Shown in pieces: positions 1 to 64,000 of a DNA stretch of 64,000 bases (position 1 is its first letter; every line of letters begins with the position of its first letter). This DNA comes from Bryobacteraceae bacterium (GTDB lineage: Bacteria > Acidobacteriota > Terriglobia > Bryobacterales > Bryobacteraceae): positions 372,001 to 436,000 of the forward strand of contig BPGD01000001.1 in assembly GCA_026002855.1 (NCBI GenBank). Reading direction: 5' to 3'. Under the pieces are notes generated by a model. The model had not been told where the DNA came from and did not search any database. It was given only the letters and a program-made list of their open reading frames with translations. The translations under genes and the position numbers were made by a program.

Positions 1-16
1 TTGTGGCGGCCGAGGC

Positions 17-697
17 TCAACGCCGCCGCAGAAGAGACAGGCCCAGCAGCCCCGCGCCCAGCAGGGCGAAAGTCGAGGGCTCGGGGGTCACCGTCCCGGC
101 CGCGCTGTCCAGGAAAAGGTGACTCGAGACTTCGTCGTCCTCAGTATTCACGACACCGAATCCCAATCGGTAGGCGCCTGTCGCCGGCAACACATAGGTG
201 AAAGCGTGCCAACCGGTGGCGCCATAGTCGCCCACCTGAATCCCTCCATTCCAGATGCTGGCGAGCACCGTAAGCTGTGCACCCGATGGCCCGGACACGA
301 CCGCGAACGCCGGGTCATTGTACTCCTCGTAATCCTCGGTCACATACGCCCAGTACACGGTTACCGTATCCCCGGCATTGCCCGAAAAGTCCTGGTAGAT
401 GGCGGAGCCGTTGGTCGCCGTGCCCGGCGGCAGTCCGCTGGACAACAGTCCCGGAGTCACGCCGAGAAATGTCTCCAAGCTGGCTACAGGAATCCCGTCA
501 TTGACGAGATGCGCCATGTAGGAGCCGGCCGGGCCGATCGTCCACGCGTTAATGGTTGTGGTGCCGTCCACTGTCACCGACCCTGCGGTGACCCACCCGG
601 TCGTGTCGCCGGACTCAAAGCCCGGATTGTTGAGGGTAATCACTGCCGCCGGGCACAGCCCGACTGTAAACACGAGAGCCGCTATGGCAATTCTCAT
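17..697 (-). CDS. PEP-CTERM sorting domain protein
   Basis: A 226-residue exported protein of unknown specific role. An N-terminal signal peptide (about residues 1-18, hydrophobic and ending in Ala) is followed by a Gly/Thr/Ser-rich beta-type body. The last 22 residues form a classic PEP-CTERM signal: PEP at 205-207, a hydrophobic Leu/Gly helix, then a terminal Arg cluster. In this family the tail is processed by an exosortase, and the protein is released or anchored at the envelope, often together with exopolysaccharide production. An AAGGAGGAG ribosome site lies just upstream of the ATG. No exosortase is in this window. The body resembles secreted glycan-binding-like PEP-CTERM proteins, but no binding site can be named. 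Confidence 0.88.
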   Translation of the reverse strand: MRIAIAALVFTVGLCPAAVITLNNPGFESGDTTGWVTAGSVTVDGTTTINAWTIGPAGSYMAHLVNDGIPVASLETFLGVTPGLLSSGLPPGTATNGSAIYQDFSGNAGDTVTVYWAYVTEDYEEYNDPAFAVVSGPSGAQLTVLASIWNGGIQVGDYGATGWHAFTYVLPATGAYRLGFGVVNTEDDEVSSHLFLDSAAGTVTPEPSTFALLGAGLLGLSLLRRR

Positions 698-839
698 ACG
701 AGTCTCCTCCTTTGGCTGGCGCTTTCATCGGTATGGAAATCTCCGCCAGCCGAAAATCAGTACTACGGGGAGAGTATACCACGACTACTAGTACTTGGAA
801 CCAAAATTCGGGCAGCCTGAACCGGTGCGCAGGAGAGGA

Positions 840-2624
840 TCAGAAGATGAAGCTGATGCCGCCGCGCACCGCACGCGGCATCTGAATGAGCCAAAGGCGG
901 CGGCCGTCCGGGGAAGTGATGGGCAGATACCCCTGCGCCAGCAGGTTGCGAAGCTCGGCGCTGATCTCCAGCCGTCCGGGTCCGGCGGCGATGGGCAGCG
1001 GCTGACGGAGCTGGACGTTCAGGCCGAGCTGCGGCTGCCAGCGCTGAGTCAGGAAAGCGTGGCCGGGGCCGGCAGTGCCGGGCGTTGTCCAGAGGTACGT
1101 CGTGACGAACCGGGTTCCCGCGCCAGGCACGACGCCGGTCACCCGGAGGGAGGCCCAGGGCCGCCGCACCGGATGCACGCCGGCCCGGATGCTTGCGGCG
1201 GATTCGGCCAGCGTGCCCGCATCGTAGGTCAGCATGGACGCGGCACCTGCGGCGAAGCCTGCCGACCAGGCGTCCCAGAGCTGCTGGGTGATCGAGGCCA
1301 TGTAGCCCAAGCTGCGGTAGTCGCCGATGTTGAAGACGGAGCTTGACGAGGCCAGGTCGGGCAGCAGGTCGGAAGTCGGCAGGAACTCGCCGCCAGTGGC
1401 CACCAGCGCCGCATCCCGCAAGGACTCGCGGAAAACCGCCGCCGCGAAGGTTCTCGTGCCGGCATCCTTGCGGTAGCCCAGCTCGAATGACTGCGTGCGC
1501 TGCACCCGCGCGGCGCCGCTGCGCAGCGAGACCCTGGGGAAGAGCGCCAGACCGGCCAGGCTGTTTTCGAAGGAGTCATCGCCGGCGATCAGCTCATAAG
1601 CGGGCGCCCCGCTGGAAAAACCGCCCTCGATGACACCCAGCTCGCCCAGGTCCCAGGTAAGCTTCGCGTAAGGACTCAGCAGGTTCAGCCGGTCGATGAA
1701 GACGACCGATTCAAGCATGGAACCGTAGGTCAATTGAAGCCCTGGCCGCAGCTCCATCCGGTCGCTCACGCGGACCGACATGGTGCGCAGCACGGGCGTC
1801 TCCACCGGAGCGCCCTGCCCGCGCAGGAACCCCTCGCCGGCCTGGCGCAGCGCTGCCTGGCGAACCGTCAGTTCGACCTCCGGGGAAGGCGTCAAACCCT
1901 CGCCCTGCCGTGAGTACGTTGTGCGGAAACCCGTTGTCGGCGTCCCGGATGTGGATGCATAGCCGACGTTGCCGCTGAAGCGCACCTCGTTATTGCCGAA
2001 CAGCGAGGTGGCCAGCGCGAAGGCCGTTCCCAGGTCCGGCTCGCTGCCCAGCGTTGGCGCCACGGACCCGTCGCCGCCGGATAGCCGGACCATCCCGCGA
2101 AGTGCGCTGAACGGGCCCGTATGCCGGCCGGCGGAGGCGGCCTGCCATTGCGGCTCTTGAGGTAGCAGCCGCAACACCGGGCGCGTTGCCGTGGACGAAC
2201 GCAGCACCCACTTCCAGTCCTCGCTCAGCAGGCCAGATTGCCCCGGCGGCATGTAGACCAGCTCGATGGTGCTGAACAGTTGCGCGAGCTGAATGTTGAG
2301 GAAGCTCTCCACGCCGGGGCGCACCACAATGTGGTTGCGCACCGCAGGCACGAAGCTTGCCAGCGAGACCCGGACGGTGTAGGTGTCCGGCGGCAGGGCT
2401 TCAAAGCGGAACCAGCCGTCCGGCCCGGTCAGGGCGCGCTGCACCACGCGCTCGGCCCGGTTCAGTACGACGACGGCGGCACCCATCTGCCCGACGCCCG
2501 CACTGTTGCGCACCTGCCCGCTGATCGCGCCAAGCAGGACGAGTTCCGCACCCTGCGCCTTGGGCGACAGGCTCGCCAGCACTGCGGCAAGCGCCAGCAC
2601 GGCGGTGCGGCACATCGGCTTCAT
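840..2624 (-). CDS. Carboxypeptidase-regulatory-like / outer-membrane barrel protein
   Basis: A 594-residue secreted protein. After a signal peptide comes a carboxypeptidase regulatory-like (transthyretin-type) domain at about residues 30-110, recognisable by the ISGQVRNSAG start and the PDTYTVRVSL segment. The remainder is rich in alternating aromatic/polar strands and ends in Phe, like an outer-membrane beta-barrel. Acidobacteria carry many such receptor-like proteins, but no TonB plug domain is evident and the length is below the usual 900-1100 residues. This is therefore a reduced or plug-less relative. The start at 2624 is preferred over an in-frame start at 2648 because a GGGAAG ribosome site precedes it and it gives a clean signal peptide. 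It lies 39 bases after the GWxTD gene, so the two are probably co-transcribed. The transported or bound substrate is unknown. Confidence 0.6.
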   Translation of the reverse strand: MKPMCRTAVLALAAVLASLSPKAQGAELVLLGAISGQVRNSAGVGQMGAAVVVLNRAERVVQRALTGPDGWFRFEALPPDTYTVRVSLASFVPAVRNHIVVRPGVESFLNIQLAQLFSTIELVYMPPGQSGLLSEDWKWVLRSSTATRPVLRLLPQEPQWQAASAGRHTGPFSALRGMVRLSGGDGSVAPTLGSEPDLGTAFALATSLFGNNEVRFSGNVGYASTSGTPTTGFRTTYSRQGEGLTPSPEVELTVRQAALRQAGEGFLRGQGAPVETPVLRTMSVRVSDRMELRPGLQLTYGSMLESVVFIDRLNLLSPYAKLTWDLGELGVIEGGFSSGAPAYELIAGDDSFENSLAGLALFPRVSLRSGAARVQRTQSFELGYRKDAGTRTFAAAVFRESLRDAALVATGGEFLPTSDLLPDLASSSSVFNIGDYRSLGYMASITQQLWDAWSAGFAAGAASMLTYDAGTLAESAASIRAGVHPVRRPWASLRVTGVVPGAGTRFVTTYLWTTPGTAGPGHAFLTQRWQPQLGLNVQLRQPLPIAAGPGRLEISAELRNLLAQGYLPITSPDGRRLWLIQMPRAVRGGISFIF

Positions 2625-2663
2625 CGAGCTTCCCGCGCCCGGCCGCAAGCCGGACGCCGACGA

Positions 2664-4346
2664 CTACAGAACCGTAAACTGGGCCGACTGGGTCAGGGTC
2701 GCACTCCTGAGTCGGTCGGTCACCTTGACTTTCAAAGTATACTTGCCTGGTTCGAAGTTCGCCAGCGGCAGCAGCTTCTCGATGGTCACCTGGGAAGCCG
2801 AGCCCTCCAGCGCGGCAGCGTCTTCGGTGAACTCAAGCACCGGCTGATTGTCAGAGTCGCGTACGATCTCGTAGACAATCTCGCCCTTCGGCTTTCCGGT
2901 GGCCTCGTCCGGCTGGAAGTTATACAGCTTCATGTAGATGCCCATTTTCTCGTTGCGGCGGAACGTTTCGCCGACCCGAGGGCGGACCTTGGAAGTGCCG
3001 ATGACGAACTGGCCCGTGCCAATGCTGCGCGTGGGCACCTTCTCGAGCACGTCGGCCAAAACCAGCGAGCTGGCAAACAGAACGTCGTCCTCCAGGCGGG
3101 GTACGTTCAGCGCCATCTCGTAGTTGTTCATGTTGCCGCCGACGACGTCCTTGGCCACCACGTTGAGGCGGTACATGCCCGGCGGGAGCGGGATGGACTT
3201 CTGATAGAGGGAAACGCCCTTGGCCGCCTCCTGGAGCATCGACGTCGGCACGTCGATGGAGACCACGTCTTCGAAGACGTTCACCACGCGGCGCGTCATG
3301 GAGGTGATGCGCGCATAGATGTTGACGATCGCCTTCGACATCTCGCCTTCCTGCTTGAACTGAAGGTCCTTGCGGTTGAACTGGAGCGTGATGGAGGTAA
3401 GTACCGTCGAGGACGTGGTCGGGAAGAAGTCCGCGCGAGCCTGCATGGGCAGCAGGTTGTACAGGATGCGAGAGTTGACCTGCGCCTCCAGATCGCGGAA
3501 CTTGATCTTCGGCGCCTTCTGGAGGTCGGCATACTGCTGGAGCCGCTCAAACTGGTTCATGCGCGCCGGCAGCGGGGAGTTGCCGACGCCGAGCCGCGTA
3601 CCGTCGGTGCGGTTGAAGCGGTCTGCCTTGTCGGCCAGCCCCATCTGCTCCATCAGTGTGAGGCCCGCGCCCGGCACCATCAGCAGCGCGTCCTTTTCGC
3701 TGGGATCCATCGTCATCCGGTATTCGCCGGTCATGGACTTGTCGACGAACTCGATGATGATGTCGGTCTGCATGCCCACGCCTTCCAGGTACCGGTAGCG
3801 CCATTTCTCAAACGGATAGGTGGCCGTCGTGCCGCCACCTTCTTCCCATGGCCGTTGATAGGTGCCGCCGGAAGGATGCGACTCGATCTCATCCGGAGGG
3901 CCAAATGTGATGTAGATGCGGCCACGGTCCGTCTTCCAGCCGGGGATGCCGGAGGCGAACCGCTCGTTGGCGTAGGCGATGCGGCGGTAGTGCTCTTCCT
4001 TGTATTCGTTCTCGACCGTGTCCGGCGTCGGGTCGCGCCGCAGCCAGAACTGCTCGATGAACTGCTCGCGCTCTTCGTCGGTCTGGAGGTTCTTGAAGGC
4101 GCGCCGCTCCTCGTCGGTAATGATGTAGACGACGTCCTCTTCGAGCCACTTGCGGTATGGCGACTCGAGCTCTTTTCTGCGCCGCTCTTCCTGTCTGCGG
4201 CGTTCCTTCTCCGTCATCGGCCGGGCCAACGTCTCGCGCTGACCGTTGTCGGAAGCCTGTTTCCTGCGCTGGGCCGAGGCCGTGTCCGCCACCTCGGCGA
4301 GCAGGGCCAGCGCCATGGCAAAGGCGAAAATGGAAGACCGCCTCAT
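2664..4346 (-). CDS. GWxTD domain-containing secreted protein
   Basis: A 560-residue exported protein. A signal peptide (about residues 1-25, cleavage near ASA-Q) leads into a charged, helical stretch and then the signature GWKTD at residues 136-140, followed by a GRIYITFGPPDEIE motif. That motif defines the GWxTD domain family, which is common in Acidobacteria and Bacteroidetes and has no established biochemical function. The C-terminal half is beta-rich and contains phrases typical of the family's immunoglobulin-like part. The ATG at 4346 is chosen because GGGGAG lies directly upstream; 26 extra in-frame codons upstream would spoil the signal peptide. It is the first gene of a likely two-gene unit with the barrel-like protein downstream. 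Confidence 0.85.
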   Translation of the reverse strand: MRRSSIFAFAMALALLAEVADTASAQRRKQASDNGQRETLARPMTEKERRRQEERRRKELESPYRKWLEEDVVYIITDEERRAFKNLQTDEEREQFIEQFWLRRDPTPDTVENEYKEEHYRRIAYANERFASGIPGWKTDRGRIYITFGPPDEIESHPSGGTYQRPWEEGGGTTATYPFEKWRYRYLEGVGMQTDIIIEFVDKSMTGEYRMTMDPSEKDALLMVPGAGLTLMEQMGLADKADRFNRTDGTRLGVGNSPLPARMNQFERLQQYADLQKAPKIKFRDLEAQVNSRILYNLLPMQARADFFPTTSSTVLTSITLQFNRKDLQFKQEGEMSKAIVNIYARITSMTRRVVNVFEDVVSIDVPTSMLQEAAKGVSLYQKSIPLPPGMYRLNVVAKDVVGGNMNNYEMALNVPRLEDDVLFASSLVLADVLEKVPTRSIGTGQFVIGTSKVRPRVGETFRRNEKMGIYMKLYNFQPDEATGKPKGEIVYEIVRDSDNQPVLEFTEDAAALEGSASQVTIEKLLPLANFEPGKYTLKVKVTDRLRSATLTQSAQFTVL

Positions 4347-4477
4347 AGCACACTCCCCACGCTTCGGCCAGTGATTGCGACTCCCAGAGCCTGCACCACT
4401 TTCAGTGTAACCCAACTTTTTCACGAAGGACTTCCTGAAAAGGGATGTCCGAACCGGCCGCTCCGTTTCAATCCGGC

Positions 4478-5293
4478 TCAGTCCGCGCCCCCCGTCTCCA
4501 GTTCCGGCTGTCCCGGCAGATCCAGGGGGACGAATTCTTCGCCCTCTGTTCCCACGGCAAAGGGGCTGAAGTTCGTGGCCACGTCGTAGACGTCCACGCC
4601 TTCGGCGCGCTTGAGCGTATTGACGACCAGGTAGGTCACCGGCGTCATGGCGGCTTCATAGAGCACCTTCCCCAGATAGCCACTGACGATGAGGTTTGCG
4701 ATCGTCGCCCAGGACTCGCGCCCGGCGAAGGCCACCGTCATCACCACCATCGAGTCCACGAGCTGGCCCACGGCCGTCGAGCCGATGGTGCGCATCCAGA
4801 GGGCGCGGCCGCGGGTCCACACCTTCATCTTCGCCAGCACATACGAGTTGGCAAACTCGCCGGCCCAGTAAGCCAGCAGACTGGCCGCCACCATGCGGGG
4901 CACAAACCCGAAGACCACTTCAAAGGCCTTCTGATCAGGGAAGTCCGGTGCCGGCGGCAGCCAAACGACGATCATGCCGAACAGCGCCATCAGCGCCGAG
5001 CCGAAAAAACCGAGCCAGATGGCGCGGCGGGAGCCGGCGTAACCGTAGACCTCAGTGAAGATGTCGCCGAAGATGTAGGTGATCGGGAACAGCAGTTGCG
5101 CCCCGCTGATGCGGAAGGGCCCGATGGCGCAGATCTTCGGACCGATCAGGTTCGACACCAGCAGCACGGTGACGAAGACGACGACCAGGGTGTCGAAGTA
5201 GCGGAAGGAGTGCTGGGGGCGAACGAAGGGGTTGGCGCCGCGGACCGGTGACACCATACGTGAAAGTAGATGATCGAAGCCGTCCCGCGGCAT
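4478..5293 (-). CDS. Queuosine precursor transporter (YhhQ/VUT family)
   Basis: A 271-residue integral membrane protein with about six hydrophobic helices. It matches the YhhQ/VUT family, shown by the SNLIGPKI motif in the first helix and the YIFGDIFTEVYGY segment in the second, both hallmarks of the family. Members import queuosine precursors (preQ0/preQ1) for tRNA modification. No queuosine synthesis genes are in this window, so salvage from outside is a reasonable inference. The start is uncertain: the ATG at 5293 and the ATG at 5257 are both possible and neither has a strong ribosome site. It is the last gene of a minus-strand run, 16 bases after the upstream secreted-protein gene. Confidence 0.85.
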   Translation of the reverse strand: MPRDGFDHLLSRMVSPVRGANPFVRPQHSFRYFDTLVVVFVTVLLVSNLIGPKICAIGPFRISGAQLLFPITYIFGDIFTEVYGYAGSRRAIWLGFFGSALMALFGMIVVWLPPAPDFPDQKAFEVVFGFVPRMVAASLLAYWAGEFANSYVLAKMKVWTRGRALWMRTIGSTAVGQLVDSMVVMTVAFAGRESWATIANLIVSGYLGKVLYEAAMTPVTYLVVNTLKRAEGVDVYDVATNFSPFAVGTEGEEFVPLDLPGQPELETGGAD

Positions 5294-5309
5294 CAGGAAG
5301 ACGAGAGAG

Positions 5310-5783
5310 CTACTGCTTGTCCATGACGAACTTCAGCGCGAAGTCGCCCTGCGGCGTGCTGATGTCGGTCTTGACGGTCAGCGTCTTGCCGTCTTCGGAA
5401 AGGCTCCAGGTCTCCACCGACTTGATTTGGTTGCCCTGGATCTCGCGGCTGACGGTGATCTCCAGGTTGTCGCCCTTCCATACGGGCGTCACCTTCACCG
5501 GCCCCATCGGCGTTTCGATGGTCTTTTCCTTGCCATCGATCGTATACTCCATCTCGTTGGTGCGTTCCTGCCCCTGGAAGGCCTGAACCGTGGTCATCTT
5601 CAGGCTGGGGTCGTTATGGTCGATGGTGCGCTCGAATTTTTCCGGCCCGGCCGGCATGGGGCCAAAGTCGGACTTCGCATTGTTCAGTTTCCAAACTCCC
5701 GAAAAGTTCGGCTTTTCGGCGGCCGCGAGGCCCAGGACACAGAACGCCGCCAGCGCGGCGGCAGCAAACAGACGTCTCATCAT
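5310..5783 (-). CDS. Small secreted protein of unknown function
   Basis: A 157-residue exported protein with a signal peptide (two Met, two Arg, then an Ala/Leu-rich core to about residue 22). The mature part is beta-rich with a FSGVWKLNNAKSDFGP motif after the cleavage site. That motif recurs in many small acidobacterial secreted proteins of lipocalin-like appearance. The function is not known. The start at 5783 (ATGATG) gives the signal peptide its natural beginning; an upstream in-frame Met at 5831 would overlap the preceding gene and lengthen the N-terminus without purpose. It lies between the M24-like gene and the queuosine transporter and is probably carried on the same transcript. Confidence 0.7.
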   Translation of the reverse strand: MMRRLFAAAALAAFCVLGLAAAEKPNFSGVWKLNNAKSDFGPMPAGPEKFERTIDHNDPSLKMTTVQAFQGQERTNEMEYTIDGKEKTIETPMGPVKVTPVWKGDNLEITVSREIQGNQIKSVETWSLSEDGKTLTVKTDISTPQGDFALKFVMDKQ

Positions 5784-5817
5784 CGGAAGGCCCCTTCCTT
5801 TCCAAACGGGGCTTGCC

Positions 5818-7191
5818 TCAGGATAGCGCAAAAACGAGGCGGGGCCGCAGCAGGAACGGCGGGACGATGCCGCAGAGATTCGACAGAGGCAGCACCTCGT
5901 CGTGTACGGGAAGCCCGAGCACGTCTCTCATGAAATCGCGCCGCCGCAGGCACCGCCCGATCAGATCCGGCCAACGCCGGCGCAGCTCATTCTGAAGCGC
6001 GGCGTCGGCCAGCAGGTAGCCGTCTTCCATCCGCGTCGAGTAGAAGACGGGATGAGACGGGATGACATCGGACTGGATCACCATCCCGCTGCGCAGCGGC
6101 TCAACCGAGCCTTCATAGGCGGGCGCCGAGAGCCATTCCTCGAAGTGAATCAGGTGGCCGGGATTCAGGAAAATGCCGAACTTTTCCCGCGGCAGCCGTT
6201 CATGGACCGCCCGCCAGAGATCGCCGCCGGCAGCCCCGATCTTCAGAGCCGAAAACCACGCGCCCATGGCCGCGAAATAGGGGCCGGCGAACTCCTCCAC
6301 ATAGGCCCGCGCCGCCTCTGGCAGCTCCGCCTCGGACTCTGCCACCCAGCCGCAGCGGCAGCAGTTGGCGCCCCAGTAGCAAATGCCGCAACTGAAGCGT
6401 CCGCCGCGAACCACGCGCTCGCCGCAGGCGCTCGAGAGGCTGGCGCGGTTGTTGCCGCACTTCAGCGTCATATGGCAGCCCAGCGGAACGCCGTTGTAGC
6501 GTGCCTCGACGAGCAGATCATGATCGAGCGCGCCAGGCCGCACGGCGCGCAGAACTCGCCTCATGCCCTCGCTGGCCAGCGTGGAGGTCCACTCAAACCA
6601 GGCGATCTCCTGTGGCGACGCCTGTTGACGCAGCCCCATGAGCAGCCGTGTTTCGTTGACGACGTTCTCGTAGCCGGCGGCAAAGCGCAGTTCATCGGCG
6701 ATGAAGGCGGGCAGGTCGAGCCGCTCCGGCGGAGACAGCGGCTTCCATCCGGCGGCGCCGACGCGCGAATGCGCGTCGATTTCCAGCTCACGAAAGATCT
6801 CGGCCAGCGTGCGGCCGCCCTCGCGCGGCTGGTCCGGCAGGGAAAACTCCGGGTAGCGCTCGAGCCGGATATCGCCGCAGGCGACCGGCGGCGAAGCCGG
6901 CGCGTAGTTCATGCATTCGTTGCCAACGAGGAGCAGCGGCTTGCCCTCCGGGCCGACGAGCAGCAGCGCCTCCTCGAAGCGCGGATCGAAACCGGTGAGC
7001 CATTGCAGGTTGGCGAAGTGCTCGCGGTCGCCATAGACGGCGAAATGCGTCAGCCCGCGCTCCTGCATGTGTTCGCGCAGCCGGCTGAGGCGCGCCGCAT
7101 ACTCGTCGCGGGAGACGCGCCACGCCGGCGGTGCGGATGCGGAGCCGAAGTCGGGCCAGTCGATCTCGGTCAGGCGGACCTGCGTCATCAT
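5818..7191 (-). CDS. M24-family peptidase homolog lacking metal ligands
   Basis: A 457-residue cytoplasmic protein with the two-part layout of creatinase/Xaa-Pro aminopeptidases: an N-terminal domain (about 25-190, with FAVYGDREHFANLQWLTGFDP) and a pita-bread-like C-terminal domain. In the C-terminal domain the usual pair of metal-binding Asp residues is absent. In their place sits a Cys-rich stretch with Cys at 268, 271, 277, 278 and 280. A His pair remains (H346, H349), and one late acidic residue fits the usual position (E389). It is therefore probably not a standard dinuclear metallopeptidase; a creatinase-like metal-free hydrolase or a new metal site is possible. It starts at 7191 with an ATGA overlap on the upstream permease, which argues for joint expression with amino-acid uptake. 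Confidence 0.7.
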   Translation of the reverse strand: MMTQVRLTEIDWPDFGSASAPPAWRVSRDEYAARLSRLREHMQERGLTHFAVYGDREHFANLQWLTGFDPRFEEALLLVGPEGKPLLLVGNECMNYAPASPPVACGDIRLERYPEFSLPDQPREGGRTLAEIFRELEIDAHSRVGAAGWKPLSPPERLDLPAFIADELRFAAGYENVVNETRLLMGLRQQASPQEIAWFEWTSTLASEGMRRVLRAVRPGALDHDLLVEARYNGVPLGCHMTLKCGNNRASLSSACGERVVRGGRFSCGICYWGANCCRCGWVAESEAELPEAARAYVEEFAGPYFAAMGAWFSALKIGAAGGDLWRAVHERLPREKFGIFLNPGHLIHFEEWLSAPAYEGSVEPLRSGMVIQSDVIPSHPVFYSTRMEDGYLLADAALQNELRRRWPDLIGRCLRRRDFMRDVLGLPVHDEVLPLSNLCGIVPPFLLRPRLVFALS

Positions 7192-8639
7192 CGGCGCGAA
7201 GCGGCCTCCTGAATCGCCAGTTGCAGGTGGCTGCGCGAGCGGCTGTAGCCGAAGTAGACGAACAGCCCGATGGTCATCCAGGTGAGGAAGGCGATCTTGG
7301 TGATGCGGTCCAGGCTGAACATCAGCAGCAGACAGAACAGCATTCCGAGAATCGGCACCAGCGGAACCATGGGCGTGCGAAACGGCCGCGGCGTGTCCGG
7401 ATGCGTGCGCCGCATGATGATGACGCCCGCGCAGACGAGCGTGAACGCCCACAGCGTCCCCATCGACGTGAGGTTGCCCAGCTGCTGGATGGGCGTGAAC
7501 GCTCCCAGCGCGCCCACGAAGATCATCAGGAGCAAGTTGGACTTCCACGGCGTGGCGAAGCGCTCGTGCAGTTCGGAAAACATCTCCGGCAGCAGGCCGT
7601 CGCGCGACATTGAATAGAACACGCGCGACTGGCCAAGCAGCATCACCAGCATCACCGACGTCAGCCCGGCCAGCGAGCCCAGCTTCATCAGGAACCCGAG
7701 CCACGGGATGCTCCTCATCCGGTCCACCGCCACGGCCAGCGGCGCGGCGACGTTGAGCTCGCGGTAGTTGACCACGCCGGTGAGTACCGCCGCATAGAGG
7801 ATATACAGCACCGTGCAGATGGCCAGCGAGCCGACGATGCCGATGGGCATGTCGCGCTTCGGATTGCGCGCCTCCTGCGCGGCCGTGGAGACCGCATCAA
7901 AGCCGATGTAGGCGAAAAAGATCTGCCCGGCCGCGGCCAGCACGCCGGTCCAGCCGTAGCGGCCGAACTCGCCGGTGGTGTTCTCGGGCAGGAACGGGCG
8001 GTAGTTTTCGTAGTTGATGAAGAAGTAGCCGATGCCGATGAACAGGATGACGACGCTGAGCTTGACGGCGACGATCAGCGCGTTGAAGCGCGCCGACTCC
8101 TGGATGCCGATGATCAGGATGGTGGAGATGATCCAGATGATCAGCACGCTCGGCAGGTTGATCAGGCCCGGCACCGGATCCCACGGCGAATGGATCAACG
8201 GCTGCGGCAGGTGGATGCCGAACGATTCGAGAATCGACACCATGTAGCCGGACCAGGACACTGACACGGTGGCGGCGCCGATGGCGTATTCGAGCACCAG
8301 CGCCCAGCCGATGATCCAGGCGAGCAGCTCGCCCATGGTGGCGTAGGCGTATGTATAGGCGCTGCCGGCCACGGGGATCATCGTTGCAAACTCGCTGTAG
8401 CAGAAGCCTGCGAAGGCGCAGGCGATGGCCGCCAGAATGAAGCTGAGCACTACGGCCGGCCCGGCATGCTGCGCGGCGGCCACGCCGGTCAGCGAAAAGA
8501 TGCCGGCGCCGATGATGGCGCCAATGCCCAGTGAAATCAGTTGCGTTGCGGTGAGCGTGCGTTTCAGCGAGTGGCCGTGCGCGTCAGCGCCGGATTCCTG
8601 GAGGATTTTTTCAAGGGGCTTTCGGGCGAAGAGATTCAT
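7188..8639 (-). CDS. APC-family amino acid permease (cationic-type)
   Basis: A 483-residue inner-membrane transporter with about 12 helices. The N-terminal GIGAIIGAGIFSLTG motif is the consensus substrate-binding turn of helix 1 in the APC superfamily. The overall pattern (GPAVVLSF, FCYSEFATMIPVAGSAYTY) matches the cationic amino acid transporter branch. Transport is expected to be proton- or gradient-driven import of amino acids; the exact substrate cannot be read from sequence. The ATG at 8639 overlaps the TGA of the upstream permease (ATGA), and its own stop overlaps the start of the M24-like gene in the same way. The three genes are thus translationally coupled. Confidence 0.9.
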   Translation of the reverse strand: MNLFARKPLEKILQESGADAHGHSLKRTLTATQLISLGIGAIIGAGIFSLTGVAAAQHAGPAVVLSFILAAIACAFAGFCYSEFATMIPVAGSAYTYAYATMGELLAWIIGWALVLEYAIGAATVSVSWSGYMVSILESFGIHLPQPLIHSPWDPVPGLINLPSVLIIWIISTILIIGIQESARFNALIVAVKLSVVILFIGIGYFFINYENYRPFLPENTTGEFGRYGWTGVLAAAGQIFFAYIGFDAVSTAAQEARNPKRDMPIGIVGSLAICTVLYILYAAVLTGVVNYRELNVAAPLAVAVDRMRSIPWLGFLMKLGSLAGLTSVMLVMLLGQSRVFYSMSRDGLLPEMFSELHERFATPWKSNLLLMIFVGALGAFTPIQQLGNLTSMGTLWAFTLVCAGVIIMRRTHPDTPRPFRTPMVPLVPILGMLFCLLLMFSLDRITKIAFLTWMTIGLFVYFGYSRSRSHLQLAIQEAASRR

Positions 8640-10048
8640 GCCTCGGACCTCGAAGTGGAGTGGCGCCGCTTCCGCCAGGCTGCATAGACGGGAATCCCGG
8701 TGAGCACGATCAGCAGCCCGGGCCACGTGTAATTGGGTTTGTACAGAAGCAGCATCAGTTCAATAAAGGCCGCCGCGGCGATGTAGGCGGCCGGCAGCAG
8801 CGGATAGCCAAAGGCGCGGTAAGGGCGCCCGGCGTCGGGGCGCGTGCGGCGAAGCACGAACAGCCCGGCGATCGTCAGCATGTAAAAGAGCAAAACAGCG
8901 AAGATAACATAGTCGAGCAGATCGCTGTAGCGGCCGGTGAGCGTGAGGAAGGCCGCCCAGGCGCCCTGCATCCAGAGGCTGTGGTTTGGCGTGTGAGTGC
9001 GCGGGTTGACCCGCGCCGCGGCGGCGAAAAACAGCCCGTCTCGCGCCATCGCATAGTAGACGCGCGCGCCGGCGAAGATCATTCCGTTCAGGCAGCCGAA
9101 GGTGGACACCATCACCGCCAGCGCCATCACCTGCGTGGCCGCCGGGCCGAGGATCTTCGCGATCACCGCCGTCGCCACCCGGTCTTCCGGCGCATGCTGG
9201 ATGGCTTCCAGCGGCAGCGCCATCAGGTAGACGAGGTTGCAGGCCAGGTAGATCACTGACACGATGCCCACCCCGAACGCGAGCGACAGCGGCAGGTTGC
9301 GGCGCGGGTTGCGGATCTCGCCGGCAGTGAAGGTGACGTTGTTCCAGGCGTCAGAGCTGAACAGCGCGCCCACCATCGCCACGGCCGTCAACCGCAGCGC
9401 GTCCCAGCCAGACCAGGGCACCTCCCAGAAGCGGCCGAAGTTGCGCGCGACCGCCTCCGGCTGGCGCCCCCAGAGCACGCCCGCCACAATCAGTCCGGCC
9501 AGCGCGCCCACCTTGGCGATGGTGAAGATGTTTTGCACGCGGGCGCCCGCCTCAATGCCGCGCGTGTTGTGCCAGGTGAGCAGCAGGATGAGCCCGATCG
9601 CCACCAGCATCTGCGTGTTGACGCCTGCCGGGCCGAGCCGCACCAGCCAGACGTCGGCCGAAACTGCGGGCACGAAGACGCCGAGAAACTTGGCAAACGC
9701 CACCGCCACCGCCGCCAGCGTCCCCGTCTGGATCACCGTGAACAGCGTCCAGCCGTAGAGGAAGCCCCACAGCGGGCCGAAGGCCTCGCGCAGGTAAACA
9801 TACTGGCCGCCGGCGCGCGGCATCATCGCCGCCAGCTCGCCATAGCTGAGCGCGGCGGTCATCGTCAGCAGGGCGGTGACCACCCAGGTGGCCATCAGCA
9901 GTGCCGGCGACTGCACCTGCCGCGCGATGTCGGCCGAAACGATGAAGACGCCGCTGCCAATCATCGACCCCATGACGATGGTGGTCGCATCGAGCAGGCC
10001 CAGCCGTTCGGCCAGCGCCGGCTGTGTCACCGTGTCAGTTCGATCCAT
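8636..10048 (-). CDS. APC-family amino acid permease
   Basis: A 470-residue inner-membrane protein with about 12 helices and the helix-1 motif MGSMIGSGVFIVSADI, typical of the L-type/basic amino acid branch of the APC superfamily. It differs from the adjacent permease, so this is a pair of distinct paralogs rather than a recent duplication. It begins inside the end of thiE (22-base overlap) and ends in an ATGA overlap with the next permease. Such tight packing suggests one transcript running from the GTPase gene through thiE to the permeases. The substrate is unknown beyond amino acids or their relatives. Confidence 0.9.
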   Translation of the reverse strand: MDRTDTVTQPALAERLGLLDATTIVMGSMIGSGVFIVSADIARQVQSPALLMATWVVTALLTMTAALSYGELAAMMPRAGGQYVYLREAFGPLWGFLYGWTLFTVIQTGTLAAVAVAFAKFLGVFVPAVSADVWLVRLGPAGVNTQMLVAIGLILLLTWHNTRGIEAGARVQNIFTIAKVGALAGLIVAGVLWGRQPEAVARNFGRFWEVPWSGWDALRLTAVAMVGALFSSDAWNNVTFTAGEIRNPRRNLPLSLAFGVGIVSVIYLACNLVYLMALPLEAIQHAPEDRVATAVIAKILGPAATQVMALAVMVSTFGCLNGMIFAGARVYYAMARDGLFFAAAARVNPRTHTPNHSLWMQGAWAAFLTLTGRYSDLLDYVIFAVLLFYMLTIAGLFVLRRTRPDAGRPYRAFGYPLLPAAYIAAAAFIELMLLLYKPNYTWPGLLIVLTGIPVYAAWRKRRHSTSRSEA

Positions 10049-10671
10049 TCCTCCATCCGCCCCCTGACAGTGGCTTTGGTCATCTCCTCGGGCAGCAGAT
10101 CCCCGATGACGGCAATTGAATCGACGCCGGTGTTGAGCACCGCGCGGGCAAAGTCGCGCGTGATGCCGCCGATGGCCACCAGCGGCCGCTGCGTCAGCGG
10201 CCGCAGCGCCGCCAGCCGCTCCAGCCCGAGCGCGGGATCCGGGTTCTCCTTCGAGAACGTCTCGAAAACGGGCCCGATGGCCAGGTAGTCGGCGGGTTCG
10301 GCGGCAGCGGCGCAGAGCTGCTCCTCATTGTGCGTGGAAAAGCCGAGGATGCGCGCCTCGCCGAGCACGCGCCGGGCCAGCGTCGGCGGCAGGTCGTTCT
10401 GCCCGAGATGCACGCCGGCATCCAGCAGCGCGGCGATGTCGGCCCGGTCGTCGATGATGAGCCGCGCGCCGGCGCGCAGACAGAAAACAGCCAGTTGCGA
10501 AGCTGTTTCAAACATGGCGCGGGAATAATGTCCCTTATGGCGGAGTTGCAGGATGCGCGCGCCGCCCTCAAGCAGCGCCTCGGCAAACCAGAGCGGATCG
10601 CGGCCGCGCCGGGCGAGCGCGGCGGTGTCGACAATCGGGTAAACGCGGGGGAGCTCCAGCCTTTCCGTCAA
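10027..10671 (-). CDS. thiE: Thiamine phosphate synthase
   Basis: A 214-residue TIM-barrel enzyme that joins hydroxymethylpyrimidine diphosphate and thiazole phosphate to thiamine phosphate. Family signatures are present in order: ILQLRHKG early in the barrel, the pyrophosphate/metal-binding IIDDRADIA, GVHLGQNDLP, GFSTHN, DYLAIGPVFET and PLVAIGGI. Length is normal for the family. It is the only thiamine gene in the window and sits between a dynamin-like GTPase (51 bases upstream) and an amino acid permease whose start it overlaps. No TPP riboswitch is seen in the short gap upstream, so any riboswitch would have to lie ahead of the whole operon. Confidence 0.95.
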   Translation of the reverse strand: MTERLELPRVYPIVDTAALARRGRDPLWFAEALLEGGARILQLRHKGHYSRAMFETASQLAVFCLRAGARLIIDDRADIAALLDAGVHLGQNDLPPTLARRVLGEARILGFSTHNEEQLCAAAAEPADYLAIGPVFETFSKENPDPALGLERLAALRPLTQRPLVAIGGITRDFARAVLNTGVDSIAVIGDLLPEEMTKATVRGRMEEWIELTR

Positions 10672-10722
10672 GGCTCCAGTCTATTCGATCCGGGGCCGCC
10701 GCGGCGATGCCGGTCCCCTGCG

Positions 10723-12402
10723 CTACGGATGACGCCATGCCGCCCGCGCGCGTTCGAGCTGTTCGAGATCGGCGCGGATCGCCTCCGCCTGCCCGCCGGT
10801 GGTCCGCAGCACCTGCTCCACCGTGTGAATGAGCGATTCCAGCCGGCGTCTCGCCTCGGCCAGCAGCGAGGAACAGGCTGCGGCAATGGCGTCGTTCCAC
10901 TGCGTCGTCAGCCGCGCCAGGTTGATCTCCACCGCCCGTTCCACCTTGCCGCGGAAGTGGGCGAGCACGATGCCGCGTACCAGCCTCATCGGGATCGCCC
11001 AGCTCAGCAGCTCCCAGTTGCGGTCGAAGATCTTGCCGACGCGGACGTCGGGCTCGCGCGGCTCGGCCACCGTCATCTCCACCTGAGACGTCTTCAGCGG
11101 AACGCCCAGCGTCTCCAGCATCCGGTCCGACAGGCGGTTGCGGAAGTCCTGCAAGGACTGCGAGAGTTGCCGCGCCACGCGGCGCGCCGGTTCGAGAAAC
11201 TCCTGGCGGTGCGCCGAAGACAGTTGTGCCAGCTCGCGCCGCAAGGCCCCGGCCAGCCACTGTTCGAAGCCGTCCATGGCCGCCGCCAGGCTCGAGCTCC
11301 ACTGCGGGAAGTTCTCTTCCAGCTCGCGCACAAGCCGACGGGTGATGTCGGCCGCCTGCGGCCGCAGGCGGGCCTCGATGGCGGCGCGCGAAGTGGCCGT
11401 GGCGTGGCGCACGACGAGCTCCAGCCCCAGCCGCGTATCATCGAGCGCCGCCTTCTCGCCGAGGACGCGCCGCAGCAGCTCCTCGCGTTCCGTCTCGGCG
11501 CGCTCGGCCGCCTTCAGCGCCACCCGAAGATATTCGGCGGTTTCCCCGGCCAGGGAATCCATTTTGTGGCGGAGAATTTCCTCCCACTGCGCGGCGCCGT
11601 CACGGCGCAGCGGATCGAGCAGCTCGTTCTCCACCCGGTGACGGAGGGCCTCAAAGCCGGGCCGAGAAGAGTACGGATAGACCGGCAGGCCCCCCTCCCA
11701 CTGCCCGGCCAACTGGCGGCGGACAAACTCCTCCACCTGGCGGCGGCCGTCCTCATCAAGAATGTCAATCTTGGTCAGCAGAATGGCGATGCGGGGCGTG
11801 TAGCGCGAGAGCTCGGCGATCAGCTCGACATCGTGCCGGGTAAGCGGCGGGTCCACGCTGATGGCGACCAGCGCCAGGCCCACGTTGGGCAGCCACTCGC
11901 GTGAAGCTTCGGTGTTGTGCGCGAAGACGCTTTCCATGCCCGGCGTATCGACGAACCGGATGCCGCGCCAGCGCTCCATTTCGGGCAGCCAGACACGGAC
12001 GCGGGCGACGTCTTTCCGGTTGCCGGGGTTGCGGCTCTCATCGACATATTCCGCCAGCGCCTCCAGCGGCGCGGTCTCGCTGCGCCCGCCGCCAAACTCG
12101 ATCTCGGCCCTCGCCTCACGGCCAACTTCGATTTCCGTGACCACGCTGGTGACCGGGATGACCCCCACCGGCAGCAGCGGCCGGCCGAGCAGGCCGTTGA
12201 GAAACGTCGTTTTTCCTGCCTTAAAGCGGCCGAGAATCGCGACATTCACTGCTTTTTCGGCAGCAAAACGGCGGGTACTTTCGAGAAATTCCTCGAGCGC
12301 TTCCAGCCGGTATTTCTCCACCAGCGAACCGATGCGCTCCAGCGCCGCAGAAGCGTCCGTTCCGTTGCTTGCGGCAGATTCTGTGGAAATGGGCTGCGTC
12401 AT
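10723..12402 (-). CDS. Dynamin-like GTPase
   Basis: A 559-residue large GTPase of the bacterial dynamin-like family. The G domain shows P-loop GRFKAGKT at 58-65, a switch Thr region PVTSVVT at about 83-89, DTPG at 152-155 and TKID at 210-213. The C-terminal part is a long helical region (about 330-559) with heptad-like Leu/Ala/Glu patterns, as in the stalk of these proteins, and one hydrophobic stretch near residue 480 that may contact membrane. Bacterial relatives act in membrane remodelling or stress protection; no specific role can be assigned. The ATG at 12402 follows a GAGGAAGG ribosome site. It heads the minus-strand run that continues through thiE and the permeases. Confidence 0.82.
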   Translation of the reverse strand: MTQPISTESAASNGTDASAALERIGSLVEKYRLEALEEFLESTRRFAAEKAVNVAILGRFKAGKTTFLNGLLGRPLLPVGVIPVTSVVTEIEVGREARAEIEFGGGRSETAPLEALAEYVDESRNPGNRKDVARVRVWLPEMERWRGIRFVDTPGMESVFAHNTEASREWLPNVGLALVAISVDPPLTRHDVELIAELSRYTPRIAILLTKIDILDEDGRRQVEEFVRRQLAGQWEGGLPVYPYSSRPGFEALRHRVENELLDPLRRDGAAQWEEILRHKMDSLAGETAEYLRVALKAAERAETEREELLRRVLGEKAALDDTRLGLELVVRHATATSRAAIEARLRPQAADITRRLVRELEENFPQWSSSLAAAMDGFEQWLAGALRRELAQLSSAHRQEFLEPARRVARQLSQSLQDFRNRLSDRMLETLGVPLKTSQVEMTVAEPREPDVRVGKIFDRNWELLSWAIPMRLVRGIVLAHFRGKVERAVEINLARLTTQWNDAIAAACSSLLAEARRRLESLIHTVEQVLRTTGGQAEAIRADLEQLERARAAWRHP

Positions 12403-12821
12403 GGTGCGACCTTCCTCGTCCTGACGGGCGGGCGCCGCCCGCAAATGCGCATGGACAACAGGGCAGAAGTCCCGGCCGTCAGAAGACCCGGGGAGGGGAA
12501 AGAGGACTGGATCTGCTTCGGGATTCCCGCCCTGCCGTTCGCCGCGCGTTCCATGCAAATGTCGCCTTTCCTGCAATCGCCCGGCGCGCCGGCTGCGGGC
12601 CTGCGCCGCGGGCATCAGGTAGGAGTCATCGGCCGTTGGGAACGGCGGTTCAGGGCGGACTCCACCGCCACCTGTTTTCATTATCCCAGATGCAGATGCT
12701 TTCAGGCCGTGCCGCCTTCCACACGCCGGTGCTCCGGGACGGGAGGCAGGTTCCCGTCACCGGCGGCATCAAGTCGTGCACGAATGGAAAAGGCCAGCAG
12801 AACACGGACGAAGAAGGCCCA
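12403..12821. other. Intergenic stretch upstream of the GTPase gene
   Basis: No convincing gene is seen here. Short reading frames on either strand show the biased Arg/Pro/Ala composition of non-coding high-GC DNA. The only structure noted is a GC-rich hairpin at about 12425-12440 just upstream of the GTPase start. The promoter of the GTPase-thiE-permease run should lie in this stretch, but no clear -35/-10 pair was identified. Confidence 0.5.
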
Positions 12822-13030
12822 CTGATTGGGAGGAAGAACACCCTCGGCAAGGTGGCGGCCGCCTCTGGGGTAGGCGCGCTGATCGGCGCGCTGGCCGCGG
12901 GTGGAAAAGGCGCGGCGAGCGGCGCTGGCATTGGCGCCGGGGCTGCAACGATCCTGGTGCGGTCCGGCGCGCAGGCCCCAACATCCGGCTGAAGGCCGGC
13001 CCGGAGATCGTGCTGAGCGTGAGTTCGCGG
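12822..13030 (+). pseudogene. Remnant of a glycine-zipper protein
   Basis: The plus strand reads as the glycine-zipper segment of an acidobacterial envelope protein (LIGRKNTLGKV, then repeated GxxxG including ALAAGGKGAASGAGIGAGA). It is then interrupted at about 12950-12992. The expected continuation, RLKAGPEIVLSVSS, is read only in another frame from 12980 to 13030. The same order (glycine zipper, then a xPAGTxLTFxL-type strand) occurs intact in the lipoprotein at 31828-32763. No start codon, ribosome site or signal peptide is found for this copy. It is probably a frameshifted fragment of a related gene; a sequencing error is an alternative. Confidence 0.6.
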
Positions 13031-13512
13031 CGGGAGGGTCAGGGCCCCGGAAGGAAGCCGGCAGCCGCTGTTTCAACATTCCCATTGACGCCGTCCTGTA
13101 CGGCAGATCGGTCGACCTGGAGATCCGTTTTGGAGACCCTCCGGCGTTGCCGGGCCCGAATCGGATCGCCGGCCTCAGCCTGGAGCTTGGGCACACGGCA
13201 TTGTTGCTGCCGTGTGCGTATGCAATCCGGGGCGGGGAACGGCCTCGGGCTGAGTCCCTCAGCCGCTCCTCCACTTCAGCCGGGATACTTCGGCGTCCAC
13301 CGGGCGACTGAACGGACCCTCACTCGCCTTTCCTGGCAGTTTGAACCGGGAAAACCGCACGCCGCTCACGCATCCTAAAGCTGAGGCGAGTTCCGCCGAT
13401 AGATGGACTGGAGCGCGGGGGTTGGCCGCCCGCCCGGGCTGGCCAATTGGCTGGGTCACGATGGTCGGCCCAAACGGCTTTGGATCGCAGTGTTGTTGAA
13501 CCGGAGACGTGC
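13031..13512. other. Intergenic stretch with one hairpin
   Basis: No gene is supported here. A perfect 10-base-pair hairpin (arms 13191-13200 and 13208-13217, GCACACGGCA with its complement, 7-base loop) is the only clear structure. It is not followed by a T-run, so a terminator role is not shown. The promoter of the downstream barrel/glycosyltransferase operon is expected towards the right end. Confidence 0.5.
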
Positions 13513-14406
13513 ATGGGGATTTGCTCAGCGGCGGACTTGCCGTCGGAAGTATGGGCGAGTGGCTCACGAATCACCAGTGTGTGCCTCCGGACGTTCGCCC
13601 TATTCGCAGCCATTGCTGCGACGCAGCCCTGTGTTGTGGGGGCGGCATGGGTGCAGAAGCGCGGCCACGGAATCCTGATCGCGGGGCTGAACCGATACTT
13701 CGCCGATGAGCGTTTCTCACTGGACGGCGCGCGCGAGCCTCTCGGGCCTGACGCCGAGTTCCGAAGCTGGACGCCCAATGTGTGGATGGAGGTCGGTCTG
13801 ACGAACCGCTGGACCGGGATCTTTTCTTTCAGCGTGCCAACCCTGCGGTACGAGGATCGTTTCTATCGGGCCTCCGCCACCGCTGCCGGCGACATGCAAG
13901 CGGGCTTTCGCAGGGCATTGAGGGCCTCCGATAGCGGCTGGCAGGTATCGTTGCAGGCGCTCGCCAAGGCGCCTGCGTACTCCGCGCGCACCCAGCCGCG
14001 GCCCGGCAATGGACAAGGCGATCTGGAAATGCTCCTTCAGGCCGGGCGAAGTTTCCCGGTGGGGCGGCACTGGGCCTACTTTTCGGGCGAGGGCGGGTAC
14101 CGCATCCGCTGGGGCCGTCCCGCCGACCAATGGCGCGGTGAAGCCAGCGGCGGGCTGCATGTTCACTCCCGCGTCACTTTGATGGCACAGGTCTTCGGGA
14201 TCCGCAGCACAGGCCATTTTCCAGTCCTGCCGGCCGGAGTCAACCCGCAGGTGGAGCCCTGGTTTCACCTGCTGCGGGTTCAGCCTTCTGTGGTGATTCG
14301 CCTTGGGCCGCAGTTGCGCCTTCAGGGAGGCTACGGCTGGGACGTGGCCGGCCGAAACATCGGCATCGGACGGCAGTGGGTATTCGCTGTATGGAAGACC
14401 TTCTGA
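13513..14406 (+). CDS. Outer-membrane beta-barrel protein (XagA-like)
   Basis: A 297-residue exported protein. A signal peptide lies at about residues 20-45 (CLRTFALFAAIAATQP) and is followed by alternating polar/aromatic strands (for example WMEVGLTNRWTGIFSFSV and HWAYFSGEGGYRIRWG), ending in an aromatic residue (WKTF). This is the pattern of an outer-membrane barrel. The ATG at 13513 is chosen because GGAG stands six bases before it; a GTG at 13579 is an alternative. It overlaps the next gene, a glycosyltransferase, by 16 bases. Gene order barrel, glycosyltransferase, small membrane protein resembles xagABC of Xanthomonas, which is needed for a biofilm polysaccharide. The XagA assignment rests on order and architecture only. 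Confidence 0.55.
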   Translation: MGICSAADLPSEVWASGSRITSVCLRTFALFAAIAATQPCVVGAAWVQKRGHGILIAGLNRYFADERFSLDGAREPLGPDAEFRSWTPNVWMEVGLTNRWTGIFSFSVPTLRYEDRFYRASATAAGDMQAGFRRALRASDSGWQVSLQALAKAPAYSARTQPRPGNGQGDLEMLLQAGRSFPVGRHWAYFSGEGGYRIRWGRPADQWRGEASGGLHVHSRVTLMAQVFGIRSTGHFPVLPAGVNPQVEPWFHLLRVQPSVVIRLGPQLRLQGGYGWDVAGRNIGIGRQWVFAVWKTF

Positions 14407-16298
14407 AAGACGCCGGAGGGCCCACGGGTTCCAGTGCCGCCACGTCACTGCGGATCGGCGAACGGCTGGTGGCAGCCGGGCTGATCAGCGAACACCAGCT
14501 TCGCCAGGCGCTCGAGTTGCAGCAGTCCAGCGGCATGGCGCTCGGGCAGGTGCTCATGGCCGAGGGCTGGATCCGGCCGCTCGATTTCTACACGTTTCTC
14601 GCTGAGCAGCACGGTCTGCCGTTCGTGAACCTGGTGGAGCAGCCCCCGGACCCGGCGCTGTTTGACGCCTCGCGGCTCGATGATTATGTCCGCCTACGAT
14701 ACGTCCCATGGCGCAGACGCGGAGGCACGCTTCAAATCGCCGTCGCAGAGGTCGGCGAGGACACGTTCGCCAGGCTCCGGGCGGAATACGGACCGCAAGC
14801 GGAATTCGTCGTGACTTCGCGCCTGGACATCCTCTGGACGGTGCAACGCCTGGCCCATGACGCGCTGGTGGCCGACGCAACCTTTGGGCGCGAACGGCGC
14901 GACCCTGTCCATTCGGCGCGCATGGTTTTGGACAAGCGCCAGAAGGCGGCGGGAGGGATTCTTCTTGTCGTGCTGGTTGCCGCTCTGCTGTGGAAGGGGC
15001 TGGCCGCGCTGGTCGCTCTGCATGCGCTGGTCATCGCCGCGCTGGCCGGCAGCTTCTTCCTGCGCGCGGTGCTTGTCTGGCGCGGGAGCAGCACGCTCTA
15101 CCAGGTGCGCACAACGCGCGAAGAGCTGGAGAGTCTGGATCCCCGAAGCCTGCCCATTTACACGATCCTCGTGCCGCTCTACCGCGACGCCGCCGTCGTG
15201 CCGACACTCGCCAACGCCCTGCGCCGGCTCGATTATCCGCGCTCAAAGCTTGACATCCGGCTCATTCTCGAGGGCGACGATCCCGAGACCATTGAGGCCT
15301 GCAAGCGGGCTGGACTGGAGGCCAGCGTCGAGCTCGTCGTGGTGCCTCCATCGGAACCGCGCACCAAACCGAAGGCGTTGAACTACGCCCTGCCTTTCGC
15401 CCAGGGACAGTTCCTCACCATTTACGATGCCGAGGACGTCCCTGAACCGGATCAACTGAAAAAGGCCGTTGCCGCTTTCCGCAAGGCCCCCTGGGACGTC
15501 GTCTGCCTCCAGGCGCGGCTGAATTACTTCAACTGGAACGAGAACTGGCTCACCCGTCTCTTCACTCTCGAGTATTCACTCTGGTTCGACTGGTACCTGC
15601 CGGGGCTTGAATCTCTGGGGATCCCCATCCCGCTCGGCGGGACCTCGAACCACTTCCGCGTCGAGATCATCCGGGCGCTGGGCGGTTGGGATCCGTTCAA
15701 TGTCACCGAAGACGCCGATCTGGGACTGCGGTTCACGATGAGCGGCTGGAAGGTCGGCGTGCTGGACTCGACCACGTTTGAGGAGGCGAACTGCCAGTTG
15801 CGGAACTGGATCAACCAGCGCAGCCGCTGGATCAAGGGATACATCCAGACCTGGCTGGTCTACATGCGCCGGCCGTGGCGGACGTTTCGGCGCCTGGGTT
15901 GGCGCGGCTTTCTCGGCTTCCAGGCCTTCATTGGCGGCTCGTTTCTCGCCCCGCTCGTGTTCCCGCCGCTGGCCGCGATGTATCTCTACTGGCTGCTGAC
16001 GCGCACGACCGCTCTCGCGCCGCTGTTTCCGGGGCTGCTGCTGGACGTATCCCTGTTCCTTCTCCCCGTGGCCAACGGCCTGCTGATCTACTTCCACATG
16101 CTGGCCGGCTGGCAGCGGGGGCGGCCGACGCTGGTCCTGTGGGCCGTCCAGCTCCCCGCCTACTACTTCCTCATGTCGCTGGCCGCCTGGAAAGCGTTCT
16201 GGCAACTGGTGCGTCGGCCGCACTACTGGGAAAAGACCGCCCACGGGCTGACGCAGATGCATCCTGCCGGAAAGGAGGATCTCACTCGTGCCGCATGA
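14391..16298 (+). CDS. Glycosyltransferase family 2 with N-terminal MshEN domain (XagB-like)
   Basis: A 635-residue inner-membrane enzyme. Residues about 20-150 match a MshEN (GspE N-terminal) domain, with LRIGERLVAAGLISEHQL and LPFVNL; in other proteins this domain can bind cyclic di-GMP. Two helices follow (about 185-227), then a GT2 catalytic domain with DAED at 346-349, TEDADLG at 439-445 and QRSRW at 476-480. The latter is the QxxRW motif of processive synthases, and three or four further helices follow. It probably polymerises and exports a polysaccharide, with activity possibly gated by cyclic di-GMP. The ATG at 14391 is preferred to a GTG at 14376. It overlaps both neighbours and is the centre of the xagABC-like operon. 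Confidence 0.8.
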   Translation: MEDLLKDAGGPTGSSAATSLRIGERLVAAGLISEHQLRQALELQQSSGMALGQVLMAEGWIRPLDFYTFLAEQHGLPFVNLVEQPPDPALFDASRLDDYVRLRYVPWRRRGGTLQIAVAEVGEDTFARLRAEYGPQAEFVVTSRLDILWTVQRLAHDALVADATFGRERRDPVHSARMVLDKRQKAAGGILLVVLVAALLWKGLAALVALHALVIAALAGSFFLRAVLVWRGSSTLYQVRTTREELESLDPRSLPIYTILVPLYRDAAVVPTLANALRRLDYPRSKLDIRLILEGDDPETIEACKRAGLEASVELVVVPPSEPRTKPKALNYALPFAQGQFLTIYDAEDVPEPDQLKKAVAAFRKAPWDVVCLQARLNYFNWNENWLTRLFTLEYSLWFDWYLPGLESLGIPIPLGGTSNHFRVEIIRALGGWDPFNVTEDADLGLRFTMSGWKVGVLDSTTFEEANCQLRNWINQRSRWIKGYIQTWLVYMRRPWRTFRRLGWRGFLGFQAFIGGSFLAPLVFPPLAAMYLYWLLTRTTALAPLFPGLLLDVSLFLLPVANGLLIYFHMLAGWQRGRPTLVLWAVQLPAYYFLMSLAAWKAFWQLVRRPHYWEKTAHGLTQMHPAGKEDLTRAA

Positions 16299-16689
16299 AT
16301 CGCCCCGACGGCTGGAGGCTGCCAACACCTGGCTGCTGGCGGTGGCGCTGCTTCTGGCAGTCGCTGGAGCGCAGATGGCCGCCTCAGTCGTTGCCGCCGG
16401 ATTCGCGGCGAACTCCCTCTGGCTGCTGTTCCGCACCCGTTCGGCGCGCGCCCGGCTCCAGACGGGCATCGCGCTGCCCCTGCTGGCCATCACCGCCGCC
16501 GACAATGCGGCGGCAGCCGCCTATCTGGCCCTGGCAGCCGTCATCATCGCGCTCCAGGAGAAAGGCTGGTTGAACCGGCTGGCCTCCTTGTTGACGCTTG
16601 TCTTTCCGCTGCTTCTCCTGCACGGCATGACGGCCTACTTCCACTGGATCCAATACAGGCCGGCCTGGCTCCGCCCGCCCACTCTGTAG
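16288..16689 (+). CDS. Small membrane protein (XagC-like position)
   Basis: A 133-residue protein with three to four hydrophobic helices separated by short Arg-rich turns. It starts with GTG at 16288, supported by AAAGGAGG nine bases upstream, and overlaps the end of the glycosyltransferase by 11 bases, so expression is coupled. No catalytic motif is visible. Its place after a barrel protein and a MshEN-glycosyltransferase matches the third gene of xagABC clusters, whose product is a small membrane protein of unknown mechanism. It may assist assembly or export of the polysaccharide. Confidence 0.6.
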   Translation: MPHESPRRLEAANTWLLAVALLLAVAGAQMAASVVAAGFAANSLWLLFRTRSARARLQTGIALPLLAITAADNAAAAAYLALAAVIIALQEKGWLNRLASLLTLVFPLLLLHGMTAYFHWIQYRPAWLRPPTL

Positions 16690-16706
16690 AGGATCCATCG
16701 CGCGAC

Positions 16707-16736
16707 GGAAGCGGAGGCGGCTCCGCCCCGCTTTCC
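16707..16736 (+). terminator. GC-rich hairpin after the xag-like operon
   Basis: The arms GGAAGCGG..GGCGG and CCGCC..CGCTTTCC form a strong imperfect stem about 18 bases after the stop of the small membrane protein. No T-run follows, so this is only a terminator-like hairpin. Confidence 0.4.
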
Positions 16737-16820
16737 CACGCGCCTGACGATCAGGCCGCCTGTTTCACGCCGGGACGGATCCGCGCCATCGGGGACCAGT
16801 CTTCCGCCTGCATCCAGGCG

Positions 16821-16961
16821 ATGGCAAACAAAGCCAGAGTGCAGGGCATTCCTGCGGCAAAGATTCTCGAGACGCTGCACATCGTCGGCTTTGCCCTGGC
16901 AACCAAAGTGATCGGAGAGGCCGAACCGGTCTTCGACATGCTTCGCCAGGCGTCAGAGTGA
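16821..16961 (+). pseudogene. Possible fragment of a carboxymuconolactone decarboxylase/AhpD-like gene
   Basis: A 46-codon frame from ATG to TGA, open further upstream without a start, reads like the helical core of the AhpD/CMD fold: CIQAMANKARVQGIP just before and across the ATG, then KILETLHIVGFALAT. In intact members a CxxC or similar stands before this segment; here only a lone Cys is seen. No ribosome site is present. The surrounding 480 bases (16690-17170) hold no other gene that can be supported. Treat it as a probable degraded remnant; chance similarity cannot be excluded. Confidence 0.3.
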
Positions 16962-17170
16962 TTATGGGGGCAGGCGCCGCCGGTCATTTTTCCCCGGTGC
17001 AAGGCCCGTCCCGTGCCCGTTTCGGCGGCCGCAATGTTCAGCCCATCAGCAGTGAGCGGGAGCCGGCCATGTCTCCGAAGAGCAGCGGGAGTCCCCTCTT
17101 CTGCCGGGCGCGCGCCACGATGACCGGAGGCGTATCTGCCGTGACGTGAATGGGTGCAGCGGCCCTCGTC

Positions 17171-18178
17171 CTACGTCCCTGTGGCCCGGGGCCGATATCC
17201 GGGCCGGGCGCTGACGCGGTAGCGCCTGGCGACGTCGCTGACAATTTCCACCGTGATGCGCCGGAACCCTTCATTCGGGTTCGGGGCCGGATAGTAGGTC
17301 ACCGTGTAGGAATTGCCCAGGTCTTCGCGGATGGCCTCGAACGCCTCCACCTGCTTCTGCCAGGTGCGGGCGAAGAAGCTCTTGCCGCCCGTCCGCGACG
17401 CCAGGCGCCGGAAGACGCCGGCCGAAATCGGATCCTTGGTGGCATCGCTGGTCGAGATCACGTAGATCGGGATTCCTTCGTCTTCGGCCACGGCCCGGAC
17501 GTCGTCCGGCGCGACCATCGAGGCCGAATCGGGGCCATTGGAGAAAACGATCACGACCTTGCGTCCGGGCACCTTGGCCGCGTCGCGCAGCGTCAGCAGC
17601 AACGAGTTGTACAGCGCCGCCTCGTCGCCGGCCACGGCCTTGCGCAAGCCTTCGAGTGCGACATTGCGGTCGCGCGACAGCGGCGCCGCGCGCGTCAGGT
17701 TCCGCGAGAACGTGTAGACGGCGACCGAGTCGGCGCGGTCCAGGCCGCGCAGAAAATCGGCGATCGCGTCGGAAGCATAGACGAAGCCGCGGTACATGTA
17801 GTTCGACGTGTCGAACAGGACAAACACGTTGGTGCCGACGAAGGCGTCGGTGGCGATGCCTCCCCGTTCCGGGTCGGCCTGGGCAGTGATGATCGGGCGT
17901 GTGGAACCGTCGTCCAGCACCTGAAGCGGCGGCTTGCTGCCCTCGGCAAAGGTGTTGATCTTTTGCGGGATGCCATCTTCGAGGATGCGGAAATCCTGCG
18001 GCTTGAGCCCGTTCACGTAGCGGCCCCTGGAGTCCGTCACGGTGAAGCTCAACACGACCATGTCCACCTTCACGCGGAACACCGGCCGGTCCTGGCTCTG
18101 GGCGCAGAGCCCTGACCCCACAAGCAGGGGCGCCGGCGCAAGCCCCTTCAGAAGGAATTCCCGGCGGCTTCTGTTCAT
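17171..18178 (-). CDS. VWFA-related acidobacterial secreted protein
   Basis: A 335-residue exported protein. It opens with a Tat-like signal (RSRREFLLKG then a hydrophobic stretch), followed by an N-terminal strand domain (VDMVVLSFTVTDSRGRYV.GL..DFRILEDG) and a von Willebrand A-like domain with VFVLFDTSNYM at the metal-site position. This combination is the VWFA-related family typical of Acidobacteria. The MIDAS-like motif reads DTSNY rather than DxSxS, so metal binding may be altered. Start at 18178 is supported by GGAAGGGGG directly upstream. It lies 30 bases after the 1124-residue gene and is likely in one transcript with it. The function is unknown; protein-protein contact at the cell surface is the usual role of such domains. 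Confidence 0.82.
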   Translation of the reverse strand: MNRSRREFLLKGLAPAPLLVGSGLCAQSQDRPVFRVKVDMVVLSFTVTDSRGRYVNGLKPQDFRILEDGIPQKINTFAEGSKPPLQVLDDGSTRPIITAQADPERGGIATDAFVGTNVFVLFDTSNYMYRGFVYASDAIADFLRGLDRADSVAVYTFSRNLTRAAPLSRDRNVALEGLRKAVAGDEAALYNSLLLTLRDAAKVPGRKVVIVFSNGPDSASMVAPDDVRAVAEDEGIPIYVISTSDATKDPISAGVFRRLASRTGGKSFFARTWQKQVEAFEAIREDLGNSYTVTYYPAPNPNEGFRRITVEIVSDVARRYRVSARPGYRPRATGT

Positions 18179-18208
18179 GTCCCCCTTCCTCATCTCAACC
18201 CCCTTCTG

Positions 18209-21200
18209 CTAGAAACCTCCGCCAGCCTCCACCGCCTGCGCGCGCCGCGCCTCGGCCCGAACCTGCTCGGCCACGCGGCGCATGGCGCGGAGCACCGCCG
18301 GCCAGTCCTCCAGGTGGGTGGCGAAGATCGCTTCCACGGTCTTCACCGTCCACTCGGGCAACATCACGTTGAGCTGCGAAGGCCGCAGCCCGAGCTCATC
18401 GGCAAGCGAAGCGAAAAACAGGTTGTGGGACTCCCAGCTCTCGGCGAGGATCCGGCTCGAATAACCCATCAGCGTCGGGAACGTCCGCAACTGCAACAGC
18501 TCCGGGTGATGCGAATTGGCCAGCGTCGGCTTGGGCGTGCCAAACAGCTCCGAGATGACCTTCGGGTTGCACTGCTCTGGCGCGCTGGCCGCCAGCAGCC
18601 GGATTTTTTCCGCGAAGCCAGAACTGGTGGGCCAGCGCTCGGCCACGGCGCGCGCGCCGAGGAAATGCATCTCGGCCGGCGTCACCAGCTCGAAGACTTC
18701 CGTCACGCGGCCCGCCGCCAGCAGCCGGTTCACCATCTCCACCCGCGCCGGCGGCGCCAGCCTTTCGAGCTCCCGCAGGGCCTGTTCGCGCAGGCCGGGC
18801 TCCAGCGCCGCTTCCGCCAGCACGGTTTCGCCCAGCCGCAGATGCAGGCCCACATAGTGCAATTGCAGCGGCGTGACGCGCCAGAAGCGCGGCAGCCGCG
18901 AACTGACCAGGAGTTGCGGCACCAGGTCGCCCCAGATCAGCGCCTGCTCGCGCGATGGAATCAGAAAATTCTGCTCGGCTTCGGCCAGTGCGTAGGGCAG
19001 GTTCGCCAGCGAACCCACCAGACGACCGCCCGCGCTCGATGGCCACCCGAACCCGAGCACTTCGGTCGGCTTCCAAGTCTGGTTGGTGCCCTGGATGCCA
19101 ATGAAATCGTGGCTGCGCGCAAACAGCGGGTTCGTATAGATCAGTTGTGCGCCTGGCGGCGCGTAGTGAATGTAGAGCAGGCCGACGAGCGTGTCCCGGA
19201 GCAGCGGCGCGAGCAGCCCGCGCGCCTCCTTCAGCCTGTCCGCCTGGCCCGCGGCCCGGTTCACCACCGCCCGCAGGTTCAGCTTGCGCTGCTGGTCGAT
19301 GTGGCGCTCGGCATAATAGCCGAAGGCCATCGCGTTGCGTTCGGCCGTTGTCAGGGACGCCTTGGGGAGGTTCAGATCGCTGACACGCGCCGCCAGCCGC
19401 CCGAGCAGTTGCGCGTTCATCGGCTCGCCCTTCGACATCGCCTCGAGGTGGTCGTCGAGGTCGAACAGCAGCTTCAGCGAAACCAGCCGCTGCGCCTCGA
19501 ACGCGCGCAGCATGTCGGCGAGCAGCATCTGGTGCGTTTCTTCGTCGGAAGGCTTCAGCGCCCCGGCCAGCAGATCAAGCATCCGCTCCTGCGGGTTGGA
19601 GAGGTCTTCGACACCCGCCGCGCGCAACAGCTGCTCCACACCGGCGCGGCCTGCGTCAAACAGAGTCTCGTTATTGTTGACCGCGGCGAAGGGCTTCAGG
19701 ACAGAGGCCAGCGTCAGGTCGGCACGGTCTTCGGGGATCAGCTTCTGCCGCACCAGCACCTGCCAAAGTCCGGCCAGCGCCTGCATGGTGCCGGCGACGT
19801 TGGCCTTCAGTTCGTTGCTGCCAGTGCGGGAAATCCGGTCGGCGGTGTCGAGAAACAGCAGGATGGTCGCGTCGCTCAGCGAGCCGGTCTCGCTGAACAG
19901 CGGGTACTGCGCCCCGTAAGTCTTCCAGCGGAAGGCGAGCTGCTGCACGGTGGCCGGCTCGAGCGGCTTCGTCCGGCGCCGTTCCAGGTCGCTGATGGCC
20001 AGGAAAATGCGCAGCGGCTCGTTCTCCACCGCCTTGCGCGAGAGCCCGAACAGCGCTTCGATCAGGTCGTCGGGCTCCTTCCAGGTGGCGGCGGCGCGCG
20101 TCAGCTTGCCGTCGTACTTTCCGTTGGGATGTTCCGTGAACAGCCGCTTCCACACGTCGAGGCCGCCGGGGATCACCGGCCGCCCGTTTTCCACGCGCAG
20201 CCTGGTGGTCAGCAGCATCAGGTCGGTGTTGGAGCGGAAGACGGGCCTCGCCGGCCCCGGAGACGTCACGCGGCCGCGCAGCGCCGCGTAGAAGCGCTTC
20301 AGGCGCGACGGCTCGGTGAGATATTCAAGCGTTGGCCCTTCGATGCGCGAGAGCGCATCAAAGTAGCTCGCCAGCCAACCGTCATCCTTGGCCACGAGCT
20401 TGTCCAGGAATTCGACTCCCTTTTCTGGCGGCGCTCCGACCAGGTCGGCCCAAGCCGCCGCCGCGCGGCTGCCTCCCGGCACGGTGACGCGGCCATTGCG
20501 GATCTGGAACATGCCGCCGAAGAAATCGAAGACGTGGGCGAAGGCGCGCACGCGCGCTGCCGGCAGCGTCTTGCGGATCTCCTCGGCCGTCTCCGGGTCG
20601 AGCTTCGCCAGCCCGAGATACAGCCGGCACAGCGACGGATCGTTCAGGAACATGTCGATGAATTCGCCGGACTGCTTCTCGCGGGCGCTGAGCCAGTACT
20701 CGGCCGAATACAGGACCGGGATTTCCGCCGGTTTGTAGTCGTAAACGAAGGGGCGGTTCGTCCGCAGCGCCTGTTCCAGCTCGGCCAGCGGAAATCCCGA
20801 ATCCATCGACAGGAAGGCCCGGGTGGCATTCACCGTCTCCAGCACCACATCGCTGCCGCAGCCGCCGCGCATGCGCAGGCCCAGTACGCGGAGCAGCTCG
20901 GCCGTCTGCGGCGACTCGCACTGCTCGATGCGGATCACCCGGTCCGGCCCCGCCAGCCGCTCGAGCTCCCGCGCCTGCGAAAGGTAACGGATGACCAGCC
21001 TCAGGTACTCGGTCTGCTCCATCCCTTCGTTGCCGCTCAGCGCCTGGTAGCCGTTGGTGATCACGTTTCGCGCCAGCGCCAGCAGGATCTCCTGCGGCGG
21101 CATCTCCGGCGAGAAGGCGGCCATGCGGGCGAAGCTGGCCAAAGGCCCGGGCACCGTCACCGTGCCCACGGGCAGCGCCTGCGCCTGCGCCGCGTCGCGC

Positions 21201-21583
21201 AACTCCCAACCGGAGCCACCGGCGCGCCGCCAGGCCTCGAGACTGCGGCGAGCCTCGGCCTGACGGCCATGGATCAGGTTGAGCACGGTGATGCGCGCCA
21301 GCGCGCGCGTGCGCTCGGCGCTGCCCTCCGGCGCCAGGGCGGCGATCTTTTCATAGACGGAAAGCGCCTGCGGATCGCGCCGCTCGTCGAGAAACGCCGC
21401 GAGGAGACTCAGCGTCTCCACGTTGCCCGGCTGCGCCTTGACCGCGGCTTCCAGCGCCTGCCGCGCCTCCTGAACCTGGCCGCGAAGCTCAAATTCCCGC
21501 ACCTGCCTGGCCAGATCGTCCGCAGCCTGCGCGGTGATGCCGGCCCCGATGAGAATACCCCAGACAATCCCGTTCAGCCTCAT
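18209..21583 (-). CDS. Large secreted protein of unknown function with TPR-like N-terminus
   Basis: A 1124-residue protein with a signal peptide (about 1-20, cleaved near AQA-A). Residues about 22-130 look like TPR helices (Gly/Ala/Leu spacing, AxxLxPxxxE turns), and the rest is mostly helical with no recognised catalytic motif. No family was recognised. Conserved-looking features are a Trp/Tyr-rich middle and repeated blocks starting Lxxx-G-RVTVPGG and NGRPVIPGG. The gene precedes the VWFA-like protein by 30 bases, suggesting they act together in the periplasm or at the outer membrane. The opposite strand is open over almost the whole length, but that frame has no signal peptide or motif and is taken as a high-GC shadow. 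Confidence 0.7.
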   Translation of the reverse strand: MRLNGIVWGILIGAGITAQAADDLARQVREFELRGQVQEARQALEAAVKAQPGNVETLSLLAAFLDERRDPQALSVYEKIAALAPEGSAERTRALARITVLNLIHGRQAEARRSLEAWRRAGGSGWELRDAAQAQALPVGTVTVPGPLASFARMAAFSPEMPPQEILLALARNVITNGYQALSGNEGMEQTEYLRLVIRYLSQARELERLAGPDRVIRIEQCESPQTAELLRVLGLRMRGGCGSDVVLETVNATRAFLSMDSGFPLAELEQALRTNRPFVYDYKPAEIPVLYSAEYWLSAREKQSGEFIDMFLNDPSLCRLYLGLAKLDPETAEEIRKTLPAARVRAFAHVFDFFGGMFQIRNGRVTVPGGSRAAAAWADLVGAPPEKGVEFLDKLVAKDDGWLASYFDALSRIEGPTLEYLTEPSRLKRFYAALRGRVTSPGPARPVFRSNTDLMLLTTRLRVENGRPVIPGGLDVWKRLFTEHPNGKYDGKLTRAAATWKEPDDLIEALFGLSRKAVENEPLRIFLAISDLERRRTKPLEPATVQQLAFRWKTYGAQYPLFSETGSLSDATILLFLDTADRISRTGSNELKANVAGTMQALAGLWQVLVRQKLIPEDRADLTLASVLKPFAAVNNNETLFDAGRAGVEQLLRAAGVEDLSNPQERMLDLLAGALKPSDEETHQMLLADMLRAFEAQRLVSLKLLFDLDDHLEAMSKGEPMNAQLLGRLAARVSDLNLPKASLTTAERNAMAFGYYAERHIDQQRKLNLRAVVNRAAGQADRLKEARGLLAPLLRDTLVGLLYIHYAPPGAQLIYTNPLFARSHDFIGIQGTNQTWKPTEVLGFGWPSSAGGRLVGSLANLPYALAEAEQNFLIPSREQALIWGDLVPQLLVSSRLPRFWRVTPLQLHYVGLHLRLGETVLAEAALEPGLREQALRELERLAPPARVEMVNRLLAAGRVTEVFELVTPAEMHFLGARAVAERWPTSSGFAEKIRLLAASAPEQCNPKVISELFGTPKPTLANSHHPELLQLRTFPTLMGYSSRILAESWESHNLFFASLADELGLRPSQLNVMLPEWTVKTVEAIFATHLEDWPAVLRAMRRVAEQVRAEARRAQAVEAGGGF

Positions 21584-21794
21584 GGCCCACCTCGCTTGGT
21601 TCCCAGCCCGGTGCCGCTCTGCTGGATTGGTCGTTTACTGTATCACAGTTCCATCGCCGCCCGACAAAGATTCAAACATCCGTCCCTCCCGTTTCACCGG
21701 GCGGCCGTCATTCATTCACACATGCCGCAAGCCGCGGCCGGATGCAAGGGGGACGGGCGGCGTATGCTGTCTCAAGGAGGTCTGTACCGTTCTC

Positions 21795-22856
21795 ATGCGA
21801 AGAGCGCTCTGCCTGATTCCTTTCCTCGTTCCGTTCGCCGCTTCCGGGGCCGAGCACACCATCGCCGTCGTCGGCCTGGTTCACTCCCATGTGTGGGGCC
21901 ACCTCGGCAAGATGGTCCAGGGCAAGCCGGCGCGGCTGGTGGGCGTCGCCGAAACCGCGCCCGAGCTGGTCGCCGAAGCCAAGAAGCGCGGCGTGGCCGA
22001 CGAGCTCTTTCATTCCGACTGGCGCCGGATGATCGACACGGTGAAACCGGAGATCGTCTGGGCGTTCGTCGAAAACAACCGCCATCTGGAGATCGTCCAG
22101 TATTGCGCCCCGCGAAAAATCCACGTCATTTTCGAAAAGCCGCTTGCGTCCACATACAGGGACTCGGTCGCCATCCGCGACCTGGCGCGGAAGCACGGCA
22201 TCTTCGTCATGTGCAACTACCAGATGGCGTGGTGGCCCACCAGTTACGCGGCCCGCGAGGCCGTCACCGCCGGCGACGTGGGCGATGTGTGGCGCATCCG
22301 CGGCATCGTCGGCCACGGCGGGCCCGGCGGCCCGACGGGGCTCAACAAATACTTCTTCGAATGGCTCACCGATCCAGTGAAAAATGGCGGCGGCGCGCTG
22401 GTCGACTTTGGCTGCTACAACGCACTGTGGAGCCTGATGTACCTGGGCCGCCCCCAGACGGTCTACGCCGTCTCCCACCGGCTGCGCCCGGAGGAATTTC
22501 CCAAAGTGGAGGACACCGCCCTGCTGGTGCTTTCCTACCCGAAAGGGGTGGCGCTGCTTGAAGCCAGTTGGGATCTGCCCCGGAGCTTTCAGGACCTGGA
22601 AATCTTCGGCCGCAAGGGCAGCATCTACATGACCAGCCGCCAGGTGGAGTTGCGCCAGGGTCGCGAAACCCGCGAAGTGACGCCGAAACCGCTGCCCCCG
22701 GAGCGCGCCGAGCCGATCGCCTACATGATCCATTGCATCGCAACAAAGACGGAGCCTGAAGGGATGACCTCCCTGGACCTCAACGTTGGCGTGATGGAGA
22801 TCATCGAAGCCGCCAAGGAGAGCATCCGCACGGGCCGCGCGGTGACGCTGAAATAG
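21795..22856 (+). CDS. Secreted Gfo/Idh/MocA-family oxidoreductase
   Basis: A 353-residue NAD(P)-dependent oxidoreductase-type protein with an N-terminal signal peptide (about 1-20). The Rossmann start reads HTIAVVGLVHSHVWGHLGK; the usual GxGxxG is altered to GLVHSH. The conserved EKPLA motif (residues about 115-119) that carries the family's Lys is present, followed by a typical C-terminal alpha/beta domain with GGGALVDFGCY. Family members act on sugars and sugar derivatives. The ATG at 21795 lies 14 bases after an AAGGAGG site, which is longer than usual; no better start exists in frame. It is divergent from the 1124-residue gene. Export suggests work in the periplasm, as with several Gfo/Idh proteins in Acidobacteria and Planctomycetes. 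Confidence 0.8.
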   Translation: MRRALCLIPFLVPFAASGAEHTIAVVGLVHSHVWGHLGKMVQGKPARLVGVAETAPELVAEAKKRGVADELFHSDWRRMIDTVKPEIVWAFVENNRHLEIVQYCAPRKIHVIFEKPLASTYRDSVAIRDLARKHGIFVMCNYQMAWWPTSYAAREAVTAGDVGDVWRIRGIVGHGGPGGPTGLNKYFFEWLTDPVKNGGGALVDFGCYNALWSLMYLGRPQTVYAVSHRLRPEEFPKVEDTALLVLSYPKGVALLEASWDLPRSFQDLEIFGRKGSIYMTSRQVELRQGRETREVTPKPLPPERAEPIAYMIHCIATKTEPEGMTSLDLNVGVMEIIEAAKESIRTGRAVTLK

Positions 22857-22870
22857 GCCCGTCCATCCCG

Positions 22871-22931
22871 GCGCCGCGGAGCGCGGCGCTGGCTTCCACA
22901 CGAGAAACCGGGGCGGCCCGCTGGCCGCCCC
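22871..22931 (+). terminator. Two stacked hairpins after the Gfo/Idh gene
   Basis: A 7-base-pair hairpin (22871-22877 with 22883-22889) is followed by a perfect 9-base-pair hairpin (GGGGCGGCC at 22910-22918 with GGCCGCCCC at 22923-22931, 4-base loop). They start 15 bases after the stop codon. No T-run follows, so termination is inferred from position only. Confidence 0.45.
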
Positions 22932-23242
22932 GGGCCCCCCGGCCAAGTCTTCTGCCCCCGCCTGCGGTTGAACGCCCGGCCCAATGTGCGGCGGTTCGCC
23001 TCCGGCGAGAAAAATCCTGCCCTGATTCCGTTACTAGGGTGAAGCCCCCAGAGAGGCAGCCCAAACGAAAGGCCGGACACCGAATGAGGCAGTGGCCACA
23101 CGGCCCGGGGGCAGCCTCAACCGGGTGAGGCTTCCGGGAACGTGCGCCCAACCAGCGCCATTCCCGGATGGGCGGGCCGGGGCAGGAGCTGTGGGAGGAG
23201 CGGCCCTGTCCCGGCGGGGGGAGAAGTGGCGGCGGGGCAGAA
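22932..23242. other. Convergent intergenic stretch without gene
   Basis: This stretch lies between the ends of two converging genes. No reading frame with a ribosome site or recognisable product is present. Short G- and C-rich runs can pair locally, but no known RNA family was recognised. Confidence 0.5.
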
Positions 23243-23279
23243 GCGGGGATCCGTATTGTGAGGAGGAGCGGATCCCCGC
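23243..23279. terminator. Hairpin between convergent genes
   Basis: An 11-base-pair inverted repeat, GCGGGGATCCG at 23243-23253 with its complement at 23269-23279 and a 15-base loop, ends 20 bases beyond the stop of the gamma-glutamyltransferase gene. A CTTCCTTTT stretch lies on its right on the plus strand. It could stop transcription from either side. Confidence 0.5.
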
Positions 23280-23299
23280 ATGCTTCCTTTTGCAAAGGC

Positions 23300-25042
23300 C
23301 TACCGCACCGGTGCGAACTGCGGCATCTCCAGCACCGCCGCCCCGTCCACGCGCGGGTCCGTCCCCGCCATCTGCACCCTGCGTTTCAGGTCGTGCACCA
23401 CCGCGCTGCCGAAGCCGAAAACGGAAGAGTACGGCGGCGTGGGCTGCACCAGGTGGCCGCGCCGCTGGAGCTCGGTGCGGATGTTTTCCGGAATGCGGCT
23501 TTCAATCTGCACGTCGCAGCCGTCAAATGTTGTCTTTGTGAACCGCGGCGCCTCGAGCGCCTGCTGCACGTTCATGCCGAAGTCGGCAATGTTGGACACG
23601 AACTGCGCGTGCGCCTGGCTCTGGTTCCAGCCGCCCATGATGCCGAAGCCGATGACGACGTCGTCCCTGCGCATGAGGGCCGGAATGATCGTATGCAGCG
23701 GCCGTTTCCGCCCGTCGAGCGAGTTCGGCCTGCCGGGCTCGAGGTCGAAGCCCGCGCCGCGGTTGTGGAACGTGAAGCCCGCCCCGGGCGCGACCATGCC
23801 GGTGCCATAGCCGCCATAGTTGGACTGAATCAGGCTTACGATGTTGCCGTCGCGGTCGACGACCGACAGATAAATCGTGTCACTTCCCCTGGCGGCCAAT
23901 GACTGCTTCAACTCGCTCGGCAACACGCGGCAGGCGGCCGTGCGCATGTCGATCCGGGACGCACGCTGCGCCGCCAGTTCCTTGGAGAGCATTTCGCGCA
24001 CCGGCACCGGCGTGAAGCGCGGGTCGCCCACATAGCGCTCCATGTCGGCGTAGGCGAGCTTTTTCGCCTCGATCATCACGTGCAGAGCCGCCGCTGAATT
24101 CTGCCCGTAGTCGGCCAGCGGGAAGCGCTCCATGATGTTCAGCATCGCCAGCGCCGCAACGCCCTGCCCGTTTGGCGGCAGCTCATAGACGGTCCAGCCG
24201 CGGTAAGTGGTCGAGATCGGCTCCACCCATTCGGGCTGAAATTCGGCGAAATCCTCGAGCGTGTGCGCGCCGCCCTGCGCGCGCAGAAATGCGACCATCC
24301 GCTCGGCCAGCTCTCCCCTGTAAAAACCATCCCTGCCTTTTGCGGCAATGAGCCGCAGCGACGAGGCCAGCGCCGGGTTGCGGAACACGTCGCCCGCCTG
24401 CGGACGCTCGCCGAGCGTCAGATACGTCTCCCGGAAACCCGGCTGGCGGAAATAGCGCCGCTGCGCCAGCGAACGAGCGCTCACGGGTGAAAGGGCGAAT
24501 CCATTTTCCGCAAAATAAATGGCCGGCGCGAGAATTTCGGCGAACGATTTTGAGCCAAATCTTTCGCGCAGCGCGTGCCATCCAGCCACGCATCCGGGCA
24601 CGGTGATCGTGTGCACGCTGAGCTCGTCGAATTTCTTCGTCCGCTCGTTCAGGGCAACTTTTTTCTCGCGGATCCAGTCGAGCGTGAGCGCCTTCGGCGT
24701 CCAGCCGCTGGCATTCAATCCGTAGATTTTTCCGGTTTTTGCCTCGTAATAAATCGCAAACAGGTCGCCGCCGATCCCGTTGACAAACGGCTGCACCAGT
24801 CCGGTGACGGCGTTGGCGGCGATGGCCGCGTCGACGGCATTGCCGCCCTGCTCGAGAATTTTCGCCGCCGCCTGCGAGGCGAGGAAATTCGAGGCCGCCG
24901 CGATGCCATATTTCGACACCACCAGCGGGCGCGCCTGTTCATACGGCGGCGGAGGCGCCGCCCGGCGCGGAGAGGGTTCGGCGTCCTGAAAGGCGAGGAG
25001 GGGGAGGCAGGCAAGCCCCATGAACAGTGTCCGGCGGTTCAT
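23300..25042 (-). CDS. ggt: Gamma-glutamyltransferase
   Basis: A 580-residue exported Ntn-hydrolase. A signal peptide opens the protein, then the family start VVSKYGIAAASNFLAS and QGGNAVDAAIAA. The autocatalytic processing site is visible: GSDTIYLSVVDRDGN, with the new N-terminal Thr of the small subunit at residue 389, close to the usual position. The GGYGTGMV and MGGWNQSQAHAQ blocks are also typical. The enzyme cleaves gamma-glutamyl bonds such as in glutathione, in the periplasm. The ATG at 25042 is preferred to an in-frame TTG six bases upstream; neither has a good ribosome site. It follows ubiX by 40 bases on the same strand. Confidence 0.92.
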   Translation of the reverse strand: MNRRTLFMGLACLPLLAFQDAEPSPRRAAPPPPYEQARPLVVSKYGIAAASNFLASQAAAKILEQGGNAVDAAIAANAVTGLVQPFVNGIGGDLFAIYYEAKTGKIYGLNASGWTPKALTLDWIREKKVALNERTKKFDELSVHTITVPGCVAGWHALRERFGSKSFAEILAPAIYFAENGFALSPVSARSLAQRRYFRQPGFRETYLTLGERPQAGDVFRNPALASSLRLIAAKGRDGFYRGELAERMVAFLRAQGGAHTLEDFAEFQPEWVEPISTTYRGWTVYELPPNGQGVAALAMLNIMERFPLADYGQNSAAALHVMIEAKKLAYADMERYVGDPRFTPVPVREMLSKELAAQRASRIDMRTAACRVLPSELKQSLAARGSDTIYLSVVDRDGNIVSLIQSNYGGYGTGMVAPGAGFTFHNRGAGFDLEPGRPNSLDGRKRPLHTIIPALMRRDDVVIGFGIMGGWNQSQAHAQFVSNIADFGMNVQQALEAPRFTKTTFDGCDVQIESRIPENIRTELQRRGHLVQPTPPYSSVFGFGSAVVHDLKRRVQMAGTDPRVDGAAVLEMPQFAPVR

Positions 25043-25082
25043 GGGCAACAGTCTGACACAGGCGGAAGCGCCGTGGCAGCGC

Positions 25083-25649
25083 CTACAGTCCGCCCCACTC
25101 TTTGACCAGTCCGGTGTGGATCCCGAGGCGCGCCAGGGCGCGCCCCACGGTGGCGTTGATGATGTCGTCCACCGTCTGCGGGCGGCCGTAAAAGGCCGGC
25201 ACGGGCGGCATGATCACCGCTCCCTGATCGGCGGCCATCTGCATCAGCCGGAGATGGCCCTTGTGCAGCGGCGTTTCCCTTACAAGCAGCAGCACCGGGC
25301 GTCCCTCCTTGAGCTGGACGTCGGCGGCGCGCGAGATCAGATCCGCGCTGTAGCAGTTGGCGATGGCAGACAGCGTCTTGATCGAACACGGCGCCACGAT
25401 CATGCCGCGCGTCTCGAAAGACCCCGAAGCGATGGAGGCGCCAATGTTGGCGTTCGGGTGTACCACCGAGGCCAGCCCTTCCACCTGCCGCGGCGTATAC
25501 GCTGTCTCCGCGCTGATGGTGGCGCGCGCCGCCGGGCTCAGGATCAGATGAGTCTCCAGGTCGGCCTGCTGCCGCAGCAGCTCGAGCGTCCGGATGCCAT
25601 AAATGACGCCAGAGGCGCCGGTGATCGCCACTATCAGCCGCTGCGGCAA
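25083..25649 (-). CDS. ubiX: Flavin prenyltransferase
   Basis: A 188-residue UbiX-type enzyme that prenylates FMN to make the cofactor of UbiD decarboxylases. Signatures: the FMN-binding start LIVAITGASGVIYGIRTLELL, the GSFETRGMIVAPCSIKTLSAIA segment and LLVRETPLHKGHLRLMQMAADQGAVIMPP. Start is taken as TTG at 25649, with AAGGA ten bases upstream. An earlier ATG in frame would run into the tRNA-Ser gene and add residues no UbiX has. No ubiD is present nearby, so its partner must be elsewhere. It probably shares a transcript with the following gamma-glutamyltransferase gene, though the functional link is unclear. Confidence 0.93.
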   Translation of the reverse strand: MPQRLIVAITGASGVIYGIRTLELLRQQADLETHLILSPAARATISAETAYTPRQVEGLASVVHPNANIGASIASGSFETRGMIVAPCSIKTLSAIANCYSADLISRAADVQLKEGRPVLLLVRETPLHKGHLRLMQMAADQGAVIMPPVPAFYGRPQTVDDIINATVGRALARLGIHTGLVKEWGGL

Positions 25650-25693
25650 GAGGAACCGATCCTTTTCGGTGGGGTGTCGCCGGCCAAAGCCGC

Positions 25694-25783
25694 TGGCGGA
25701 AGGGGTGGGATTCGAACCCACGAACGGCTTTCGCCGTTGGCGGTTTTCAAGACCGCTGCCATCAACCGCTCGGCCACCCTTCC
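25694..25783 (-). tRNA. tRNA-Ser(UGA)
   Basis: A complete 90-base serine tRNA with encoded CCA. Acceptor GGAAGGG (25777-25783) pairs with CCCTTCC (25698-25704). The anticodon loop CTTGAAA gives UGA. A long variable arm (AACGGCGAAAGCCGTT) marks class II, and the T-arm is GTGGGTTCGAATCCCAC. It lies 44 bases upstream of ubiX on the same strand. Confidence 0.97.
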
Positions 25784-25819
25784 GGCAGCCATCATTTTAC
25801 AGCACCCAAAAACAAAGAT

Positions 25820-25858
25820 GCCGGCGCGGCCCCTTGCGTGGGGCCATGGCGCGCCGGC
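25820..25858 (-). terminator. Rho-independent terminator of the Gfo/Idh gene
   Basis: On the minus strand a two-part hairpin (outer GCCGGCGC arms 25820-25827 and 25851-25858, inner GGCCCC arms 25828-25833 and 25840-25845) is followed by the T-rich ATCTTTGTTTTTGG. It begins 30 bases after the stop codon of the gene at 25889-27424, ahead of the tRNA. Confidence 0.8.
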
Positions 25859-25888
25859 TCTTCTTCTCCTCCGGAAAGGAGGCCCGGA

Positions 25889-27424
25889 TCAGGTGAAAGA
25901 CCAGCCCTTGCGGAACGTGGGCTTCAGATACCTGTTCGCCTCGTTGTTGTTCGTGAAGCGCATTTTCACCGGGTCGTACTCGAGCCTGCCTTCCACCCGG
26001 AGCGCGATCACGCCGAGCAACATCCACTCGGTGAAGGGCGCCGCCACTTCGAAGTTCGAGCAGGCCGGGTCGCCGCCCTTGCAGGCCCGGATCCAGTCGC
26101 GGTAGTGGCCCGGCGAACGGGTGAGCAGCGGCGGCGGGAAGCGATAGTCCTTCATCCTTTCGGCCGGCACCAGCCGCGTCTGCTCGCCATAGGTTCCGGT
26201 AGTGATCATGCCCTTTTCGCCGATGAACAGCGAGCCGTCCGGCGGCGGCATGCGCACCTTATCCGGCTCCTTGCGCATCGCCTCGTATTGCTCATAGTCG
26301 AAGACGCGGCCGACGTAGCCCGTGCGCTGCGGCGGAGGTCCCTGCCGCGGCGGGCCGCCCTGCGCGCCCTGCGTTCTCGCCATGGCGGGATACGGCAGAT
26401 CCCCCAGCCATTCGCCTTCGGGCACGCCGGGGATCTTCGGCGTCTCCTTGCAGCCGTCATACCAGTACAGGGTCACCGGAGGCATGTTGCCGCGCGCCGG
26501 AAATTCGAACTTGATGACCGACCGCTCGGGGAACATGAACGGCGACACGCCTTCCTTCTTGATGCATTCGACGCTGGTGGGCGCGCCGAGCCGCAGCGCC
26601 AGGTTGGGCGCGCCGAGGATGTGACAGGCCATGTCGCCGAGTGCGCCGCAGCCGAAATCGTAAAAGCCGCGCCAGTTGAAGGGCTGGTAGAAATAGCCGC
26701 CGAACCGGTTCGGATAACGCCCCGTGTCCTTGCCCGAGGTGAAGGGACGCATGTCGGCAATGCCCAGCCAGAGATCCCAGTCGAGGGTTTCAGGAACCGG
26801 TTCCTCCGGCGGGATTTCGGTGAGCCCCTGCGGCCAGATCGGGCGGTCCGTCCAGGCGTGCACCTCGCGCACCTCGCCGATCTCGCCCGCCCAGATCATC
26901 TCGGCCACCTGGCGCGTGCCCTCGTTCGAGTAGCCCTGATTGCCCATCTGGGTGGCCACCTTGTATTTGCGCGCGGCCTCCAGCAGTTGGCGCGCCTCCC
27001 AGACGGTGCGCGTCAGCGGCTTCTGCACATAGACATGCTTGCCGCGTTCCATCGCCCACATCGCGCAGATGCCGTGCATGTGGTCGGGCACGCACACGAT
27101 AACGGCGTCGATGTTTTTGTCTTCCTTGTCGAGCATGCGGCGGAAATCCCTGTACTTGGGGACATTCTCGAACCGCTTGAACGTGGCCGCCGCCTGGCGG
27201 TCATCCACGTCGCACAGTGCGACGATGTTCTCCGTCTGCGCGCAGGCGGCGATGTCACTCGACGCCTTGCCGCCCGCGCCGATGGAAGCGATGTTCAGTT
27301 TCTCGTTCGGAGACTTGTATCCGGCGAGTTTTAGGGAAGGGGCGCTGCCGAAGCCGGCAGCCGGCACGGCGCCCGCGAGCACCGTGCCAAGGAAGAAATA
27401 TCTTCGATTGGTTTCCAAAGCCAA
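25889..27424 (-). CDS. Secreted Gfo/Idh/MocA-family oxidoreductase (long form)
   Basis: A 511-residue protein with a twin-arginine-like N-terminus (NRRYFFLGTVLAGA) and the Rossmann start KLNIASIGAGGKASSDIAAC. The EKP-type motif reads VQKPLTRTVWEARQLL (residues about 132-148), and a long C-terminal domain with GCGALGDMACHILGAP follows. This is the long, exported subgroup abundant in Acidobacteria and Planctomycetes, thought to act on glycans or sugar derivatives. No ATG exists near the signal; TTG at 27424 has GGGAG ten bases upstream and is taken as start. It diverges from the UxuA-like gene across a 374-base gap, and a clear terminator follows it. Confidence 0.85.
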   Translation of the reverse strand: MALETNRRYFFLGTVLAGAVPAAGFGSAPSLKLAGYKSPNEKLNIASIGAGGKASSDIAACAQTENIVALCDVDDRQAAATFKRFENVPKYRDFRRMLDKEDKNIDAVIVCVPDHMHGICAMWAMERGKHVYVQKPLTRTVWEARQLLEAARKYKVATQMGNQGYSNEGTRQVAEMIWAGEIGEVREVHAWTDRPIWPQGLTEIPPEEPVPETLDWDLWLGIADMRPFTSGKDTGRYPNRFGGYFYQPFNWRGFYDFGCGALGDMACHILGAPNLALRLGAPTSVECIKKEGVSPFMFPERSVIKFEFPARGNMPPVTLYWYDGCKETPKIPGVPEGEWLGDLPYPAMARTQGAQGGPPRQGPPPQRTGYVGRVFDYEQYEAMRKEPDKVRMPPPDGSLFIGEKGMITTGTYGEQTRLVPAERMKDYRFPPPLLTRSPGHYRDWIRACKGGDPACSNFEVAAPFTEWMLLGVIALRVEGRLEYDPVKMRFTNNNEANRYLKPTFRKGWSFT

Positions 27425-27798
27425 GGCTGTTGAACTCCCGCAAATATCCTATCCGGAATCGGCCTGCCTGCGGGGACGCCGCTGCTGGCAGGTCTCTCCT
27501 GCACAGGCGCAGAAATGCGGAAGCTGGTTTCAGGTTTCATGATCGGAAAGTTGCGCCGGGCCTCCGAAGCGACGGGGGCGGAGATGCCAGGGGCCGTTCG
27601 ACTGAGGTCACTCCCCGGCTGCCTGATGCAGATCCGCGGCGGATGCGCCGCCGCGGGCTCGCCCGTCAGCGTCCGGCACACCGCCGAGTGGCTGGCTTCG
27701 CCGCTCGACAGCGCTGATTGAGCCGCGTCTGCGGCCACGATATGATGCCTCTGATCCGCGCCCGCGCGCGGGCAACCACCGATCCAGGAGGACTCAGG
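27425..27798. other. Divergent intergenic region
   Basis: This stretch separates two divergent secreted sugar-enzyme genes. No gene is supported here. It should hold promoters for both sides; no clear sigma-70 pair or operator repeat was found by eye. Confidence 0.5.
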
Positions 27799-28905
27799 AT
27801 GAACAGCAGCTTCTCGCGGCGCCGCGCCATGCAGGCGGCCGCAATGCTGGCCGCCACACCGCACATCTCCATCGCCGCCCAGGCGCGCAAACGCGCCTGG
27901 CCATTCCAGGAGGGGCCCGATACGCCAAAGCTCTGCCTCGAGATCGCCTGGAACACATTCTCCGAACGCGACCTGCGCCGCATCCGGCAGCTCGGCGTCA
28001 CCCACGTGCTCAGCAGTTGGCCGCGGATCCCCTGGGACGAGGCCGAGCTGCGCGCCAAAATGGAGCGAATCCGCGAGGCGGGCATGACGCTTTCCAACGT
28101 CATGATCGGCGGCTTTACCAACACCATCTATGGCCGGCCCGGGCGCGACGAGGAAATCGAAAAGGTCATCCAGTCCCTCCGCGTGGCGGGCCGCTGCGGC
28201 CTGCCGGTGGTGGAGTACAACTTCTACGCGCACCGTCTTGTGGAGGGCTATTACGAAGAGCTGGGCCGAGGCGGCGCGGGACTCACCGCCTACAGCTACG
28301 ACAAGGTGAAAGACCTGCCGCCGCTTGCGGAAATCGGCGCCCATTCGCTCGATGAGATGTGGAAAAACATCACCTATTTCCTGAAGGCCGTGATCCCGGA
28401 GGCGGAAAAGGCCGGCGTGCGCATGGCGCTGCATCCGAACGACCCGCCGGTGCCGCTGAGCCGGGGCTCCGGACAGATCATGGCGACGCTGGAGGGCTGG
28501 AAGAAGCTGGTCAGCATCGTGCCCAGCCCGTCGAACGGCATCACCTATGACTGCGGGGTGACGAAAGAGCTCGGCGAGGATCCCGTGGAGGTGTTCCGCT
28601 ACTTCATGCAGCGGAAGGCCATCAACCACATGCACTACCGCAACGTGCGCGTGCGCAGGCCGTACGTGGACTACACCGAGGTCTTTCCCGACGAAGGCGA
28701 GGTGGACATGTTTGCCGTGATGAAGGAGGTTGTGCGCCTCGGATACAGCGGAATCATCTACCCGGAACACCCCCGCGCCCTGGACATCGACCGCGAGCGG
28801 CCTGATTTCAAACCCTATTATCCCGGCGGCGGAAGCCACGGCGGTTACGCCTACAACGTCGGCTACGCGCGCGCGATGCTCCAGGCGGCCATGGCCAGCG
28901 TGTAA
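27799..28905 (+). CDS. Mannonate dehydratase-like TIM-barrel protein (UxuA family), exported
   Basis: A 368-residue protein with a Tat-like signal (FSRRRAMQAAAMLAATP). The barrel carries the UxuA-type signatures: VRMALHPNDPPVPLSRG, NHMHYRNVRVRR, FPDEGEVDMFAVMKEV and IIYPEHPRALD, ending YNVGYARAMLQ. In the cytoplasmic family these residues bind a metal and dehydrate D-mannonate to 2-keto-3-deoxygluconate. A signal peptide is unusual for UxuA, so a related exported sugar isomerase or dehydratase is possible. ATG at 27799 follows AGGAGG by seven bases. Neighbouring exported oxidoreductases suggest a shared role in uronic acid or sugar processing. Confidence 0.8.
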   Translation: MNSSFSRRRAMQAAAMLAATPHISIAAQARKRAWPFQEGPDTPKLCLEIAWNTFSERDLRRIRQLGVTHVLSSWPRIPWDEAELRAKMERIREAGMTLSNVMIGGFTNTIYGRPGRDEEIEKVIQSLRVAGRCGLPVVEYNFYAHRLVEGYYEELGRGGAGLTAYSYDKVKDLPPLAEIGAHSLDEMWKNITYFLKAVIPEAEKAGVRMALHPNDPPVPLSRGSGQIMATLEGWKKLVSIVPSPSNGITYDCGVTKELGEDPVEVFRYFMQRKAINHMHYRNVRVRRPYVDYTEVFPDEGEVDMFAVMKEVVRLGYSGIIYPEHPRALDIDRERPDFKPYYPGGGSHGGYAYNVGYARAMLQAAMASV

Positions 28906-28922
28906 ACGACGCAATTTCCCTC

Positions 28923-28947
28923 ACGGGGCCGCCCGCCGCGGCCCTGT
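28923..28947. terminator. Hairpin between convergent genes
   Basis: A 10-base-pair stem (ACGGGGCCGC at 28923-28932 with GCGGCCCTGT at 28938-28947, one G-T pair, 5-base loop) lies in the 60-base gap between two converging genes. No T-run follows on either side. Confidence 0.5.
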
Positions 28948-28965
28948 CCAACGCCTGCTGCGGCC

Positions 28966-30285
28966 CTATAATTTGCTGACTTCCGTCCGCCGCGACCAGA
29001 TTTTCTCGAACGCCTTCACATACTGTTCGATCAGCTCCTCCGCCTCCCCGTGCATCAGCGGCAGGAAAATGTGGGTGGCATTCACCTGCGCATTGCCAGG
29101 CATTTTTTCTGGAATTGTTGGCGGATGGTGCCACCATTTCGCCTCGGAATAGATCTTCATTTTGTGCTGTTCCGGGTAATCCCACACGCTCACGCCCACG
29201 CCCTCGCCCTTCAGCGCCCGCACCAGTTGGTCGCGCGAAAAGCCGGCTTTGGCCGAATCGAGGAACAGCATGTTGGCGTGGTAGTACACCCGCTTCTGGT
29301 CCGGCCGGCAGCGCGGCTCGCTCAGGCCCGGCAACTGGACCAGGCGGTCGTTCAGCTTCCGCACGTTGCGGCGCACGATCTCATTGCGCTCCTCCAGCCC
29401 GCGCAACTGCACGCGCGCCACTGCTGCGGCGAACGGATGCATCCGGTACTTCTGACCGAATCCGGTGCCCTCATAGGCGCGCACCGGGCTGTCTTTGGGA
29501 AACTTCACCGGGTCCTCGTAATGGCCGAAGGCGGCGGCGCGCTCAAAATAGGCGCGCGTCTGATACATCCCCATGCCGCCCTCCACGGTGGGCAGCACCT
29601 TGGACGCCTGGAAGGAGTAAATCCCCATCGCGCCCCACGTTCCCATCGCCCTGCCCTGCATCCAGGCCCCGTGGGCGTGGGCGGCGTCTTCGAGCAAAAT
29701 CAGCCCCTTTTCGCGGCACCAGGCGGCGATGTGGTCCATCTCACAGGGCAGGCCCCAGGAATGCATGACCACGACGGCGCGGGTGCGCGCCGTGAGCTTC
29801 CGCTTCGCGTCTTCGAGATCGAAGCACGCGGTCTTCGGGTCAATGTCGACAAAGGCCGGCACCAACCCGAAAAAACGCATCGCCAGGCAGGTGGAGAAAA
29901 AGGTGTACGACGGCACCATGATTTCGCTGCCCGGCGGCAAATCCAGCGCGAAATACATGGACGTCAGCGCGCTCGATCCGTTCATATGCGCCTTGACGAA
30001 CGGCGATTTCGTGTACTGTTTCCATTCGTTCTCAAAGGCGGGCAACGCGTCATAGAACGTATTTGCCTCAATCAGCTCATGCAGCGCCTGCCGCTCCGCC
30101 GGGCCATAGCGCGGCCAGCGCGTCAGCTCCTTGATCTTTTCGGGCGGGTAGTTGACGCTGGGCGGGCCGCCCAGCGCGGCCAGTCCGGCACGCGGGAAGA
30201 CGAGCCTGGCCGCACCGGCCGCGGCCGCGCTTTTCAATACGAAATTCCGGCGCGTGTCGCCGGAAATACTGTCTTTCTTTTGCAT
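28966..30285 (-). CDS. Tat-exported DegT/DnrJ/EryC1/StrS-family aminotransferase homolog
   Basis: A 439-residue PLP-dependent sugar aminotransferase-type protein. It opens with a Tat signal (DTRRNFVLKSAAAAGAARL). The body has AHMNGSSALTSMYFALDL, VDIDPKT, LLEDAAHAHGA (Asp that contacts the PLP ring) and SFQASKVLPTVEGG with the Schiff-base Lys at residue 229. These intact residues suggest catalysis or at least cofactor binding. Export is odd for a PLP enzyme, although Tat can carry folded, cofactor-loaded proteins. ATG at 30285 follows GAGGAGG. It lies 11 bases after the ceramidase-like gene on the same strand, so the two are probably co-expressed. Confidence 0.85.
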   Translation of the reverse strand: MQKKDSISGDTRRNFVLKSAAAAGAARLVFPRAGLAALGGPPSVNYPPEKIKELTRWPRYGPAERQALHELIEANTFYDALPAFENEWKQYTKSPFVKAHMNGSSALTSMYFALDLPPGSEIMVPSYTFFSTCLAMRFFGLVPAFVDIDPKTACFDLEDAKRKLTARTRAVVVMHSWGLPCEMDHIAAWCREKGLILLEDAAHAHGAWMQGRAMGTWGAMGIYSFQASKVLPTVEGGMGMYQTRAYFERAAAFGHYEDPVKFPKDSPVRAYEGTGFGQKYRMHPFAAAVARVQLRGLEERNEIVRRNVRKLNDRLVQLPGLSEPRCRPDQKRVYYHANMLFLDSAKAGFSRDQLVRALKGEGVGVSVWDYPEQHKMKIYSEAKWWHHPPTIPEKMPGNAQVNATHIFLPLMHGEAEELIEQYVKAFEKIWSRRTEVSKL

Positions 30286-30296
30286 CTCAATCCTCC

Positions 30297-31613
30297 TCAG
30301 GATCCCTGGATTCCGGCCAGCCGGCGGATCGCCTGACGAATTCTTGCCTCGCTGCCCGGCTGCACGTTGGACGCGCCGGGTTCGTACCCGCCGAGGCGGT
30401 AGTCCTCGTCCCGGCACAGATAGCCGGGGCTGATGTCGCCATAGCCCGCGGCGCACACAAACCGGTCCGGCCGCGATGCCTGCGCCTCGCGCTGGAAGGC
30501 AAGCAGCGGTTCGCCCGGCAAAAGAAACAGAAGCGCCGGGCCCATCCCGAGCGCAGCCACGGCCAATGGCCGGCTTCGCCGCGCGAAGGCGGCGGTGATG
30601 GCGCGGCGATAGTCTTCGGTGTCGTTGGCGGCCGCCTCCACCGTGGGCGCGTCCTGCCGCGGCTCCAGCCGCAGCGCTGCGGTGCGCCAGACGAGCTCCG
30701 AGGCCGGCTCGAAAGAGGCCGCCCGGATCGCCCGGCGCATCCCGTCAGCCAGCCGGGCAGCGAGCTCGCGCCGCTGGTCTTCGATGCCCTGGTTGTATTT
30801 GCCCACGGTCACGTCGCCGGCGCAGCCCGTGAAGTAGAGGACCGGACAGCCCATCTCTTTCTCCAACGCGGTGCGCGCGGCTCCGACAAAATCGGCCGAA
30901 ACGCGCCCGTCGCAGCAGAACGTCTGCGGATGGGTCGCATAAAACATGAGGCGCCCGATGGGACCGCGGGCGCCCGCCAGCGTGACACAGCGCAGGTCGC
31001 GGTCCACGTCTCCCTCCGGTAGAGCCGCCAGCTTGGGAGTTTTCGCCGTGCTGCTGAAGCGTGTGACGATGCGCCCATCCACCAGCAGGCGCCGCGCACT
31101 GGCCACGCGTTCCACCGGGGCCAGGCCGACGCCGACCCGCTCAACCGGCTCCAGCCTGTTTACCGCGCGGGCGGCCGCTTCGGCCAGCCGCTCGGAAAGC
31201 AGACCCAGATACCGCGCCGACATCCGCAACGCCCGGGGGCGCGCTTTGAGCAGCAGCGGATAGGCATCCTCCACCACGTACGGGGCCGTGTGTTGATGGA
31301 CCGTATGCAGCCAGACGTTTCTCCGTGACGTGCTGGCCCCGTGGGCAAGCGCCGAGCACAACCTGTCCCAGGTGGCGCCGCCCAGGCCGCACCAGTCGAG
31401 CGCTGCCAGCACCAGCCGCTGTCCGTTGCCTTCCAGGACCATTCCCTTCAGGTGCAGCGGATCCAGCACCTCCCGCACCGGCTCCACCCAGATATTCGGC
31501 TGGCCCAACGGCGGCGTGGCGTCACAATGAAACACCGCCGCGCGCAATCCGGCGGCGCGTCGCGTCCACAGGGCGGCCGAAGCCAACCACTGCCGGCGAG
31601 TCCATCCCGTCAT
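30297..31613 (-). CDS. Neutral/alkaline ceramidase N-terminal domain-like hydrolase
   Basis: A 438-residue protein beginning with TRRQWLASAALWTRRA, a Tat-like but weakly hydrophobic leader. The body resembles the N-terminal domain of neutral/alkaline non-lysosomal ceramidases: DATPPLGQPN, LHLKGMVLEGNGQRLVLAALD, a His-rich metal motif LHTVHQHTAPYV and YATHPQTFCCDGRVSADF. In true ceramidases these His residues bind zinc and the enzyme splits ceramide. Many bacterial proteins carry only this domain, and their substrates are unknown. The C-terminal immunoglobulin-like domain of classical ceramidases is missing. First gene of a pair with the aminotransferase homolog. Confidence 0.72.
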   Translation of the reverse strand: MTGWTRRQWLASAALWTRRAAGLRAAVFHCDATPPLGQPNIWVEPVREVLDPLHLKGMVLEGNGQRLVLAALDWCGLGGATWDRLCSALAHGASTSRRNVWLHTVHQHTAPYVVEDAYPLLLKARPRALRMSARYLGLLSERLAEAAARAVNRLEPVERVGVGLAPVERVASARRLLVDGRIVTRFSSTAKTPKLAALPEGDVDRDLRCVTLAGARGPIGRLMFYATHPQTFCCDGRVSADFVGAARTALEKEMGCPVLYFTGCAGDVTVGKYNQGIEDQRRELAARLADGMRRAIRAASFEPASELVWRTAALRLEPRQDAPTVEAAANDTEDYRRAITAAFARRSRPLAVAALGMGPALLFLLPGEPLLAFQREAQASRPDRFVCAAGYGDISPGYLCRDEDYRLGGYEPGASNVQPGSEARIRQAIRRLAGIQGS

Positions 31614-31827
31614 GCGCCCCTCTGTCAGCCCGGCCAGGAGCTTTTCCTCCCGTGCGCCCTATTGTATGCCGCCGCCGCTGCCGATGCATCTGCCGATGGG
31701 GAAGGCACGGCCCGGACCCGGCAGGTCCGGCATAAAAGCGGAGCAGAACGGCATCACAGCGAGCTCCTGATAGACTGAGTTGGGAGGAGCCTTGGTAAGC
31801 CTCGGGGGAAGGAGAGGGACTTTGAGG

Positions 31828-32763
31828 ATGAAAAAGACTCTTTGCATTCTGGCCGCAGCCGCCATGGTTGGCTTCACCGGCTGCAAGAAGGACACCTCCA
31901 GCGAAGCGCAGACCCAGCAACAGTTGGCTGAAGCGCAGCAGCGCGTGCAAGAGGCCGAACGGCAGGCCGAAGAGGCCCGCCGTCAACTTGAGGAAGCGCA
32001 ACGGCAGGCCGAGCAGGCGCGCCAGCAGCAGGAACTCGAAGAAGCGCGCAGGAAACTCGAACAGGCCCAGCGCCAGGCGGACGCGGCGCGGAAGAAGCTG
32101 GCCGAAGCCCAGCAGAAGGCGGCCCAGACGCAGCAGGCACAGTCTCAGCCTTCTGCCCAGACGCCTGCGGGCGGCCAGGGTCTCGTGCAGTCTTCCGGCG
32201 GCAGCTCGCCCGCCACGGCAACGGTCGCGCCGGCCCCGCCCGCTCCGAAGCCGATCACCGTTCCGGCGGGAACCCCCATCGTGATCCGCACCCTGGCGGC
32301 GCTTTCCACGAAAGACGCCAAAAACGGCGATTCCTTCCGAGCCACCCTGGCTGAGCCGCTTGTGATTGACGGCGTCACCATCGCACCGAGAGGAGCCGAC
32401 GTGGAGGGCGTCATCGTGGAAAGCGACCCTGGCGGCCGTGTCAAAGGCGTGGCCCAGCTTTCGGTGACCCTGCGCCGCATCCACACCGCTGCCGGCGAGG
32501 TGGAGATCCAGACCAGCTCATATGCCACCGAGGCGAAGAGCAGCGTGAAGAAAGACGTGACGCGCGGGGCCATCATGACGGGCGTCGGCGCGGCCATCGG
32601 CGCCATCGCCGGCGGCGGCAAGGGCGCGGCCGTGGGCGCAGGCGTCGGCGCCGGCGCCGGCACGGCCACGGCCATGGCGACGCGCGGCGAACCGGCCACC
32701 ATCCCCGCCGAAACGGTGCTCACCTTCCAGTTGAAGGCGCCGTTCACGGTGACGGTGAAGTAG
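31828..32763 (+). CDS. Lipoprotein with coiled coil and glycine-zipper domain
   Basis: A 311-residue envelope protein. The signal ends in a lipobox (GFTGC, Cys at about residue 19), so the mature protein is lipid-anchored. Residues about 28-110 form a long Gln/Glu/Ala/Arg coiled coil with near-perfect heptads, followed by a Pro/Ala/Ser-rich linker. The C-terminal part has a TPIVIRTLAALSTKDAKNGDSF strand domain and a glycine zipper (GAIMTGVGAAIGAIAGGGKG) then PAETVLTFQLKAP. The coiled coil recalls Lpp-like and Pal-associated proteins, and the zipper may insert in the outer membrane. ATG at 31828 follows GGAGAGG by ten bases. The coiled-coil repeat may be prone to length change. Confidence 0.8.
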   Translation: MKKTLCILAAAAMVGFTGCKKDTSSEAQTQQQLAEAQQRVQEAERQAEEARRQLEEAQRQAEQARQQQELEEARRKLEQAQRQADAARKKLAEAQQKAAQTQQAQSQPSAQTPAGGQGLVQSSGGSSPATATVAPAPPAPKPITVPAGTPIVIRTLAALSTKDAKNGDSFRATLAEPLVIDGVTIAPRGADVEGVIVESDPGGRVKGVAQLSVTLRRIHTAAGEVEIQTSSYATEAKSSVKKDVTRGAIMTGVGAAIGAIAGGGKGAAVGAGVGAGAGTATAMATRGEPATIPAETVLTFQLKAPFTVTVK

Positions 32764-32788
32764 TCTGCGATTCTTTTCGACGCGCCGG

Positions 32789-32818
32789 GATCCGCCGCCT
32801 CAGCCGAGGTGGCGGATC
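32789..32818. terminator. Hairpin at a convergent gene junction
   Basis: Thirteen paired bases (GATCCGCCGCCTC at 32789-32801 with GAGGTGGCGGATC at 32806-32818, one G-T pair, 4-base loop) overlap the 3' end of the dehydrogenase gene and follow the lipoprotein stop by 25 bases. Probably terminates both. Confidence 0.5.
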
Positions 32819-33807
32819 ACCGCGTCAGTAAATTCCCGCGTGGTGGCGGCGCCTCCGACATCACGCGTCAGGTGCTGGCCTTCGGCGTAGGTCGCCATGA
32901 TGGCCCGCTGCAACCGGTCGGCCGCTTCGCTCTCGCCCAGGTGGCGCAGCATCAGGATCGCCGAAGACATCAGCGCCGTCGGATTGGCGACGCCGTGGCC
33001 AGCGATGTCTGGCGCCGATCCGTGCACTGCCTCGAACACCGCGCACTTCTCGCCCATGTTTGCACCGGGCACCACGCCCAGCCCGCCCACCAGCCCTGCA
33101 GCCAGGTCGCTGACGATGTCGCCGTACAGGTTGGGTAGCAGGAGAATGTCGAACGTCTCCGGACGCATCACCAGTTGCATGGCCGCGTTGTCGACGATCA
33201 GCTCGTTGTAAGCGATGTCGGGATACTCGGTGGCCACTTCGCGGCAGCAGCGGATGAAGAGCCCGTCGCTCAGCTTCATGATGTTCGCCTTGTGCACCGC
33301 GGTCACTTTCTTGCGCCGGTTCTTCCGCGCATAGGCGAAGGCGTAGTGAGCGATCCGCAGCGACGCGTAGCGGGTGATGATCTTCAGGCTTTCGACGACG
33401 TCCTTCACCACCTCATGCTCGAGGCCCGAATACAGATCCTCCGTGTTTTCGCGAAAGATCACCATGTCGATGTTGACGTCCTGGAAGCGCGTCTTCAGTC
33501 CGGGCAGCGTGAACACGGGCCGCACGTTGGCGAACAGATCCAGGCGTTTCCGCAGCTCCACGTTGACACTCCGGAAGCCGCCGGCCACGGGCGTCGTCAC
33601 CGGGCCTTTCAGCCCCACACCGGTCCGTTCGAGCGAATCCAGGACATATTGCGGCAGGCTGGAGCCGGTTTTTTCGATGATTTCCGCGTTCAGCTCCACC
33701 GTTTCCCAGTCGATTTTCACACCGGTGGCGTTGACGGCCTCCACCGTTGCCGCCGCCACCTCGGGACCGATGCCGTCCCCGGGAATCAGAGTCACCTTGT
33801 GCGCCAC
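32800..33807 (-). CDS. Isocitrate/isopropylmalate dehydrogenase family, NAD-IDH type
   Basis: A 335-residue beta-decarboxylating dehydrogenase. The N-terminal VTLIPGDGIGPEV, the substrate loop SVNVELRKRLDLFANVRP, FRENTEDLYSGLEHEV, the Lys/Tyr catalytic region around KVTAVHKANIMKLSDGLF, and the metal site NLYGDIVSDLAAGLVGGLG are all present. The Ser-x-Asn...Arg pattern and the ENTEDLY loop favour isocitrate (NAD-type) over 3-isopropylmalate, but homoisocitrate or another relative cannot be excluded. The start is GTG at 33807, 45 bases from the divergent purH start. A single gene of this family with no leu genes nearby supports a citric-acid-cycle role. Confidence 0.85.
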   Translation of the reverse strand: MAHKVTLIPGDGIGPEVAAATVEAVNATGVKIDWETVELNAEIIEKTGSSLPQYVLDSLERTGVGLKGPVTTPVAGGFRSVNVELRKRLDLFANVRPVFTLPGLKTRFQDVNIDMVIFRENTEDLYSGLEHEVVKDVVESLKIITRYASLRIAHYAFAYARKNRRKKVTAVHKANIMKLSDGLFIRCCREVATEYPDIAYNELIVDNAAMQLVMRPETFDILLLPNLYGDIVSDLAAGLVGGLGVVPGANMGEKCAVFEAVHGSAPDIAGHGVANPTALMSSAILMLRHLGESEAADRLQRAIMATYAEGQHLTRDVGGAATTREFTDAVIRHLG

Positions 33808-33852
33808 GCTCTCATGGTAACAGGGGCCGCGTGAATGGCAGAATGAAGGGTC

Positions 33853-35409
33853 ATGGCCAAAATCCAGCGCGCCCTCCTCAGTGTGACCGACAAGACCGGA
33901 CTCGCCGGCTTCGCCCGCGGCCTGGCCGCGTTCGGCTGCGAACTGATCTCCACCGGCGGCACCGCCCGCCTGCTGCGTGAAGCGGGCCTCGCCGTGCGGG
34001 ATGTGAGTGAGGTGACCGGATTCCCGGAGATCCTTGACGGCCGGGTGAAGACCATCCATCCGGTGATCGCCGCCGGCATCCTCGCCCGCCGCAGCGTCCC
34101 CGGCCACAGGGCCGCGCTCGCAGAGCACGGCATCGCGACCATCGACATGGTAGTCGTCAACCTCTATGCCTTTGAGAAGGCCGCCGCGCGGCAGGACGCG
34201 TCCATCGAAGAACTCATCGAGAACATCGACATCGGCGGGCCGACGCTGATCCGCGCCGCAGCGAAGAACTTCCAGGACGTCGCCGTCGTCACTTCGCCCG
34301 ATGACTATGATTCCATCCTCGAAGAGATGCAGACAGGCGGCGGCTCGCTGAGCCTGCGCACGCATTGGACCCTGGCGCGCAAGGCCTTCGCGCGAACGGC
34401 AGAGTATGATGCCGCCATCACCGCGCGGCTGGCCTCCATCGAAGTCGAAGAAACCGGCCTGATGGATCGCCCTTCTGAACTGCCTGCCGCGCTGCACCTT
34501 CTGCTGCCGCGCCGCCAGCAACTGAGATACGGCGAGAACCCGCATCAGAAGGCGGCGCTCTATGCACGCGGCGCCGAGGGCGTGGCCAACGCCGCGCAGC
34601 TCCATGGCAAGGAGCTCAGCTTCAACAATCTGGTGGACCTGGACGCTGCCTGGCAGCTCGTGTGCGAATTCGAACGTCCGGCGGCGGTCATCATCAAGCA
34701 CACCAACCCGTGCGGCTGCGCCGAGCAGGAGACGCTGGCCGAGGCCTACCGCCGCGCCTATGAGGCGGACCCCGTCTCCGCCTTCGGCGGCGTGCTCGCC
34801 TTCAACCGCGAGGTGGACGCCGAAACCGCCCACGAGGTCTCAAAGCTGTTCGTCGAGGCCATCGCCGCGCCTGCTTATTCCGCGGAGGCGCTCGACGTGT
34901 TGCGCGCAAAGAAGAACCTGCGCCTCGTCGTGGTGCAGGGGGGCGTCGGCAACGCTCTGGTACTGCGCTCGATCACCGGAGGCGTTCTGGCACAGACGCC
35001 GGATCTGCTCACGCTGGACCGCGCCGCGCTGCGCGTGGTGACCGAACGCCGGCCCACCCAAGAGGAGATGGCCGCGCTTGAATTCGCCTGGAAGGTGTGC
35101 AAGCACGTCAAGTCCAACGCCATCGTCTACGCGCGCCGCGGACAACTGCTCAGCGCCGGAGCGGGCCAGATGAGCCGCGTCTTCTCCGCCGAGATCGGCG
35201 CCCGGAAATCCGTGCTGCCGCTGGAGGGCTGCGTAGCCGCCTCCGATGCGTTCTTTCCGTTCCCCGACGGGCTGGAAGTGGTTGCCTCACATGGCGCCAC
35301 CGCGGTCATTCAGCCCGGCGGATCCGTGAAGGATGATGAGGTGATCGCCGCGGCCAACCGGCTGGGCGTGGCGATGGTGTTCACCGGCATCCGCCACTTC
35401 CGCCACTGA
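33853..35409 (+). CDS. purH: Bifunctional AICAR formyltransferase/IMP cyclohydrolase
   Basis: A 518-residue purine enzyme doing the last two steps to IMP. The N-terminal cyclohydrolase part has [41 protein letters not shown] and [16 protein letters not shown]. The C-terminal formyltransferase part has [13 protein letters not shown], the catalytic KHTNPCGCA motif and [14 protein letters not shown], and ends [28 protein letters not shown] as expected. Length is normal. It diverges from the dehydrogenase gene and ends 4 bases from the vapC-like stop. Confidence 0.97.
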
Positions 35410-35412
35410 GGT

Positions 35413-35838
35413 TCAGGCCTGCCCGAGAAGGCGGACGGTCAAGCCGGAAATGCTGGAAGCTTTTTTGGCCATCTGGCCATCCGCCGTCACCAGCATGGCT
35501 TCCGAGTCCCTGGTCAGGGCGATGTAGAGGCAGTCGATCAGCTTGTGGTCCAGACTCACCGCCAGGCGCGCGGCGTCTTCCAGAAGCTGGCGGTTTTCGA
35601 CGAGATGGATGACCGTTGAATCGATTGGCCCCGTCAACCAGCTTCTTACCAGCTTCTCCGCGTGGTCGGGGGGAATCTCTCCCCTTCGGGATCGCGCCAT
35701 GATCGCAGCGGCGACTTCGACTTCCATGATCCCTGGTGCCAGCAGCGGCGCGTCGGCGTCCAGCAGGCTGAGGGCCTTTTCGTGGAACTCCTCCACCTCG
35801 TACCACTTGACCGCCACGCTCGCGTCCAGGACCAGCAT
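35413..35838 (-). CDS. PIN-domain ribonuclease toxin (VapC-like)
   Basis: A 141-residue PIN domain. The start [12 protein letters not shown] carries the first acidic residue (D5). EVEVAAAIM and [13 protein letters not shown] give the central acids, and MLVTADGQM the last. These residues bind Mg/Mn and cut RNA in VapC toxins. ATG at 35838 overlaps the antitoxin stop by one base (TGATG). The pair is thus a type II toxin-antitoxin module, convergent with purH. Target RNA is unknown. Confidence 0.85.
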
Positions 35839-36086
35839 CAGTGGTCCTCCATGTCCCGGCGGATGGCCCGGATGAGAGGAACGCTGCCTGGCAGTTCGCC
35901 GCACTTGCGCCGCGTCTCTTCCGCCAGCTGATCCAGGCACCGGCGAAGGCGCCGCTTTTCGGCCTTGTACGCATCTTCGATCACCATCCGGATCCGCTGT
36001 TCCAGGCTGATGCCCTCGCCGGCTGCACGCTGCCTGTGCCACTCCACCAGCCGGTCAGGAAGGTTGCGACCCTTGATGTCCGCCAT
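35838..36086 (-). CDS. FitA-like antitoxin (VapB partner)
   Basis: An 82-residue protein whose start, IKGRNLPDRLVEWHRQRAA, matches the ribbon-helix-helix strand and helix of FitA/VapB-type antitoxins. The rest (SLEQRIRMVIEDAY and a charged helical tail) would wrap the toxin. Such proteins bind their own promoter and neutralise the PIN toxin encoded just after. The tail beyond residue 40 is longer and more basic than in many antitoxins. Confidence 0.78.
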   Translation of the reverse strand: MADIKGRNLPDRLVEWHRQRAAGEGISLEQRIRMVIEDAYKAEKRRLRRCLDQLAEETRRKCGELPGSVPLIRAIRRDMEDH

Positions 36087-36174
36087 CGCCGCTTGCCTCC
36101 GCCCCCAGACGAACGGCTTTCGCGGATGGGGTCAACTTGCCGAAAAACGGGAATGGGGGCACCTCGCTGAGCAG

Positions 36175-37083
36175 TCAATGCAGCCGGGACACCGCGTGCA
36201 ATCTCCGCCCGAGGTATTCCACGAGCTGCTCGTAGGGATCGAAGCCCACGATGTCCGCCGCGTTGGCCACGAAGTTCGACAGCACGTTGAGGTCGTAGAA
36301 GACCGGCTCGCCGGTGCGATGATCGATGATGTACTCGATCCCGCAAAGATCGATCCGGCCAAGCCGCGCGGCGTTGAGGGCGATGGCGAGGGCCTCGGGC
36401 AGCGGCTCGCACCGCGTGAAAATGGCCCTCGATTCCGCCGCGCAGGCATCGGCGGGACAGAGGTTGTAGACCGCGCCGTCCCGTTGCACTTTCAGGCAGT
36501 ACAGCAGTTGCCCGTCGAGGATCTCGATCCGGTAGCAGGCGCCGTCGCGCGAGGGGACGTGCTCCTGCACAAGCGCGACGTGATCGCAGCCGAACTCTGC
36601 CGCCGCCGCGTCCGTCTCCAGCTCGGACGGCTTGTCGAAGCGGCGGACGCCGGCTCCCGCGCCGCCGCAGTTGGGCTTGACGATCACCGGAAAGGCGAGC
36701 CCGCGCGCCGCCCGCACCAGTCCTTCCGGGCAGTTGGCCACAGCGGTCCGCGGCACGCGCGCGCCGGCCCGGCGGAACAGTTCGAGCTGGCGGACCTTGC
36801 TGATTTCCAGCTCGTAAGCCGCCGCCCCGTTCACCATCGCCACGTGCCGCGCCTCCAGCACCCCGAGCAGCTCGCGCACGGCAAACTGCGCCCGGCCGTG
36901 GCCGCGCCAGGCGGCCGAGGCGCTCATCCGGTTGAAAACAAGATCCGGCCATTCTGTTTGTTCCAGCGCCCACCCGAGCGCTTCGGCGCGCCACTCTTCA
37001 AACGCGATGCCGGCCCGCCGCAGCGCCTCGAACAGCGGGCGGAACCACTGCGGATGTTCGTACAGGATCGCCAGCCGGGCCAC
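36175..37083 (-). CDS. ATP-grasp domain protein (RimK-like)
   Basis: A 302-residue ATP-grasp enzyme. The ATP-binding parts are visible: FPVIVKPNCGGAGAGVRRF (Lys and Gly-rich loop), ALVQEHVPSRDG, RIEILDGQLLYCLKVQ and the metal-site FYDLNVLSNFVANAAD near the C-terminus. RimK-like enzymes ligate amino acids to a carboxylate; the acceptor here is unknown. It begins with GTG at 37083, six bases after the ABC ATPase gene, and so belongs to the five-gene export operon. This context suggests it makes or modifies the exported compound, or acts on a peptide. It is shorter than carboxylase-type ATP-grasp proteins. Confidence 0.78.
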   Translation of the reverse strand: MARLAILYEHPQWFRPLFEALRRAGIAFEEWRAEALGWALEQTEWPDLVFNRMSASAAWRGHGRAQFAVRELLGVLEARHVAMVNGAAAYELEISKVRQLELFRRAGARVPRTAVANCPEGLVRAARGLAFPVIVKPNCGGAGAGVRRFDKPSELETDAAAAEFGCDHVALVQEHVPSRDGACYRIEILDGQLLYCLKVQRDGAVYNLCPADACAAESRAIFTRCEPLPEALAIALNAARLGRIDLCGIEYIIDHRTGEPVFYDLNVLSNFVANAADIVGFDPYEQLVEYLGRRLHAVSRLH

Positions 37084-37089
37084 GCTCGC

Positions 37090-37797
37090 TCAGCTCCAGT
37101 CTTCGGGCCTGCGGCCCTCAGGCAGCAGTTCTCCCTTGTCAATGTAGCGGATGTGCGATGCGAAGCGCGCCGCGTGCGGGTCGTGCGTCACCATCACGAT
37201 CGTCTTGCCGAAGTCGTGGTTGAGCTGCCGGAGCAGTTCGAGCACCTCGTTGGCGCTGCGGGCGTCCAGGTTTCCGGTGGGTTCGTCGCAAAGGATGATG
37301 TCGGGGTCGGTGACGATGGCGCGCGCGATCGCGACGCGCTGCTCCTGCCCGCCTGAAAGCTGCCGCGGATAGTGGTGCAGCCGGTCGCCGAGCCCCACCA
37401 GTTTCAGCGCGGTGATGGCGTGCTGGATCCGCTCGCCCTTCTTGAGATGCGTCAGCTTCAGCGGCAGCTCGACGTTTTCAAGGGCCGTCAGCACCGGGAT
37501 CAGGTTGAAGCTCTGGAAGACGAAACCGATGTGACGGTTGCGCCAGCGCGCCATTTCGGCGTCCGGCATCGCCGTCACATTCGCGCCCAGCACCTCGATC
37601 TCGCCCGCAGTCGGCCGGTCCATGGCGGCAATCAGGTGCAGCAGCGTGGACTTGCCCGATCCGGACGGGCCCATCAGCGCCAGATATTCGCCGCGGCGGA
37701 CGTCGAGGTCCACATCGCGGAGCGCCACGATGCGGAACTCATCGCGGACGTATTCCTTGCTGAGACGCCGCGCGCGGATCACGACCTCGCCGTTCAT
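37090..37797 (-). CDS. ABC transporter ATPase (LolD/MacB type)
   Basis: A 235-residue ATP-binding protein. Walker A GPSGSGKS at 43-50, Q-loop near [10 protein letters not shown] (94-101), signature LSGGQ at 147-151, Walker B with DEPTGNLD at 171-178, and the switch His in MVTHDPHAA. The DEPTGNLD phrase and N-terminal [15 protein letters not shown] are typical of the MacB/LolD/FtsE group that drives FtsX-type permeases. It starts with an ATGA overlap on the adaptor gene. Works with the two upstream permeases and adaptor. Confidence 0.95.
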
Positions 37798-39125
37798 GGG
37801 CGCTTCACCTTCACTTTCATCCCGTCCCGCAGATGCGGCCCCGGATTCAGCACAACATCTTCGCCGCCGGCGAGCCCTTCCTCGACACGCAGACCCAGCG
37901 GCGTGTTCCCGCTGGTGCGGATGGTCCGCTCCACCAGCTTGTCCCGGAACACAACATAGACGCGGTCGTTGCGCACTGCCGCGGGGGGAACGTAGACGAC
38001 CGGCCGGCCCGGAGCCGCCGCGGCCGGCTCGTCGGAGAGAAACGCCACCGCCGCATTCATCTCCGGCCGCAACCGCGCGTCCGGATTCAGGACCTTCACC
38101 TTCACTGGCACCGCCGCCTTCTGGCGGTTGGCTTCCGGGGCGATCTCATCCAGCACGCCCTGCCACTCGGCGCCCGGCCATGCGTCCACGGTGATGATCC
38201 CCCGCTGGCCTGGCTTCAGCCGCGCGAAATCGTTTTGCGAGATGTCCAGCTCCACACGCAGATCATTCAGGTCGGCCAGCGTCACCACGTAGCCTCTGGC
38301 GCCGCGTTCGCCGGCGAAGCCTGTGGTGACAAATTCGCCCTTTTCGACCGCCCGCTCGAGGATCGTGCCGTTGACCGGGGCGCGGATCAGCGTGTTGGCG
38401 AGCTGCGTTTCAGCCAGCGCCAGCGCGCCACGGGCCGCCTCCACCTGCCCCCGCATGGACTCGATCGCCTCCCGCCGCGGTCCCTGACGGACGACCTCGT
38501 AGTTTTTCTGCGCCGCCTCCAGCCGGGCCGCCGCCGTGTCATACCGCGCCTGCGCATCCTCCAGTGCAGACCTCGACATCACCTTTTCCTCCGCCAGTTT
38601 CCGGATGCGCTCCAGTTGCAGGCGCGCATTGTCGAGTTCCGCCCGCGCCTGGTCCACCTGCGCCCGGGCCGCGTCGATTTCCTCGGGGCGCGAGCCGCGC
38701 TCGAGCTCGGCAAGCTTCGCTTCGAGCGATGCCAACTGGCCGCGCGCCTGTCGCACCTGCGCGCGGTATTCTTCGTCTTCGAGCCGCACAATCACCTGCC
38801 CGGCGCGAACCTGGTCGCCTTTGTCGACGCCAATCCAGGCCACCTTGCCCATCACCTTCGACGCCACCTGGATCTTGTGCGCGGCCACGATGTAGCCGGT
38901 CGCGTTCAGCACGACGGAAGCACCTGCCGCGCCCGAGGGCTGCCGCGCCTGGACGCGGATGGTTTCCACCTCCGGCGTGCTGTTGTACCGGCGCAGCACG
39001 ACCGCGCCGAGCATGGCGAACACGATCAGCACGGCGGCTGCGAGGACCCATTTCCTCCTCCGTCCGGAGCCGGAAGGCCTGTCAGGATGGCGGTCGATGC
39101 GCAACTGGCGGATGTCGGCTTCCAT
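37794..39125 (-). CDS. Periplasmic adaptor (HlyD/RND-type membrane fusion protein)
   Basis: A 443-residue membrane fusion protein with one N-terminal helix ([18 protein letters not shown]). Order of parts: lipoyl half near [21 protein letters not shown], a coiled-coil hairpin (about 115-235, rich in Ala/Glu/Arg with [20 protein letters not shown]), the second lipoyl half ([23 protein letters not shown]), then beta-barrel domains and the C-terminal [15 protein letters not shown]. It bridges the permease to an outer-membrane channel; no channel gene is in the operon. It lies six bases after permease 2 and overlaps the ATPase start. Confidence 0.93.
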
Positions 39126-39131
39126 GGTTTC

Positions 39132-40298
39132 CTATCCTTCCCTGAGCGCGGCGAGGATCTCTTTCCTCGCAGCCTGCCAGGCCGGCAGCAGACCGCCCGC
39201 GGCGCCCATGAGGAGCGCGAAGCCGAGCGAGGCCGCCATCGTCCGCGGCGTGATCCGGAGCTGGAACGCGATCTCCGTGAACGTCGTAAAACTGCCGATG
39301 CCCGTGGTGAGCCCGTTCACCGGCAGCACCAGCACGAGTCCCAGCGCTCCGCCCAGCATCGCCAGCAGCAGCGCTTCCACCAGGAAGCTCATCAGGATCG
39401 ACACGCGCGAGAAACCCAGCACCCGAAGAGTGCCGATCTCGCGCGAACGGCGCGCCACCGCCGCGTACATCGTGTTCATCGCCGCGAAGCAGGAGCCCAC
39501 GGCCATGATCAGGGCCACCGCCGTGCCCAGATAGCGGATCAGGTCGCCGCTCGAGGTCTGCTGCGCGTAGTATTCCTTCTCCGGCCTCGCCTTCACGTTC
39601 AGGCGCGTGTCTGTCTCCAGATCATTGATCAGCGCCTGCTGCGCCGCCGGGTCCGTGGCCCGCAGCAGCGCGGAGCTGAGCACGTCGGCGCGGTTGAAGT
39701 CCGCTGCAAGCTGATTCAGGTCGCCCAGTATTTCGGAATTTCTTGCCATCTGATCGCTGTCGTAGACTCCCACGACCTCCCACTCGCCCCGGCCAAAGCG
39801 GAGCCGCCCGCCCGGACGGGCTTCCGGGTAACGCCTGGCGATCAGGCTGCCGACGGTCACTTCGCGCCGGCCCGGCGTAAACCAGCGGCCCTCGACGAGC
39901 CGCGCGTCATCGCGGATCTCGATGCCGACCGGCGTCACGCCGCGCACGGTGACATTGGCGCCCTCGGGGAATTCAATGCTCGCAAGGTTGATCGCCGTGA
40001 CCATCTCCAGCGACGCCAGCGGCTCGCCCCGCGCGTTGCGGGCGATGCCCGGCTTGAACTTCAGCTCGTTAAATACGCGGCGTTCGAAGTTCGAGACCAG
40101 CTCGCTGTCAGAGCCCTTGCGCGTCACCAGCACATGGAGTGGATGACCCGAAGCCTCCAGCGCAAGCCGCAGCCCGTCCACGAGGGCGAATGAAGCCGCC
40201 AGCACCGCCACGGTCAGCCCGATGCCGAGCGCGGTCATCAGCGTGGTGGTGCGCCGCTCGGCGAGATTGCGCAGATTGTAGGAAAGCGGCAGGATCAT
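39132..40298 (-). CDS. FtsX-like ABC permease 2
   Basis: A 388-residue permease with an N-terminal helix ([25 protein letters not shown]), a large periplasmic domain (about 45-260), and three C-terminal helices (from [35 protein letters not shown]). The sequence [13 protein letters not shown] is the MacB/FtsX signature. It follows permease 1 by 12 bases. Together they would form a heterodimer with the ATPase. The substrate is not known. Confidence 0.93.
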
Positions 40299-40310
40299 CG
40301 GGGGCGTTCC

Positions 40311-41489
40311 TCAGTCCGTAAAACGCAACGCATCCACAATGTTCTGGCGCGCCGCCGAGACGGCGGGCACAATCGCGCTGGCGACGCTCAGCGCAAGGCT
40401 CACCGCCAACAGCGCCGCAAACACCGGCGGTGCAATGGCCAGCGTCCGCGTCTGCTGCACGATCAGCGGTCCCTGGCGGATGACGTAGCACAGCCCCTGC
40501 GCCAGCAGCGCCCCGGCCAGGGCCCCGGCCAGCGAGATCAGCGCGCTTTCGGCAAGGATCAGCCAGACGATTACCGGCTGCTGGTAGCCCAGCGTGCGCA
40601 GCAGGCCCACCTCTCGCACCCGCTCGCGCACGCTCATCGCCATTGTGTTGGCGGTAATCAGCAGCACCGTGAATGTCACCGCGAAGCAGATGCTCATCAG
40701 GATCACTTTCACGTTGCCCAGAAACGAGAGAAAGGACATGCCGAAAGTGAACTCGCCCTCGGATTTGGTCGGCGCCTCGCTGTTGGCGAACATCGCGTCA
40801 ATCGCACGGCACACGGCAGGCACGTCCTGTTCCGAACGCACGAGGACAAGGAAGGTTCCTGCCGCCAGCCGCGGCGAGTTCCTCAGCATGTTCTCCAGAT
40901 ATTTCCAGTTGAACCAGAGCGTCTCATCGTCGAGTTCGTCGGAGGAATAGATGCCTCTCACCGTCAGGTCGAGATCGAAGGGAAAGATGTCGCCCTGGAT
41001 CAGGATGCGGTCGCCGACGCGGAACCCGTGCCGCTGGGCGAGGACCCGGTTGACGACGCAGCCGGCCGGGTCGCGGATGAAGGCCTGCTTTTCCTCCTCG
41101 CTGATCCGGTAGTCGAGATAAATGCGGAACAGCTTGTCCGCCTCCGCCGCCATGCGCGGGAAGAAATTGCGCTGGTCGCGGCTGTCCTTGTACACGCCGC
41201 CGAACCACTGCATCACCATCACCTCTTCCACGCCCGGCACCTGGGCGATCTTCTCGCGGTAGTAGAGCGGCATCGGGAACGTGAGCGAGACCCGGTGGCG
41301 GACCACCACGCGCCGCGTCTGGGACCTGGTCGGCTGGGCCGAGACAAACAGCGCGTAGTAGAGCGCCATCATCACGCCCAGCAGGGAAAGCGAAATGGCG
41401 AGGCTCGACAGGGTGAGCAGCGTCCGCCGCCGGTTCCGCCAGACGTTTTTCCAGATGAGCGGCAAGAATCGCACAGGAGTCAATCTCAT
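40311..41489 (-). CDS. FtsX-like ABC permease 1
   Basis: A 392-residue permease with the same layout as permease 2: first helix in RTLLTLSSLAISLSLLGVMMALYYALF, periplasmic domain to about residue 265, then helices beginning ILMSICFAVTFTVLLITANTMAMSVRERVREVGLLRTLG. The RVREVGLLRTLG motif supports the FtsX family. It is the first gene of the operon (41489 to 36175, minus strand) and diverges from tadA across 56 bases, where the shared promoter region must lie. Confidence 0.93.
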   Translation of the reverse strand: MRLTPVRFLPLIWKNVWRNRRRTLLTLSSLAISLSLLGVMMALYYALFVSAQPTRSQTRRVVVRHRVSLTFPMPLYYREKIAQVPGVEEVMVMQWFGGVYKDSRDQRNFFPRMAAEADKLFRIYLDYRISEEEKQAFIRDPAGCVVNRVLAQRHGFRVGDRILIQGDIFPFDLDLTVRGIYSSDELDDETLWFNWKYLENMLRNSPRLAAGTFLVLVRSEQDVPAVCRAIDAMFANSEAPTKSEGEFTFGMSFLSFLGNVKVILMSICFAVTFTVLLITANTMAMSVRERVREVGLLRTLGYQQPVIVWLILAESALISLAGALAGALLAQGLCYVIRQGPLIVQQTRTLAIAPPVFAALLAVSLALSVASAIVPAVSAARQNIVDALRFTD

Positions 41490-41545
41490 TCTAGGGAACC
41501 CGCGCCCGGGCGTCCCGCCTCGCCCCGGGGTAATGTTTGTAAAAG

Positions 41546-42013
41546 ATGCAGGTCCAGGAGATCGATCCCGGCGACGAGCGGTGGATGAGGCGCGCCCTCG
41601 AACTGGCCCGCCAGGGTGAAAGCGGGGAGGAGGTGCCCGTCGGGGCCGTCGTGGTGAGGAACAACCAGGAGATTGGCGCAGGCTTCAACTGCCCGATCAC
41701 GTCGCTTGACCCCACGGCCCACGCCGAGATCGTGGCCCTCCGCGAGGCGGCACGCCGCACGGGCAACTACCGCCTGAACGGAGCGACGCTGTACGTGACG
41801 CTCGAGCCGTGCGTCATGTGCGCCGGCGCGATCGTCCATGCGCGCATCGCACGGCTGGTCTTCGGCGCGCGCGACATCCGCTTCGGCGGCGTACGCTCCA
41901 AGTTCCGCCTGGCCGACTCCGAGCTGCTGAACCACAGGGTGGACATCACGGAGGGCGTGCTGGGCGCCGAATGCGCGGCGCTGCTGGAAGACTTCTTCCG
42001 CCGCCGGCGCTGA
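41546..42013 (+). CDS. tadA: tRNA adenosine(34) deaminase
   Basis: A 155-residue zinc deaminase that makes inosine in the wobble position of tRNA-Arg(ACG). The zinc site is intact: HAE at 59-61 (His ligand and catalytic Glu) and PCVMC at 88-92 (two Cys ligands). The [13 protein letters not shown] and [11 protein letters not shown] segments are typical. Starts with ATG at 41546 without a clear ribosome site. Followed by the promoter and gene for ispH. Confidence 0.95.
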
Positions 42014-42045
42014 GCCGCGCCAGAGGAAGTCTCGCCGGCGGCTGC

Positions 42046-42051
42046 TATAAT
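42046..42051 (+). promoter_or_regulatory. Possible -10 element before ispH
   Basis: A perfect TATAAT lies 17 bases upstream of the ispH ATG, in otherwise very GC-rich sequence. No good -35 was found at the usual distance. If used, the leader would be only about ten bases long. It could drive the ispH-hopanoid gene run. Confidence 0.4.
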
Positions 42052-42068
42052 GAGAGCACCCGTCCACC

Positions 42069-43064
42069 ATGCAATCGCCACATTCTGCTGGGAAAAAAGT
42101 GCTCCTGCTGCGGCCGAGGGGCTTCTGCGCGGGAGTGGTCCGTGCCATTGACATCGTCAAGATCGCCCTTGAGGTCTACGGCGCGCCCATTTATGTGCGC
42201 AAGGAGATCGTACACAATCGCCACGTGGTGGATGAACTGCGCGGGCTGGGCGCGATTTTCGTCCACGAACTGGACGAGGTGCCCGAAGGCTCAAGGGTCA
42301 TCTTTAGCGCCCATGGCGTCTCGCCTGCGGTGCGCGAGGAGGCGAAGCGGCGGCGGCTGTCCGTGATCGATGCTACCTGTCCGCTGGTCACCAAGGTGCA
42401 TCTGGAGGCCGTGCGATTTGCGCAGCAGGGCTACACGATCCTGCTCATCGGCCACAGGGATCACGAGGAGATCGAAGGCACCTACGGCGAGGCCCCGCAG
42501 AACACGATCATCGTCGAATCAGAGCAGGACGCCGAACGGGTGGCGCCTCCGGATCCGGAAAAGGTCTGCTATCTGACGCAGACGACGCTCAGCCTCGACG
42601 AGACCCGCGGCATTATCGAAATTCTCCACCGGCGCTTCCCGAGGATCGTGGGCCCGAAGTCCCAGGACATCTGCTATGCGACGCAGAACCGCCAGACCGC
42701 CGTCAAGGCCGTCGCCCCATTGTGCGAACTCCTGCTGGTGGTCGGCAGCCAGAACAGCTCGAATTCCAGGCGGCTTGTGGAAGTCTGCCAGCGCGCCGGC
42801 GTGCCCAGCTATCTGATCGACGACAGGCGCTTCCTTCGCGACGAATGGCTGGAGGGCGTCAGGACCGTCTCGGTGACGGCCGGCGCTTCGGCTCCGGAGC
42901 ATCTGGTGCAGGAACTGATCGATGCCCTCCGCGAAAAGGGCTTCGCCCAGGTGGAGGAAGTCGACATCATCGAAGAGGACGTGCGCTTCAGCCTGCCGCC
43001 GGAGGTCCAGGTTCCGCTGTCGCGACTGGCGGGAACCGCCGCCCAGCCGCCGGCAAGCGCATGA
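42069..43064 (+). CDS. ispH: 4-hydroxy-3-methylbut-2-enyl diphosphate reductase
   Basis: A 331-residue iron-sulfur enzyme that makes IPP and DMAPP in the last step of the MEP pathway. The three cluster Cys are at 20 (RPRGFCAGV), 104 (DATCPLV) and 202 (ICYATQNRQ). The substrate residues in FSAHGVSP, IGHRDHEEIEGT, QTTLS and GSQNSSNS are all present. A Pro/Ala tail extends the C-terminus. Its stop overlaps the start of the cyclase-like gene (ATGA), tying isoprenoid supply to the hopanoid genes that follow. Confidence 0.97.
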   Translation: MQSPHSAGKKVLLLRPRGFCAGVVRAIDIVKIALEVYGAPIYVRKEIVHNRHVVDELRGLGAIFVHELDEVPEGSRVIFSAHGVSPAVREEAKRRRLSVIDATCPLVTKVHLEAVRFAQQGYTILLIGHRDHEEIEGTYGEAPQNTIIVESEQDAERVAPPDPEKVCYLTQTTLSLDETRGIIEILHRRFPRIVGPKSQDICYATQNRQTAVKAVAPLCELLLVVGSQNSSNSRRLVEVCQRAGVPSYLIDDRRFLRDEWLEGVRTVSVTAGASAPEHLVQELIDALREKGFAQVEEVDIIEEDVRFSLPPEVQVPLSRLAGTAAQPPASA

Positions 43065-44845
43065 GCACGGCCCAGCCAGCCACGGGTGCGGAAGACTGGT
43101 TGCCCGGCGCAGCCGCGCAGGCAGCCGCGTGGCTGGCATCCATGCAGACCTCCGAAGGCCTCTGGCCGAATCTGCTGGAGGCGGGACCGCACCTGGACGT
43201 CCTTTACGCGCTGCTCACCTGGTTCCTCGATTGGAAGCAGCATCCATTTCGCACATCGCATCGGGAAGCCTGGGCGGAGCGGCTGCTGGCCCGCCAGAAC
43301 ACAGACGGAGGATTCGCTGCCTGTCCGCAAGGACGATCGCGCGCTGACGCCACCTTCGAGGCCTATCTCGCCCTCCGGCTTGCCGGCGTGGATCCGCGTG
43401 AGGACCGCGTGCGCCATGCCGCACAATGGCTGGCAAGCCAGGGCGGCCTGGAGGCCTGTGGCGCCCCGACGCTGCTGAAGTATTTCTGGGCCGGGGCGGC
43501 CGGCAACCGGGCCGTGCCTGCGGTGGCGCCCGAGCACTACTTCTTCGTTGACTACAGCCGCTCGCCCGCGCTTCAGCGCCAGCAGAATGTCTGCGCCGCC
43601 GCACTCGCCATTGCCGCATATCTGCGCGGCGGACCCACGTTGTCCGAAACAGCATGGCCCACACTGGAGAGCGAATTCCCTCCGCTGACAGGGCAGAGGG
43701 CGCTCCCGCGATCGGGCAGCCGGGCTGCCGGCCTGATCACACAGTGGGCCCGCATCGCGCCACGCCCGCTGCGCGACCCGATCGTGTTCCGCACTTACGA
43801 CGCCATGGTCTGCGAGGCGCTGCGGTGGCCCACGCTTCCGGTAGCGCTGCATGCGGCGCTGGCCGTGCGGGCTGCCAATGGCCGGGGATCACATGCTTTG
43901 GATCATTTCGAGCGCGTTATTTCACTGCTCGGCCCCGTAGAGCCGGACAGCCCGCCGCGGCCTGTGGATTTCGGCGTCCGCACCGCCGCAATGGCCGCTC
44001 TGGCGCTCGCCCTGTGGGGTGCGCGCAGCAGTGCCGCCGGGACCGCCGCTGCGCTCAAGAGCCGTTTCCGCGAGCCATCTCGAATGCCCGGTGCGAACGG
44101 GCTCCGCGCCGGCTGGCCTCTCGGAGACCTCCACGCAGAACCGGACGTCGAGACGACCGCCTGGGCGCTGCTGGCGCTGCGCTCCACAGGCGCGCTGGCC
44201 GATGACATGATGCAGACGGCCGTCGCCGGGCTTCTGGCCGTGCAGCGCGACGACGGCGGCTGGGGCGCATCTGGTGGCGACCCCTCCAGCCCGGACATCA
44301 CCGCTACGGTGGTGGAAGCGCTGGTCGCCTGCGGTCAGGAGCGTGGTTCGCCGCCGGTGCGGCGCGCCATTCAATACCTCGAGGAATCGCAGCATGCGGA
44401 GGCCTGGTGGCCCGCCGCGCGCGGCATCTGCCGCCTCTACGGCACCGCGATGGCCCTGCGCGGCCTCCGTGCCGCCGGCTACGACGACCGCGAGGCCCCG
44501 GTGCTCCGCGCCGGCGAGTGGATCCGCTCCATTCAAAACGCCGACGGCGGCTGGGGTGAGGAAGCCGAATCCTGCCCCTCGGGCGAATTCCGGGCTGCGG
44601 CGAGCACGCCGGCGCAGACGGCCTGGGCGTTGCTCGGCCTGCTGGCCGGTGGCGACACGGACAGCGAAAGCGTCCGCCGCGGCTTTGCCTGGCTGGCGGC
44701 AAACCAGCGCCCGGAAGGCGGCTGGAGCGCCTCCGGGCCGACGTTGGCCGGCGTGGCGTATGCTCCCTGTCTGATGGATCCGCTCGGCGCCACCCTCTGG
44801 CCGCTGCTGGCCCTGCGGGCACGGCTGGATCGATCGTCTGACTGA
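43061..44845 (+). CDS. Squalene-hopene-cyclase-like terpene cyclase with altered DXDD motif
   Basis: A 594-residue alpha/alpha-barrel protein with several QW-type repeats (QNTDGGF, QRDDGGWG, QNADGGWGEEAES, QRPEGGWS), the hallmark of squalene-hopene cyclases and related class II terpene cyclases. The segment LYGTAMALRGLRAAGYD and the following NADGGWGEE match the cyclase C-terminal region. However, the catalytic DXDD is replaced by D362-V-E364-T365, so the proton-donating Asp is Glu and the fourth Asp is Thr. The usual C-terminal aromatic tail is also changed. It may be a cyclase with different chemistry, a weak one or a non-catalytic relative. Starts by ATGA overlap with ispH; 39 bases to hpnA. 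Confidence 0.75.
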   Translation: MSTAQPATGAEDWLPGAAAQAAAWLASMQTSEGLWPNLLEAGPHLDVLYALLTWFLDWKQHPFRTSHREAWAERLLARQNTDGGFAACPQGRSRADATFEAYLALRLAGVDPREDRVRHAAQWLASQGGLEACGAPTLLKYFWAGAAGNRAVPAVAPEHYFFVDYSRSPALQRQQNVCAAALAIAAYLRGGPTLSETAWPTLESEFPPLTGQRALPRSGSRAAGLITQWARIAPRPLRDPIVFRTYDAMVCEALRWPTLPVALHAALAVRAANGRGSHALDHFERVISLLGPVEPDSPPRPVDFGVRTAAMAALALALWGARSSAAGTAAALKSRFREPSRMPGANGLRAGWPLGDLHAEPDVETTAWALLALRSTGALADDMMQTAVAGLLAVQRDDGGWGASGGDPSSPDITATVVEALVACGQERGSPPVRRAIQYLEESQHAEAWWPAARGICRLYGTAMALRGLRAAGYDDREAPVLRAGEWIRSIQNADGGWGEEAESCPSGEFRAAASTPAQTAWALLGLLAGGDTDSESVRRGFAWLAANQRPEGGWSASGPTLAGVAYAPCLMDPLGATLWPLLALRARLDRSSD

Positions 44846-44884
44846 TATGTCGCCCCGCGTGACGATACAACAAGGAGCCATCCG

Positions 44885-45859
44885 ATGAAGCCCGCCCTTG
44901 TCACCGGTGCGTCCGGCTTTCTGGGCTGGCACGTGGCGCAGGCGTTGCTGCGCCGCGGCATTCCGGTTCGTGCCCTGGTGCGCAACCCGAAGGCGGTGAC
45001 CGACCTCGACGCCGAGCTGGTTGCCGGGGATCTGCGTGACGCCGCCGCCGTCCGCCGCGCCGCTGAAGGCTGCGGCCTCGTTTTCCATGTCGCCGCCGAC
45101 TACCGTCTTTGGACGCCCCGCCCCCGCGAGATGTACGAGTCCAACGTCGGCGGGACCCGCAACGTGCTGGAGGCCGCCCGGCAGGCGGGCGCGGAGCGGA
45201 TCGTCTACACGAGCACCGTTGGATGCATAGGATTTGTGAAAGGCGGCCTCGGCGATGAGACCACGCCCGTCTCGCTCCACGACATGACCGGCCACTACAA
45301 GCGCTCCAAATGGCTGGCGGAACAGGAGGCGCTGGCCGCCGCGCGGGAAGGTCTGCCGGTGGTCATCGTCAACCCGACGGCGCCGGTGGGCGCGCACGAC
45401 GTCAAGCCCACGCCCACCGGGCAGACGATCCTCGATTTTCTCCGCGGCCGCATGCCCGCCTATGTGGACACCGGCCTGAACATCGTTGATGCCGCCGACG
45501 CGGCCGAGGGCCACTGGCTCGCCTGCGAACGCGGCCGCGCCGGCGAGCGTTACATCCTCGGCGGCGAGAATCTCACGCTAAAACAGATCTTCGACATTTT
45601 GTCGCGGCTCACCGGGCTGCCCGCGCCGCGCCTGCGGCTGCCCTGGAGCGTGGCCTTCGCCGCCGCGCTCGTCAATACCGCCTGGGCCGGGCTCACCGGA
45701 CGGCCGCCGCGCGCCCCGCTCGATGCCGTGCGCATGGCGCGGAAGAAGATGTGGGTGACGCACGCCAAGGCCGAACGCGAGCTGGGCTACCGCCCCGGCC
45801 CTGCCGAGACGGCGCTGCGCCACGCCGTGGACTGGTTCCGCGACCATGGATACTGTTGA
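44885..45859 (+). CDS. hpnA: Hopanoid-associated sugar epimerase HpnA
   Basis: A 324-residue NAD-dependent short-chain (extended) reductase. The nucleotide loop GASGFLG is at 8-14 and the catalytic YxxxK at Y138/K142. The flanking TSTVGCIGFVKGG and LHDMTGHYKRSKWLAEQEAL are the HpnA version rather than a general epimerase. Members are always in hopanoid clusters, and the reaction is not fully settled. It is followed by hpnG with a 14-base overlap. Confidence 0.9.
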   Translation: MKPALVTGASGFLGWHVAQALLRRGIPVRALVRNPKAVTDLDAELVAGDLRDAAAVRRAAEGCGLVFHVAADYRLWTPRPREMYESNVGGTRNVLEAARQAGAERIVYTSTVGCIGFVKGGLGDETTPVSLHDMTGHYKRSKWLAEQEALAAAREGLPVVIVNPTAPVGAHDVKPTPTGQTILDFLRGRMPAYVDTGLNIVDAADAAEGHWLACERGRAGERYILGGENLTLKQIFDILSRLTGLPAPRLRLPWSVAFAAALVNTAWAGLTGRPPRAPLDAVRMARKKMWVTHAKAERELGYRPGPAETALRHAVDWFRDHGYC

Positions 45860-46565
45860 CTCCGAACCGGTGATCGCCATCGCCGCCGAGCCGCTGGAGT
45901 TCGACGGCCTGCTTCAGCACGCCCGTAGCGTGCGCAGGCTTCCGTGGCCAATCCAGTTCGCGCGTGAAGCGCGGATCGGCGCCCGCCGCTGGATTCTCGT
46001 TGCCCACGGGCCCGGACCGCGGCTGGCCCGCCGCGCGACGCAGACGGCGCTGGAGGTTTGCGGCGGCCGCGGCGCGCTGTTGAGCACCGGATTCTGTGGA
46101 GGGGTGCGGAGCGGTCTGGTTCCTGGCGACATCCTTATCGCGCGGGAAGTGGCCGATGGCGTTTCCGGGCGCCGCTACCCGGCGCTGCTGCCCTCCTGCC
46201 ATGCCCCGTTTCATTCCGGAACGCTCTGGTCGCAGGACCGCGTGGCCGCCTCGGCGGAAGAGAAGACCCGGATCGCCGCCCTCGGCGCGGACGCCGTCGA
46301 TATGGAGGCCGCGGCCGTCGCCGAAGAAGCCTCGCGGCGCGGCGCGAGCTTCTACTGCGTCCGGGTAGTGAGCGATGGCGCCGCCGAGCCCCTGCCTCTC
46401 GATTTCAACCGCTTCCGGGATGCGGAAGGACGATTTTCCAGATGGCGCATCACCCGGGCGGTTCTGTTGCATCCTAGTAAATTGACAGCCCTGCTTCGGT
46501 TCCGCGGCGCATGCCGGCGGGCCGCAGCGTGCCTGGGAGACTTTCTTGTCCACTGCCGCTTTTGA
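45846..46565 (+). CDS. hpnG: Hopanoid-associated nucleosidase/phosphorylase HpnG
   Basis: A 239-residue protein of the nucleoside phosphorylase/MTA-SAH nucleosidase fold: STGFCGGV (core loop), DAVDMEAAAVAEEA (ribose-binding Glu) and VRVVSDGAAEPLPLD. In hopanoid producers HpnG removes adenine from adenosylhopane to give a ribosylhopane-type product. Overlap with hpnA and position in the cluster support the same role. The C-terminus is longer and Arg-rich. It overlaps the following dehydrogenase gene by 20 bases if that starts with TTG. Confidence 0.87.
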   Translation: MDTVDSEPVIAIAAEPLEFDGLLQHARSVRRLPWPIQFAREARIGARRWILVAHGPGPRLARRATQTALEVCGGRGALLSTGFCGGVRSGLVPGDILIAREVADGVSGRRYPALLPSCHAPFHSGTLWSQDRVAASAEEKTRIAALGADAVDMEAAAVAEEASRRGASFYCVRVVSDGAAEPLPLDFNRFRDAEGRFSRWRITRAVLLHPSKLTALLRFRGACRRAAACLGDFLVHCRF

Positions 46566-47634
46566 CATTGGCCGGGAGATGATGGCCGCCGTGTATACCG
46601 GCAACGGGCGCATCGAGGTGCAGCCCGTGCCCGTGCCCGAGATCGGCCCCGGCGAGATTCTCGTTCGCGTGGAGGCGTGCGGCATCTGCCATACCGACCT
46701 CAAGAAGGTCGCCTACGACCTGCTGCCGCCCCCACGCATCTACGGTCACGAGACCGCCGGCGTGGTGGTGAAAGTCGGCGAGGGAGTGACAAAGTTCCGG
46801 CCCGGCGACCGCGTGGTCGCTTTCCACCACATTCCATGCCGGAACTGTTTTTACTGCGAACGGAAGCTCTACGCCCAGTGCGAGACGTACAAGAGGGTGG
46901 GCATCACCGCCGGCTTCGAGCCGGCCGGCGGCGGCTTCGGCCAGTATGTCCGCGTGATGGACTGGGTCGTCCGCGACGGCGTGGAGAAGATCCCCGACGG
47001 CGTGCCTTTCGAGGTGGCAAGCCTCGTCGAGCCGGTGAATACGGTTCTTAAGGCCGTTGTGGAGGCCTCGCCGCGGCCGGACGACGTTGTCCTTGTGCAG
47101 GGCCAGGGACCCATCGGGCTGATGTTCACGATGCTGCTGAAGCGGGCCGGCTGTACCATTCTGGCCACTGACACCATCCCGCGGCGGCTGGAACTGGCCC
47201 GCCGCTTCGGCGCTGCCGAAGCCTGGAATCCGAGGGAAACTGACGTTGCCGCCCGCTGCCGTCAGTGGACCTCCGGCCGCGGCGTTGACCAGGTCTTTGT
47301 GGCCGCTTCGGCCCCGGGAGTCGTCGAACAGGCTATCGCCGCCTCCCGCCCGGGTAGTAAAATATTGTTTTTCGCCCAGACCTCCGAAACGGAACGAATC
47401 GAGTTGTCAGGCGCCGACATCTGCAAGTACGAGAGAACTTTGTTCGGTGTTTACAGCGCCTCCATCGATCTTCAGTCCGAATCGGCGCGCCTGGTGATGA
47501 GCGGGGAACTGCCCGTGCAGGATCTGATCTCGCATCGCATGCCTCTGACCGCCATCCGGGATGGGATCCGGAAAGCGATGTATCCCGACGGCGAGTCCCT
47601 GAAGATCATCGTTCAGCCACAGAGGTTGAGTTGA
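46546..47634 (+). CDS. Zinc-dependent alcohol dehydrogenase (MDR family), copy 1
   Basis: A 362-residue medium-chain dehydrogenase. Catalytic zinc: Cys in ACGICHTDLKK, His-Glu in YGHETAG. Structural zinc: the four-Cys loop CRNCFYCERKLYAQC. The nucleotide fold has GQGPIGLM. Family members oxidise or reduce alcohols and aldehydes using NAD(P). TTG at 46546 has GGGAG nearby and is taken as start; ATG at 46579 is an alternative. Its place between hpnG and hpnC in an uninterrupted run suggests a job in hopanoid side-chain chemistry. This is inference, since no known hopanoid gene is of this family. Confidence 0.85.
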   Translation: MSTAAFDIGREMMAAVYTGNGRIEVQPVPVPEIGPGEILVRVEACGICHTDLKKVAYDLLPPPRIYGHETAGVVVKVGEGVTKFRPGDRVVAFHHIPCRNCFYCERKLYAQCETYKRVGITAGFEPAGGGFGQYVRVMDWVVRDGVEKIPDGVPFEVASLVEPVNTVLKAVVEASPRPDDVVLVQGQGPIGLMFTMLLKRAGCTILATDTIPRRLELARRFGAAEAWNPRETDVAARCRQWTSGRGVDQVFVAASAPGVVEQAIAASRPGSKILFFAQTSETERIELSGADICKYERTLFGVYSASIDLQSESARLVMSGELPVQDLISHRMPLTAIRDGIRKAMYPDGESLKIIVQPQRLS

Positions 47635-47638
47635 AGAA

Positions 47639-48676
47639 ATGAAAAAAATGAAGGCTGCCGTACTCTACGGACGCGAGCAGGTGCGCGTGGAGGAGGTGGC
47701 CGTTCCTTCCATTGAAAAAGGCGACGTCCTTGTGCGCGTGCGCGCCGCCCTGACCTGCGGCACGGACGTCAAGGTGTTCCGCAGGGGCTACCACGCCCGG
47801 ATGATCGTGCCCCCTGCGCTGTTCGGTCATGAACTGGCGGGCGATATCGTCAAGGTAGGCTCGCACGTGGAGAATTTTCGCGTCGGCCAGCGCGTGGTGG
47901 CCGCCAACTCCGCCCCGTGCCTGAACTGTTTTTACTGCCGCAAAGGCCTGGAAAACCACTGCGAGGACCTGCTGTTCAACAACGGCGCCTACGCCGAATA
48001 CATCCGCATCCCCGCGCGCATCGTCCAGCGCAACATGTACGAGATTCCGCCGCACCTCAGCTATCAGGACGCGGCGCTGATCGAGCCGCTGGCCTGCGTG
48101 CTGAAAGGCCTGGAAGAAACCAACGTGCGGCCGGGCGATCACGTCGTTGTCATCGGCCAGGGGCCCATCGGGCTGATGTTCGTCCGGCTCGCCAAGGTGT
48201 ACGGCGCGCGCGTCATCGCGCTGGGCCGCCGGGAATCTCAGCTCGAGCGCGCCATGCGCATGGGCGCTCATGATGCGCTCATCAACTCGAACCCCGACGC
48301 AGTGGTGAGCGAAGTCCGCCGGCTCACCGGCGGTTATGGCGCCGACGCCGTCATCGAGGCCGTCGGCAACCCGGAGACGTGGGAGCTGGCCACCAAGCTG
48401 CTGCGCCGCGGCGGCACCGCCCAGTTCTTCGGCGGCTGCCCCTCGGACACGAAGATCACCCTCGACACCCAGTTGCTGCACTATTCCGAAATCCGCTGCA
48501 TCGCCAGCTTCCACCACACGCCCGCTTACATCCGCAAGGCGCTCGACGTGGTCAGCCGCGGCGACATCGCCGCGCGCGATTTTGTCAACCGCGAAGAACC
48601 CTTGCAGAACCTGCTCGACGTGCTGCGCCACCTCATGAGCCACAACGGCCACATGAAGACGGCCATCATTCCCTGA
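47639..48676 (+). CDS. Zinc-dependent alcohol dehydrogenase (MDR family), copy 2
   Basis: A 345-residue relative of copy 1, only four bases downstream. Catalytic zinc CGTD and GHELAGD, structural zinc CLNCFYCRKGLENHC, nucleotide motif GQGPIGLMF. It has a higher resemblance to sorbitol/threonine-type dehydrogenases in NGAYAEYIRIPARIV and the C-terminal HHTPAYIRKALDVV. The two copies share several blocks but differ elsewhere, so they are old paralogs and may form a heteromer or act in sequence. Ten bases separate it from hpnC. Confidence 0.85.
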   Translation: MKKMKAAVLYGREQVRVEEVAVPSIEKGDVLVRVRAALTCGTDVKVFRRGYHARMIVPPALFGHELAGDIVKVGSHVENFRVGQRVVAANSAPCLNCFYCRKGLENHCEDLLFNNGAYAEYIRIPARIVQRNMYEIPPHLSYQDAALIEPLACVLKGLEETNVRPGDHVVVIGQGPIGLMFVRLAKVYGARVIALGRRESQLERAMRMGAHDALINSNPDAVVSEVRRLTGGYGADAVIEAVGNPETWELATKLLRRGGTAQFFGGCPSDTKITLDTQLLHYSEIRCIASFHHTPAYIRKALDVVSRGDIAARDFVNREEPLQNLLDVLRHLMSHNGHMKTAIIP

Positions 48677-48686
48677 CCGTCCTCCA

Positions 48687-49616
48687 ATGGCAGGCGTGGA
48701 GCTGCTGGAACCGATCCCGTTCCTCCGATCGCCGCAGGCCGCCAGCCGGCGCTGGAACCTTGACGAGTCCCGCCTCTACACGCGCTGGCTGGCCACGCAT
48801 CACTACGAGAATTTCCACGTCGTCTCGCTCCTGCTGCCAAAGCAGCTCCACCAGGACTTCTACAACGTCTACGCCTTCTGCCGCTGGGCCGACGATCTCG
48901 GCGACGAGACCGGCGACGCGCAGGACAGCCTCCGCCTGCTCGACTGGTGGCGCAGCGGACTCCACTCGCTCTATGACGGCCAGCCCGCCACCCACCCTGT
49001 TTTCGTCGCCCTGGCCGAGACCATCGCCCGCCACGATCTGCCCCGCCAGCCGTTTGAAGACCTCATCGATGCCTTCGTCCAGGACCAGACCGTCAACCGT
49101 TACGGCAACTGGGAAGAAGTGCTCGATTACTGCCGCCGTTCGGCCAACCCGGTGGGCCGGCTGGTGCTGATGCTGTGCGGCTACCGCGACGAGGAGCGCT
49201 TCCGCCTCTCCGACGCCACCTGTAGCGCGCTGCAACTGGCCAATTTCTGGCAGGACGTCGCCGTGGATCTCGGAAAGAACCGCATCTACCTGCCGCAGGA
49301 ACTGCTCCAACGGCACGGCTGCCGCGAGGAGGACCTCTTCGCGCGACGCTGCACGCCCGCCTTCCGCGCGGCAATGAAAGAGGCGGTCGACTACGCGCAG
49401 GCGCTTTTCGAACAGGGCCTCCCGCTGGCCAAATTGGTCAGCCGCCGGCTGTCGCTCGACATCGACCTCTTTAGCCGCGGTGGCATGAAAGTACTCGAAA
49501 AAATCCGCGCGCGGAACTACGACGTTCTCAGCGCGCGCCCGGCCATCTCCAAAACCGAACGCGCGCTGCTGCTGCTGGGAAGCCTGGCACGGCTGGCGCG
49601 GCGGCGGGCGGCATGA
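48687..49616 (+). CDS. hpnC: Hydroxysqualene synthase HpnC
   Basis: A 309-residue trans-isoprenyl synthase. The first Asp-rich motif is in YAFCRWADDLGDE (D69, D70, D73) and the second in ANFWQDVAVDLGKNRIYLP. HpnC turns presqualene diphosphate into hydroxysqualene on the route to squalene. Length and the HYENFHVVSLLLP start agree with the family. Stop overlaps the hpnD ATG (ATGA). Confidence 0.95.
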   Translation: MAGVELLEPIPFLRSPQAASRRWNLDESRLYTRWLATHHYENFHVVSLLLPKQLHQDFYNVYAFCRWADDLGDETGDAQDSLRLLDWWRSGLHSLYDGQPATHPVFVALAETIARHDLPRQPFEDLIDAFVQDQTVNRYGNWEEVLDYCRRSANPVGRLVLMLCGYRDEERFRLSDATCSALQLANFWQDVAVDLGKNRIYLPQELLQRHGCREEDLFARRCTPAFRAAMKEAVDYAQALFEQGLPLAKLVSRRLSLDIDLFSRGGMKVLEKIRARNYDVLSARPAISKTERALLLLGSLARLARRRAA

Positions 49617-50458
49617 CGGCGCTTGAATCCTCCTACCAATACTGCGAGCGCGTGGCGCGCCGCCGCGCCCGCAACTTCTACTATTCGTTCCTCGCTCTTC
49701 CGGCCGCCAAGCGCCGCGCCATGTGCGCGCTGTATGCGTTCATGCGCGAGTGCGACGACCTGAGCGACGGCGACCGCGCCAGCCTGGACGCGCTGCGGCA
49801 GTGGCGGGCGCATCTGGACGGCGCGCTGGCCGGAGACACGCCGCCGCACCCGCTATGGCCCGCCTTTATCGACACCGTGCGCCGCTATGGCATCCCGCCG
49901 GAATGCCTTTACGGGATGATCGAAGGCGTCGCCTCGGATCTGGAGCCGCGCCCGTTTGAGACCTTCGACGAGCTCTACCGCTACTGCTATCTGGTGGCCA
50001 GCGTCGTCGGCATCGCCACCATTCACGTGTTCGGCTTTGCCGACCCGCGCGCCCCGCAACTGGCCGAACGCTGCGGCATCGCCTTCCAGCTCACCAACAT
50101 CCTGCGCGACGTCGGCGAGGATGCGGCGAACGGGCGCGTCTATCTGCCGCGCGAGGACATGGCCCGCTTCGGCGTCACGCCCGCCATGCTCAGCGCCTCC
50201 GCCGTGGCCGCGGAATTGCAGCGCCTGCTCGCCTTCGAGGCCGCGCGCGCCCGCGCGTACTATCGGGAAGCCGAGCCGCTGGTCGGCATGGTGGACCCGG
50301 ACAGCCGGCACGCGCTCTGGGCGCTCATCGAAATCTACCGCCGGCTGCTCGGCCGCATCGAAGAGCGCGGCTATGAGGTGCTGGCCGCGCGCGTCCGCCT
50401 GTCGGCGCTTGAAAAGACCGCCATCGCCCTGCGCGCCGTGCTCCGCCGCGGCGCGTGA
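49613..50458 (+). CDS. hpnD: Presqualene diphosphate synthase HpnD
   Basis: A 281-residue trans-isoprenyl synthase. First motif YAFMRECDDLSD (D48, D49, D52), second QLTNILRDVGEDAANGRVYLP. The N-terminal RARNFYYSFLALP is standard. HpnD joins two farnesyl diphosphates to presqualene diphosphate, the substrate of HpnC. The third gene of the usual trio, hpnE, is not downstream: the next gene is on the other strand only 18 bases away. Confidence 0.95.
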   Translation: MTALESSYQYCERVARRRARNFYYSFLALPAAKRRAMCALYAFMRECDDLSDGDRASLDALRQWRAHLDGALAGDTPPHPLWPAFIDTVRRYGIPPECLYGMIEGVASDLEPRPFETFDELYRYCYLVASVVGIATIHVFGFADPRAPQLAERCGIAFQLTNILRDVGEDAANGRVYLPREDMARFGVTPAMLSASAVAAELQRLLAFEAARARAYYREAEPLVGMVDPDSRHALWALIEIYRRLLGRIEERGYEVLAARVRLSALEKTAIALRAVLRRGA

Positions 50459-50476
50459 TGCGGGCGCAGGCGGGCT

Positions 50477-53400
50477 TTACCGCGGTGCGGCGGCCAGGCG
50501 TCCGCGGATCTCGCCCGCCTGACCCAGCCGGGTCCACCGCTGCATGCCCGGCGTAAACAGCCACATCTCACCGCCCTCGTTCACAGCGAAGATTTCCAGC
50601 GCCCCTCCCCGAACTGCCGGCGCTGCCAGTCGCAACTTCCGGTCGGCCTCCTGCCAATTGCCCCATTCCATCATCGCCAATTGAAACGGAGCCAACCGCA
50701 GGACTCCATCCGGGCTCAGGATCGTAAGCCAGACCACCTGATAACCTGTGGCAAGCCTCGCCTCTCCCTCCCCGGCGCCAGGCAGCAGTTCAGGCTCCGT
50801 CCAGCGGTTGCCGGTCAGATGACACCAGACCAGATGCCCCCTCTGATTCCGGGCAGCCACGAGAAGGGCCTGGTCTCCGCCGCAGGCCACGGCGGGCTGA
50901 CCGGCGATCCCCGCCGGGCCTCGCACCCAGTCCTCCCAACGTCCGTCCGGCAGCCATCTGCGGCTCCACAAGATCCCGGCAAAATCCTTTCCCACGACGT
51001 AGACGGACCCGTCTGTGCACCCGGCAACCGCCGGGTCGGACTGAAACGAGCCACCCAGCTCCTCGCCGGACTGGATTTCGTTCAGCCGCACGTCGAACTT
51101 CAGGAGGCGATAAGCGCCTGAGGCCGTTCTTCCGGACACGAGCGCCAGCACCTGCCCGGAAACTGTCCGGCCGATTCCAATCGCCGGGGAGCCAGCCCAA
51201 TCGCCGTCAGAGCCGGTCGATCCCACTACGCGCATTTGCCGTGGGTCGAGGACACCCACCCTGAGAGCGCCAGCAGTCTCTCGCGCCGCGAAGACAAGCC
51301 GGCCCCAGGGGTCTTTGGCCAGGTTCACTTCGTCAGAATAGGCGCCCTGGATTGAAAAGGCCCCGGGGCCCGACGCGAGCCAGAGCTGCAATTCGGATGA
51401 GGCGCCCCGCACGACGGCCGCTGGCTGGGGTTCGCAGCGCAGGTCGATGCGACGCACGCGGTGGTTGCCCTGATCGGCGACATAGAGCACACCGGACGGA
51501 TCCCATGCGAGGCCCACCGGTTCACGGAGAAGGGAGGCAATCGCAGGGCCCCCGTCACCGCCATCGCCCCCACTGCTGCCGGATTGACCTCCCGCCACCA
51601 GCGTGATCATCCCTTCCGGGGACATCCTGAGCACGCGATGATATCCGGTGTCGGAGACATAGAGGTTATTCTCCGGGTCCACCGCCACGCCCCGAGGAAA
51701 CGCAAGCTGCGTGCGGCTTCCCGCCACGCCGATCGGCCAGGAAAGAAGGCCTCCGCCGAGCACGGTGGAGATCGTACCCGACGGGTCAACCCGGCGGATC
51801 ACACCATTGTACGAGTCCGCCACATACAGGTTCCCGTGGCGGTCCACTGCGACTGACGAAGGGCGATTCAGCCGGACCGCCGTCGCCGGGCCATCGTCCC
51901 CGCTATAACCAGCCTCTCCCGTGCCGGCAACGGTCGAAATGATCCCGCCGGGCGTGATGCAGCGAACGACATGATTCATCGAGTCAGCGACGAGGAGGTT
52001 CCCCTCCCGGTCCATTGTCATGCCCAGGGGCGCGGCGAAAGAGGCCTGCCGCGCATCGCCGCCGTCCCCGGCATACAACGGCAAAGAATTGCCGGCGATC
52101 TGAAGGAGCGACCCTGTCAGCGTCAACTGGAAAATCGCATGGTAGAGTCTGGAGGCGATCAGCGCGTTGCCCCGCGCATCCACCACCACTCCGGTCGGAT
52201 AGGCAAGGGGCGCCAGGCGCGCGGGCGCCATCTCCATTCTCGGGAACATCTGGCCGTTGCCGGCTTCGGTCTGAATTCTCCCGTCCGGCAGTACGGCCCG
52301 GAGACGATGGTTGTCTCTGTCGGACACGTGGAGCGTCCCGTCGGGGCCGAGCGCGAGCGCCTCGGGACCGGATAATTTTGCTTCCGCAGCGGGTCCACCA
52401 TCCCCCGCAAATCCGGCCGCGCCCCGGCCAGCTACCGTGGTCACACTTCGATACGGGACGATCCTGCGCACCCGGTCATTGAGCTGATCCGCAACGTAGA
52501 GCGAGCCCATCCGGTCGACGGCAATGCCACCGGGCAGCGCCAATTGCGTCGCCAGCGGCAACTTCCCGTCCCCGTTGAAACCGAGGCTGCCATCTCCCGC
52601 CAGGGTCCACAATTGGCCGCTGCCGTTCACCATCCGGATGCGGCCATCCGAAGGAAAGGACAGATACAGGTTGCCCGCTTCGTCAAAGGCCAGCCCCTTG
52701 ACATACGGAATAGCGGCCTCCAGCGCGAACTCGCCGTTTCGGGGATAGCCAAACGAACCGTTGCCGACGACGGTCTGAATGATTCCAGACCGGTCGATCC
52801 GCCGGACCCGCTGGTTCAGGGTGTCGGCCACAAACAGGTTGCCGGCGTGATCCACGGCGAGCGCCCCGGGGTAGTTCAGCGTTGCGGCTGTGGCAGGTCC
52901 GCCATCGCCGCCGTAGCCGCGGTCGCCCGTTCCCGCAATCGTTGTGATGCGTCCATCCGGATCAATTCTCCGGATGCGGTGGTTGTACGAATCGCTGACG
53001 TACACGTTGCCCTCCCGGTCGGCGGCGATCCCGTCCGGGCCGTTGAACCGGGCCTTCAACGCCGGTCCGCCATCGCCTTCGAAGCCGAACCGTCCAGTGC
53101 CCGCCAATGTCGTCAGCTTTCCGTCGGCAGAGATTTTTCGGATTCTTTGGGCGAAAGGTTCGCTGACATAGAGATTGCCCGCCGGGTCGATGGCCAGGGC
53201 CGAAGGATAGGAAAGGCTGCCATAAACCGCAGGCCCGCCGTCGCCGCCCCACCCCGGATACCCTGTGCCCGCCACAGTGCTCACCGTGCCGTTCGGGGCC
53301 ACCTTGCGGATCCGGTGATGGAACGTGTCGGAGATGTAAAGGTTGCCCTCGCGGTCGAGCACAACTGCCGCCGGCTCCCGCAGCAGCGCATCCACCGCCG

Positions 53401-53548
53401 CCCCGCCGTCGCCGAGCCCGGCCCGGCCGGCCACTGTTTCCATTCCGGCGCTGCACTGACCCGCGGGGATTTGCGCTGCCGCAACCAGGAAAAATAAAGT
53501 GCAGATTGAACCGAGGAAAAACTTCACGGCGCTGCTCCTGAACTCCAT
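50477..53548 (-). CDS. Secreted NHL-repeat beta-propeller protein
   Basis: A 1023-residue exported protein. After a signal peptide (about 1-30) come twelve NHL repeats of 55-57 residues (to about residue 700). Each has the pattern GDGGPA..A.L..P.G.A.D..GNLYVADS.NHRIRRI...G.I.TVAGTG. Twelve repeats suggest two six-bladed propellers. The fifth, eighth and eleventh repeats are degenerate. The last 330 residues are beta-rich with WEDWVRGPAGIAGQPAVA and WTEPELLPG, resembling PLL-type lectin propellers. NHL proteins bind proteins, RNA or glycans; an enzymatic role is not evident. ATG at 53548 gives the signal peptide; longer upstream frames are open but have none. Confidence 0.82.
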   Translation of the reverse strand: MEFRSSAVKFFLGSICTLFFLVAAAQIPAGQCSAGMETVAGRAGLGDGGAAVDALLREPAAVVLDREGNLYISDTFHHRIRKVAPNGTVSTVAGTGYPGWGGDGGPAVYGSLSYPSALAIDPAGNLYVSEPFAQRIRKISADGKLTTLAGTGRFGFEGDGGPALKARFNGPDGIAADREGNVYVSDSYNHRIRRIDPDGRITTIAGTGDRGYGGDGGPATAATLNYPGALAVDHAGNLFVADTLNQRVRRIDRSGIIQTVVGNGSFGYPRNGEFALEAAIPYVKGLAFDEAGNLYLSFPSDGRIRMVNGSGQLWTLAGDGSLGFNGDGKLPLATQLALPGGIAVDRMGSLYVADQLNDRVRRIVPYRSVTTVAGRGAAGFAGDGGPAAEAKLSGPEALALGPDGTLHVSDRDNHRLRAVLPDGRIQTEAGNGQMFPRMEMAPARLAPLAYPTGVVVDARGNALIASRLYHAIFQLTLTGSLLQIAGNSLPLYAGDGGDARQASFAAPLGMTMDREGNLLVADSMNHVVRCITPGGIISTVAGTGEAGYSGDDGPATAVRLNRPSSVAVDRHGNLYVADSYNGVIRRVDPSGTISTVLGGGLLSWPIGVAGSRTQLAFPRGVAVDPENNLYVSDTGYHRVLRMSPEGMITLVAGGQSGSSGGDGGDGGPAIASLLREPVGLAWDPSGVLYVADQGNHRVRRIDLRCEPQPAAVVRGASSELQLWLASGPGAFSIQGAYSDEVNLAKDPWGRLVFAARETAGALRVGVLDPRQMRVVGSTGSDGDWAGSPAIGIGRTVSGQVLALVSGRTASGAYRLLKFDVRLNEIQSGEELGGSFQSDPAVAGCTDGSVYVVGKDFAGILWSRRWLPDGRWEDWVRGPAGIAGQPAVACGGDQALLVAARNQRGHLVWCHLTGNRWTEPELLPGAGEGEARLATGYQVVWLTILSPDGVLRLAPFQLAMMEWGNWQEADRKLRLAAPAVRGGALEIFAVNEGGEMWLFTPGMQRWTRLGQAGEIRGRLAAAPR

Positions 53549-53813
53549 CCGATCCCCGTCAACGGCAGCGCCGCCGGCATGGATTTTCTCTGCGCAGACA
53601 GAGATCCGCGGCGCAGGAGTACTGGCAGACGATACGGAGAGGCCGGAAGAAGAGTTACGCCGATACGATACGTCTGGCCTCACGCCCGTGTCAAATGGCA
53701 AAATCTTACGAGCGGCGCACGTTGCGCTGCGCGGCGCGTTCCCTACAGCGGCTACTGGTGCGATCTCGCGCCGAAGCCGCTTTTCGCATAGCATGGACAC
53801 AGGGAGTCGCGCC

Positions 53814-54320
53814 ATGGCTGTCTTCCGTTTCACCGTCAACGGCGAGCCGCGGGAGGTGGACACGCCGGCGGAGCGTCCGCTGCTGGAAGTGCTCCGCGAG
53901 GATTTCGGACTCACGGGAACGAAGTACGGATGCGGCGAGGGCCAGTGCCGCGCCTGTACCGTGCTGCTGGACGGCGCGCCCGTGCTCTCCTGCATCACGC
54001 CGGTCCGCGCCGCCGCCGGCCGCCGGATCACCACCATCGAGGGGCTGTCCCGCAACGGAAGGCTCCACCCGGTGCAGGAGGCCTTCGTGCGCGAGGGCGC
54101 CATGCAGTGCGGCTATTGCACGGCCGGCATGGTGCTGCGCACGGTGGCGCTGCTCGAAAAGACCCCGGCTCCCACCCGCGCCCAGATCCTGGACGCGCTC
54201 CAGGGCAGCCTCTGCCGCTGCTGCGGCTACCCGCGCATCGTCGCCGCCGTCGAGCTGGCAGCGCGGCTGCGCCGCGCGGGCAGCGCTGTGCCGCAGGAGG
54301 TGATCCATGCCGTGGACTGA
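53814..54320 (+). CDS. Molybdenum hydroxylase small subunit (2Fe-2S)
   Basis: A 168-residue iron-sulfur subunit of a xanthine oxidase-family enzyme (CoxS/IorA type). N-terminal plant-type cluster Cys at 40, 45, 48 and 60. The usual GxCGxC is GQCRAC here, a change of one Gly to Arg. The second cluster Cys are at 99, 102, 134 and 136 (MQCGYCTAGM and LCRCCGYP). It passes electrons from the molybdenum site to an outside acceptor. ATG at 53814 has AGGGAG upstream. It overlaps the large-subunit gene by 14 bases. Confidence 0.93.
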   Translation: MAVFRFTVNGEPREVDTPAERPLLEVLREDFGLTGTKYGCGEGQCRACTVLLDGAPVLSCITPVRAAAGRRITTIEGLSRNGRLHPVQEAFVREGAMQCGYCTAGMVLRTVALLEKTPAPTRAQILDALQGSLCRCCGYPRIVAAVELAARLRRAGSAVPQEVIHAVD

Positions 54321-56253
54321 AACGGCCGAGCCGGACCGCTTCGAGCTCTTCGAGCCGCCGCTGTACCGCTTCGAAATCACCCGGCGGCAATGGTTCGGCA
54401 CGCTTGGCTCGGGCTGGCTGCTCACCGTGTGGGTGCGCGACGCCGGCGGCCAGCAAACGGCGGAAAGCGTCGAGACACGCATCCACCTGGGCGACGACGG
54501 CATCTTCACCGTCTTCAGCGGCAAGGTGGAGGAGGGGCAGGGACCGCGCACCGAGCTGGCCATGGCCGCCGCCGAAGAGCTCGGCGTCCCGCTCGAACGC
54601 GTGCGCGTCGTGCTGGCCGACACCGACCGCACGCCCGACGACTGGCTCACCGCCGGCAGCCGCACCACCCCGCAGACCGTTCCCGCCGTGCGCCGCGCCG
54701 CCGCCGCGGCCCGCGGCTGGCTCACGGCCGAAAAACGGCCGATCGACAACCCGCGCCTGCGCGAGCCCGGCGAATGGAAGATCCTCGGCCACGGCCACTG
54801 GCGCACCGACGCCCGCGAAATCGTCACCGGCGCCCACCGCTATCCTTCCGACATCGTGCGCGAGGGCATGCTTTACGGCTGCGTCCTCCGGCCGCCCGCC
54901 TGGGGGGCGCGGCTCGAGTCCGTGGATCTGGAGGCCGCCAGAAGGGCGGGCGCGGTCACCGCCGTGCGCGACGGAGATTTCGCCGGCTGTGCCGCGCGCA
55001 CTTCCTTCGAAGCGCGCCGGGCGCTGGAAGCGATGGCTGCCACCGCGCGCTGGTCCGGCGGACAGAAACATTCTCATGCGGAATTGTTTGATCACCTCCG
55101 CGCCACCGCGAAAGAAAAAGTCGGGCCGCTTGAAGGCCGCACTCACCAGGCCTCCTACCGCACTGCCTACGTCCAGCACGCGCCGCTTGAGCCGCGCGCC
55201 GCCGTCGCCGAATGGAACGGCGGCCGCCTGACCGTCTGGACCGGCACGAGCAACCCCTTCGGCGTCCGCGCGGACCTCGCGCGCGCCTTCTCTCTCGCGC
55301 CGGAGCAGGTCCGCGTCATCGTGCCCGATTTCGGCGGGGGCTTCGGTGGCAAACATACCGGCGAGGCGGCCCTGGAAGCCGCGCGCCTGGCCCGGGAGGC
55401 CGGCCGTCCCGTCAAGGTCCGCTGGACCCGCCAGGAGGAGTTCCAGTGGGCCTACTTCCGCCCCGCCGCGCTCATCGACGTGGAAGCCGTGCTTGACTCC
55501 GGCCGGATCCGCGCCTGGCAGTTCACCAACTACAACTCGGGCGCTGCGGGTCTGCAAACGCCCTACTCGATCCCCGAGCGCCGCGAAAAGTACGTCGCCT
55601 GCGACTCGCCCCTCCGCCAGGGCAGCTACCGCACGCTGGCCGCCACCGCAAATCACTTCGCCCGGGAGGCGTTCATGGACGAGCTCGCCGCCGCGGCGGG
55701 CGCCGACCCACTCGATTTCCGCCTTGCGCATCTCGAAAATGACCGCATCCGCGCCGTCCTGATGGCCGCGTGCGAGAAATTCGGCTGGCGGCGGCGCCGC
55801 GCCGCGAAGCGTCCGCCCCACCGAGGCATCGGCCTCGCCTGCGGGACGGAAAAGAACTCCGTCGTGGCCGCCTGTGTTGAAGTGGAAGTCGAGCCGAAGA
55901 CGCGCACCGTGCGGCTGATCGAAATCGTCGAGGCTTTTGAGTGCGGCGCGATCCTCAACCCCTGGAACACGCGCTCGCAGGTGGAGGGCTGCATCCTGAT
56001 GGGGCTTGGCGCCGTCCTGCGCGAGGAGATCCTCTTCGAGAGCGGCCGCGTGACCAACGGGCGATTCTCTCAGTATCGCGTCCCGCGCTTCCGCGACCTG
56101 CCGGAGAAACTCGAGGTGATCCTGATCGACCGCAAGGACCTGCCCAGCGCCGGCGCGGGCGAGACGCCCATCGTGGCCGTGGCTCCGGCCATGGCCAACG
56201 CCGTCCATGACGCCACCGGCGTGCGCCCGCGTTCCCTGCCCCTGCGCTGGTGA
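54307..56253 (+). CDS. Molybdenum hydroxylase large subunit (IorB-like)
   Basis: A 648-residue molybdopterin-binding subunit. It starts with a Tat-like ITRRQWFGTLGSGWLL, followed by LGDDGIFTVFSGKVEEGQG and AGSRTTPQTVPAVRRAA, as in the isoquinoline 1-oxidoreductase beta group. Molybdopterin loops include PDFGGGFGGKHTGEAALEA. The catalytic Glu is E619 in SAGAGETPIVAVAPA. It is shorter than the common 700-770 residues. No FAD subunit is adjacent, which fits the IorAB type that uses a cytochrome or quinone acceptor. The substrate is an aldehyde or N-heterocycle but cannot be named. Confidence 0.87.
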   Translation: MPWTETAEPDRFELFEPPLYRFEITRRQWFGTLGSGWLLTVWVRDAGGQQTAESVETRIHLGDDGIFTVFSGKVEEGQGPRTELAMAAAEELGVPLERVRVVLADTDRTPDDWLTAGSRTTPQTVPAVRRAAAAARGWLTAEKRPIDNPRLREPGEWKILGHGHWRTDAREIVTGAHRYPSDIVREGMLYGCVLRPPAWGARLESVDLEAARRAGAVTAVRDGDFAGCAARTSFEARRALEAMAATARWSGGQKHSHAELFDHLRATAKEKVGPLEGRTHQASYRTAYVQHAPLEPRAAVAEWNGGRLTVWTGTSNPFGVRADLARAFSLAPEQVRVIVPDFGGGFGGKHTGEAALEAARLAREAGRPVKVRWTRQEEFQWAYFRPAALIDVEAVLDSGRIRAWQFTNYNSGAAGLQTPYSIPERREKYVACDSPLRQGSYRTLAATANHFAREAFMDELAAAAGADPLDFRLAHLENDRIRAVLMAACEKFGWRRRRAAKRPPHRGIGLACGTEKNSVVAACVEVEVEPKTRTVRLIEIVEAFECGAILNPWNTRSQVEGCILMGLGAVLREEILFESGRVTNGRFSQYRVPRFRDLPEKLEVILIDRKDLPSAGAGETPIVAVAPAMANAVHDATGVRPRSLPLRW

Positions 56254-56378
56254 GAGCGCTCCAGATTTTTGCTCAAGTCTCGGGCAAAGCCGCCGATAGA
56301 ACCCATAGGCGGCCGATGCCGCCGGCATGCCGGCACATAGCCGGTGTGTAGAGTCAGCGAATCGATGGGGGTGTCTGC

Positions 56379-56933
56379 ATGAGCGCCTGGAGCGGGGCCG
56401 CCTGCGCCTTGAGTCGAGCCAGGGTGATGGAAGATGTCAGCCCGGCGCGGGCTTCCATTCCGAAGACAGGCGAGCTGCCTGCGGACGCTGCCCGTTGCGG
56501 GCCGCACCGGAAGTCGCCGGCGACACTGGATCGCCAGGAGAACGAACAGGCCGCCCCAAGCGTGCTCGTCGTCGAAGATAACTCCATCAACCAGCGGATC
56601 CTCGTGGCCTTCCTCCGCAAGCGCGGATACACCGTTGATGTCGCCAACGACGGCGCCGAGGCTGTGCAGCGCATGGCCTTAAAACGCTACAGCCTCGTGC
56701 TCATGGATCTCCAGATGCCCGTGCTCGACGGCTTCGAAGCCACCCGCCTGATCCGCTCCCTGCCCGAGCTCGCCAGCGTCCCCATCGTGGCCGTCTCGGC
56801 CCATGCGCTCAATGACGAACCGCGGCGCTGCCTCGAGGCCGGCATGAACGGCTACCTCGCCAAACCGGTCGAGCCCGCCGATCTCTATGCCTGTGTCGAG
56901 CGATACGCCGGCCCCCCACCCGCTGCCCCATGA
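56379..56933 (+). CDS. Stand-alone response regulator receiver protein
   Basis: A 184-residue protein: a 60-residue low-complexity N-terminus, then a receiver domain (about 61-178). Phospho-acceptor D110 in LVLMDLQMPVLDG, acid cluster near E66/D67, the Thr/Ser position in VAVSAHAL, and K162 in LAKPVEP. No output domain follows. The style (NQRILVAFLRKRGY) is that of receivers from hybrid kinases. The kinase is not nearby. Start at 56379 has GGGGG upstream; ATG at 56427 is an alternative that would drop part of the odd N-terminus. Confidence 0.85.
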   Translation: MSAWSGAACALSRARVMEDVSPARASIPKTGELPADAARCGPHRKSPATLDRQENEQAAPSVLVVEDNSINQRILVAFLRKRGYTVDVANDGAEAVQRMALKRYSLVLMDLQMPVLDGFEATRLIRSLPELASVPIVAVSAHALNDEPRRCLEAGMNGYLAKPVEPADLYACVERYAGPPPAAP

Positions 56934-56982
56934 GCGGCTCCCGATTGCGCCGCACCTTCATCATGGAAACGGCCCCTGCGAC

Positions 56983-58434
56983 TCAGGGCCGCTTCCCACC
57001 CGTTCCGGTCCGGCGTACCTGCTCGTAATAGCGCTGTACATAAGGCTGAAGACGCAAAGGAACCTCGTCCCGCCCCAGCTCCGTGCCGGCGTCGCTCCGG
57101 TTGCCGCTGCGATCGACGACCGGCGTCCGCAGCGACTGATTCCTGGAATGCGTCACCTCCACCATCACCTCGCCCTGCACGTTCAGCGAGCGCTTGCCAA
57201 TTAATTCATCGAGCTTGCCCAACGCTTCCAGTTGCTCGGCCAGCTCCAGTTCTTTCCGGCCCTCCTCCCGCCCCACGCCGCTCTTCTCGTTCGGCGATGA
57301 CGCATCCGGCCGGCCGGCCTGCTCGCTTTTCGCCTGTCGCGAAGAGTCCGCCGCCTGCTGCTGGCCGGTTTGCATCTCGCCTTCGCGGCCCGGCTCGCCT
57401 TTCCTGCCGGGCTGCGGCTGGCCCCTCTCGCGTTGCGAGGACTCCTTCCGGGCCTGGTTCTGCGCCGTCGTGCGCGAGCCGTCGCCCGGGGGAAGCTCCA
57501 GTTTGAACTTGTCCATCAAGTTGGCCAAGGCGTCGCGCATCCTGTCGAGCAGCGAGTCCGATTTCGGCGGAGGCGAAGTCCTCTCCTGCGCGGCCCTGGA
57601 GTCGCCCGGGTTGTCGGATGTGTTCTCCGGTTCCGCACCGTCGGCATCGGGCGCCGAATTCTCTCGATCTGCGCTTGTCTCGCCCTGGGTCCGGGCGCGG
57701 CCCGAAGTGGCCTGCCGCAGTCCCTCGGGCGCCGGGGCCGCCCCATTCTGCGCATCCGCGGTCCGCAAGGCCTCGGCCGGGAAAGGATCCTCTTCCAGTG
57801 CCGAAGGGTTCTCTTCCACGCGGAAACCAGGCAAGTCGAGCTTCTTCACCGGAGTGCGCGGCTGCGGATTCGGCGGTACCGGTGCGCCGGTGAGCGGGTC
57901 GAAACGGACCGCCACCAGCGGTGCGCGCAGCTCAAAGCCGCGCAGGATGCCCACGCGGAGCACGAACAGCGCGGCCGCCAGGGCGAACGCCGCCACTGCG
58001 GCCGTCGCCGGGCGGTTCCAGCGCCACAGGGGAACAGCGCGGCGGACGTCGGCGCCCGCGCAGGCGCTCTCGGCCCGTTCTTCGATCACTGGAACCAGCG
58101 CGCTCGGCGCCACGCCCTGCCGCCGCAGATACCACGCGGTCGCCAGCAGATCGCGCATCGCGAGACCCTGGTCCGCCGCCTGAGCGACGCAATAGGGATC
58201 CGGCCGCCGGCGCCAGACTCGCCATCCGGCCCACGCCGCGGCCACTGCCGCGGGCACGGCGATCCAGGCGGGATGAAATACGCCGACGCCCGTCACCAGA
58301 AGAAGCGCGAGGAAGAGGAACAGGGCGGCCGCGGCGCGGCAGGCCTCCTCCATGATCAGCGCGGCAAGCTGCCTGCGTCCGGCCCGGAGCACCAGCTCCT
58401 CAACTGCGGATGGCTGCTCAGTCACCAACTTCAT
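56983..58434 (-). CDS. Membrane protein with long charged disordered region
   Basis: A 483-residue protein of unknown function. Two N-terminal helices (about 36-75: AALFLFLALLLVTGVGVF, IAVPAAVAAAWAGW), a third helix at about 140-160, then a long Pro/Glu/Gln/Ser-rich stretch (about 185-410) that should be disordered. A short helical C-terminal part follows (ELELAEQLEALGKLDELIGKRSLNVQGEV). Such proteins are found in aerotolerance-type (BatA/BatB) operons, but no partner is in this window. The ATG at 58434 is preferred: an earlier frame reads back into the tRNA-Lys remnant. Confidence 0.65.
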   Translation of the reverse strand: MKLVTEQPSAVEELVLRAGRRQLAALIMEEACRAAAALFLFLALLLVTGVGVFHPAWIAVPAAVAAAWAGWRVWRRRPDPYCVAQAADQGLAMRDLLATAWYLRRQGVAPSALVPVIEERAESACAGADVRRAVPLWRWNRPATAAVAAFALAAALFVLRVGILRGFELRAPLVAVRFDPLTGAPVPPNPQPRTPVKKLDLPGFRVEENPSALEEDPFPAEALRTADAQNGAAPAPEGLRQATSGRARTQGETSADRENSAPDADGAEPENTSDNPGDSRAAQERTSPPPKSDSLLDRMRDALANLMDKFKLELPPGDGSRTTAQNQARKESSQRERGQPQPGRKGEPGREGEMQTGQQQAADSSRQAKSEQAGRPDASSPNEKSGVGREEGRKELELAEQLEALGKLDELIGKRSLNVQGEVMVEVTHSRNQSLRTPVVDRSGNRSDAGTELGRDEVPLRLQPYVQRYYEQVRRTGTGGKRP

Positions 58435-58485
58435 TATGGCAGCCGGAATGTGACCGGAGCAGAGGAGCCAGGAAAAAAGCAGGAA

Positions 58486-58534
58486 TGGTGAGCGCGGGAG
58501 GAATCGAACCTCCAACCTACTGATTAAGAGTCAG
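58486..58534 (-). other. Attachment site: 3' half of tRNA-Lys(CUU)
   Basis: On the minus strand the sequence matches the 3' half of tRNA-Lys: anticodon stem and loop CTCTTAA (anticodon CUU), variable region, T-arm GGAGGTTCGATTCCTCC (58497-58513), acceptor strand CGCGCTC (58490-58496), discriminator A and CCA. The 5' half is absent: the bases beyond 58534 do not form a D-arm or acceptor partner. Integrases that use tRNA genes usually leave exactly this at one end and rebuild an intact tRNA at the other. It is therefore read as one end of the element, with the whole tRNA expected beyond the window. Confidence 0.85.
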
Positions 58535-58641
58535 CCGAAAGGACCTCCTCGCTCGTCCTCGGCTGTAACTACAACATATTTAGGAACTATCACTTACGCT
58601 CACCTTGCTTCCTCGTCGATAATCGCCGATAATGTCGGAAA

Positions 58642-58665
58642 CAGTATGACCCGCAGTATGACCCG
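58642..58665 (+). repeat. Tandem 12-base repeat near the attachment site
   Basis: CAGTATGACCCG occurs twice back to back, 107 bases from the tRNA remnant and 93 bases before the integrase start. Close by are a repeated CGATAAT and the short palindrome CTAACTCAAGTTAG. Such repeats could be arm-type sites for integrase or excisionase, which is inference from position. Confidence 0.6.
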
Positions 58666-58758
58666 TTTCCCCACTGACTCGCAGCTAACTCAAGTTAGTT
58701 GCTCCTGGCCAAAACTGCAGTGGAATTCGATTTGCGGACCATCAGCAGGAGGTAAGAA

Positions 58759-59943
58759 GTGAGTGAAGCCAGACCAAAGATCATCACGATGCCGAGCCGA
58801 GCGGACAGGCGTCGTGCCAAAACGGTGAGGGCCACTCAGGCAGCCATCGACTCGCTCCCCTACAACAGCGGCACCTGGCGAATTGAGGGCTCGATGGGAT
58901 TGTACATTCGGTGCCGGGCGAAGACGAAAAGCTATTTGGTACAGCGCAAGGTCAATGGCCGGCTTGTCCAGAGGGTGCTAGGCACCATGACGCTTGCTCA
59001 GGCGCGGCGGGAAGCTCAAAAGATCTGGCGCGACCTGAAGCCCGCGCCGCCGGACGGCCGCGTAACGCTTGAGGCGGCGTGGGGCCAGTACCTGAACGAA
59101 AAGAACCTCGCGCCGAAGACCCAGAAGCTGTATCGGGAGCATCTGGACCGTTACCTGAGCGACTGGAAGGGGCGCACGTTGGAGGACCTGGGCAACAGCC
59201 GCGCTGACGTTCGAACCCGCTACCACGCGATCGCCCGGCACCACGGCGTCGCAACGGCATCGAGCGTCTACCGGACGTTGCGCGCCGTTTACCGCTACGC
59301 GGCGCGTGTTCAGACGGATCTGCCGCCGCCGCCGACGGTGGCCGTAGACATTGCGACGCCCAGACCTCGCGACTGGGCTTTGAGTGACGATGAGCTGAGG
59401 TCGTGGTGGGACGCCGTAGAGCGGCTGCGGCCGATGAAGCGCGTGATGTGGCTGACCCTGCTGCTGACAGGCGCGCGGGCAGCCAGTGTGCTGTATCTGC
59501 GCTGGAACGACGTGGATCTGGAGCGGGGCGTGATTCGGTTTGCCGTCGCCAAAGGCGGCCGGTCGTACAGCGTGGCCGCGTCCAGGCGGCTGATCGATGT
59601 CCTGCAAAGATGGAAGCGGCAATGCCCGCCCACTGCGGAGGGCTGGGTATTTCCGTCGCCGGTGCTCGAGGGTCAGCCGATCACAACGGTGAGAGACGAC
59701 AAGCGGGGCGTGGTATCCGCTCATCATCTTCGACACACGATGCGGACGCGTCTGGCCGAGGCGGGGGCGACGCCCGACCTGGCGCGAATTGCATTGGGGC
59801 ACAGTCTGATGGCGGACGTCAGCCAGCGTTACATCACGGCTTCGCTGCTGGTGGAGGCGACGCGGCCGTTGATGGAAGCGGTGGCGGAAGCCTATGCGCG
59901 CATTCTCTCGTGGGAGGATAAAGATCTTGTCGGTGCCGAATAG
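58759..59943 (+). CDS. Tyrosine recombinase (integrase)
   Basis: A 394-residue phage-type integrase. Order: N-terminal arm-binding part (about 35-95, DUF4102-like), SAM-like core-binding domain (100-190) and catalytic domain. Catalytic residues: R240 in LTGARAAS, K265 in VAKGGRS, H322/R325 in HHLRHT, H348 in LGHS and Y358 in SQRYI. All are in place, so it should be active. GTG at 58759 follows AGGAGG by six bases. It would insert the element into the tRNA-Lys gene whose 3' half lies just to the left. Confidence 0.95.
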   Translation: MSEARPKIITMPSRADRRRAKTVRATQAAIDSLPYNSGTWRIEGSMGLYIRCRAKTKSYLVQRKVNGRLVQRVLGTMTLAQARREAQKIWRDLKPAPPDGRVTLEAAWGQYLNEKNLAPKTQKLYREHLDRYLSDWKGRTLEDLGNSRADVRTRYHAIARHHGVATASSVYRTLRAVYRYAARVQTDLPPPPTVAVDIATPRPRDWALSDDELRSWWDAVERLRPMKRVMWLTLLLTGARAASVLYLRWNDVDLERGVIRFAVAKGGRSYSVAASRRLIDVLQRWKRQCPPTAEGWVFPSPVLEGQPITTVRDDKRGVVSAHHLRHTMRTRLAEAGATPDLARIALGHSLMADVSQRYITASLLVEATRPLMEAVAEAYARILSWEDKDLVGAE

Positions 59944-60766
59944 AGCCGAGCTAGTCACCGCGCTGCGGGAACGTGCTCTTCGATTGCTGGCAGAGATCGC
60001 GCATGCGGACGCAGTGGCCGAGAGGCTGATGAAGCTGGCCGAAGCGCGCTGGATGGTGAACACGGGCGGGCAGGGCGACGCGGCAGAACAGGGGCCGGCG
60101 AAGGCCGCCGGGGTCAGGAAAGCGCAAAGGGGGAAACATCGCGCCACGACCGGGCCGGCCGCCACAACTGGCACCGCAAGCGAAGAAGAGGATCTGGGGC
60201 AGACACAAGGGCAACAGCTGGAGGCGGATCTGCTGGATGCCCAATGGAGAGAATTCAAGCAGGGGATTGCGATCCTGCATCAGCAGATCCGACGGGCCCT
60301 CAAGATCCTGTCCGCCGGCGACCCTTTGCGGGACAGACTCGAGCGCCTGTCTCTTTGCCGGGGTGGGGGACTCAGGATGGATGAGTTGCGCGAGGAGCTG
60401 GAATTGATTGTCGCGATGGATTCGCCCGGCTCCGGCCTGCCGATGAAGACCTCGGGAAATGATCCGATGCAAGTTGAGCCGGCTCCTGAAGAAGAGGTTC
60501 CGAGATCCCGGCGGCGAGGCCGGCCCGTGAAGTTCAGCGATGCTGAGAAACAGCAGCTGCTCGAGATGAAGCGGCAAGGCGCCAACATGGTTCAGATCGC
60601 GCGGCGGATGTATCCCGGGCAAGCGATAGACGAGGCTGTCCTTCACAGAGTGCGCAGCAATCTCAATCAGTGGTCGAAGCGATTTGCCGTGAAGCTGGCT
60701 GAGGGAAAGCGATCAGAAAAACAGCAGATCCGATTTCCGGAGCCGGAGCGAAGACCTCAGCATTGA
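59927..60766 (+). CDS. Putative DNA-binding protein of the element
   Basis: A 279-residue basic protein not matched to a named family. The first 40 residues are a helical Ala/Glu/Arg stretch, followed by a charged linker. Residues about 190-215 hold an AT-hook-like SRRRGRPVKF, and right after comes a helix-turn-helix-like segment (SDAEKQQLLEMKRQGANMVQIARRM). It probably binds DNA. TTG at 59927 with GGAGG nine bases upstream is preferred to ATG at 59894, which would overlap the integrase by 50 bases. A candidate for binding the repeats further right. Confidence 0.6.
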   Translation: MSVPNRAELVTALRERALRLLAEIAHADAVAERLMKLAEARWMVNTGGQGDAAEQGPAKAAGVRKAQRGKHRATTGPAATTGTASEEEDLGQTQGQQLEADLLDAQWREFKQGIAILHQQIRRALKILSAGDPLRDRLERLSLCRGGGLRMDELREELELIVAMDSPGSGLPMKTSGNDPMQVEPAPEEEVPRSRRRGRPVKFSDAEKQQLLEMKRQGANMVQIARRMYPGQAIDEAVLHRVRSNLNQWSKRFAVKLAEGKRSEKQQIRFPEPERRPQH

Positions 60767-61052
60767 ATCGGCTTGGCCCCCGCAATGCTCTTTGCATGTC
60801 TTCATGCACAGGTATCCCACGCCAGAATCTCGTGGATCCAGCGCCCAAGTGATAGCCGTGTGGCAAGCTCGAGGCCGTTGCTGACGCTGAAACCAGTGGC
60901 CGGTTTCACCCTGTAGCGCTCATCTTGGCGCGAGGTCAATCATCAAGCGTCAGAGCAGTAATCGCCCCGTGGATCGAGGCGCGAGCATCAGACGCTCGAC
61001 GGCCGCTGTCCCGTGGCAAGCCCGCGATTGCTGTGAAAAACCAGGTGTGGTG
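60767..61052. other. Short intergenic stretch in the element
   Basis: Together with the inverted repeat region to its right this makes about 360 bases without a supported gene. It has lower GC than the flanks near its right end. The promoter of the HTH gene is expected here or within the repeat. Confidence 0.5.
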
Positions 61053-61111
61053 GTCAAATAAATCCGGATATTTTGAGTCATTCCGCGATTTATGTGATGG
61101 ATTTATTTGAC
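61053..61111. repeat. 13-base perfect inverted repeat before the HTH gene
   Basis: GTCAAATAAATCC at 61053-61065 recurs as its exact complement at 61099-61111, with 33 bases between. This AT-rich pair stands 24 bases upstream of the HTH gene ATG. Operator or recombination-directionality sites often have this form; spacing is too wide for a normal terminator. Confidence 0.75.
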
Positions 61112-61134
61112 AGGATCTCCGGTAAATTGTGGGC

Positions 61135-61368
61135 ATGGACGATGTTCTTGGCGGTCGTTGGGTGACCGCGCGGGAGTACGCGCGAATTTTCGGCCTCAGC
61201 GAACAGGGCTTGGCGAACATGCGGCTTCGCGAGCGGAAGCTCGGTCGCCGCGCTCCAGATGCGCCCATCTGGGCGCGGTTCGGACGCGCGGTTCGCTACT
61301 TTATTCCTGGCAATCTGCTCAATCCGGCGGGGAACGATCTGCGCAATTCTGCCGACGCGGTCGCCTGA
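61135..61368 (+). CDS. Excisionase-like helix-turn-helix protein
   Basis: A 77-residue protein with a winged-helix start (GRWVTAREYARIFGLSEQGLANMRLRERKLGRR) and a wing ending FGRAVRYFIPGNLL, the pattern of MerR/AlpA/excisionase-type HTH proteins on integrative elements. Such proteins steer excision or regulate the element. A GTG two codons upstream (61129) is also possible. It precedes the DUF3987-like gene by 49 bases and follows the inverted repeat. Confidence 0.78.
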   Translation: MDDVLGGRWVTAREYARIFGLSEQGLANMRLRERKLGRRAPDAPIWARFGRAVRYFIPGNLLNPAGNDLRNSADAVA

Positions 61369-61386
61369 TCGATCAAAGAAAAAAAT

Positions 61387-61403
61387 GCCCGCCGACGGCG
61401 GGC
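61387..61403 (-). terminator. Hairpin with T-run on the minus strand
   Basis: GCCCGCC and GGCGGGC (7 pairs, 3-base loop) followed on the minus strand by ATTTTTTTCTTTG. It reads as an intrinsic terminator for leftward transcription, although no leftward gene is seen. On the plus strand it lies in the leader of the DUF3987-like gene, 8 bases before AAGGAG. Confidence 0.5.
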
Positions 61404-61417
61404 GAAAGGAGATTTCT

Positions 61418-62806
61418 ATGACTGACAATAAGTATACCACAGGGTTTTTGTCGCCGGCCACTTGGGCGCCTCCCGAGTTTCCCCTCAGTGCGCTCCCGCC
61501 TGCCATAGGCGCAGTTGCCGAGGCCGTTGCACACGCTGTCGGCTGCCCGGTCGAGTTCGCGGCGGGTGGCGCGCTGGCAGCCATGTCGTTCGCCGTCGGC
61601 TCGACGCGCGGCCTGGAAATCCAGCCCGGCTGGGTGGAGCGGCCCTCGCTGTACATCGCGCTCGTGGGGCCCTCGGGCTCGGGCAAGACGCCGGCGCTGA
61701 ATGCGGCCTTGGCGCCTGCCCGCCGACTGGCAAGTCAGCTCAATCAGGACCGGTCACAGTGCGAGGTCGTGGCCGAGGCGACCACGGAGGCGCTGGCGCT
61801 CCTGTTGCGCGATCGGCCGCGCGGCGTGCTACTTCACGCCGATGAACTTTCGGCGCTGTTTGAAGGGTTCGGCGCGTACCGCGGCGGCCGCGGCGCCGAC
61901 CGGCAGTTTTACTGCTCCGCGTGGGGAGTCGGGTCGTTCCAGATTACCCGCGTTCAGCGGTCGCAGGGGCCGCGGCGGCCCGAGCTCATCGAGGTGAGAG
62001 ATCCGTTGCTGAGCATCGTTGGCGGCCTTGTGCCGGAGCGGTTGAACGCGTTCGGCAGCGGACCGCTGCTGAACGACGGGCTACCGCAGCGGTTTTTGTT
62101 TTTCCTTGCCCGGGAGACGTCGGATTCTGCAGGGTCGCCGAGCCCACCCGAGGTCAGGCGCGCCTACGAAGACTTGATCGAGAAGATGGCCCGTCTCCGA
62201 GGTACGGCCTACAATCGCGAGTCGAATCTGGTTTTACGGAAGTTCTCCCCGTCGGCCGGAGAGCTCTTTCGGCAGTTGGCCGCCGACCTGCGTGAGAGCG
62301 CGAAATCGGCAGGCGATGCCGCACTTTGCTCGTACGGCCCCAAACTCGTTTCTCTGTTGGCTCGGCTCGCGCTGCTGCTTCACGAGGCGGCCGTGGCGGA
62401 TGGAGCTGACCCCGACGTCGTGGATGAAGCGCCGCTCTGGGGAGCCTACTTTCTGGCCGATTTTGCGCTCGAGAGCTTTCACCGAGTCTTGCAAATCCTG
62501 CGTGCGGGAGTCGACCTCGATCGTTGCAAGCGGCTGGCGAGGGCCGCGGCGGAAGCCGGCGGCGAGATCTCTGCGCGAGAGGTGTATTCGCGGCACATCG
62601 CTGGGGTCCGGTCAGCGGCCGAAGCCGCGCAGCTTTTTGCTGACGCCGAGCGGCTGGGATTCGGGGAGATTGCCGTGCGCGTGCCTGCGACGGGCGGCCA
62701 TCCGCAGACGTTTTTCCGGGTGCGCTTTTCTGGCCAGCGGTCCGGGGTGGAGCAGTTGCAGAAGTCGAGTGCAGCACGAGTGCAGCATGGGTGTTTTGGG
62801 GGATAA
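61418..62806 (+). CDS. DUF3987-like P-loop protein
   Basis: A 462-residue protein. Walker A GPSGSGKT at 84-91, Walker B-like GVLLHADELSALFE (136-149) and a later GGLVPERLNAF segment match DUF3987/YfjI-type proteins, which occur on integrative elements and phages and look like primase-helicase partners. The C-terminal part (about 330-440) is helical with a winged-helix-like end. ATG at 61418 has AAGGAG seven bases upstream. The last codons run through a tandem repeat (62766-62787), so the C-terminus contains two copies of a repeated DNA motif. A role in element replication is inferred. Confidence 0.78.
   Translation: MTDNKYTTGFLSPATWAPPEFPLSALPPAIGAVAEAVAHAVGCPVEFAAGGALAAMSFAVGSTRGLEIQPGWVERPSLYIALVGPSGSGKTPALNAALAPARRLASQLNQDRSQCEVVAEATTEALALLLRDRPRGVLLHADELSALFEGFGAYRGGRGADRQFYCSAWGVGSFQITRVQRSQGPRRPELIEVRDPLLSIVGGLVPERLNAFGSGPLLNDGLPQRFLFFLARETSDSAGSPSPPEVRRAYEDLIEKMARLRGTAYNRESNLVLRKFSPSAGELFRQLAADLRESAKSAGDAALCSYGPKLVSLLARLALLLHEAAVADGADPDVVDEAPLWGAYFLADFALESFHRVLQILRAGVDLDRCKRLARAAAEAGGEISAREVYSRHIAGVRSAAEAAQLFADAERLGFGEIAVRVPATGGHPQTFFRVRFSGQRSGVEQLQKSSAARVQHGCFGG
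62766..62787 (+). repeat. Repeat family A: tandem pair within the 3' end of the P-loop gene
   Basis: CGAGTGCAGCA occurs twice in direct tandem (62766-62776, 62777-62787), inside the last codons of the gene. The same core GAGTGCAGCA appears in inverted form further right. Confidence 0.85.
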
Positions 62807-62839
62807 GTTGTTCTGCCGAAACGGCTTATGGGCAATCAT

Positions 62840-62927
62840 GGGCGAGTGCCGTGTGCAGCATAAGATATAGAAGTTTCGGGCCGGGTCCTGAATTCTCCAT
62901 CTATTATGCTGCACACGGCACTCGCCC
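62840..62927. repeat. Repeat family A: 24-base perfect inverted repeat
   Basis: A 24-base arm at 62840-62863, starting GGGCGAGTGCCG, is matched exactly in complement at 62904-62927. The 40-base spacer is AT-richer. The arm contains a variant of the family core (GAGTGCCGTGTGCAGCA). It could form a large hairpin or cruciform. No T-run follows. Confidence 0.9.
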
Positions 62928-62974
62928 GAAATTGGCAATAACACAAATCCTATCAATGGCTTGCAGTCAAAAAT

Positions 62975-63000
62975 CGAGTGCAGCATCGATGCTGCACTCG
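62975..63000. repeat. Repeat family A: 26-base perfect palindrome
   Basis: CGAGTGCAGCATC at 62975-62987 is followed directly by its complement at 62988-63000. It contains two head-to-head copies of GAGTGCAGCA. A dimeric protein could bind here. Confidence 0.9.
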
Positions 63001-63041
63001 CGCACACTTCCAGCGCCGTCAACTTCCGCGGAACCCTCTCC

Positions 63042-63152
63042 ATGGAACGTCTCCTCCGCATTCTGTTCCTCCTGATCGCTTTGAGTCCCATCGCCTGGAC
63101 CGAGCTCCTGGATCATCCCGGGACTCCACAACGAATCAGCAGTGAGTCGTGA
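63042..63152 (+). CDS. Possible small membrane peptide
   Basis: A 36-codon frame starting ATGGAACGT with a single hydrophobic helix (LLRILFLLIALSPIAW) and a polar tail. The ribosome site is weak. It lies between the two repeat regions of the element. It may be real or a chance frame; no other support is available. Confidence 0.3.
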   Translation: MERLLRILFLLIALSPIAWTELLDHPGTPQRISSES

Positions 63153-63694
63153 GAACCATCTCATGTCCGTTCGCCGCTGGCCTCATGCGCCATCAGAACG
63201 GATCTCGCGCAGTCGACTCGGAAGCGCGAGATTGCCGATGCTATCCTGGACGCGGCGCCATATTGCCGCGACCCGATGGCCGGGCTGGGAGTTGCCTCAG
63301 GGCCCTGATTTTGGCATCCGATGGCGAGTCGCGGTCGCTTACACTGCAGACTCTGGATCAGGCTCCGCGGATGATTCCAATCAGCAGCAGAGGCAGACTC
63401 CAGTCCGACACCGACAAGCAGCTCGTCACTCCAACGCGCAAAAACAGGACAGAACATCGCAGTCGGCTCGCGATCGAACCTGGGCTCTCGGCTTGGTGCG
63501 GCTTCCACGATCTTTCGAACTGGCTTGTTGAAGTGCCCTCGCGGCTTTCAGAGCCTCTGCATGCCCGTGGTAGGGCCGACGCCGCTTGCGGTGATGAAAT
63601 CCAGCAGAGAAGCCCCACTTCCCAGACAATCAGCGAAGCCGATATTTTCAGCATTCGTGACGAATTGCGGCGGAGTTCTGTCTCAGCTTCCACG
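63153..63694. other. Element stretch without a supported gene
   Basis: Several short frames exist, but none has a ribosome site, a start that fits and a recognisable product. One plus-strand frame after 63152 reads TDLAQSTRKREIADAILDAA, which looks protein-like but has no start codon, so it may be a gene remnant. Confidence 0.45.
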
Positions 63695-63737
63695 TCGGAC
63701 AGATTCGGACGGAGGGGTGGGCGCATTGCTGTCCGAA
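63695..63737. repeat. Repeat family B: first cluster
   Basis: TCGGACAG at 63695-63702 and TTCGGACGG at 63704-63712 are direct copies. CTGTCCGAA at 63729-63737 is an inverted copy of the core. The 8-base arms could pair across 26 bases. Confidence 0.8.
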
Positions 63738-63793
63738 ACTGGCCGAAGCGTAAGTTGCTGCAGGGAGGAGAGATATCCGTCTGGCCGCCGGGT

Positions 63794-63811
63794 TTCGGAC
63801 AGTTCGGACGG
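63794..63811 (+). repeat. Repeat family B: tandem pair
   Basis: TTCGGACAG followed directly by TTCGGACGG. With the inverted pair at 63915-63932 it forms an 18-base inverted repeat with one mismatch, about 103 bases apart. Confidence 0.88.
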
Positions 63812-63914
63812 TCTTTCCGGCTATATTTTCTTCTTTCATTCTTCTTCTTTTTTTTCTTCTCCTGAAAGTTGTACAGAAGGGACAATTAGAAAGAGAAGAA
63901 AGTAGGCTCCCGAT
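63812..63914. other. Spacer with pyrimidine tract
   Basis: The stretch between the inverted copies of family B contains a long C/T-rich tract with T-runs (about 63832-63863), followed by GA-rich sequence. The low complexity yields meaningless Lys- or Phe-rich frames on either strand. Confidence 0.7.
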
Positions 63915-63932
63915 CTGTCCGAACTGTCCGAA
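63915..63932 (-). repeat. Repeat family B: inverted tandem pair
   Basis: CTGTCCGAA occurs twice in tandem, the complement of two TTCGGACAG units. Confidence 0.88.
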
Positions 63933-63978
63933 GGGGCCGATTCTGATCGATAAGCCGTGCATTATCATTTGCTTGCGA

Positions 63979-63997
63979 TTCGGACAGTTTCGGACAG
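63979..63997 (+). repeat. Repeat family B: last tandem pair at window end
   Basis: TTCGGACAG at 63979-63987 and again at 63989-63997, with one extra T between. The array may continue beyond the window. Confidence 0.85.
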
Positions 63998-64000
63998 CAA

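Follow-up and report, generated by a model that had tools for sequence, protein, structure and literature searches.

A candidate iteron-type replication origin behind a DUF3987 helicase gene in an integrative island of a Bryobacteraceae bacterium

Described origins and the layout of array A

The replication origins of SaPI and PICI elements are described as lying immediately 3' of the initiator gene, with two sets of iterons placed around an A+T-richer region (PMC6092414, PMC7581432), and the C-terminal domains of SaPI Rep and SCCmec Cch2 are reported to bind the downstream iterons (PMC7581432). In SCCmec, the putative origin in the cch2-ccrC intergenic region is reported to hold both direct and inverted repeats just behind the helicase gene, with few 5-nt iterons, and binding there is reported to need the direct and not the inverted repeats (PMC7581432). 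The P4 ori/crr is named as the cognate site of alpha (PMC6092414), the archaeal plasmid pRN1 is described with a single long stem-loop downstream of its replication gene that is needed for replication (PMC4234260), and PICMI satellites are defined with an integrase and a DUF3987 primase (PMC10803314). Literature searches returned no paper on iterons with VapE and a replication origin, and none on phage satellites or PICIs in Acidobacteria.

The window analysed here, a stretch of 64,000 nucleotides, corresponds to positions 372001-436000 of the 4.44-Mb chromosome of a Bryobacteraceae bacterium. Near its right-hand end starts an island of 37 kb that carries defence-like genes and is inserted in tRNA-Lys, recognised from a 51-bp direct repeat (window 58484-58534, i.e. 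genome 430484-430534, and identically at genome 467727-467777) whose right copy lies at an intact tRNA-Lys, from a tRNA-like remnant (58489-58554) overlapping the left copy, and from an adjacent tyrosine integrase gene (58759-59943, forward strand; Pfam Phage_integrase, E 2.6e-16). From the integrase onwards the island holds, in order, genes for a 290-aa protein with only sub-threshold HTH profile matches (59894-60766, forward strand) and for a 77-aa protein that is HTH-like by eye only and has no Pfam match (61135-61368, forward strand), the gene of the 462-aa DUF3987 helicase-type protein proposed here as the initiator (61418-62806, forward strand), array A, a second array with the motif TGTCCGAA, a defence-like block, array D and the right end. 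The helicase-type protein matched Pfam DUF3987 (E 7.3e-45 for the longer frame 61259-62806) and the PHROG family "DNA helicase" (E 6.1e-23). A perfect 13-base inverted repeat just 5' of the 77-aa gene (61053-61065 and 61099-61111) is a possible operator. The block behind the TGTCCGAA array, comprising a mad1-matching HTH protein, a serine recombinase, a PLD-type helicase and a DUF499/HmaC protein, was found both at genome 437239-453329 and at genome 191407-207345 (L035, L012, L034, L010), and is thus common to two islands with different integrases.

Array A is a closely packed group of 11-base repeats directly 3' of the helicase gene (window 62766-63000, genome 434766-435000, forward strand), for which a first-pass annotation had reported tandem, inverted and palindromic copies, six in 235 bases. 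A repeat search and a script recovered this arrangement, with six copies of GAGTGCAGCA at up to one mismatch, i.e. a tandem pair, one copy in each hairpin arm and two opposed copies in a palindrome. The density, claimed to be far above chance, was borne out in 2,000 shuffles of the array, drawn like all shuffles in the scripts from a first-order Markov model, which held no copy (1,949) or one (51), and 535 further stretches of 235 bases from the window likewise held none (527) or one (8). The unit has four parts, the first being a pair of direct iterons of period 11, CGAGTGCAGCA and CGAGTGCAGCAT (62766-62788, forward strand; repeat search and reading), that overlaps the open frame ending at 62806, such that the last codons of the DUF3987 gene lie inside the array and the tandem copy is, as annotated, partly translated. 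Behind it stand a hairpin with perfect 24-base arms (62840-62863, forward strand, containing the direct pair CGAGTGC-CGTGTGCAGCA, and 62904-62927, reverse strand, containing the inverted pair; repeat search and script) around a 40-base spacer (62864-62903), then an A+T-richer gap (62928-62974) and a perfect 26-base palindrome of two opposed iterons (62975-63000; repeat search and script). With mismatches allowed in the repeat search, the hairpin arms extend to 55 bases at 78% complementarity, and at up to two mismatches the copies run direct, direct, direct, inverted, direct, inverted. The G+C content is 43% at 62862-62905 and 38% at 62925-62974, against 66% for the window, and the lowest 60-base value in the array, 40%, falls below about the 1st percentile of 500 random stretches.

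Judged by its architecture, array A is probably a site of a known kind, and it is considered likely to be the iteron-type replication origin of the integrative element, recognised by the helicase encoded just upstream. The low G+C content of the array and its location in an island with an integrase and attachment-site repeats, features of PICIs and phage satellites, are in keeping with this reading. Most likely, the DUF3987 protein would bind the CGAGTGCAGCA iterons with its C-terminal domain, would assemble on the opposed iteron sets and would open the A+T-richer parts of the array, and copying of the excised element would start there. As described for SaPI and PICI origins, the array stands immediately 3' of the initiator gene in an integrase-bearing island, with iteron sets around an A+T-richer region, and the iteron-reading C-terminus described for their initiators would have its counterpart in the C-terminus of the DUF3987 protein, which from its sequence reads as a putative DNA-binding domain. 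In contrast to the SaPI and PICI origins so described, the proposed initiator is a DUF3987 protein instead of a member of the SaPI Rep families, the terminal palindrome forms a further set, the A+T bias is weaker (opposed iteron sets are present, but the A+T-richness of the spacer and gap is not strong), and the island measures 37 kb and has orphan copies of the array. The SCCmec origin resembles array A in its direct and inverted repeats behind a helicase gene, but the helicase family is another one and opposed copies are prominent in array A (PMC7581432). The downstream stem-loop is shared with pRN1, where it is a single long one and not an iteron array (PMC4234260). The defining integrase and DUF3987 genes are shared with PICMI, whereas AlpA and Fis were not identified in this island and no iteron array forms part of the PICMI description drawn on here (PMC10803314).

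The second array of the island, with TGTCCGAA in both directions around a pyrimidine-rich stretch of 30% G+C, occupies 63694-64000 and continues to about genome 436021 (window 64021), with nine copies of GTCCGAA (0/300 shuffles). This array, denser and more A+T-rich than array A (minimum G+C 30% against 40%), could be the true origin, in which case array A would serve in regulation, partition or copy control, or be transcribed into a hairpin RNA. The orphan copies would fit the sites of a regulator, and hairpin pairing is kept across five arrays (A-D and the homologue in G029 described below), with 6 of 33 pairs changed on both sides. However, the tandem copies, which stand outside the hairpin, have diverged in step with its arms, suggesting a protein that reads duplex DNA, no Rfam match was found at array A, and the position and copy order of array A match those of helicase-linked arrays elsewhere. 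Further, the looser TGTCCGAA words behind an ATPase gene in the island of array C (genome 190375-190684) number four, a count reached by 4 of 300 shuffles. An exchange of roles between the two arrays is on this balance regarded as unlikely.

Copies of the array within and beyond the genome

Across 237 genomes of the family, the DUF3987 protein matched only itself and a protein of another genus (genome G029) at E 1e-20. The two proteins are 47% identical, and the stop of the G029 gene is followed directly by an array of the same four parts, whose motif has diverged and whose spacing is almost identical, and then by a serine recombinase gene. The retention of layout and spacing behind so diverged a helicase gene supports the reading of array A as an origin. 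A covariance model of the five arrays, run on the 237 family genomes with stricter filters (E <=0.1), matched six genomes, of which G000 and G029 were true matches, and at these settings there was no further true copy. The match in G180 (L043) is a CRISPR array with a palindromic repeat core similar to the array palindrome, and those in G026, G078 and G009 were judged from their alignments to be chance.

Wider searches gave a similarly narrow distribution. A two-row DUF3987 profile at E 1e-25 matched only the own genome among 399 genomes of the class, as did copy B, searched as DNA, among 200 family genomes. With one mismatch allowed, GAGTGCAGCNCGAGTGCAGC occurred among 396 searched genomes of the phylum at four places in the own genome and at a single place in each of three others, none of these three being array-like. 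Seven stretches in a general genome-contig collection were taken as chance, none having GCTGCACTC within 600 bases downstream. One of the seven, L033 from a proteobacterial MAG, has three tandem words of the GTGCAGCAC type without the rest of the array. No array DNA and no DUF3987 protein (E 1e-5) were found in plasmids and phages, viral contigs gave no exact GAGTGCAGCNCGAGTGCAGC and no match by protein, two-row alignment or hairpin pattern, and solved structures returned only designed repeat proteins with weak E-values.

Within the 4.44-Mb genome, the exact 12-mer CGAGTGCAGCAT occurs 11 times, always inside one of four arrays, and its reversed control pattern does not occur; the motif, which the first-pass annotation had allowed might prove a widespread intragenomic repeat, is thus confined to four places. 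Besides array A these are array B (genome 4304250-4304489), array C (genome 207099-207339, reverse strand) and array D (genome 453086-453323, reverse strand), the last inverted relative to A and 18 kb away in the same island. Array A alone of the four stands behind a helicase gene. The suggestion that the array always follows a DUF3987-like gene therefore holds for array A and for G029 and fails for B, C and D; B and D appear instead to follow a frame with a PEP-CTERM-like tail, and in the searched regions of B and C and the rest of the D region there were no DUF3987 relatives beyond a short match at E 0.067. Arrays C and D form the end of the block shared by two islands, in three segments (about 2.5 kb at 94% identity, about 1.1 kb at 98% and about 11.7 kb at 91%), and array B is a remnant with flanks in common with both. 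Array A shares only the unit with B, C and D and not the flanks, with identities of 82-83/89 at motif positions, 73-77/146 in the spacers and 6-10/23 in the flanks, and this conservation of motif positions over diverged spacers is a further argument for an origin at array A.

A unit of 235 bp in four copies, with ends formed by inverted CGAGTGCAGC and with nothing but the unit in common between array A and the others, could also be a small non-autonomous transposable element of the MITE type. Such an element would be expected as independent insertions with target duplications. However, no target duplication is visible at the four junctions, the shared flanks of B, C and D indicate that these are not independent insertions, the genome yielded no longer element bounded by these ends, and the G029 unit occupies the homologous place behind a diverged gene, making this explanation highly improbable. 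The orphan copies are unexplained by the origin reading, which is weakened by the lack of a helicase gene beside them. They are not a general trait of such arrays, as the array behind the own-genome VapE gene (L096) has no second copy, the matches beyond itself and its own palindrome being at E 0.39 or worse. In P4, ori and crr are two cis sites read by one helicase, an arrangement that arrays A and D would match.

Arrays behind helicase and recombinase genes of the family

Repeat arrays were scanned behind helicase genes as 7-mers in 320 bp. A sample of 141 family genomes gave 24 VapE matches in 17 genomes, of which 22 were scorable, one of the other two running to a contig end and one having no open frame. 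Arrays of 5-12 copies of one 7-mer followed within 320 bp 3' of 17 of the 22 genes (0/200 shuffles each), with the first copy at most 25 bp from the stop in 12 of the 17, and the remaining five genes had 2-4 copies, no array by the threshold, and were counted against the origin reading. Among 129 control ends of frames of at least 300 codons, six had at least five copies, arrays A and B among them, and 29 scored PF13148 loci (of 30) included four with at least five copies, namely L122, G029 and array A counted twice. These counts show that arrays go with particular mobile-element helicases, while PF13148 genes as a class do not predict them. The first-pass annotation had proposed an iteron-like origin, a partition site or an array bound by a protein of the element itself; of these, the origin gains from the G029 homologue and the VapE loci and is retained as probable. 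Most PF13148 loci are without an array, and this lack in the class weakens the origin reading. At L122 (genome G011), seven copies of GACAAAA, in both orientations, stand behind a DUF3987 gene of a different size (837 codons).

The VapE arrays resemble array A in their place behind the stop, in their order of direct, inverted and opposed copies and, in those read, in an A+T-richer middle, and differ from it in helicase family and in their motifs, which also differ among themselves (TGTTCCC, GTGTTCC, GTGGACC, GTGTACC, GTGCACC, TGTCACC and others, several loci sharing one). At up to two mismatches, L095 and L091 run as six direct, two inverted, one direct and two inverted copies, and L110 as six direct, three inverted, one direct and one inverted, while at L096 direct copies begin at the stop codon and are followed by an A+T-rich stretch, then by inverted copies and a palindrome at the end. 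L093, L097, L106 and L111 are limited to a single direct and a single inverted set, and at L112, L098 and L103 individual copies depart from the shared order. The recurrence of this layout with other motifs behind VapE helicases, one of them in the same genome, supports an origin function for array A.

The small serine recombinase of the island occurs twice in the genome at an identity of at least 98%, once in each of two array-bearing islands, which raises the idea that the array is a res-like recombination site of this enzyme and that the inverted arrays A and D, lying around its gene, may bound an invertible 18-kb segment. A recombinase gene also directly follows the G029 array and comes after the array at L077. 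Against a res site, the scan of 33 recombinase loci (30 of the 36 matches of one search and three of another; 8-mers in 280 bp, at least four copies, both strands) found at least four copies at only three, two of them behind helicases (L061 of G029, and L077) and one with a G+C-rich word (L081), such that an array does not regularly accompany the gene. Among the VapE loci L090-L113 this recombinase is near one only (L106), both own copies are kilobases from any array, and direct copies of period 11 are not the usual form of res sites, leaving this a very unlikely account. At L077, copies of TGTTCCCA stand right behind the end of the VapE gene and are followed by the recombinase gene and by genes that, read by eye, are terminase-like, suggesting a layout also found in prophages.

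Repeat words and the helicase C-terminus

Between two VapE paralogues in one genome (L106 and L111 in G036), 85% identical over 618 nt, 6/6 direct and 3/4 inverted copies have switched position for position from the GTTCC to the GTCAC type, with three old-type GGAAC words remaining at the distal end of L111. The two proteins differ at 15 of their final 136 residues, and 10 of these amino-acid differences are concentrated in the terminal 23 (Fisher 5e-6). This joint change of repeats and C-terminal stretch suggests that the VapE helicase C-terminus reads the iteron, and is also in keeping with array A as an origin. The broader Mantel statistics agree weakly, with rho 0.35 (p 0.016, 18 loci) for whole protein against motif and, over 17 loci, rho 0.28 (p 0.038) for the C-terminus and rho 0.22 (p 0.09) for the rest. 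Once relatedness was removed, the link between motif and C-terminus was not significant (partial p 0.11, 17 loci), which weakens the origin reading. The signature R[YF]RxR accompanied the TGTTCCC motif in 5/6 proteins against 0/11 (Fisher 0.001) in a hand-typed table of 17, and is a lead only, as it was chosen after looking.

A tentative extension of these observations, possible rather than probable, is that the C-terminal stretch of each element helicase, whether VapE or DUF3987, reads a private iteron word and that both switch together. If so, many elements could be copied in parallel within one cell without interfering with each other, and the orphan arrays B, C and D would serve the same initiator as second cis sites or would be borrowed origins, in the latter case with the block copied by another element's helicase; array D lies at the edge of the defence-gene block shared by the two islands. 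As a sequence rule, a helicase gene followed by direct, inverted and opposed copies would mark where integrative elements of this little-studied family are likely to have their origins, and natural pairs of motif and C-terminus, above all the two paralogues of one genome, make initiator-origin recognition directly testable. Elsewhere in the window, Rfam placed a fluoride riboswitch at 12613-12678 (49.6 bits).
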